A stretch of 32,289 nt of DNA, taken from assembly GCA_031260685.1 (NCBI GenBank), contig JAISLB010000070.1, positions 1 to 32,289 on the forward strand, in the 5' to 3' direction. This DNA is from Oscillospiraceae bacterium (GTDB taxonomy: Bacteria > Bacillota > Clostridia > Oscillospirales > Oscillospiraceae). Below, one piece after another: positions 1 to 32,289 of this stretch. How positions within the stretch are numbered: position 1 is the first letter of the stretch; the number at the start of each line of letters is the position of its first letter. The position numbers and the translations under genes are program-made. The notes below the pieces were generated by a model. That model saw nothing but the letters and a program-made list of their open reading frames with translations, was not told the origin of the DNA and searched no databases.

Positions 1-2
1 AA

Positions 3-1349
3 AACGGAAAAATTGAACTTGAAACTAACCAAATCGTCGCGATCTATAAAGAAACACAGCTTCGTAACGCTTATTTTGTAAGCTCAAAAGGAAACGACGC
101 CTTTTCAATAACAAAGGCAATAGCAATTGACCCGTGGATTTTCAAGGCTTACAGTTGGGGTACGGATTATTATACATTAGCCGAGGATTCCGGCTATACG
201 GATACAAATATGATTGCGAAAAAAGCCACCGACGTAACAGTTTCCGCGTCGGGCGTTAATCCAGTAGAAAAAGAACGCGTCATAAAAATAGACGGTGTTA
301 ACTATCTTTATGACGGTACCAACGGTTCGCTGAACAGCACCCTCAGCGGACAAATATTTGAAACGCCTACTTCTGTAACCAATATAGGTATCGGCACAAA
401 ATTCAAGGTCTTGCCGAACGCTGGAGTTCCCTCTAATTCCCCGCTTTCAGAGCTGATACTCAACGCTACGGCAGGCGGAACGCTTGACATATCAATATCT
501 ACAGACTTCAGTTCACCGTTTACAATAACGAGCGCAAGCGGAACCATAACCTTAAGCGGCCAAGCAAACAGCACAAACTTAATGCTATCCGGAAATTTTG
601 AGTTTGTCAATAGTTTCAGCGCGGGAAACAAAACAATAACAGGTACCACCACTTTCATCGGCGGACCGCCGTCTGACGGAAAAACTATCACAACAGACGC
701 TAACAGTAAACTGACTATTACCCCCGCCATTATTATTACTGGCTCCAGCCGCTTCACTTATGACAATACAAATGCTATCTATAATTTTGAACAAGTACCC
801 TCAAGCGAGATTTCCGTACCGAACAGTGCTTCGTTTATGTTAACCAACGGTTTGCAATTAAATGCCGGAAGCGGTTCCACACTAAAGCTCTATAATACCG
901 GACTGGCTGGCCCGACTGCAGCGGCAAGTATTACAACGGCGCGTATTAGTATAGTCGGAACCGCAATACAATTTGTAACTCTGCCGAGCGATTCTGTGAC
1001 CTATAACACAAACGCGTCGTTTATACTCCCGACCGGCAACTTCAACGGACTGCAATTTAAGCCCGGCGACGGCAGCGTAAAAGCAACTATTCAGCGAATG
1101 TCACAGTATACCCCTGTTGACCTCAATGGTTATAGTGATACAATAGCTGGTGATTTACCCGTTTTACCCTATAATTTTTATTTAAGATTGGGAAACGGAA
1201 AAACAGGTTACAAAATAACAAGCTCTGGAACAGCATTAGAGTTCGACGGAAATAACTTAGAAGCTTCCGGCGCGACTTTTACAATATTGTCAGACTCCAA
1301 TATACCAATTCCTCCCCCTCCGGAAGAATCCCCGCTCTCCGGTCCCTAA
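3..1349 (+). CDS. C-terminal part of a beta-rich surface/secreted protein (5' truncated by window edge)
   Basis: Frame is open from position 3 through the listed M at 210 (NGKIELETNQIVAIYKETQLRNAYFVSSKGND...), so the gene starts upstream of the window. Ser/Thr/Asn/Gly-rich repetitive beta-type sequence with a proline-rich C-terminus (PIPPPPEESPLSGP). Confidence 0.7.
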   Translation, partial: NGKIELETNQIVAIYKETQLRNAYFVSSKGNDAFSITKAIAIDPWIFKAYSWGTDYYTLAEDSGYTDTNMIAKKATDVTVSASGVNPVEKERVIKIDGVNYLYDGTNGSLNSTLSGQIFETPTSVTNIGIGTKFKVLPNAGVPSNSPLSELILNATAGGTLDISISTDFSSPFTITSASGTITLSGQANSTNLMLSGNFEFVNSFSAGNKTITGTTTFIGGPPSDGKTITTDANSKLTITPAIIITGSSRFTYDNTNAIYNFEQVPSSEISVPNSASFMLTNGLQLNAGSGSTLKLYNTGLAGPTAAASITTARISIVGTAIQFVTLPSDSVTYNTNASFILPTGNFNGLQFKPGDGSVKATIQRMSQYTPVDLNGYSDTIAGDLPVLPYNFYLRLGNGKTGYKITSSGTALEFDGNNLEASGATFTILSDSNIPIPPPPEESPLSGP

Positions 1350-1362
1350 GGAGACCCTACGT

Positions 1363-2112
1363 ATGAATCAGTTCTCACGTTCCGCGCTTATGTTTGGCGC
1401 TGACGCTATTGCACGGCTTACCGCCTCCCGCGTTGCCTTATTCGGCGCGGGGGGCGTAGGCTCGTACTGTGCGGAGTCGCTCATTCGCGGGGGTCTCGGT
1501 GCGCTCGACATCATCGACGACGACAGAGTTTGCGTGACTAACCTCAACCGCCAGCTCGAGGCAACGCGGAAAACTATCGGAAGCTACAAGGCTGACGCAC
1601 TCCGCGACAGGCTGCTTGAGATTAACCCGAAAGCAGCGATTGTAACGCGCAAGATGTTCTATCTGCCTGATACGGAGCTTGACCTCACGCAATACGACTA
1701 CGTCATTGACGCGGTAGATACAGTAGCTGCGAAGCTTGACCTCGCTCAAAACTGCGAACGGCTCGGGGTTCCGCTGATAGCCGCTATGGGAGCCGGGAAC
1801 AAGCTCGACCCTACGCGCTTTGAGGTTGCCGACATCTACGAAACCTCCGAGTGTCCGCTATGCCGCGTAATGCGCAAGGAGCTTAGGCGCAGAAGCGTCA
1901 AAGCTCTCAAAGTAGTCTACTCGCGGGAGGAACCGCTTACGCCGATAGAAACGGAGGAGCTGAGCTGCAAGAAAAACTGCGTCTGTCCCCCCGGAACCGA
2001 GCGCAAATGCACCGACAGGCGCGCGATTCCCGCGAGTAACAGCTTCGTTCCGCCCGTTGTGGGCTTCATACTTGCGGGAGAAGTCATCAAGCGGCTGTCA
2101 GGCGTAAAATAA
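1363..2112 (+). CDS. tcdA: ThiF/E1-like protein, tRNA threonylcarbamoyladenosine dehydratase (TcdA/YgdL) type
   Basis: GAGGVGSYCAESLIRGG nucleotide-binding motif, DDDxVxxTNLNRQ motif, and C-terminal Cys cluster. SD AAGGAG upstream of the ATG. Confidence 0.85.
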   Translation: MNQFSRSALMFGADAIARLTASRVALFGAGGVGSYCAESLIRGGLGALDIIDDDRVCVTNLNRQLEATRKTIGSYKADALRDRLLEINPKAAIVTRKMFYLPDTELDLTQYDYVIDAVDTVAAKLDLAQNCERLGVPLIAAMGAGNKLDPTRFEVADIYETSECPLCRVMRKELRRRSVKALKVVYSREEPLTPIETEELSCKKNCVCPPGTERKCTDRRAIPASNSFVPPVVGFILAGEVIKRLSGVK

Positions 2113-2174
2113 CGTGCAGCGCGGGCTAATATTTTGCCGTTCAGGGCAGATTTCATCAATGCGGGAGTGTCACT

Positions 2175-5100
2175 ATGTCAGTTCAATTCACGGCAAGTCA
2201 GGAATCGGCAATAAGTTACCGCGGTGAGAAACCGCTGCTGATTTCCGCATCCGCGGGTTCCGGTAAGACCACCGTTCTCGTAGAGCGCATATTGCGTAAA
2301 GTTATTGAGGGAACGGACGTAAGCCGCTTCCTCGTGATAACGTTCACCAGAAACGCGGCTGCAAAACTTCGGAGCGATATTATCGAGGCGCTAAATGATA
2401 AGCTCTCGAAAGTACACGGAGACGAGGAAATCTATTTCAGACGGCAGGTTCAGCAAGCGTATACGGCGCAAATCAGCACAATCCACTCTTTCTGCGGAAC
2501 GCTTCTGCGGGAGTTTGCGCAAAAGCTCGAGATTAGACCGGATTTCCGTCAAATGGAAAACGCGGAAACGGCTGCGCTCCGAGAGAAAATACTCGGCGAA
2601 TTGCTTGACAGCTATTACGACAGTGAAAGTCCCGAGTTTCTCAAGCTTGCGGACATATTCTCCGGAACTGTCAACGATGAGGATTTTGCGGACTCGCTGC
2701 TTGCGGTCTATGACAGGCTCCAAAGTTTAGCGGATCCGCGGGAGCGGCTTGAGCGCGCAATCAACGGTTCCGATAATGAACACGTTGATTATCTGCTTCG
2801 CCATATCGCGGAATTTGCGGATAAATCGCTTGTGTGGCTTACGGAGGAGCGGACGCTGCTTAACAGTTCAATCTACAAGAAAGCTCTCGGCTGCTTGGAC
2901 TATACTATTGACGCGCTCACAAAACTGCGCGGACGCTGCGGCAGTTGGGACGATGTACGCGAAGTCCTGTTTGGCGGCTGTGACATTAGGTGGAGCGCGG
3001 GGATAACGGACGAAGTAACCGCCGGAGCCAAGTTCGCCCGTGATACCGTGAAAAATGAGTGGAACCGCTTCCGCGATGAAATATGGAGCGCGGCGGAGAA
3101 AACTCTTGCAGCGGAAGATGCTTCCGCGGACGAACTCTCGCGTGCGTTTTTTACAATCTTGCGCGATTTCGGAGAAGTTTTCGCGGAGGAGAAAAAAGCC
3201 CGGGGAGCCCTTGACTTCGCTGATTTGGAGCATCTAACGATAAAGCTTCTGCGTAATCCCGAGGTTGCGGCTAGGGCGGCTTCGCGTTACAGCGAGATTT
3301 TGGTTGACGAATTTCAGGACATAAATCCCGCTCAGGACGAGCTGTTCACGCTGCTCCGGAACGGCGCGTCGGCGGCGTTTACAGCTGTCGGAGATATTAA
3401 GCAGAGCATATACAGATTCAGACGTGCAGACCCCGGAATTTTCCTCAACTACTTCGATAGCCCGGATTTTGAGGTTATCTATCTTCAAGAGAATTTTCGT
3501 TCTACCGCGGAGATTATCGGAACGGTCAACACAGTTTTCCGCAGTCTGATGTCTAAGGAATTCGGAGACATCGACTACAACGAAAAAGCTGAATTGAAAC
3601 CCGGACGTGAGTTCCCGGTATCTTTCACTCCGCGGCTGATACAGATTAACACTCCGGTGGGCGGCGAACGAATCCCGCACGAAGCGAAATACGCCGCGCA
3701 GCTGATACATAAGCTGATTACCGAAGAAGGATACGCCTATTCTGACATCTCAATTATCCTGCGAGCCACCAAAGACAAGAGTCTGCACTATGTCAACGCG
3801 CTGCGGGCTTACGGAATCCCCGCGAGTGACAGCAAACGTTCAGATTTTTTTGCCCGCGATGAGATAATGCTGCTTTTGTCATATTTGCAGATAATCGACA
3901 ATCCTCGTCAGGACGTGCCGCTTATTGCGGTTCTGTGTTCACCGCTGTACCTGTTTGACCCGTCAGAGCTTGCGGAAATCCGCGAAAGCAAAAACGGCGT
4001 TAGCTTCTACGAAGCGGTCTGGGAAGCTCAAAACAGCAAGAATGAGATTTTAGCGGAGAAGTGCAATAGGTTCCTGCTCAATCTGCGGGACCTTAGAGTG
4101 TACGCGTCCGATGTAACCAGCGATAGGCTGATAAGCAAAATTGACGAGTATACGCACTTTACGGATATTTACGCCGGAGCGGACAGCCGCGAATTGTATG
4201 TGCGTTTGCTGAATACCGCGGCAAGTTTTGAGAGCAACGGTTACAAAGGCTTGTTCCTCTTCCTGCAGCGTTTAGCGCAGATGAAAGCCGCCTCGGAAGA
4301 ACCGCCCGGCGCAGCGGGAGCTTCTGACAGCGTCATTATACAGTCTGTCCATAGCTCAAAAGGTCTCGAATATAAAGTCGTAATAGCGGCTGACTTAGCG
4401 GGAGAATTCGCGTTTTTAAGACACGATTCGGACGTCCTGTTTCATCCGCAGATTGGGCTTGGGATTGATATAACCGACAAGAAACGCGGAACAAAGCATA
4501 TCTCGCGCCGTAAGTTCGCTATTGCGGAACTGACTAACAGCGAAGAATTTGCGGAAGCGCAGCGTCTGCTCTACGTAATGTTAACCCGTGCGGAGGAGCG
4601 GCTTTACATCTTGGCTTCAATAACCCGCGGCAAGACCGACTGGACATATAAAAATCTTGAAGTATTGAATCCGCTGACGCTCAAAAGCGTAAACAAACCG
4701 CGTGACTGGCTGCTGAACATTCTTGACGCGGAGATTGCGGAATTTACCGATGAAGCGCTTCCCGTGCAGATTCCGCAAGTAAGCGAACCCGCGGAGGAAG
4801 AAGCGCTTCCCGCCGAGGACAAGATACCGCGGCTTGTAAGCGTTCCGGTTTCTATCGTTCCTACTAAGCTCTCCGCCTCACAGCTTAAAGGCGACGATAA
4901 CACTTTCAGGGGTACGGTATTCTCACAGCCGAATTTTCTCAAAGGAAAGGAACTCTCGGCAACCGACAAGGGTACTGCTCTCCATCTCGCGATGCAGCAT
5001 ATAGATTTTGCTAAAACGTCAACGCTTGCGGACATACGGAGCGACATTGAGCGCCAACGGCTTGCGCGCTACCTAACTGACGAGCAAGCAGCCGTAGTTG

Positions 5101-5474
5101 ACGCTGACAAGCTGCTTTCGTTTTTTGCGAGTACGCTCGGCGCGGAGGTTCTTGCGGCAAAGCGGAGCTGGCGTGAGCTGCGCTTCTCGCTCCTTGTCCC
5201 CGCCGGTATCTTAGGTTTAGAGCATATCCCGGAGGACGTCAGGGACACCGTAATCTTACAGGGAATAGCGGATCTATGCTTCGAAACCTCTCAGGGACTG
5301 ACGATAGTTGACTTCAAAACGGACCATATCAGTGCAGAACAGCTCCCGGCAAGGATTGAATACTACCGGGGACAGCTCAAAGCGTATGAGATAGCGCTAA
5401 GCCGGGTGCTGAAAATTCCGGTCACACGGAGTGTTATATACTTTTTTTCGATAGAAAGGGCAGAATATTTATGA
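2175..5474 (+). CDS. addA: ATP-dependent helicase/nuclease subunit A (AddA)
   Basis: UvrD-type motifs: ASAGSGKTTVLVERI, DEFQDINPAQDELF, VGDIKQSIYRFRRADP, VHSSKGLEYKVV. C-terminal RecB-type nuclease motif (GIADLCFE...TIVDFKTD). Confidence 0.9.
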   Translation: MSVQFTASQESAISYRGEKPLLISASAGSGKTTVLVERILRKVIEGTDVSRFLVITFTRNAAAKLRSDIIEALNDKLSKVHGDEEIYFRRQVQQAYTAQISTIHSFCGTLLREFAQKLEIRPDFRQMENAETAALREKILGELLDSYYDSESPEFLKLADIFSGTVNDEDFADSLLAVYDRLQSLADPRERLERAINGSDNEHVDYLLRHIAEFADKSLVWLTEERTLLNSSIYKKALGCLDYTIDALTKLRGRCGSWDDVREVLFGGCDIRWSAGITDEVTAGAKFARDTVKNEWNRFRDEIWSAAEKTLAAEDASADELSRAFFTILRDFGEVFAEEKKARGALDFADLEHLTIKLLRNPEVAARAASRYSEILVDEFQDINPAQDELFTLLRNGASAAFTAVGDIKQSIYRFRRADPGIFLNYFDSPDFEVIYLQENFRSTAEIIGTVNTVFRSLMSKEFGDIDYNEKAELKPGREFPVSFTPRLIQINTPVGGERIPHEAKYAAQLIHKLITEEGYAYSDISIILRATKDKSLHYVNALRAYGIPASDSKRSDFFARDEIMLLLSYLQIIDNPRQDVPLIAVLCSPLYLFDPSELAEIRESKNGVSFYEAVWEAQNSKNEILAEKCNRFLLNLRDLRVYASDVTSDRLISKIDEYTHFTDIYAGADSRELYVRLLNTAASFESNGYKGLFLFLQRLAQMKAASEEPPGAAGASDSVIIQSVHSSKGLEYKVVIAADLAGEFAFLRHDSDVLFHPQIGLGIDITDKKRGTKHISRRKFAIAELTNSEEFAEAQRLLYVMLTRAEERLYILASITRGKTDWTYKNLEVLNPLTLKSVNKPRDWLLNILDAEIAEFTDEALPVQIPQVSEPAEEEALPAEDKIPRLVSVPVSIVPTKLSASQLKGDDNTFRGTVFSQPNFLKGKELSATDKGTALHLAMQHIDFAKTSTLADIRSDIERQRLARYLTDEQAAVVDADKLLSFFASTLGAEVLAAKRSWRELRFSLLVPAGILGLEHIPEDVRDTVILQGIADLCFETSQGLTIVDFKTDHISAEQLPARIEYYRGQLKAYEIALSRVLKIPVTRSVIYFFSIERAEYL

Positions 5475-5875
5475 CTCATAAGCGGCAGATACCCGGCTAT
5501 GTCTATGAACATCTGGGCTTCGTACATAGCGAATACGATATAAAGTGCCTGCTGCTGTTTGCCTTGGAGCATTGCGGGCGTTGGATTCATCTCTCGTCCC
5601 TGACTGAAATCGCGCTCGGAGCTGACGGAGGTTTCACATATTTCGATATGGTCGAGGCGCTGACAAGCCTCGTAAAACTCGGTTTGGCGGAAAACCGCGA
5701 GGACTGCGGACAGTTTTACCGCGTGACGGATAAAGGCACGGAACTGAACGATATCACACGCCGCGACGTCGAGTTTACCGTAAGGCGCGCGGTACGAAAA
5801 ATCTCCGCGAGACGCTACTTCGAGGATATACTGTTAAAGCACAATCTGCCGCCGAAGGAACTGGAGCAACGATAA
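5471..5875 (+). CDS. DUF4364-like winged-helix protein
   Basis: 134 aa ORF overlapping the addA stop (ATGA) and the next gene start. Winged-helix-like pattern (LTSLVKLGLAENRE...FYRVTDKGTEL). Confidence 0.6.
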   Translation: MTHKRQIPGYVYEHLGFVHSEYDIKCLLLFALEHCGRWIHLSSLTEIALGADGGFTYFDMVEALTSLVKLGLAENREDCGQFYRVTDKGTELNDITRRDVEFTVRRAVRKISARRYFEDILLKHNLPPKELEQR

Positions 5876-7254
5876 TGAATTTCAGCCTACTTTTTCCTAA
5901 CGCCGAGAGTTCGCGCGGCAGACCCGCAGGTGTATTTGCGTTTCGCGATTTAGCTCTTGACAAGATTTGCGCGCGTTTTTCGCAGATACAGAGCGAGACA
6001 GATACGTTTCTGCTTGTTCTAAGTGAACAGGGGCTGACAGCCGAAACAATAACCTACCGGCAGGAGATTTTTACGGACTTCGCGGAGAAGCCGCGGCTCC
6101 TGTCCGATTTGCGCACCTTATTCGGAGGTTACGACAGTTTACGGGCGGATTGGGCGGAACTTGCGCACTCCAGCGGCGGTTACTCCGCGCTGAAAGTTAC
6201 GGCGGCTTTTGCTCGCAGGACTTGCGCTCATTTCAAGGCTTTGTCGCAGGTTCTAGCGGAGTATACGCTCAATTCGCGGGGACTGACCGCAATACGCGAG
6301 TATTTTGCTAAACTCGGGGCTGACAGTTCACTCGCGGAAATCGCGGAGATTGCGGCACTTTTTACGAAGGATAGCGCGGAGGATTATACGTGGAGCATAA
6401 ACGCCGCGTCCGACGAAAAGCTCCGTATTATTCACGCGGGGGTTACGGACGTTTCGGAGCTTGAAGCGGAGAGTGTGCGGAAGCGCGTTCTCGGCATCTT
6501 CAAAAAGAAGGAAACCGACCTCGGAGGTATACATCCCGAGCTTTTGCGGAATCTCCAAAATGAAGCTATCTACGAGCTTTACACAGTTTTGACTGCTATT
6601 ACAGGTGGAATCTACGAGTTCTTCCGCGGTTTATCGGAGGAGCTGACCTTTTACGCGGTAGGATTGCGTTACAGCGATTGGCTTAGGGAGAACGGACTCA
6701 CGCTGACTATGCCGGAAATCGGCGGCGCTATTGAGTACAAAGCATTGAGTGACATATATCTATTGACAGAGACTGTGCGTCCGATAGTCGCGAATGATTT
6801 CACGCTGGACGCTTCGGAATCGGGAGTCCTTATTAAAGGAGCAAACTCGAGCGGTAAAACGTCCTTCCTGCGCGGTTTGGGATTGGCGCAAAGCTTTGGG
6901 CAGGCGGGACTTCCGGTTGCGGCGGCGTTTGCGCGGCTTATCCCCGGTTCGCTCTTTACACAGTTTTCGTCGGAGGAAAAAGTCTTCGAGAAAAACGATG
7001 TCGCCGGACGCTTTGAGGGCGAAGTACAGGACCTGCGGGGGATTTTCGACGCTATCAGCGGTGATTCTCTCGTACTGCTGAACGAAACTTTTCAGACGAC
7101 AGCCTATGACGAAGCCGCGGAAGCGCTGCCGCCGATATTGCGGGAACTCACAAAGCCGGGCGCGAGGTACGTTTTGGTTACGCACCTCCCGACCGAACAT
7201 TTCGGCGCTGTACGCATATTAACCGCGGAGAATTTCACCATCAGCGATACATAA
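5875..7254 (+). CDS. MutS-like ATPase without the mismatch-recognition domain (paralog 1)
   Basis: C-terminal MutS-family ATPase: GVLIKGANSSGKTSFLRGLGLAQSFGQAGLPVAA, SLVLLNETFQTT, VLVTHL. Only 459 aa with no recognisable domain I. Confidence 0.75.
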   Translation: MNFSLLFPNAESSRGRPAGVFAFRDLALDKICARFSQIQSETDTFLLVLSEQGLTAETITYRQEIFTDFAEKPRLLSDLRTLFGGYDSLRADWAELAHSSGGYSALKVTAAFARRTCAHFKALSQVLAEYTLNSRGLTAIREYFAKLGADSSLAEIAEIAALFTKDSAEDYTWSINAASDEKLRIIHAGVTDVSELEAESVRKRVLGIFKKKETDLGGIHPELLRNLQNEAIYELYTVLTAITGGIYEFFRGLSEELTFYAVGLRYSDWLRENGLTLTMPEIGGAIEYKALSDIYLLTETVRPIVANDFTLDASESGVLIKGANSSGKTSFLRGLGLAQSFGQAGLPVAAAFARLIPGSLFTQFSSEEKVFEKNDVAGRFEGEVQDLRGIFDAISGDSLVLLNETFQTTAYDEAAEALPPILRELTKPGARYVLVTHLPTEHFGAVRILTAENFTISDT

Positions 7255-8044
7255 AGCTCGGGAAAAATCCTTGCGGAACAGGTCGGGAAACGTTTACAGG
7301 CGGTGCTGTGCTTTTAGGCGGAGCGATTACAACAGGCTGCGAAACGATATCGCTCACTGCGGTCGCTTTCCGCATAAAGCTCGGGAAAAATCCGCGTTCC
7401 GGAGCCGTCAATATGATCGTAGGCGTTTCAGCAATAGGCGGTATCTCAACGACAGGCGGCGGAGTGACTACGACAGGCGGCGGAGTAACAACAACAGGCG
7501 GCGGGGTAACAACGACAGGCGGCGGTTCAGCGGGGGATGAATTGCGTGACAGTACAGTTACCGTTCCGCCGTTCCATTGGTTCGGGCTGTAGAACTCTTG
7601 CGCCCAAGCGGGGCTGTTCCCCTGCCCTACTACGTACGAGATACCGATGTATTGTACCGAGGTACTCATAATATTGGCGTAATGACCGGGGCTGTTGAGC
7701 CAGTCGCTTACAACCCGGGACGGTGTAGACTGTCCGTAAGCTATGTTCTCCGCGGCAAAGGAATACGTAACATTCAGTTCGGTAAACGCGGTAGAGAAAT
7801 AGGTACCGTTAGGACGAGTATGCGCAAATGAGGATAAAACTTCCTTAGCGCGGAGTTGAGATACTCCGTAGGCTTCCGCGGTGAATTGTAAAGCCGGAAG
7901 CCCATTTTCTGCCCTGGCAGCGTTTACTAAGTCGAATACTTCCCACTCATACGCGGAGGGTTCGGCGGAACTTGCAGAAGCGTTGAAGATAACTATGCAC
8001 GAAAGCGTCAGCAGCGCAAACAAATATGTAGCAATACGTTTCAT
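7241..8044 (-). CDS. Secreted CAP (SCP/PR1-like) domain protein with Pro-rich repeats and duplicated C-terminal GFFPSFM motif
   Basis: Signal peptide. CAP motifs: EVFDLVNAARAENGLPAL, SFAHTRPNGTYFSTAF, ENIAYG, WLNSPGHYANIM. (PPPVVVTP)n repeat. SD AGGAGG upstream of the ATG. Confidence 0.85.
   Translation of the reverse strand: MKRIATYLFALLTLSCIVIFNASASSAEPSAYEWEVFDLVNAARAENGLPALQFTAEAYGVSQLRAKEVLSSFAHTRPNGTYFSTAFTELNVTYSFAAENIAYGQSTPSRVVSDWLNSPGHYANIMSTSVQYIGISYVVGQGNSPAWAQEFYSPNQWNGGTVTVLSRNSSPAEPPPVVVTPPPVVVTPPPVVVTPPPVVEIPPIAETPTIILTAPERGFFPSFMRKATAVSDIVSQPVVIAPPKSTAPPVNVSRPVPQGFFPSFMYR
7430..7530. repeat. Imperfect 24-bp tandem repeat encoding PPPVVVTP units
   Basis: Repeated (g/a)(c/a)aggcggcggngtnacnacnac units on + strand; translates to PPPVVVTPPPVVVTPPPVVVTPPPVVEIPP on minus. 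Confidence 0.85.
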
Positions 8045-8216
8045 TATTTTTCCTCCTGCGGTGATATGTTACCGCAATATTACATTGACTGTACAATTGG
8101 CTTTATTGGGAGCGAAGCGAAGATTTGGGAGCCGTAACCTAGGTTGGTTAAATAATAACATATGTAACCGAATAGTAATAGTCCTAAAATAATGGTAATT
8201 TTATGGGATAATATGG

Positions 8217-8248
8217 TATACGCACAAAACTTTTGTTTTGTGCGTATA
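8217..8248. other. Perfect 14-bp stem hairpin (TATACGCACAAAAC-TTTT-GTTTTGTGCGTATA)
   Basis: Inverted repeat read directly; lies downstream of the SLH gene stop and upstream of the CAP gene. Confidence 0.8.
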
Positions 8249-8328
8249 TTGAAGCCTATCCTCGCTTGCCGTTTGCCGACTGTTTCCGCGTGCTTAGGTT
8301 GTTATAAGCTTTATGTGCAAATATCCGC

Positions 8329-9429
8329 TTAGTAATCCAGCGACAGCTGTTCAGCGGCTTTCAGTGCCGCCCGCAATGTCAGTACCGCGGCATCGGCGCG
8401 AGTCAACTCATTTTGCGGATTGAAGCGGTAATACTCATCGCCGGAGATAATCCCGCAGTCGCCTAAGTGCTGAACGGCTGTTTTTGCCCAAAGTGAAATC
8501 TTGCCGGAGTCTGTAAAATCGATTGTACGTTCTCGTTTTTGATTGCCGATTAGCTTGAATAGCATTAACGCCGCGCTTTCGCGATTTATGTTACCGTCAG
8601 GTGAGAATTTGCCCTCGCCTACCCCGCTGACAATGCCTATCTCCGCCAGCGTATTTATTTCACGGGCGTACGGAGTGTCCTCCGCAACATCGCTGAAAAT
8701 CTCGAGATATTCGGGCAGCGGGATTCCGAACAGCACACAGTTAAGATGCGCGAATTCGGCGCGTGTAATCGCATCGCCGGGACGTGCTTTTCCGCCTTTC
8801 GGAAAGAGCGATGTTATTTCAGCCAGTATTGCCATTGCTTCATAAGCCCAGTGGCTCTCGTCAATATCCGTAAATACGGAGCCGGAAACTTCTTCGGGTT
8901 CTCGCTCATATTTGGGAGCTTCGTATTGGGTGTCCGGCAAATCCGGCAGCCACTCCGGCGGTTCGGACTCCGGAATCGTTACCTCGGGAAGCTTCGGTTC
9001 GCCGGAATCCGCGGGGGCGCTAAGTTCGGCACTGCCGGCGACCGCTTTACCGGAAGTGCTGAAAGCGCTCACAGCGCCGATTTCTATCGGAGCGGTTAAC
9101 ATCTGCGCGGAGTCAATCTTAAATGTCCCCAGAACAAGCGGCGCCGCACCGAAAATATCTTCCTGCGCAAGAGCATATATCCAAAGCTTACCGCCAATTT
9201 CTTTGGATTCAAGTTTCAGGAGACCTATTTCGTTGAATAGAGCGTCATTACGGACAAACGAATACCCCGCGATATCCGCCGGGACAGCGATATACAGTTC
9301 AAAAGCCTGACAGTCAGCGTCGAAGCTGACGCGCAGTTCGTACTCCGCTTCGTAAGCGAAAGCCGTGGGAACGCACGAGAGAACAATCGCGCAAATAAGT
9401 ATTAAAGCCGCAACAGATGACTTGCGCAT
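8329..9429 (-). CDS. SLH-domain cell-surface protein with N-terminal beta (cohesin-like) region
   Basis: Signal peptide; SLH repeats (FTDIDESHWAYEAMAILAEI..., FSDVAEDTPYAREINTLAEIGIVSGVGEGKFSPDGNINRESAALML, FTDSGKISLWAKTAVQHLGDCGIISG...FNPQNELTRADAAVL). Confidence 0.85.
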   Translation of the reverse strand: MRKSSVAALILICAIVLSCVPTAFAYEAEYELRVSFDADCQAFELYIAVPADIAGYSFVRNDALFNEIGLLKLESKEIGGKLWIYALAQEDIFGAAPLVLGTFKIDSAQMLTAPIEIGAVSAFSTSGKAVAGSAELSAPADSGEPKLPEVTIPESEPPEWLPDLPDTQYEAPKYEREPEEVSGSVFTDIDESHWAYEAMAILAEITSLFPKGGKARPGDAITRAEFAHLNCVLFGIPLPEYLEIFSDVAEDTPYAREINTLAEIGIVSGVGEGKFSPDGNINRESAALMLFKLIGNQKRERTIDFTDSGKISLWAKTAVQHLGDCGIISGDEYYRFNPQNELTRADAAVLTLRAALKAAEQLSLDY

Positions 9430-9476
9430 ACGTAAACCTCCGCTCGCTTAGTTTGCCAAGAAATGCCGATACGCAA

Positions 9477-9505
9477 AGTATACCATTTATTAACAAATTT
9501 GTCAA
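9477..9505 (-). promoter_or_regulatory. Sigma-A type promoter for the SLH gene
   Basis: Minus strand TTGACA (9505-9500), 17-nt spacer, TATACT (9482-9477). The -35 box overlaps the TGA stop of the upstream AMP-ligase gene. Confidence 0.7.
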
Positions 9506-11076
9506 GTACCCGCGGTAAACGCAGGGTAATTTTCCAGTTTTCCGTAGTCTATTTTGCCTACGCTGGTTCGCGGCAGTTCGCTTAGGAACACTATATCTTT
9601 TGGACGGGCGTACTTAGCTACTCCTCTTTCGAGCGCAACGCGTATGTTGAATTCCTCGATAACCTCGCTGCTGCCTTGCTTTAATACTACAAACGCTTTC
9701 GGGACGGATACTTTGTATTCGTGAGGAACTCCCACCACGCATACCGCTTCCACCGCGCTGACAGCTCCGATTACGCGCTCAAGCTGCGAGGGATATACGT
9801 TGTAGCCGCTGCTGATGATGACGCGTTTCAGCCGCTGTTTGAAATATACGTAGCCCTTATCGTCGATGTGCCCGAGGTCGCCGGTATAGAGCCAAATTCG
9901 TCCGCGGCCGTCCGCTTTGAGCGTTTCCGCGCTTAGTTCCGGCTTTCCGAGGTAGCCCGACATAACAGTCGGACCCGAGATAGTGATTTCTCCCTCCGCT
10001 CCGTTTGGCAGAACCTTGTGAGTTCCCGGCTCTACAATTCGGAACAGCGTTTCGGGATACGGCAAGCCTATATGCCCCGCGGTTTGCTTATCGCTTGCGC
10101 CGTCCTTTGGCGTAAGACAGCACGCGGTAACACATTCCGTAAGTCCGTAACCCTCGCGAATCCGAGCGGCAGCTCCGTTAGCTTCGAGAAAAGCGTCAAA
10201 ACGAGTCTGCAAATCTCCCGAGAGCGAATCTCCGCCGCAAAATACGCCTTTCAGCTTTGAGAGGTCCATTCGCGTTGTATCGGCTTTGAGGATAGACTCA
10301 AACAAAGTCGGCACTCCCGCGATATAGTTCGAGCGTTTCATTGCCTTGATGTAAGCTTTAACCGAGAAGCGCGGAATCAACAGCACCGTCATACCGAAGT
10401 ACAGAGCCGTGTGGACGCAAATCCCCAGTCCGAAGCCGTGAAACATCGGCAGAACCGCGAGCATTACGCCCTCCCCGCGAGTGATACAAGCAGCCGAGAC
10501 AAAGGTCTGTTCGGCAAGCGAGTTGAAATTGGCGTTAGTCAGCTGAATCCCTTTGGGAAAACCGGTAGTCCCGCCGCTGTACAATATAACTGCAATCTCG
10601 CGGGAAACATCCCGCGAATCAGCGGTTATCGCTGTTGAGACCTTAGGACCGCGCATAAATCTATTCCAGTTCGTGACAACCGGCACCTTAGACGTTTTGA
10701 ATTTTGACGCGAACATATCCATTGTCACTACGAGTTTTGCGGCGGAATCTTCTATATAGTAGCTTAGCTCGTCTTCCGCGGAAAGCGGGTGAACGAATAC
10801 TGCTACCGCTCCGATAAGGTTTAAGGCATAGAGCGCAACGACAGCCGCCGGAACGTTCGGCAGACAGATAAGAACTTTATCGCCGCGGGAAATGTTTACA
10901 CCGGCAAAAACCCGGGACGCTTTTTCGGTAAGCATCCCGAGCTTTGAAAAACTTGTGGTAAAACCATAAAATGACAGCGCCTTGTTTCGCGGCGAAAATG
11001 CCGAAGCGGAACGGAAAACAGCCTCCGCCATACTACCGGCGGCGGCAAGTTCCGAAATGTGTTTCAGTCGCTCCAT
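9502..11076 (-). CDS. AMP-binding acyl-CoA synthetase/ligase
   Basis: ANL-family motifs: VILYSGGTTGFPKGIQLTNANF, YGLTECVTACC, WLYTGDLGHIDDKGYVYFKQRLKRVIISSGYNVYPSQLE, RTSVGKIDY. The 11181 start in the ORF track lies inside polA; MERLKHISEL at 11076 is preferred. Confidence 0.85.
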   Translation of the reverse strand: MERLKHISELAAAGSMAEAVFRSASAFSPRNKALSFYGFTTSFSKLGMLTEKASRVFAGVNISRGDKVLICLPNVPAAVVALYALNLIGAVAVFVHPLSAEDELSYYIEDSAAKLVVTMDMFASKFKTSKVPVVTNWNRFMRGPKVSTAITADSRDVSREIAVILYSGGTTGFPKGIQLTNANFNSLAEQTFVSAACITRGEGVMLAVLPMFHGFGLGICVHTALYFGMTVLLIPRFSVKAYIKAMKRSNYIAGVPTLFESILKADTTRMDLSKLKGVFCGGDSLSGDLQTRFDAFLEANGAAARIREGYGLTECVTACCLTPKDGASDKQTAGHIGLPYPETLFRIVEPGTHKVLPNGAEGEITISGPTVMSGYLGKPELSAETLKADGRGRIWLYTGDLGHIDDKGYVYFKQRLKRVIISSGYNVYPSQLERVIGAVSAVEAVCVVGVPHEYKVSVPKAFVVLKQGSSEVIEEFNIRVALERGVAKYARPKDIVFLSELPRTSVGKIDYGKLENYPAFTAGT

Positions 11077-11083
11077 AGAAAGT

Positions 11084-11112
11084 ATTGTAGCATAATTGCA
11101 GACAGTTGTCAA
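11084..11112 (-). promoter_or_regulatory. Near-consensus extended -10 promoter, probably giving a leaderless AMP-ligase mRNA
   Basis: Minus strand TTGACA (11112-11107), 17-nt spacer ending TGC, TACAAT (11089-11084), then 7 nt before ATG at 11076. Confidence 0.7.
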
Positions 11113-11140
11113 GCGCCGAGTTAACGCGTCATATCGGCTG

Positions 11141-13369
11141 CTACTTAGCGCCGTACCAGTCGTGTCCCGTGCCGATGTCAACCACCAGCGGGACGGAGAG
11201 TTCGTAAGCTCCGCGCATCTCCTCTTTGACCAGCGCGGCTACGGCTGCGGCTTCGTCCGAGGGGGATTCTATTATCAGCTCGTCGTGGACTTGCAGTATC
11301 AGCCGCGCCTTAAAACCGTCGGTTTCGAGACGTTTTGCAATCCGCAGCATAGCGATTTTGATAATATCGGCGGCGGTTCCTTGTATCGGAGCGTTACGAG
11401 CTGCACGTTCGCTGTGTTTGCGAAGCTGGAAATTGCTTGCGTTTAGCTCCGGAATATAGCGTCTGCGTCCGAGCTTTGTTGTAACGTAGCCCAGTTCGCG
11501 GGCTTCGCCGATAAGCCGTTCGAAATAGCCGCGCACTCCCGAGTAACGCTCAAAGAAGCTCTCAATATAGCGTTTAGCTTCCGCAACCGAGACTCCGAGG
11601 TCGTTCGAGAGCGCAAAATCTGACATTCCGTAGACCACGCCGAAGTTAACGCGCTTAGCAGCCATACGCTGCTCTTTGGTAACATCGCTTACGCCGAAGA
11701 TATAAGCCGCTGTAATGCTGTGAATGTCCGCGTTATTGCGGAATGCTTCAATCATTGCTTCGTCTTGAGCCATATCAGCCAATACCCGCAGCTCAATTTG
11801 TGAGTAGTCGGCGTCAATAAGAGTGAAACCCTCGGGAGCGATAAAAAACTTGCGAAGTTCGGCTCCGCGCTCACCTCTTATTGGAATATTTTGTAAGTTC
11901 GGATTACTTGACGAAATGCGCCCCGTCGCCGTAGCGGTCATATTGAAAGTTGTGTGAATCCGTCCGCCGCTGTCAATCAGCGGTATCAAGCCGTCGCAAT
12001 AGGTTGATTTCAGCTTTGCCAGTTTGCGGTATTCTATAACTCCGCCGACGCAGGGGTGACGCTGCCGTAGGTTCTCCAAAATGTCAATATTTGTCGAGTA
12101 CGCGCCGGTCTTAGTCTTTTTAGCTTTCGGGTCAAGCCGCAATTTATCGAAAAGCACTTCCCCGAGCTGTTTCGGCGAATTTATATTGAACGTCTCGCCG
12201 GAAAGCTCGTATATCGCGAGTTCGAGAGCGTTCAGCTCTCCGGCGAGTACGCTGCCGAGATGTTCTATCTCACCTTTGTCCACGGCAAAGCCGCGTAAGG
12301 ACATATCGCGCAATACGCTCATCAGCGGCAGTTCGAGCTTGCTGTATAGCTCCCACAAATCCCGTTCACGGAGGAGTTCCTCGGGATTATCGACGCGGCG
12401 CGGTTCTCCGGGATTGAGAATCCAATACATCAGCCGTTGTTCGTCAGTTTCGGGAGCGATTTCCTCAAAGCCGAAGCTTAATTGTCCGCTGTCAGCTTCG
12501 GGCGGTTTAGCTTTGGGCGCAAGACCGTATTTAGTTATCAAGCTTGACAGTTCAAGCTCCGTGAGAACATCCAGCAGTTTTTGCGAATCAGGCTCGGCGT
12601 TTTTACAGCCGGACGGTTCGAACTCTATCGGTACTTCCGGATTTATCAGGGCGAGCTTGTACGAGAGTTCCGCGCTTTTACGTCCCGCTTCGAGTTTTTT
12701 GCGAATCGAGTCCTTTATATCGCCCAAGTTGTCATAAACCGCGTCCAAAGAACTGTATTTCACAATCAGCTCGGACGCTGTCTTTTCACCTATACCCGCA
12801 ACGCCCGGAATATTATCCGAGCTGTCGCCCATAAGCGCTTTCAAATCAACGAGCGATTTCGGCGAAAAGCCGTATTTAGCTTCGAATTCCTTTGTGCCGT
12901 AGACGTTTTGTTCGCCCTTTCCCGCAATTAGGCGTATACGCGTCCCCTGCCCTATGAGCTGCAGCGCGTCGCGGTCGCCCGTTACAAGCGTACAGTCCCA
13001 GCCGCTTTCGCTGCATACACGTGAAACCGTTCCGAGTATGTCGTCGGCTTCGTAACCGGCTATCTCAAAGCGTTTGATATTAAGCGCGTCCAGCACGCGC
13101 TTGATATACGGCACCTGTGAGCGTAAATCCTCCGGCATCCCTTTACGCGTCGCTTTATACGAGTCAGACAGCTCGTGGCGGAAGGTTGGAGCGTGGAGGT
13201 CGAACGCTACGCATAGCGCGTCGGGTTTTTCGTTGTTTTGTATGCTTCGCAGAATATTGATAAACCCCAGTACAGCTTGCGTTTGCTGACCGCCTGACGT
13301 TGTAAGCGGCTTGATACCGAAATAAGCGCGGTTGAGTATGCTGTTTCCGTCGAGCGCGACAAGTTTCAT
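11141..13369 (-). CDS. polA: DNA polymerase I with 5' nuclease and polymerase domains and a severely shortened exonuclease-like region
   Basis: N-terminal 5' nuclease (VTGDRDALQLI, LKALMGDSSDNIPGVAGIGEKTA). Polymerase motifs A/B/C: DADYSQIELRVLA, RMAAKRVNFGVVYGMSDF, QVHDELIIE. 742 aa total. Confidence 0.93.
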   Translation of the reverse strand: MKLVALDGNSILNRAYFGIKPLTTSGGQQTQAVLGFINILRSIQNNEKPDALCVAFDLHAPTFRHELSDSYKATRKGMPEDLRSQVPYIKRVLDALNIKRFEIAGYEADDILGTVSRVCSESGWDCTLVTGDRDALQLIGQGTRIRLIAGKGEQNVYGTKEFEAKYGFSPKSLVDLKALMGDSSDNIPGVAGIGEKTASELIVKYSSLDAVYDNLGDIKDSIRKKLEAGRKSAELSYKLALINPEVPIEFEPSGCKNAEPDSQKLLDVLTELELSSLITKYGLAPKAKPPEADSGQLSFGFEEIAPETDEQRLMYWILNPGEPRRVDNPEELLRERDLWELYSKLELPLMSVLRDMSLRGFAVDKGEIEHLGSVLAGELNALELAIYELSGETFNINSPKQLGEVLFDKLRLDPKAKKTKTGAYSTNIDILENLRQRHPCVGGVIEYRKLAKLKSTYCDGLIPLIDSGGRIHTTFNMTATATGRISSSNPNLQNIPIRGERGAELRKFFIAPEGFTLIDADYSQIELRVLADMAQDEAMIEAFRNNADIHSITAAYIFGVSDVTKEQRMAAKRVNFGVVYGMSDFALSNDLGVSVAEAKRYIESFFERYSGVRGYFERLIGEARELGYVTTKLGRRRYIPELNASNFQLRKHSERAARNAPIQGTAADIIKIAMLRIAKRLETDGFKARLILQVHDELIIESPSDEAAAVAALVKEEMRGAYELSVPLVVDIGTGHDWYGAK

Positions 13370-13385
13370 TTGTTGTTACCTTTCA

Positions 13386-15716
13386 TCATTTGGGAACAGC
13401 CGGGACAATGACGCTTATCAACGCCCGGTTACCCTCTCTGTCTGACACTACAACAGCGTAGTTAGGATGCTCGGAGTCAATGAGGTCCGTAAAGATAGTG
13501 GAATGTGTCGGCATACCGTATATCAATATCGCGTTTTCGGTGTTACTCAGGTCTTCGAGTTTCTTTACCGCGGTTGTGACGCGATAGATGTAATACCACA
13601 GTTCACTTTGCGGAGTGAAGTAGGTGTACTTACCGCCGTTAGAGTCGTCCGCTTCGCCCCAAGTCAGTGTAGCCGTACCGTCGGTGTTAATTATTCCGGT
13701 CGGAGCGTCGTCTTTATCCTTAGAGGGTAGAGGCGCGGCATTGTCGGAGGCGTATTCGGCAATACCATAGCGGGATTTGTTACCGGCGTTGTCACTTACT
13801 ACCACTGTGTAGAAAATCATCATATTCGGAGTGGGTTTTACCGCAAAAGTGATTAGGTCCTCAACGTCGATAGCTTTCGCGATTTTCGTTCCGCTGTCAA
13901 GCCAGTCGTAGAGAGTTATGCAATTGGGGTCAGTGCTTGAATACAGCGTGTATTTAAGGTGCTGCGGTTCCGTAACGTCGTCCTCCGCACGTTCCCAGTT
14001 GAGCGCGATATTGCCTTTGGCGTCAAGCTGACCGACAGAGATTCGCGGTTCACGGATTACAGGCTCCGCATTGTCGCCGGTCAGCCCTATTGACACCGGG
14101 TCGTAGCAAGCTTTGTTACCGGCTTCGTCAACTACGACTACGTTGAATGTGTACTTGCTGACGTTAGTTTTGAGGTGCTTCGCGGTTGCCGTAAGAGTAT
14201 TCGCGGCAAAGCTCGCCATAACGGGGATGCCGTTTTGCTCAATCCCGGCTACCGTGTCCATACCGTACTTATTTTCGGAGTAGTAGAGCATATATCGGAG
14301 CTTGCTGCGCGCGGTAACGTTGTCGCCCGCGGTTTTCCACGACAGCACCATAGTGTCGTCGGTAATTTTGCCGGGAGTAACCTGACGATCGCTCATATCG
14401 GGCGGCGTCTGGTCATTCGGCAGGGTGTACGTAGCGCTCTTGTTAGTTCCGTTGTAGTATTCGCTGCCCTTCAAAAATACCGTTGTATTTGTCGGAACAG
14501 TTACTGACACCGGATAGTTGTCAAACGAGCTGCCGCTTGCTCCGGAGCCGAGAGCCACGGTTCCGAGCTTCCCCGTTCCCTTGACTTTCAGCGGCTGACG
14601 GACGGTTACAGTGCTGATATACGAATTTGCGTCGGTAACGATAGTCTGTTCATAACCATCAAATGTAGCGTTAGTGATAGTGGCGTTTTTGAGATTCAGC
14701 GTGTAGTTGGGGGCTTTGACCTCTATATTGCGGTATGCGCCGGTGAGCGTCATTGTGGAACTTCCCGCCGGAATGTACAGGCTCTCGATTATAGTGCTTG
14801 CGGAGCCCGTAATATCCACGGGAGACTTGCTCTTTTTGTTCTGCTGAATGTTCCCGAGCCGCGTCTGACCTGCGATAATAAGGCTCCCGCCGCCGTTCAG
14901 CCAAACGGTGCCGCCGATTGTAACGTCTGTGAGAGTTAGTTTGCCTTTATCGCCTACGCCCTCCGTGATGATTAGGTCGCCCGTAATCGTCGCGTCTTTG
15001 ATTTCCACTCCGTCGGCGGTAACTACGGCGTTTCCGAGGTAGGAGGTTGTCATAACGCCCTTTGTATTGAAATATCCGCTGACAATGATGTTGTCAATGA
15101 GCTTAATGACGGAAGCGCGGTCTATATAGCTCAGCGGCGCGAAAACTCCCGCTGATATTCCCGCTATCCAGCCTTTGTCCGCCATTGTGAGCACTTTTGG
15201 TCTCGCCCATTCCGCAATCTGCGAGTTATCGTTAAAGGTTGAGGCGGGATGTTCGGCGGCTTTGACTTCCATAGCGTTTGCGATAACGAGCATAGCCTCC
15301 TGACGGGTAATCGGGTCGTTAGGGCGCAGTGCGTTCCAGCGCGAACCGGGGTTGTCGCCGACCATAACCCCCGCGTAGTAGCATTTGCGCATTGCGTCCG
15401 CAATATCCGCCTGAACGTCGGCGAGGTCGTTGATTATATCCGTCGTAGCGGTCTTGAAATTCATCATACGCGAGATAAACAGCGCAAGCTCACCGCGTGT
15501 TATGTTGTCATTAGGGCGGAAGCGCGTCGAACCCTCTTCCGGGAGCAGAACTCCGTTAGCAGCCCAGCGGTCAATTGTGTCCTCCGCCCAATGCCCCGAG
15601 ATATCCGTGAACGAACTGTACAGCGCGGAGGCGGGCGAAGCGAACTCCGGCAAAAATGTTAATACCACAGCTAACGTCAGCAGCGCCGTAATAAATCTTC
15701 TTATTTTCATAGTCAA
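13386..15716 (-). CDS. Large SLH-domain surface protein with beta-helix-like middle and repeated FnIII-like C-terminal modules
   Basis: Signal peptide, three N-terminal SLH repeats, then repeated VLSWKTAGDNVT.../LNWERAEDDVTEPQHLKYTLYSS/LTWGEADD... modules ending VVVSDxxGN. Confidence 0.85.
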   Translation of the reverse strand: MTMKIRRFITALLTLAVVLTFLPEFASPASALYSSFTDISGHWAEDTIDRWAANGVLLPEEGSTRFRPNDNITRGELALFISRMMNFKTATTDIINDLADVQADIADAMRKCYYAGVMVGDNPGSRWNALRPNDPITRQEAMLVIANAMEVKAAEHPASTFNDNSQIAEWARPKVLTMADKGWIAGISAGVFAPLSYIDRASVIKLIDNIIVSGYFNTKGVMTTSYLGNAVVTADGVEIKDATITGDLIITEGVGDKGKLTLTDVTIGGTVWLNGGGSLIIAGQTRLGNIQQNKKSKSPVDITGSASTIIESLYIPAGSSTMTLTGAYRNIEVKAPNYTLNLKNATITNATFDGYEQTIVTDANSYISTVTVRQPLKVKGTGKLGTVALGSGASGSSFDNYPVSVTVPTNTTVFLKGSEYYNGTNKSATYTLPNDQTPPDMSDRQVTPGKITDDTMVLSWKTAGDNVTARSKLRYMLYYSENKYGMDTVAGIEQNGIPVMASFAANTLTATAKHLKTNVSKYTFNVVVVDEAGNKACYDPVSIGLTGDNAEPVIREPRISVGQLDAKGNIALNWERAEDDVTEPQHLKYTLYSSTDPNCITLYDWLDSGTKIAKAIDVEDLITFAVKPTPNMMIFYTVVVSDNAGNKSRYGIAEYASDNAAPLPSKDKDDAPTGIINTDGTATLTWGEADDSNGGKYTYFTPQSELWYYIYRVTTAVKKLEDLSNTENAILIYGMPTHSTIFTDLIDSEHPNYAVVVSDREGNRALISVIVPAVPK

Positions 15717-15800
15717 ACAAACCTCAAAAGCAGAATATAGCCATACTACACATTATATTTATCGTAAGTTTACAACGCTTACATAAGCGGGAAAATTACG

Positions 15801-16349
15801 CTATATTCCGAATTTCTCGCGGAGAGTACGCATAACGAACTCCTCCGGCGATATGTTCAGTCCGCGTGCCGCCGCGCTCAGTCTCCCGAATTGCTCCCAC
15901 GTCATCGCTATACGCACCTCCGCGTTATCCTCCGCGGCGGGAGTAACTTGCGGTTCCGGCTGCGGCAAAGCTTCCGCCTGTACCGCGGCAGGCTCCGGGA
16001 CAGTTCCGATAGATGCGGGGGTCATATACTCCGACTTAACCGTCGGAGAATTTACAATTTCGCTCGTTTTGTAATCGACTTTTATGTCGAACAGCCAGAA
16101 CGCACGCTGACGTTTGTCATCTTCGGTACGTAAACCGTAATCAAAGCCTATCAGGTCGAAAATAGTGTACTTCGCTCCGCAATCCGCGCAGATGCAGGTG
16201 TACGTTTTTGCGTCATAGCGCATTGAACCCTTGCGGTCAATATGTTGGGGGTTCAGACAGAAAAATTCACGTCTGGCGTCGATTTTTTTCTTGTTGAGAT
16301 ACCAGATGGTTTTACCGTAAGCGTATTCGATAGCATCTTTGTAAGTCAT
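15801..16349 (-). CDS. Small protein with N-terminal CHC2 (DnaG-type) zinc-finger-like domain and no TOPRIM/primase core
   Basis: FFCLNPQHIDRKGSMRYDAKTYTCICADCGAKYTIFDLIGFDYG parallels the DnaG zinc-binding domain C-x2-H...C-x2-C (here C-x4-H). C-terminus VRIAMTWEQFGRLSAAARGLNISPEEFVMRTLREKFGI looks like a short helical/RHH-like tail. Confidence 0.65.
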   Translation of the reverse strand: MTYKDAIEYAYGKTIWYLNKKKIDARREFFCLNPQHIDRKGSMRYDAKTYTCICADCGAKYTIFDLIGFDYGLRTEDDKRQRAFWLFDIKVDYKTSEIVNSPTVKSEYMTPASIGTVPEPAAVQAEALPQPEPQVTPAAEDNAEVRIAMTWEQFGRLSAAARGLNISPEEFVMRTLREKFGI

Positions 16350-16368
16350 TGCAGTTCACCTTTTCAAA

Positions 16369-17763
16369 TCAAAAATCAAGACCGTACTTTTTGAGAATAT
16401 CTCTCGCGTAGGAGCCTCCGAGCTTTACACCCCCGCTTAAAATCTTGTAAGTACGGCTGTTATCCTCTCTGAGAACGACTGTCAGAACCGGGATATTCCG
16501 TTCGTCCCGGTCACGCTGATGCGTTATATATAGTCCGAAACTCCCGCTGCGCAGGATTTCCTCCGCAAGTAGAGCGGTTTGTTCCCGGGCTATTGCTTCG
16601 CCTGTTGTGGAGTAAGTTTCGTTCAGCAGTATGAGCGCGCCGCCGTCTTGCGCGGTAAGTATTTCGCGGACTCTGCGTTGTTCCTCGCCGAAGCGTCCGG
16701 TTCCCTCGAAGCGTTCCTCGCGCGGAAAATGCGTAAACACTGAGCTGAACGGATAGAGAGTGCAGCTCTCAGCAGCTACGGGAAAACCGCTTCTGCCGAG
16801 TACCGCCGCGATTCCGATTGACCGCAGATATGTTGTTTTACCGCCGCCGTTGGCTCCGACAAGGAAGAATACGGGGGTTTCAAGCGTAAATTCAGCATCG
16901 TTCGGGACAATCTCCGCGGCGTCCTTAGCTAAGAGCGAAATGTCCCGCAAGTCACGTGCTTTCAGCTGTTTTACGTCAGAAAGTTTCGGCAGACAGTGCG
17001 GCACTTTTCGGTATAGCGCGGCAAGCTCGGTGTATAGGTTCAGTTCGTCCGCGTATTTGACTTCCTCGCTGTTGAGAGTTTCGGAGTAAGCCGTATAGAA
17101 CTCCCGAAGCTCCGCGAAAAGCTCCGCGTTTAGTTCCGACAGCGATTCGATGACTCTTACCGGCGGCGCAATTGAGATGGTACGCTCCGAACGTAAGGAT
17201 TCCGGAAAGCCTAATCTCTCCGCGCAGTCCGCAAGCCGCTCCGCAAGGGTTTTTTGTTCGGCGTAGGGTTTTATAAACATCGTATCGGAGGAAACCGCGA
17301 ACATCGCACGTCCGGCGGATATGTAGTCCGGTACGCCGATACGAGCCGGCAGCCCTCCGCTGAAATACTCGCGGAAAGCCCGGACTAAGCCGCTCTCACC
17401 GGGTAATACGCGGGAAAGTTCGCGGAAACGTTCGCGCAGTTCGTACAACGCGGCAAAGCGGTAGTTACGTTCAGGCTCACTCCGTGCTTGCCCGAATTCT
17501 TTGTATTGGTGGCTAAACGCGAGAGCCGCTTCCGACGCAGCCTGCCATTCAGCGAGATGAGCCGAGCAATCGGCGAATACCGCCTGACGCGGCAATATGT
17601 CCGCGGCTGCACATATCGGACGCATACTGTCAATTGCGCGCTCCGACAGCAGCGTGTCAAGCTTCAAATCGCCGAACAGCTCCGGCGGAAACTCCGCGCT
17701 TCCCTGCCCCGCGCTATACAGCAATGACGGCAATTTGTTATTAGCAATTTGTTCAGTGTTCAT
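16369..17763 (-). CDS. MutS-like ATPase without mismatch-recognition domain (paralog 2)
   Basis: FFLVGANGGGKTTYLRSIGIAAVLGRSGFPVAA, ALILLNETYSTT, LYITHQRD, and C-terminal GGVKLGGSYARDILKKYG. Confidence 0.75.
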   Translation of the reverse strand: MNTEQIANNKLPSLLYSAGQGSAEFPPELFGDLKLDTLLSERAIDSMRPICAAADILPRQAVFADCSAHLAEWQAASEAALAFSHQYKEFGQARSEPERNYRFAALYELRERFRELSRVLPGESGLVRAFREYFSGGLPARIGVPDYISAGRAMFAVSSDTMFIKPYAEQKTLAERLADCAERLGFPESLRSERTISIAPPVRVIESLSELNAELFAELREFYTAYSETLNSEEVKYADELNLYTELAALYRKVPHCLPKLSDVKQLKARDLRDISLLAKDAAEIVPNDAEFTLETPVFFLVGANGGGKTTYLRSIGIAAVLGRSGFPVAAESCTLYPFSSVFTHFPREERFEGTGRFGEEQRRVREILTAQDGGALILLNETYSTTGEAIAREQTALLAEEILRSGSFGLYITHQRDRDERNIPVLTVVLREDNSRTYKILSGGVKLGGSYARDILKKYGLDF

Positions 17764-17766
17764 CGT

Positions 17767-18951
17767 TTACAGCCAATAATCGCGAAGTTTTTTAGAGCTT
17801 TTCCAGTGCCGCAATTTTCGCAGTGCCTTGACCTCGATTTGGCGTATGCGTTCGCGGGTTACTTGGAACTCGTTGCCGACTTCCTCGAGAGTTCTCGCTC
17901 TGCCGTCCAGCATCCCGAACCTCATCCGCAGTACGCGCTCCTCTCTCGCAGTCAGTCCCGCAAGTAATTCGTCGAGCTGTTCACGCAAAAAGGTATACGC
18001 GGCGGCTTCCGCAGGTTCTGACGCTCCCTCGTCCGGGATAAAGTCGCCGAGGTGGCTGTCCTCCTCCTCGCCGATAGGGGTTTCGAGCGATACGGGCTCC
18101 TGAGCAATCTTCATAATCTCGCGGACGCGCTCAACCGAAATATTCATCTCCGCCGAGATGTCCTCGGGCTTCGGGTCGTGACCTAGTTCCTGTAAGAGCT
18201 GACGTGAGACGCGGATAACCTTATTGATAGTCTCAACCATATGGACCGGTATACGTATAGTCCGCGCCTGGTCCGCAATGCTGCGCGTAATAGCCTGACG
18301 AATCCACCACGTGGCATAGGTGGAAAACTTGAAGCCTTTGCTGTAATCGAACTTCTCGACGGCTTTCATAAGCCCGAGGTTTCCTTCTTGAATAAGGTCC
18401 AGGAACATCAGTCCGCGCCCGACATAGCGTTTTGCGATACTGACGACGAGGCGCAGATTAGCTTCCGCCATAGTGCGTCCGGCTTCTTTGTCGCCCTCAG
18501 CCATTTTCTGTCCCAGCTCAATCTCGTCCTCCGCGGTAAGGAGCGGAACCTTGCCGATTTCTTTCAGATACATACGGACGGGGTCGTCGAGACTAAGCGT
18601 ATCGGCAAAAGCGTCAGTGTCGATGACTTCTTCCTCCGGCACGTCCGTGAATTCGTCGATTTCAAGTTCTTCGATTTCCACGACGCCCGGCAGCAGGTCT
18701 TCATCAATCATAACGGCTATATCGTCGTCAACGCTTCGTTCAACGTTCATCTCAATACCTAGTGTTTCGAGCCTGTCGTAGATACGCTCCATTTGTTCCG
18801 GGGTCATATGGAGGTCGTCGAGAGCGTCCGCAACTTCTTTCATCGAGACTACGCCGCCGTTCTCCTTGCCTTTGGCAGCAAGTTCGGTGAATTTGCTCTC
18901 CATAAGCGACAGCGAAGCCGCTTTATCGTGGGACTTGACAGAAGTTTCCAT
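17767..18951 (-). CDS. rpoD: Primary RNA polymerase sigma factor (sigma-70/SigA)
   Basis: Region 2: [54 protein letters not shown]. Region 4: [41 protein letters not shown]. Confidence 0.97.
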
Positions 18952-18981
18952 AACTTTTCCTTTCCAAGTGCATATGTATTT

Positions 18982-19003
18982 CAGTGGTCAGTGGTCAGTG
19001 GTC
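18982..19003. repeat. Heptanucleotide array, (CAGTGGT)x3 on + strand
   Basis: cagtggtcagtggtcagtggtc in the dnaG-rpoD intercistronic gap. Confidence 0.95.
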
Positions 19004-19040
19004 GGAGCTGCGAGGTTTTTGCCGCGCCGGAAACGCGGGG

Positions 19041-20699
19041 TTAATCGTCGAACTTACGCATTGCCATAATCGCGCTGAAATCTCCGGACTTGCCGGCTTT
19101 ATCCAGCTGTAAAGTTTTCAGGTAATCCCGCAGTAATTCTCGCGAAGCCGACAAGTTCTCCGGTTTACTGATTATTTCGCAGTAAAGCGACATAGCTTCA
19201 CCGTCTAAAATTGTTTGCAAGGCTCGCGTATCGCTTGCTTCGCGCAGCGCTTCGAAAATCCTCCGCAAGCGGTCATCGCTGAACTCAAGAGCGGACAATT
19301 CGGCTGAAAACTCCGAGTTATTCAGCAATTCGGGGCTTTGTGAGCAGATACGTATTATTCCCGCTTCCGACGGACTATATGCCCTGTTAGAATATACCGG
19401 GAGTTCCTGCTCCGTTTTGCGTTTCTCCGTCCGCGCAAAGGTTTTGCGGGCTTTCGCGATATCGCCGAGTAAGCCGTCGAGGGCAATTCCGCAGTATTCG
19501 GCAGCGCTTGCGGCGTAGATTTCTCGTTCTACATTGCCCGGTACGGACGCTAAGAGCTGTACGGCGTCCTTTACGAAGCTTAGCTTTTGCTCGTTCTGCG
19601 TAATATCGTACTTTCCGCGAAGCTGCTCCAAGCGGAACTCCGTACCGCCTGAACGTTTTTCGAGTAAACGCTCGAACGCTCTCGCACCGTTGTTCGATAT
19701 GAGTTCGTCAACGTCTTTTGCGCCCTCAAGCGTAACTACCCTGACCGACAGCGCAGAGTTACGGAGCAAATCAAGAGCGCGTCCGGTGGCTTTTTTCCCG
19801 GCTTCGTCATTATCATAGCAAATTACAAGCTCCTTTGTATATTGAGATAATAGGTAGCACTGTTCGCTTGTCAGCGCGGTTCCCATAGAAGCTATGGCAT
19901 TGTCAAAACCCGCCTGGTGTAAAGTTATAACATCTATATTACCTTCACAGAGGATAAGGTTTTGCCTTTTGGTATTTTTAGCGAGGTTGATACCGTAAAG
20001 CGCGCGCCTTTTCGAGTAAATATTGGGGATTTCGGGCGAATTGAGGTACTTCGGCTGTCCGTCGCCCATTATGCGTCCTCCGAAGCCTATTACGTCGCCT
20101 TTGCGGTCTATAACGGGGAATATCAAGCGGCTGAAAAACTTATCGCGTCCGTTGGTCCGCAAACCTCCCGCGTCGAGTTCAGCTTCGCTATAGCCTAAGC
20201 CGCGCATTGCGTCCCGCAGCCTGAAGCCGCCCTCCGCGAAACCCAGTCCGAAGCGTACCGCCGTGGACCACTCAATGCGCCGTTTTGCAAGGTAGCTTTT
20301 TCCGGTTTCGGAGAGTTTAAGCTCACTGTGGTAGAAGCGTGCGGCGTCTTTCAGCAGCGCGAGGATTCGTTTGCGGTGAAGTCCCGCCTCCCTGTCTTCG
20401 TCATCGCCGTACGGTACCGCAAGTCCCAAGCGTTTCGCAAGGTATTCTATAGTATCTACGAAACCGAGATTCTCGATTTTTTGAATGAATTGTACTACTC
20501 CCCCGCCCTCTCCGCAGCCGAAACAGTGATACAGCTGCTTATCGGTGGAGATATGGAACGACGGCGAACGCTCCGAATGGAACGGGCACAAGCCGGTGGC
20601 TTCGTTGCCGCGTGTTTTGAGCGAAACATAGGTTGCGGCGACTTCGGCGAGGTCACTGCGGGCGATAACATCATCTATAAATTCTCTCGGAATAGCCAT
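19041..20699 (-). CDS. dnaG: DNA primase
   Basis: CHC2 zinc motif CPFHSERSPSFHISTDKQLYHCFGCG, RKGDVIGFGGRIMGDGQPKYLNSPE, TOPRIM (LILCEGNIDVITLHQAGFDNAIASMGTALT, CYDNDEAGKKA). Confidence 0.96.
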   Translation of the reverse strand: MAIPREFIDDVIARSDLAEVAATYVSLKTRGNEATGLCPFHSERSPSFHISTDKQLYHCFGCGEGGGVVQFIQKIENLGFVDTIEYLAKRLGLAVPYGDDEDREAGLHRKRILALLKDAARFYHSELKLSETGKSYLAKRRIEWSTAVRFGLGFAEGGFRLRDAMRGLGYSEAELDAGGLRTNGRDKFFSRLIFPVIDRKGDVIGFGGRIMGDGQPKYLNSPEIPNIYSKRRALYGINLAKNTKRQNLILCEGNIDVITLHQAGFDNAIASMGTALTSEQCYLLSQYTKELVICYDNDEAGKKATGRALDLLRNSALSVRVVTLEGAKDVDELISNNGARAFERLLEKRSGGTEFRLEQLRGKYDITQNEQKLSFVKDAVQLLASVPGNVEREIYAASAAEYCGIALDGLLGDIAKARKTFARTEKRKTEQELPVYSNRAYSPSEAGIIRICSQSPELLNNSEFSAELSALEFSDDRLRRIFEALREASDTRALQTILDGEAMSLYCEIISKPENLSASRELLRDYLKTLQLDKAGKSGDFSAIMAMRKFDD

Positions 20700-20702
20700 T
20701 GT

Positions 20703-20963
20703 TTCAGTGAACAGTTAACAGTGAATAGTGAACAGTCTGCCGCACACGGCGCGGGGGCGCTGACTGTCAAATTCACGCTGACTGTTTCCCTCCTCCCTCT
20801 GACAGATAGCAGATAGCAGATATCAGTTATCAGATAACTGAATAACAAATAGCCAACACTGACCACTGACCACTGACCACTGAGACCACTGACCACTGAC
20901 CACTGACCACTGACCACTGACCACTGTTCACTGTTCACTGTTCACTGTTATCTGTTCACTGAA
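20703..20963. repeat. Heptad-repeat intergenic element with 34-bp imperfect terminal inverted repeats between dgt and dnaG
   Basis: Left arm 20703-20736 ttcagtgaacagttaacagtgaatagtgaacagt; right arm 20930-20963 actgttcactgttcactgttatctgttcactgaa (reverse complements with 2 mismatches). Between them: nine gaccact heptads (20861-20925, with one 2-nt 'ga' interruption) and a gatagca/gttatca array (~20802-20840). Confidence 0.9.
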
Positions 20964-21861
20964 CAAGCGCCCAGCTTTTCGGGATAAACAGTTCCTCAAA
21001 AGTTCTTACGGCGAATCTGTCAGTCATTCCCGCGATGAAATCTGTCGCTTCGCGCTCGTCTAAGCCGTCCGCGGTGTAATATTCGTAGAGCTTTGTCAGT
21101 ATTCCCGCAACTTTTGATTCCTCGCTCTTGGCGATAGGATTCATATACACCTCGGAAAAGAGAAACTCGCGGAAGCTGCTGACAACAAAAAACATCTCCG
21201 GACTGAATTTAAGCTCCGAACCGCCGAGACTGTTTTTTACCAGGTCTGTTACAATACTGTTGATTCTCTCGCTGTAACTCTCGCCGATTACGAGTTCAAA
21301 CTCCGGCGGTAAGCCTTTGATAATCCCAGCTCTCAGCGCATCATCGGTATCGTGACAGATGTACGCAATTCTGTCGGCTGCGTGAACGGTTTTTCCCTCG
21401 GGGGTTTGAGGAGTACCGCCGTCGTTGTGGTTTAGTATACCGTCCCTGACAGCCTGCGTGAGGTTTAAGCCGTCGCCGTCTTTCTCGAGAATGTCAACAA
21501 CGCGCAGGCTTTGTTCGTTATGACGGAAGCCCCCGGGAGCTACGGAGTTGAGAACTTTTTCACCGGCGTGACCGAAAGGCGTGTGACCCAGGTCGTGCCC
21601 CCAAGCTATAGCCTCCGTAAGGTCTTCGTCATAGCCGAGCGCCCGCGCAATGGTGCGGCTAATCCGCACCACCTCCATTGTATGCGTAAGCCTTGTGCGA
21701 TAGTGGTCGCCCTCGGGGTCGAGAAACACCTGAGTTTTGTGAGCAAGCCTCCGGAACGCTTTACAATGTATTATCCGGTCAATATCGCGCTGATACTCGC
21801 CGCGGAGTTCGCTTGAGATTTCGGGACGCCGCCGCGACTTCGCTTCAAAATGTCCCGTCAT
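20956..21861 (-). CDS. dgt: dGTPase-like HD-domain triphosphohydrolase
   Basis: CKAFRRLAHKTQVFLDPEGDHYRTRLTHTMEVVRISRTIARALG, AWGHDLGHTPFGHAGE, HNEQSLRVVDIL. Confidence 0.9.
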   Translation of the reverse strand: MTGHFEAKSRRRPEISSELRGEYQRDIDRIIHCKAFRRLAHKTQVFLDPEGDHYRTRLTHTMEVVRISRTIARALGYDEDLTEAIAWGHDLGHTPFGHAGEKVLNSVAPGGFRHNEQSLRVVDILEKDGDGLNLTQAVRDGILNHNDGGTPQTPEGKTVHAADRIAYICHDTDDALRAGIIKGLPPEFELVIGESYSERINSIVTDLVKNSLGGSELKFSPEMFFVVSSFREFLFSEVYMNPIAKSEESKVAGILTKLYEYYTADGLDEREATDFIAGMTDRFAVRTFEELFIPKSWALVQ

Positions 21862-22148
21862 AAGGCAAATTTTCCGGCGGATTTGCGAGCGGTTTCAGCT
21901 GTTCGGTAGGGTACTTGAACCACATAGCCGGGTTTGAGCGAATTATAGTCCTCACCGGCAACAAGATTGCCGTCTTCATCGAAAGATGCTCCGCGCTGAC
22001 CTCCGCGCTCACGTATTGCGGCGGCGTCGATGACTTTCTCACGGTATTTGAAACCGTTCCGCCGGAGTGTATATGTCAGTTTACTGAATTTGTCGCCGTC
22101 CATACCGCTGTACAAGGTAATCCAGCGGTTCCTGAATAGATTTAGCAT
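21858..22148 (-). CDS. Hypothetical small protein, translationally coupled to dgt
   Basis: ATG at 22148 preceded by GGGGAGG; stop overlaps the dgt start by 4 nt. The upstream GTG at 22157 overlaps the SD and is less likely. Confidence 0.65.
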   Translation of the reverse strand: MLNLFRNRWITLYSGMDGDKFSKLTYTLRRNGFKYREKVIDAAAIRERGGQRGASFDEDGNLVAGEDYNSLKPGYVVQVPYRTAETARKSAGKFAL

Positions 22149-22235
22149 AGTCCGCACCTCCCCTGTTTAACTCTACGTAATATGTATACGCGGGAAAGCG
22201 CAAAAACCCTCTTTTTCAGACGAAAAATTTTCTGC

Positions 22236-22264
22236 TTGAAACTTTGCGGCGGATATGCTATAAT
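22236..22264 (+). promoter_or_regulatory. Sigma-A extended -10 promoter for the ABC ATPase gene
   Basis: TTGAAA (22236-22241), 17-nt spacer ending TGC, TATAAT (22259-22264). Confidence 0.75.
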
Positions 22265-22295
22265 TGTTCTTGGGAATAATGGGGAGCGGAGACTA

Positions 22296-22964
22296 ATGAT
22301 TAGATGCAGCAATGTAACACGTACCTTTACCTCGGGCGGGACGGAAGTCCGCGCTTTGAGGGATGTCAGTTTTGACGTTTCCGACGGGACGCTTACAGTC
22401 CTCAAAGGACGCAGCGGTTCCGGTAAAACCACGCTGATTAACCTAATGGGCGCGCTCGACGAACCTACTTCGGGCAGTATTTGGTATGACGCGGTGGATA
22501 TTACAAAGCTTCGGGACACTGGGCGCGACAAGCTCCGGCGCGAGACAATCGGCTTTATGTTTCAGTCGGTAGCGCTTGTGTCGCTTATGTCAGCATATGA
22601 AAACGTAGAGTTCGGACTGCGTGTAGCGGGTTATCCGCGGTCAGAGCGGAAAGAGCGCGTTATTGATTGCCTGCGGCTTGTGGGTTTAGCGCCGCGAATG
22701 AAGCATATGCCGCAGGAACTTTCGGGCGGAGAACAGCAGCGCGTTGCAATAGCCCGCGCTATAGCTCACAGACCGCGTGTTATTTTCGCCGATGAACCTA
22801 CCGCGGAGCTTGACAGTAAGACTGCTCTCGCGGTTGCCGGAATCTTCCGCGAACTCGTTGACAAGGAACATATGACAATTGTTATGAGTACCCACGATAT
22901 GAGCCTGCTTGACATAGCCGACCAAGTTATAGAACTCGAAAACGGCATACGGCAATTCGCTTGA
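22296..22964 (+). CDS. ABC transporter ATP-binding protein (MacB/LolD type), first of pair
   Basis: Walker A GRSGSGKTT, LSGGEQQRVAIARAIAHRPRVIFADEPTAELD, STHD. Start ATG at 22296 after GGGGAG; the 22182 start lies upstream of the promoter. Confidence 0.88.
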   Translation: MIRCSNVTRTFTSGGTEVRALRDVSFDVSDGTLTVLKGRSGSGKTTLINLMGALDEPTSGSIWYDAVDITKLRDTGRDKLRRETIGFMFQSVALVSLMSAYENVEFGLRVAGYPRSERKERVIDCLRLVGLAPRMKHMPQELSGGEQQRVAIARAIAHRPRVIFADEPTAELDSKTALAVAGIFRELVDKEHMTIVMSTHDMSLLDIADQVIELENGIRQFA

Positions 22965-23010
22965 CAAATAACAGTTATCAAATATCAAATATCAAATATC
23001 AAATATCAAA
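22962..23010. repeat. Heptanucleotide array TGACAAA-TAACAGT-(TATCAAA)x5
   Basis: Read directly: tgacaaataacagttatcaaatatcaaatatcaaatatcaaatatcaaa. It begins at the TGA stop of the first ABC ATPase. Confidence 0.95.
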
Positions 23011-23019
23011 TTCGGGGGC

Positions 23020-23907
23020 TTGGACGTGGAAAGCGAACAGGGCATTATAGTCTGCGAAGGCTTAGTCAAAATCTACAAAACGAAAGACCTTGAAGTGCTT
23101 GCGCTGCAGGGGCTTGACTTAATCATAAAACCGGGTGAGCTAACCGCGATAATCGGCAACTCCGGCTCGGGCAAGTCCACGCTGCTCAATATGCTCGGCG
23201 GGCTCGATACGCCCTCCGCCGGTAAACTCTTTGTGGACGGACGGGATCTATTCAAGCTGACGGGCGCGGAACTCGCAAGTTACAAGCGCTCCACGGTGGG
23301 TTTTATATGGCAGAATAACGCGCGGAACCTCGTGCCTTATCTGAACGCGCTTGACAATATCTGTCTGCCGACGCGCTTTTCCGGTAGTAAACAGTCGGAG
23401 CGGGAACGCAAGAATTGGGCGTCCGAACTTCTCGAAATGGTCGGGCTGTCATCAAAAGCAAATAAGCGGCTCGGTGAGCTTTCAGGCGGAGAACAACAGC
23501 GCGTCGCGCTTGCGATTGCCCTCTCAAATAAGCCGAAAATCCTCTTAGCAGACGAGCCGACCGGTTCGGTAGATGCCGCGAACTGCGTCAATATTATGAA
23601 CATCTTCCGCAAATTTAACGAGGAACTCGGAGTAACGGTTGTAATCGTAACTCACGATAGGACGCTTACAAAGCTGGTCAATAGAGTCGTTTCAATCCGT
23701 GACGGTAAAGTCTCGTCGGAGTTTTTAGCCCGGGAAGAGTCAATTGGAGCGGCTGTACTCTCACACGATGAATTCGCGGTACTCGACAGAGCCGGGCGCG
23801 TACAAATCCCCGAGGACTACCTCAAAAAGCTGAAACTCACGGGAAATACCGTGCGATTAGCCTTAGATGATGATAGAGTGCTGATAAGCGCTCCCGAATC
23901 CGCGTAA
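23020..23907 (+). CDS. ABC transporter ATP-binding protein with C-terminal AbrB-like extension, second of pair
   Basis: Walker A GNSGSGKST, LSGGEQQRVALAIALSNKPKILLADEPTGS. C-terminal EFAVLDRAGRVQIPEDYLKKLKLTGNTVRLALDDDRVLISAPESA. TTG (23020) or GTG (23026) start after CGGGGG. Confidence 0.85.
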   Translation: MDVESEQGIIVCEGLVKIYKTKDLEVLALQGLDLIIKPGELTAIIGNSGSGKSTLLNMLGGLDTPSAGKLFVDGRDLFKLTGAELASYKRSTVGFIWQNNARNLVPYLNALDNICLPTRFSGSKQSERERKNWASELLEMVGLSSKANKRLGELSGGEQQRVALAIALSNKPKILLADEPTGSVDAANCVNIMNIFRKFNEELGVTVVIVTHDRTLTKLVNRVVSIRDGKVSSEFLAREESIGAAVLSHDEFAVLDRAGRVQIPEDYLKKLKLTGNTVRLALDDDRVLISAPESA

Positions 23908-23929
23908 ATATTGGAAAGGACGCTTCACA

Positions 23930-25180
23930 ATGAAATACCTGATACTAATCGGCGACGGTATGGCGGACCACGCTCAAACCTCTATCGGGGGGAAAACGCC
24001 GCTCGAAGCCGCAAATAAGCCCGATATGGACTATATAGCTTCCCGCGGGACAATCGGACGCTCCGTGAATTGTCCCGCGCCTCTCGCGCCGGGGAGCGAT
24101 ACCGCGATACTAAGCATTTTCGGCTGCGACCCCGCGAAGTATTACTTCGGACGCGCTCCTCTTGAAGCCGCCGCTCAGGGTATCACCGTTCCGCCGGGTG
24201 CGCTTGCGTTCCGCTGTAATATGGCGAGTATAAGCACCGAACCGGAAGCGTTCGGTCTGCACACAATGAAATCTCACAGCGCGGGCGGAATCGACGGCGC
24301 GGCTTCTCGGAAGCTTGTGACAGATTTGTTCGCGAACCCGGAGTTCGCAAGCTTTGCGGAAAAATGCGGAGTTTCCGTCTATCCGACTGACAGCTACCGT
24401 CATATATGCGTCTGCGATAAGCCGCTCGAAACTGACTACGGCAAGCTAAAATTTTACCCGCCGCACGATAATCTCGGAGCGGCGCTCAAGGACATTTTGC
24501 CGAATGATAAGATTCTAACCGCCTTAATGGAGCAATCGTATACGTTTCTGTCGCGGCATCCGATAAACCTCGAACGTGAGACTCGCGGGGAGCTTCCCGC
24601 GAATTGTATTTGGTTTTGGGCAAGCGGAACCTCCGCAAAACTTCCGGATTTTTACGAACGCTACGGCAAACGCGGTTCCGTAATCAGCGCGGTGCCGCTC
24701 TGCCACGGTATCGGGATTCTGCAAGGCTTAAAGGTTATCAGTGTTCCGGGAGCTACGGGCGAACTCGATACAAACTACGGCGGGAAAGCCGAAGCCGCGC
24801 TCAAGGCTTTTGACGAGGGAGACGACTTTATATGTCTCCACGTGGAAGCTCCGGACGAATGTACGCATAACAGCGACCTGCCCGGCAAAATTCAAGCCAT
24901 CGAGAATATCGACAGCCTTGTCCTCGCGCCCTTGCTTGACGGCTTCAAGACACGCGGAGAGGACTTCCGCTTGCTTCTCATCAGCGATCACTATACACTT
25001 AGCGAGAACGGTCAGCACGACGCGACTCCGGTGCCTTATGTTATTTATTCTAATAACAACGAGCAAATATCAAATATTAGAGACGACGGTTTGCCAATCC
25101 GCTATACAGAGCGCGATTTTTCCGGCGCTCCGCTTACTGAGGACGGTTGCAAGCTGATTGAACGCTTATTCAAACCGTGA
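23930..25180 (+). CDS. apgM: Cofactor-independent phosphoglycerate mutase, archaeal/ApgM type
   Basis: MKYLILIGDGMADHAQTSIGGKTPLEAANKPDMDYIASRG, GSDTAILSIFGCDPAKYYFGRAPLEAAAQGI, CLHVEAPDECTHNSD, LLISDH. Confidence 0.9.
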   Translation: MKYLILIGDGMADHAQTSIGGKTPLEAANKPDMDYIASRGTIGRSVNCPAPLAPGSDTAILSIFGCDPAKYYFGRAPLEAAAQGITVPPGALAFRCNMASISTEPEAFGLHTMKSHSAGGIDGAASRKLVTDLFANPEFASFAEKCGVSVYPTDSYRHICVCDKPLETDYGKLKFYPPHDNLGAALKDILPNDKILTALMEQSYTFLSRHPINLERETRGELPANCIWFWASGTSAKLPDFYERYGKRGSVISAVPLCHGIGILQGLKVISVPGATGELDTNYGGKAEAALKAFDEGDDFICLHVEAPDECTHNSDLPGKIQAIENIDSLVLAPLLDGFKTRGEDFRLLLISDHYTLSENGQHDATPVPYVIYSNNNEQISNIRDDGLPIRYTERDFSGAPLTEDGCKLIERLFKP

Positions 25181-26073
25181 CAACGCTGGCTTTTGCGAAG
25201 CTAAACCTCACGTTTGAGGTCGTCGGAAAACGTTCCGACGGCTATCACGAAGTGCGCTCTGTTATGCAGTCGGTGGATTTCGGCGATACGGTGTCGATAG
25301 TTCCCGCGGCGTACATTGACGCTCCTAACTCAACTGAAATGCACTGTATTACGACGGGCGGAGGGGTACGTCTCCCGTGGGGAACTAAGAACAGCGCGGT
25401 TAAAGCCTATAACCTGTTCCGCGATACTTTCGGGCTTCCGGCGGAACAGCTTGACATCAATATCAATAAAGTTATTCCGATATGCGGAGGTCTCGGAGGG
25501 AGCAGTACGGACGGTTCCGCGGTTCTCCGGCTGCTCAACGGCTATTGCGGGACAGGGCTGTCAACCGCGGAACTTCAAACTCTCGCGGCTAAACTCGACA
25601 GCGACGCAGCGTTCTGCATATCGGGCGGTACGGCGCTGGCAACAGGGCGCGGAGAGCTTCTCGAGGCTTTGCCGCCGCTTCCGGACTGCGGTATCGTTAT
25701 TGTTAAGCCGAATACACTCACGGGCTTAGTGACGACGAATATGTTCGCCGCGTTCGACCGCGTAAAGCTTCGTATGAAACCGGACCACTGCGGGCTGACA
25801 GCTGCCCTGAAAGCGGGCGATACAGCCGGTATAGCACGAAGACTGTATAACGTATTTGTTGAGGTTCTTCCGCGCTCCTACAAAGAGGAAATTTCGGACG
25901 CTATCGGGGCATTGCTGAACGTCAATGCCTTAGGAGCTTCGATGACGGGCAGCGGTTCCTGCGTATTCGGACTATTCGAAACAACGCGGAAAGCAGATTC
26001 AGCGGCAGAAGAACTGAGAGCGGACGGTTTCGAGTGCTGGAGCGTTGCCGCGCTGCTGACCACTAGCCGCTAA
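25177..26073 (+). CDS. ispE: 4-diphosphocytidyl-2-C-methyl-D-erythritol kinase
   Basis: GHMP kinase: AFAKLNLTFEVVGKRSDGYHEVRSVMQSVDFGD, PICGGLGGSSTDGSAVLR, ASMTGSGSCVFGLF. GTG start overlapping the apgM stop. Confidence 0.92.
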   Translation: MTTLAFAKLNLTFEVVGKRSDGYHEVRSVMQSVDFGDTVSIVPAAYIDAPNSTEMHCITTGGGVRLPWGTKNSAVKAYNLFRDTFGLPAEQLDININKVIPICGGLGGSSTDGSAVLRLLNGYCGTGLSTAELQTLAAKLDSDAAFCISGGTALATGRGELLEALPPLPDCGIVIVKPNTLTGLVTTNMFAAFDRVKLRMKPDHCGLTAALKAGDTAGIARRLYNVFVEVLPRSYKEEISDAIGALLNVNALGASMTGSGSCVFGLFETTRKADSAAEELRADGFECWSVAALLTTSR

Positions 26074-26120
26074 CTACTAACTACTAACCACTGACCACTG
26101 ACTGCTAATCACTAAACACA
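26058..26120. repeat. Degenerate heptad array (gaccact agccgct aactact aactact aaccact gaccact gactgct aatcact aaacaca)
   Basis: Read directly; starts inside the last codons of ispE and fills the whole convergent gap to the next gene. Confidence 0.85.
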
Positions 26121-26951
26121 CTATCCTATCACGACGGTCAGCGTATCGCTTGCAACTTCCCAAGCGGGAGTCAGCGAGTTATCGGCGTAGTTGTAGCCTC
26201 CGCGGATATCGTTCAATTCGCGAACCAGCGCGCCGTCGGTTTCAATGCGCCGCAAAAAGGTCATCAGCGCGGTTTGAGGATTCGGATAGAGAGCGGCGGG
26301 ACCGGGAGTTCCGTCTCCGAGCGGGTAGTTTCCCGTAATCCGCACACCCTCGCTAACTCCAAAGTCGAAAGTCACTCCGAGATTGAATATCGGCAAACCG
26401 TCACGGTAAATATCGTAGGTCAGTACCCGTTCTTCGCTTTCTTTGTATTTGGCGCTTAGCCGGTTGTCGTCGGTGTCAAGGTCCATTTTTGCGAGAAGCT
26501 CCTCCGCGCTGTCCATAAGCGATAGCTTAGCGGCTGAATTGTAGTGCGGCAGGACTATTTCAAACGCTCCGTCGGCTCTGGTCTCGACCATACCGTCGGA
26601 GTTAGTGCTGCGGAGGATTCCGCCTCCTACGTCGATAGATTTTGCGGAGCCTATAAGTCTTTGCGCGAGGGCCGCTTCGGCTTCACGGCTGCGCGTGAAA
26701 ACAGTCCCCCGCGTAAGCAGTTTCGCCGGGAGCGTAATATCTGTCGAAACGCCGTTTTGCGAGAGCGCTTCGCTCATATCGCTGTTTAACTTGCTGAACA
26801 GTTCTTCGCGCAGCAAATTGTCCGCGCGGATAAACCAGCCGAATGAACAGCATAGAAATATCAGCAGACATATGTACACGGTCCGCAAACCCGTGGGGTC
26901 AACCCCAGTGTGCGGAGCGTACTCAATTGTGTTTTCGGCGTTACTTTCCAT
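26121..26951 (-). CDS. Hypothetical single-pass membrane protein
   Basis: 276 aa with one N-terminal hydrophobic segment ([17 protein letters not shown]). Overlaps the upstream acetyltransferase stop by 11 nt. Confidence 0.6.
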
Positions 26952-27723
26952 ATTTTTCGAAGAATAGGGCGGGATTCAGTATGCAGTCGGCTTCGGAGTT
27001 GAGACGCTCCGCGTCCCAGTCCCACCATTTTTCGCGCAGCAGTATCTCAATTTGCTCCGGAGAATAACGGTACTTCTTGACTTTTGCCGGAACTCCCGCC
27101 ATAACCGCATAGGGAGGAACATCGCAGTTGACGATAGCTCCCGCCGCGATTATTGCTCCATCGCCGATAACCCGGCATTTCGATACATTGATAAAGGCAT
27201 TCGCGCCTATCCAGACGTCGCTGCCGATTTCGATTTTTTCGCTTGGGTTGGGAGATTGCGGGTCAAGCTTTGTCAGCTGCCAGTATTTAGCCTGATTCTC
27301 GGGGCTTAGGAGCTGCTGAAAGCGTCCGGTACCGAGCATATTCAGCGGATGATTATGGTGGAAGTAGACGTTATCGTTAATCGAGGTATAGCGCCCGACT
27401 TTGCTGAAAAACAGTCCCGCGGCAAAAGCAAACTGCTCGGAGGAATAGAACGTACAGCGTCCGATAGAAGCTTCACCGAATTTCCAGTCCTCGGTAAGCC
27501 CCCAGCCCATATACTCGTTTTTGTTGAAGTAATCACGGAATTTGACGAAGCCGAGCGATTGAAGTTTACCCTCGGCAATCCAAAATTCACCGCCGTTGAT
27601 AATAACGTACTGACGTTCCGGGCTAAGCTCGGCGGTTTTGATTTCCTCGGCTGAAAGCTCCGCGAGTTCGCGCCCGTTTTGGTAGCTTGCCAGAATATAG
27701 GGAATGGCGTGTTCCGGTTTCAT
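26941..27723 (-). CDS. CatB-like left-handed beta-helix O-acetyltransferase
   Basis: [82 protein letters not shown]. Confidence 0.85.
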
Positions 27724-27739
27724 AGCTGTAATTACCTTT

Positions 27740-28378
27740 CTATTTCAGTTCGACGGCTTCACCGCCGCGCATAGTTAACTCGTTTTCAAAGTATACGTGT
27801 TGCCCGCCGGGTATGAGTCCGCCGACTTTGGTTGCGGGATAGACCCAAGTATAGCTCCCGATTTGCGTTCCCGGGAGCGTGGTACAGTTCGCGCCGAGTC
27901 TCGCGTAATCACCGAGCAAGGCTCCGAGGTAGTCGCGTCCGCTGTTAACGTTCTCGTCCTTTGCGGCTCCGCGAACTATGACGTTTCCTTGGTCAAAACG
28001 TCGGTTTGCGGTAATGGTTCCGGAGCCGATACGCGCTCCCCTGCCGAGTACGCTGTCGCCGACGAAACACAGCGAGCCGACTTTAGCTCCGGGGAACAGT
28101 ACGGCGGCTTTGATTTCGCTGCCGTGGCCTATTACGCAGTTGTCGAGGATAACGCTGTACGGACGTATGTACGCTCCGGGAGCGAGTTCAACGCCGCGCC
28201 CTATATATACGGGACCTCTGACGTGTACCCCCTCCGGTATTTCGCTGAGCAGCGTGTCTCGTGAGAGCGACTCACGTACTTTTGCCAAAAGCTGCCAGTA
28301 GTGAAGCGTTCCCAAAGTTTCAGCTTCAAACGGGAAAGAACCGAGTTCCGCAATGTAATCAGAAATAGTCACAATCAA
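27740..28378 (-). CDS. Left-handed beta-helix nucleotidyl-/acetyltransferase-like protein (GlmU-C-like)
   Basis: Hexapeptide repeats: [79 protein letters not shown]. Confidence 0.8.
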
Positions 28379-28472
28379 TCACCTCAACAGGATTATAACA
28401 TTTTGCCGCGGATAAGTCAAGAGCGCACAAAATAATCCTCGGAAGTAAACTTTCAAGTTTTTGAAAAAGTGC

Positions 28473-28501
28473 TTGCAATTTTTGGATAATTGTGCTATAA
28501 T
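28473..28501 (+). promoter_or_regulatory. Sigma-A extended -10 promoter for the AbrB-like gene
   Basis: TTGCAA (28473-28478), 17-nt spacer ending TGC, TATAAT (28496-28501); SD GGAGGAG follows. Confidence 0.75.
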
Positions 28502-28536
28502 AAACTTAACATATTTTATATGGAGGAGTTTCAGCG

Positions 28537-28782
28537 ATGAAATCACTTGGCATCGTTCGGCAAATGGACAATTTGGGGCGTATAGTTATCCCAATAGAGC
28601 TACGCAAATCTTTCGACATTGAACCCCGTGACTCCCTGGAAATATTCACTGAGGGGGACAAAATCGTATTGCAAAAGTATCAGCAGACTTGTACTTTTTG
28701 CGGCTCCGTTGAAAACTTAATCACTTTCGACGGGAAGTTCATCTGCGCGGAGTGCGCGGCAAAGCTGAAAGACGCCGGTTAA
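28537..28782 (+). CDS. AbrB/SpoVT-type transcriptional regulator with C-terminal zinc-ribbon-like CxxC pair
   Basis: GIVRQMDNLGRIVIPIELRKSFDIEPRDSLEIFTEGDKIVLQKY plus CTFCGSVENLITFDGKFICAEC. Confidence 0.92.
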   Translation: MKSLGIVRQMDNLGRIVIPIELRKSFDIEPRDSLEIFTEGDKIVLQKYQQTCTFCGSVENLITFDGKFICAECAAKLKDAG

Positions 28783-28786
28783 CGCG

Positions 28787-29533
28787 GTGCTTTTCGTTGT
28801 AGCCGTGCCAATCGGCAACCCTGCGGATTTGTCTCCGCGAGCCGTTTCGGTACTAAGCTCGGTTTCGTGTATTCTTTGTGAGGATACGCGGACGAGTTAT
28901 CCTTTGCTGCGCGAATACGGTATAACCGTTCCGCTTAGGAGCTATCATAAATTCAACGAGCAAGCCTCCGTAAGCGGTATTATGGCGCAGCTTCAACGCG
29001 GGGAGGACATTGCGCTCATCTCCGACGCGGGTACTCCTTGTATTTCGGACCCCGGACATCTGCTCGTGAACGCCTGCGCGGAAGCCGGTATACAGGTTAC
29101 GCCAATCCCCGGAGCTTCGGCTGTAACAGCCGCGCTGTCGGTATCGGGGTTTAATCTTGTTAGCTTTACTTTCCGCGGTTTTTTGCCGAGAACCGAGGGT
29201 AAACTAAGACGCGTACTTTCAGATACCCTTTCGGAACCAAGCCCCGTTACCGTATTCTACGAGGCTCCGCACAGGATTCTTGAAACTGTCCGCATATGCT
29301 CGGAGGTCTTGCCGGACTCCCGGCTTTGCCTCTGCAATGACCTGACTAAGCCGCACGAACGCATTTACCGCGGTACTACGATTGATGTTTTTGCGGAACT
29401 TTCAGCAAACCCAAATTTTGCCAAAGGCGAGTACGCACTCGTCCTTTGCCGCAATTCCGTCAAACCTATCGCGGATAAGTTTGATACTGACCGTAAAAGC
29501 AAAAAAGAACGGAGGAACAACGATGACAGTTAA
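28787..29533 (+). CDS. rsmI: 16S rRNA (cytidine1402-2'-O)-methyltransferase
   Basis: VAVPIGNPADLSPRAVSVLSSVSCILCEDTRTS, ALISDAGTPCISDPGHLLV, PIPGASAVTAALSVSGF, FYEAPHRILET. GTG start. Confidence 0.93.
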   Translation: MLFVVAVPIGNPADLSPRAVSVLSSVSCILCEDTRTSYPLLREYGITVPLRSYHKFNEQASVSGIMAQLQRGEDIALISDAGTPCISDPGHLLVNACAEAGIQVTPIPGASAVTAALSVSGFNLVSFTFRGFLPRTEGKLRRVLSDTLSEPSPVTVFYEAPHRILETVRICSEVLPDSRLCLCNDLTKPHERIYRGTTIDVFAELSANPNFAKGEYALVLCRNSVKPIADKFDTDRKSKKERRNNDDS

Positions 29534-30287
29534 AGATATTTTCACGTTACTGGCGGAAAAAGCACCTGTCGAGGCTAAACTCGACTATGATAACGTAGGT
29601 CACTTGGTGGGCGATTCGAACGCTCCGGTTGCGAAAATTCTGCTTGCGCTTGACGTAAGCCCGTGGGTTGTTGAGGAAGCGCGCTCAATCGGAGCGCAGC
29701 TGATTGTCTCGCACCACCCCGTTATCCGCGACGGCTTGAAGTCGGTAACAAGCGAGAACGGCAAAACGGTTCTGCGGCTGATTCAATATGGTATAGCGGC
29801 AATTTGTATGCACACTAATCTCGATGCCGCGGAGGGCGGAGTTAACACGGAGCTTGCGCGTTTGCTCGAATTGCAGGGCGCGGTAACTTTCGAGGAGAGC
29901 GGAATCGCTCGTATAGGCGATTTGCCGCTCGCGCTTTCTGTCACGGAGTTTTTGCCGCACGTAAAAAAGGCTCTCGGAGCTAACGGGCTGCGCTACTATA
30001 ACGCTCACAGGCGCGTCAGCCACGTTGCGGTTTGCGGAGGTTCCGGAGGAACTATGCTCGACGACGTAATTGCGGTTAAAGCCGATACCTTTGTTACGTC
30101 GGATCTTAAATACGACACCTTTCTGCACGCGAAACAGGCGGAAATAAACCTAATCGACGCGGGACACTTCCCCACGGAGAATGTTGTCATTCCGGTATTA
30201 CGCGGCTGGATTGCGGAAGCGTATCCCGCGCTTGAACTCGTAATAAGCGAATCCCACGCGCAAACTGAGCAATACTACGTGCTGTAA
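29523..30287 (+). CDS. Nif3-like dinuclear metal-center protein
   Basis: MTVKDIFTLLAEKAPVEAKLDYDNVGHLVGD, LIVSHHPVI, CMHTNLDAAEGGVN, AVCGGSGG. ATG at 29523 preferred over 29382 (inside rsmI); overlaps rsmI by 11 nt. Confidence 0.88.
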   Translation: MTVKDIFTLLAEKAPVEAKLDYDNVGHLVGDSNAPVAKILLALDVSPWVVEEARSIGAQLIVSHHPVIRDGLKSVTSENGKTVLRLIQYGIAAICMHTNLDAAEGGVNTELARLLELQGAVTFEESGIARIGDLPLALSVTEFLPHVKKALGANGLRYYNAHRRVSHVAVCGGSGGTMLDDVIAVKADTFVTSDLKYDTFLHAKQAEINLIDAGHFPTENVVIPVLRGWIAEAYPALELVISESHAQTEQYYVL

Positions 30288-30308
30288 CAACCGGCGGAAT
30301 AGGACACT

Positions 30309-30992
30309 ATGAACGAAGGAATCCTCTTAGTCGATAAGCCGCAGACTTGGACGTCTCACGATGTCGTGGCGAAGCTGCGCGGAGTGCTGCGTACCAAACG
30401 AATCGGTCACGCGGGAACGCTGGACCCTTTAGCGACTGGAGTACTTGTGGTTATGGTCGGACGTGCCACTAAACAAGCTCAATTTCTCGAAGCTAACGAC
30501 AAAAGCTACACGGCGGGTATACAGCTGGGAATAACTAGCAATACCTACGACATAACGGGCGAATTGTCAGAGCCGCAAGCGGTACACGTTACGCGCGAAC
30601 AGCTCGAAGCCGCGCTGGCGGACTTCCGCGGTGAAATCTCGCAGATACCTCCGATATTCAGCGCAATCAAAGTCGCGGGCAAACCGCTTTACAAATACGC
30701 GCGAAAGGGCGAGGAGGTCGAACTAAAACCGCGTACGATAACGATTCACAGACTTGAACTGAAAGAATTTGACGGTACGAACGCCATACTCGAAATAGAT
30801 TGCTCGAAAGGTACGTATATCCGTTCGCTCGCTCACGATATCGGCGCGAAGCTCGGCTGCGGAGGACTTATGTCCTCGCTGATACGTACAAGGAGCGGAA
30901 TATACAGCTTAGCTGATTGCCATAGTTTGGAAGAAATTATTTTTGATAGCGTGAAAAATGGTAGTTGCACTTTCCTCTTGAATAGTATATAA
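30309..30992 (+). CDS. truB: tRNA pseudouridine(55) synthase, short C-terminus
   Basis: EGILLVDKPQTWTSHDVVAKLRGVLRTKRIGHAGTLDPLATGVLVVMVGRATK, PIFSAIKVAGKPLYKYAR, CSKGTYIRSLAHDIG. Confidence 0.93.
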   Translation: MNEGILLVDKPQTWTSHDVVAKLRGVLRTKRIGHAGTLDPLATGVLVVMVGRATKQAQFLEANDKSYTAGIQLGITSNTYDITGELSEPQAVHVTREQLEAALADFRGEISQIPPIFSAIKVAGKPLYKYARKGEEVELKPRTITIHRLELKEFDGTNAILEIDCSKGTYIRSLAHDIGAKLGCGGLMSSLIRTRSGIYSLADCHSLEEIIFDSVKNGSCTFLLNSI

Positions 30993-30993
30993 T
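30965..30993 (+). promoter_or_regulatory. Sigma-A promoter for ribF embedded in the 3' end of truB
   Basis: TTGCAC (30965-30970), 17-nt spacer, TATAAT (30988-30993). The -10 overlaps the truB TAA stop. Confidence 0.65.
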
Positions 30994-31000
30994 TAGCAGG

Positions 31001-31060
31001 CGCGCTTTAGGACAAAGGTTAAAGTGTTTCTTAACCTTATGTCTTGTGATTGTCCGCGCT
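31001..31060 (+). other. Inverted-repeat leader upstream of ribF
   Basis: GGACAA (31010-31015)/TTGTCC (31050-31055) enclosing AGGTTAA (31016-31022)/TTAACCT (31031-31037), with GCGC flanking both sides. Confidence 0.55.
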
Positions 31061-31078
31061 ACGGAGGAATAAGAGCAA

Positions 31079-31987
31079 ATGGCTAAGAAAACTGTTATTG
31101 CACTCGGCTTTTTCGATGGTATACACCTCGGTCACTCAAAACTTCTTGCGAGAACCGTCACTATTGCGCGGGAACTCGGTGCGGAACCCGCTATGCTCAC
31201 GTTTGACTCTCATCCGGACGAGCTTACGGCAGTTGAACAAATTCCGCTCATTACCTCTCCGGAGGAACGGGCGGATTTGGTGCGCGAACTGTACGGGATT
31301 GAGAACGTCATTGCGCTCCGCTTTGATGAAACTCTACGCCGTATGCACTGGACGGATTTCGCGGAGTGGCTGGTGCGGGATTTCGGAGCGGTCTACTTCA
31401 TCGTAGGCTACGACTTCGGCTTTGGCTTTAAGGCGGAGGGAACAGCTAAGAAGCTGCGCAACTGGTGCTTTATGCAGGAGCCTAAGCTCGTGTGCGACAT
31501 TGTCCCGGCGGTAAAACTTGATGGTATCACCGTAAGCTCGACGTATATCCGTCAGCTCCTTTTGGACGGTGAGGTGGCTCGTGCAAACCGCTTCCTCGGT
31601 CATCGCCACAGACTTACGGACGTAGTACGCTTCGGTTTTGCGCTTGGGCGGACTATCGGTGCGCCGACTATCAATATGCTCTTTCCGAAGGGCGTGATAG
31701 TCCCCAAATGCGGCGTTTACGCTACGGTTATCCACATCGACGGCGAAGCTCACAACGGTGTTACTAATATTGGAAAACGCCCGACTGTTTCCAGTTCGGA
31801 TGATGTAACCGTTGAAACCTACATACTGGACTTCGACCAAATGGTCTACGGAAAGCTCGTAACCCTCGAATTTGCGGAGTTCATACGGGAAGAAATGAAG
31901 TTTGACAGCGTGGAGGACCTACAAACCCAAATTAAGCTCGACGCGGAATCCGTGCGCCAATGGTTCGCCGCAAACGACGCAACTTAA
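31079..31987 (+). CDS. ribF: Bifunctional riboflavin kinase/FAD synthetase
   Basis: ALGFFDGIHLGHSKLL, SSTYIRQLLLDGEVARANRFLGHRHRL, GRTIGAPTINMLFP, GVTNIGKRPTV, VETYILDFDQMVYGKLVTLEFAEFIREEMKF. Confidence 0.93.
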   Translation: MAKKTVIALGFFDGIHLGHSKLLARTVTIARELGAEPAMLTFDSHPDELTAVEQIPLITSPEERADLVRELYGIENVIALRFDETLRRMHWTDFAEWLVRDFGAVYFIVGYDFGFGFKAEGTAKKLRNWCFMQEPKLVCDIVPAVKLDGITVSSTYIRQLLLDGEVARANRFLGHRHRLTDVVRFGFALGRTIGAPTINMLFPKGVIVPKCGVYATVIHIDGEAHNGVTNIGKRPTVSSSDDVTVETYILDFDQMVYGKLVTLEFAEFIREEMKFDSVEDLQTQIKLDAESVRQWFAANDAT

Positions 31988-31988
31988 T

Positions 31989-32289
31989 TCACGCCTCAGG
32001 TGACGGCAAAGCCAAGGAGCCCTCGGTATAAGGAACTTCAATTCCTCCGCAGTCGAGAGTTGAGACTTCCGCGCCGCGGTTCGGAGCTGTTCCGTTAAAA
32101 TAGGATTTGAGCGCGGGTTCGCCGACCCTTGCGGTATCAAGGATATAGTTCAGCGCGGCGTTGCGGTCATAGGTAAAGCTCAGCAGCAGCGTTTCCTCCG
32201 GCTCTACCGCTTCGTTGAAAGAGTTGATAACGCTCACAAGGAGCTTTCCGGTCGGTCCGCGGTCGTCGCTGACGATTTCGAGGATTTCC
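31989..32289 (-). CDS. 3' part of a hypothetical protein (5' truncated by window edge)
   Basis: Minus frame remains open from 32288: EILEIVSDDRGPTGKLLVSVINSFNEAVEPEETLLLSFTYDRNAALNYILDTARVG...PSPEA*. Codon-rich frame convergent with ribF. Confidence 0.55.
   Translation of the reverse strand, partial: EILEIVSDDRGPTGKLLVSVINSFNEAVEPEETLLLSFTYDRNAALNYILDTARVGEPALKSYFNGTAPNRGAEVSTLDCGGIEVPYTEGSLALPSPEA

What the first reader, a model, noticed from the sequence alone, without database searches (positions are those of the whole stretch)
20703..20963. 261-bp heptad element with 34-bp terminal inverted repeats between dgt and dnaG
The gap between the dgt stop and dnaG ATG is almost wholly built from heptads, and its two ends are 34-nt reverse complements with only two mismatches (TTCAGTGAACAG[T/A]TAACAGTGAA[T/C]AGTGAACAGT). 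In a dgt-dnaG transcript this would form a long basal stem enclosing about 193 nt. TIR-like ends and a defined body are compatible with a MITE-like mobile unit or a selected RNA structure.
Basis: partly seen in the sequence, partly recalled or inferred. Interest (0 to 1): 0.72.

Follow-up and report, generated by a model that had tools for sequence, protein, structure and literature searches.

The report
Inward-pointing heptad repeats between dgt and dnaG
The gap between two housekeeping genes is filled by 7-base repeats that run inward from both gene ends; the same one-way arrangement recurs between genes of this genome and of bacteria from more than ten phyla, so the hairpin is part of a widespread, directional kind of spacer DNA rather than a lone mobile element or RNA switch.

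Summary
In detail: 20703-20736 and 20930-20963 are 34-nt reverse complements (32/34). Heptads cover about 62% of the element, not nearly all, and the right arm overlaps the dgt stop codon. It is not unique: the genome has 85 BLASTn matches. The family consists of heptad arrays reading CAGTNNN inward from both gene ends. In 548 kb, neighbouring arrays are inward-facing 23 times and outward-facing 0 times. The rule is general. In unselected viral contigs the inward pattern hits at least 118 stretches, the outward mirror 1. In 50 genomes the counts are 49 versus 1. In spacers with both arms they are 173 versus 0. Outward hairpins fold equally well, so secondary structure cannot explain the direction. 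Sister-species spacers show block gain and loss with species-specific units; at this locus the sister has different heptads and most relatives have a short spacer with a ribosome-binding site. The two arms are mostly not mirrored unit by unit. No fixed ends, target duplication, linked transposase, Y1 transposase, IS630 transposase or reverse transcriptase was found here. Best reading: a member of the known intergenic heptad repeats (cyanobacterial STRR, Xanthomonas GGGAATC, Beggiatoaceae TAACTGA), spreading as near-neutral spacer DNA by an unidentified directional copying process.

The parts
20703..20736 (+). Left arm: inward heptads CAGTGAA CAGTTAA CAGTGAA TAGTGAA CAGT, 4 nt from the dnaG start codon (dnaG on '-')
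20737..20802 (.). Non-heptad core, containing a GC-rich palindromic module (GCCGCACACGGCGCGGGGGCG) similar to one that recurs in sister-species spacers
20803..20835 (+). Inner inward heptads CAGATAG x2, CAGATAT, CAGTTAT
20857..20963 (-). Right arm: CAGTGGT heptads (read on '-') then CAGTGAA heptads; outer 34 nt pair with the left arm; overlaps the dgt stop codon
19041..20699 (-). dnaG (DNA primase); no Shine-Dalgarno before its start here, present in most relatives
20956..21861 (-). dgt-like HD-domain gene; dgt-dnaG order conserved in the family and order
18981..19003 (+). Further heptad array of the same family (CAGTGGT) between rpoD and dnaG, inward next to the left gene
22976..23011 (+). 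Further heptad array (CAAATAT) between two ABC transporter genes, beside the left gene
26059..26119 (-). Further heptad array (ACTAACT/ACCACTG), inward next to the right gene

Best explanation
The element is one copy of a genome-wide class of intergenic heptad arrays that read 5'-CAGTNNN-3' inward from both neighbouring genes. It works as near-neutral, selfish-like spacer DNA. An unidentified directional copying process (break repair or template switching onto existing arrays, or mobilisation by a lost or trans-acting enzyme) lays heptads of one strand sense inward from each side; slippage then changes the copy number of each arm separately. Arrays fill the spacer up to what selection protects: the stop codon on 3' sides and usually the ribosome-binding region on 5' sides. 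The long stem is a by-product of the inward orientation, not the selected feature. Shown: multi-copy family, near-absolute polarity, gene-edge hugging, block gain and loss, species-specific units, mostly unmirrored arms. Inferred: neutrality, the copying mechanism, slippage.
For: 85 BLASTn matches in the own genome; 147 exact (CAGTGGT) 20-mer matches there and none in 150 other family genomes. Neighbouring arrays inward 23, outward 0 in 548 kb; spacers with both arms inward 22+30+121, outward 0. Pattern scans: viral contigs at least 118 versus 1; 50 genomes 49 versus 1; GATT heptads 10 versus 1 of 20 genomes. Distances to 3' gene ends median 2-3 nt, to 5' ends 16-24 nt, in tandem, convergent and divergent spacers. 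77 orthologous spacers: both 9, own only 6, sister only 15; empty sites 233 versus about 0 bp and 203 versus 1 bp. The sister uses CAAATAT/CAGTTAA/CAATTAT units. Arms share unit type within a locus of this genome (0.54 versus 0.22, p<0.0002), but in other genomes variable triplets are more alike within an arm (0.77) than between arms (0.57) and show no mirrored register (0.621 versus 0.627 shuffled).
Against: Pure slippage cannot spread one unit to tens of loci, so an unseen dispersal step is needed. Neutrality is not shown: in some viral-collection contigs nearly every spacer is filled, which could mean function. In the sister species the arm order is mirrored (6 to 0), which looks more like a defined terminal inverted repeat. 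The window is in a draft genome of 184 contigs, 91% complete, so an enzyme could be missing from the assembly.
Confidence: 0.55

Rival explanations
1. MITE-like or REPIN-like non-autonomous element: the heptads are multi-site terminal inverted repeats recognised by a transposase acting in trans, and inward polarity is simply end recognition.
For: Multi-copy and intergenic; block presence/absence; ordered, mirrored terminal sequence in the sister species; Y1 transposases present in 16 of 18 heptad-rich genomes.
Against: Y1_Tnp, IS630-type DDE_3 and RVT_1 not found in this genome or the sister; no transposase inside heptad ends in the DNA sampled; ends vary in phase and unit number; no target duplication visible at the empty sites, whose flanks have diverged.
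Confidence: 0.25
2. Selected RNA structure: in the dgt-dnaG transcript the stem brings the dgt stop codon next to the dnaG start and tunes or couples translation.
For: Stable fold, z = -5.75; arms end at the dgt stop and 4 nt before the dnaG start; the ribosome-binding site present in relatives is missing; SD-like motifs in 57% of 14 genes with an array just upstream versus 80% of others.
Against: Outward hairpins are equally stable but absent; arms not mirrored; same arrangement between convergent genes; no homologous sequence in the sister spacer, so no covariation can be scored.
Confidence: 0.1
3. Telomerase-like templated addition of heptads to 3' ends at both sides of a break, which would give inward polarity automatically.
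For: Fits the polarity in every set; a bacterial reverse transcriptase, DRT10, makes tandem repeats (9-nt units in the example studied) in this way (PMC12632851).
Against: No RVT_1 domain found in this genome, the sister or 4 of 16 other heptad-rich genomes.
Confidence: 0.05

Closest known systems
GGGAATC heptad repeats of Xanthomonas (Rehm et al. 2015, PMC4692102)
   Different: Those are G-rich and explained by G-quadruplexes; CAGTGGT, CAGATAG and CAAATAT units lack the G runs, so quadruplexes cannot be the general reason
TAACTGA direct repeats of Beggiatoaceae, cyanobacteria and Bacteroidetes (MacGregor 2015, PMC4679880)
   Same: TAACTGA is the reverse complement of TCAGTTA; mostly toward and just before start codons, canonical ribosome-binding sites rare
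   Different: Mostly single arms and one unit; no general polarity rule or hairpin pairing described in the sections read
Cyanobacterial heptads: STRR and the Nostoc trnL P6b stem (TDNGATT, NNTGAGT; PMC4476775)
   Same: Stem built of degenerate heptads with complementary heptads on the other side; classes replaced wholesale in lineages
   Different: P6b lies inside a group I intron; here the arrays are intergenic in a different lineage. STRR itself is cited from general knowledge
MITEs, REPINs and BIMEs
   Same: Intergenic, palindromic, multi-copy, nested mosaics (features of these families from general knowledge)
   Different: No fixed ends, target duplication or mobilising enzyme found here

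Membership tests
Intergenic heptad repeats (heptameric SSR / STRR type) | Tandem 7-nt units with degenerate positions | tested here: met
   TRF period 7; 112 period-7 arrays in 548 kb
Intergenic heptad repeats (heptameric SSR / STRR type) | Multi-copy, mostly intergenic, species-specific unit | tested here: met
Intergenic heptad repeats (Xanthomonas type) | Convergent pairs close to gene ends | tested here: met
   23 to 0 inward; median 2-3 nt from 3' ends
Intergenic heptad repeats (Xanthomonas type) | G-quadruplex-forming G runs of three or more | tested here: not met
   Units CAGTGGT, CAGTGAA, CAGATAG, CAAATAT contain no GGG
MITE | Terminal inverted repeats and multiple copies | tested here: met
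MITE | Conserved fixed ends shared by all copies | tested here: not met
   Array phase and unit number vary between copies
MITE | Target-site duplication | tested here: inconclusive
   Empty sites found but flanks too diverged
MITE | Related autonomous transposase | tested here: inconclusive
   Y1_Tnp and DDE_3 not found in a 91%-complete genome; none within heptad ends; other transposase families not searched
Cis-regulatory structured RNA | Match to a known family | tested here: not met
   No Rfam match at gathering score in the window
Cis-regulatory structured RNA | Covariation in orthologous loci | not testable with these tools
   The sister spacer has unrelated sequence; within elements arms are not mirrored

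The most novel reading that the evidence does not exclude
Bacteria from many phyla share an unrecognised directional process, enzymatic or mutational, that lays degenerate heptads with inward sense (consensus N[A/C][G/T]TNNN) from gene edges into spacers. The separate Xanthomonas, Beggiatoaceae and Nostoc reports, and this element, would be outcomes of that one process.
Probability: 0.35. Interest if true: 0.85.

Novelty: new variant of a known kind. Interest (0 to 1): 0.55.

Why it matters
Heptads are known to be over-represented in bacterial spacers and have been explained piecemeal by slippage, quadruplexes or translation signals. A near-absolute inward polarity, seen in more than ten phyla and independent of hairpin stability, is explained by none of these. 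It makes a clear prediction for any candidate mechanism and gives a simple test: inward versus outward counts.

Tried and rejected
Stop-codon blocking as the reason for polarity: (CAGTGAA)n and (CAGTGGT)n carry stops in opposite directions, so rejected by inspection. Hairpin stability: inward and outward hairpins fold alike. Translational coupling as the general reason: convergent spacers show the same pattern. Transposase cargo: genes found between inward arrays are ordinary host genes or spurious ORFs. Reverse-transcriptase addition: RVT_1 not found here. Rfam: nothing. A phrogs scan on a badly chosen frame failed and was dropped. Gene calls for the spacer statistics are simple longest-ORF calls, so start positions (and distances to 5' ends) are rough.

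Full report
Observation. The 261-bp element is present as described: arms 20703-20736 and 20930-20963 are reverse complements at 32 of 34 positions with 193 nt between. dgt ends at 20956, so the right arm overlaps its stop codon, and dnaG begins 4 nt from the left arm. Period-7 sequence covers 163 of 261 nt, so 'almost wholly heptads' is an overstatement. The RNA folds well, z = -5.75. No Rfam family matches the window.

It is one of many. BLASTn in the window's own genome (2.10 Mb, 184 contigs, 91% complete) gives 85 matches. The 20-mer CAGTGGTCAGTGGTCAGTGG occurs 147 times there and in none of 150 other genomes of the family. A lag-7 scan of 548 kb finds 112 arrays. Where two neighbours lie within 300 nt they are inward (CAGT-type left, ACTG-type right) 23 times and outward never. 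In gene context, CAGT-type arrays abut the left gene and ACTG-type arrays the right gene, 89 against 17. The three other arrays in the window (18981, 22976, 26059) lie beside the gene that this rule predicts.

The rule is general. Across 50 genomes the inward pattern matches in 49 and the outward mirror in one, at a single locus. Most of those genomes were chosen through the inward pattern, so an unselected test was made: in IMG/VR contigs the inward pattern gives at least 118 stretches and the outward mirror 1. In spacers carrying both arms, inward against outward is 22:0 in this genome, 30:0 in GTDB loci and 121:0 in IMG/VR loci; the last two sets contain the loci that brought them in. GATT heptads behave alike, 10 genomes against 1, and the exception (AATCGTG) reads CGT inward. 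In 299 genomes of the window's own phylum only 6 have the inward pattern, so the trait is patchy.

Why structure does not explain it. Inward and outward hairpins of the same units have the same predicted stability (-59.1 and -59.6 kcal/mol; natural arms -48.4, swapped -48.0). If pairing were selected, the variable triplets should match in mirrored order. In GTDB loci the best mirrored register is 0.621 against 0.627 after shuffling, and triplets are more alike within an arm (0.77) than between arms (0.57). In this genome the two arms of a locus do share unit type (0.54 against 0.22). In the sister species the order is mirrored (6 to 0), so the picture differs between species.

Comparative evidence. 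dgt-dnaG order is conserved in most relatives whose locus reaches dgt. Spacers are 13-189 bp in relatives, mostly with a Shine-Dalgarno before dnaG, against 256 bp here and 500 bp in the sister species G002, whose DnaG is 84% identical. The sister spacer is also heptad-built, but from CAGTTAT, CAAATAT and CAATTAT units. Over 77 orthologous spacers both species have arrays in 9, only this genome in 6, only the sister in 15. At two sites this genome has 233 and 203 bp where the sister has nearly none. The family is thus gained and lost as blocks, and the unit is species-specific. Some elements are nested: heptads outside, an AGAGACGGGGGTTTGGACGT-like inverted repeat inside, and a GTCATTGCGAGC-type palindrome in the centre.

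Position. Arrays start a median of 2-3 nt after stop codons and 16-24 nt from start codons, in tandem, convergent and divergent spacers. This fits DNA that fills whatever selection leaves free. In one IMG/VR contig (L329) most spacers are filled from gene to gene.

Mechanism. No RVT_1, Y1_Tnp or DDE_3 was found in this genome or the sister, and no transposase lay between inward arrays in the sampled DNA. Slippage explains copy-number change but not dispersal or direction. A directional copying or mobilising process is inferred and not identified.

Literature. The convergent arrangement and stop-codon proximity were reported for GGGAATC in Xanthomonas (PMC4692102), TAACTGA before start codons in Beggiatoaceae (PMC4679880), and heptad-built stems in the Nostoc trnL intron (PMC4476775). 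These agree with the inward rule. I found no paper that states it across phyla, within an open-access library only. Telomerase-like repeat synthesis exists in bacteria (PMC12632851) but its reverse-transcriptase domain was not found here.

Verdict. The locus belongs to a known kind, in a new lineage and with non-quadruplex units. The strict cross-phylum polarity is the part of real interest.

Noticed in passing
L329 (IMGVR_UViG_3300047586_000106) 355-6448; L356 50-4713: Contigs of the viral collection in which most intergenic spaces are filled by inward heptad hairpins, starting at the stop codon and ending a few nt before the next gene.
   Followed up: partly
sister species G002, e.g. L052 3157-3657 and many spacers: A long palindromic repeat with GTCATTGCGAGC ends and a GGCAATCCAGTGCCGG inner stem, nested inside heptad elements (265 GTCATTGCGA words in 870 kb, against 4 in 548 kb of the window's genome).
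   Followed up: partly
window 20699-20740, dnaG start: dnaG has no Shine-Dalgarno motif here, while most relatives have one 5-10 nt upstream.
   Followed up: partly
L078 (G001), spacer upstream of dnaG: Degenerate heptads of the form NNNNACT (GTCCACTGTCCACTGTCTACT...) in the same orientation in a more distant congener; G012 has GAGTTAA/TAGTTAA heptads just after the dgt stop.
   Followed up: no
window 7447-7525: A 21-bp tandem repeat, 3.8 copies, mostly within the overlap-prone 3' part of the minus-strand ORF 7241-8044.
   Followed up: no
L323 2064-2140 (IMGVR_UViG_3300012947_000033) and G189:C59:6734-6814: The only outward-facing CAGT/ACTG heptad hairpins seen in any scan.
   Followed up: no
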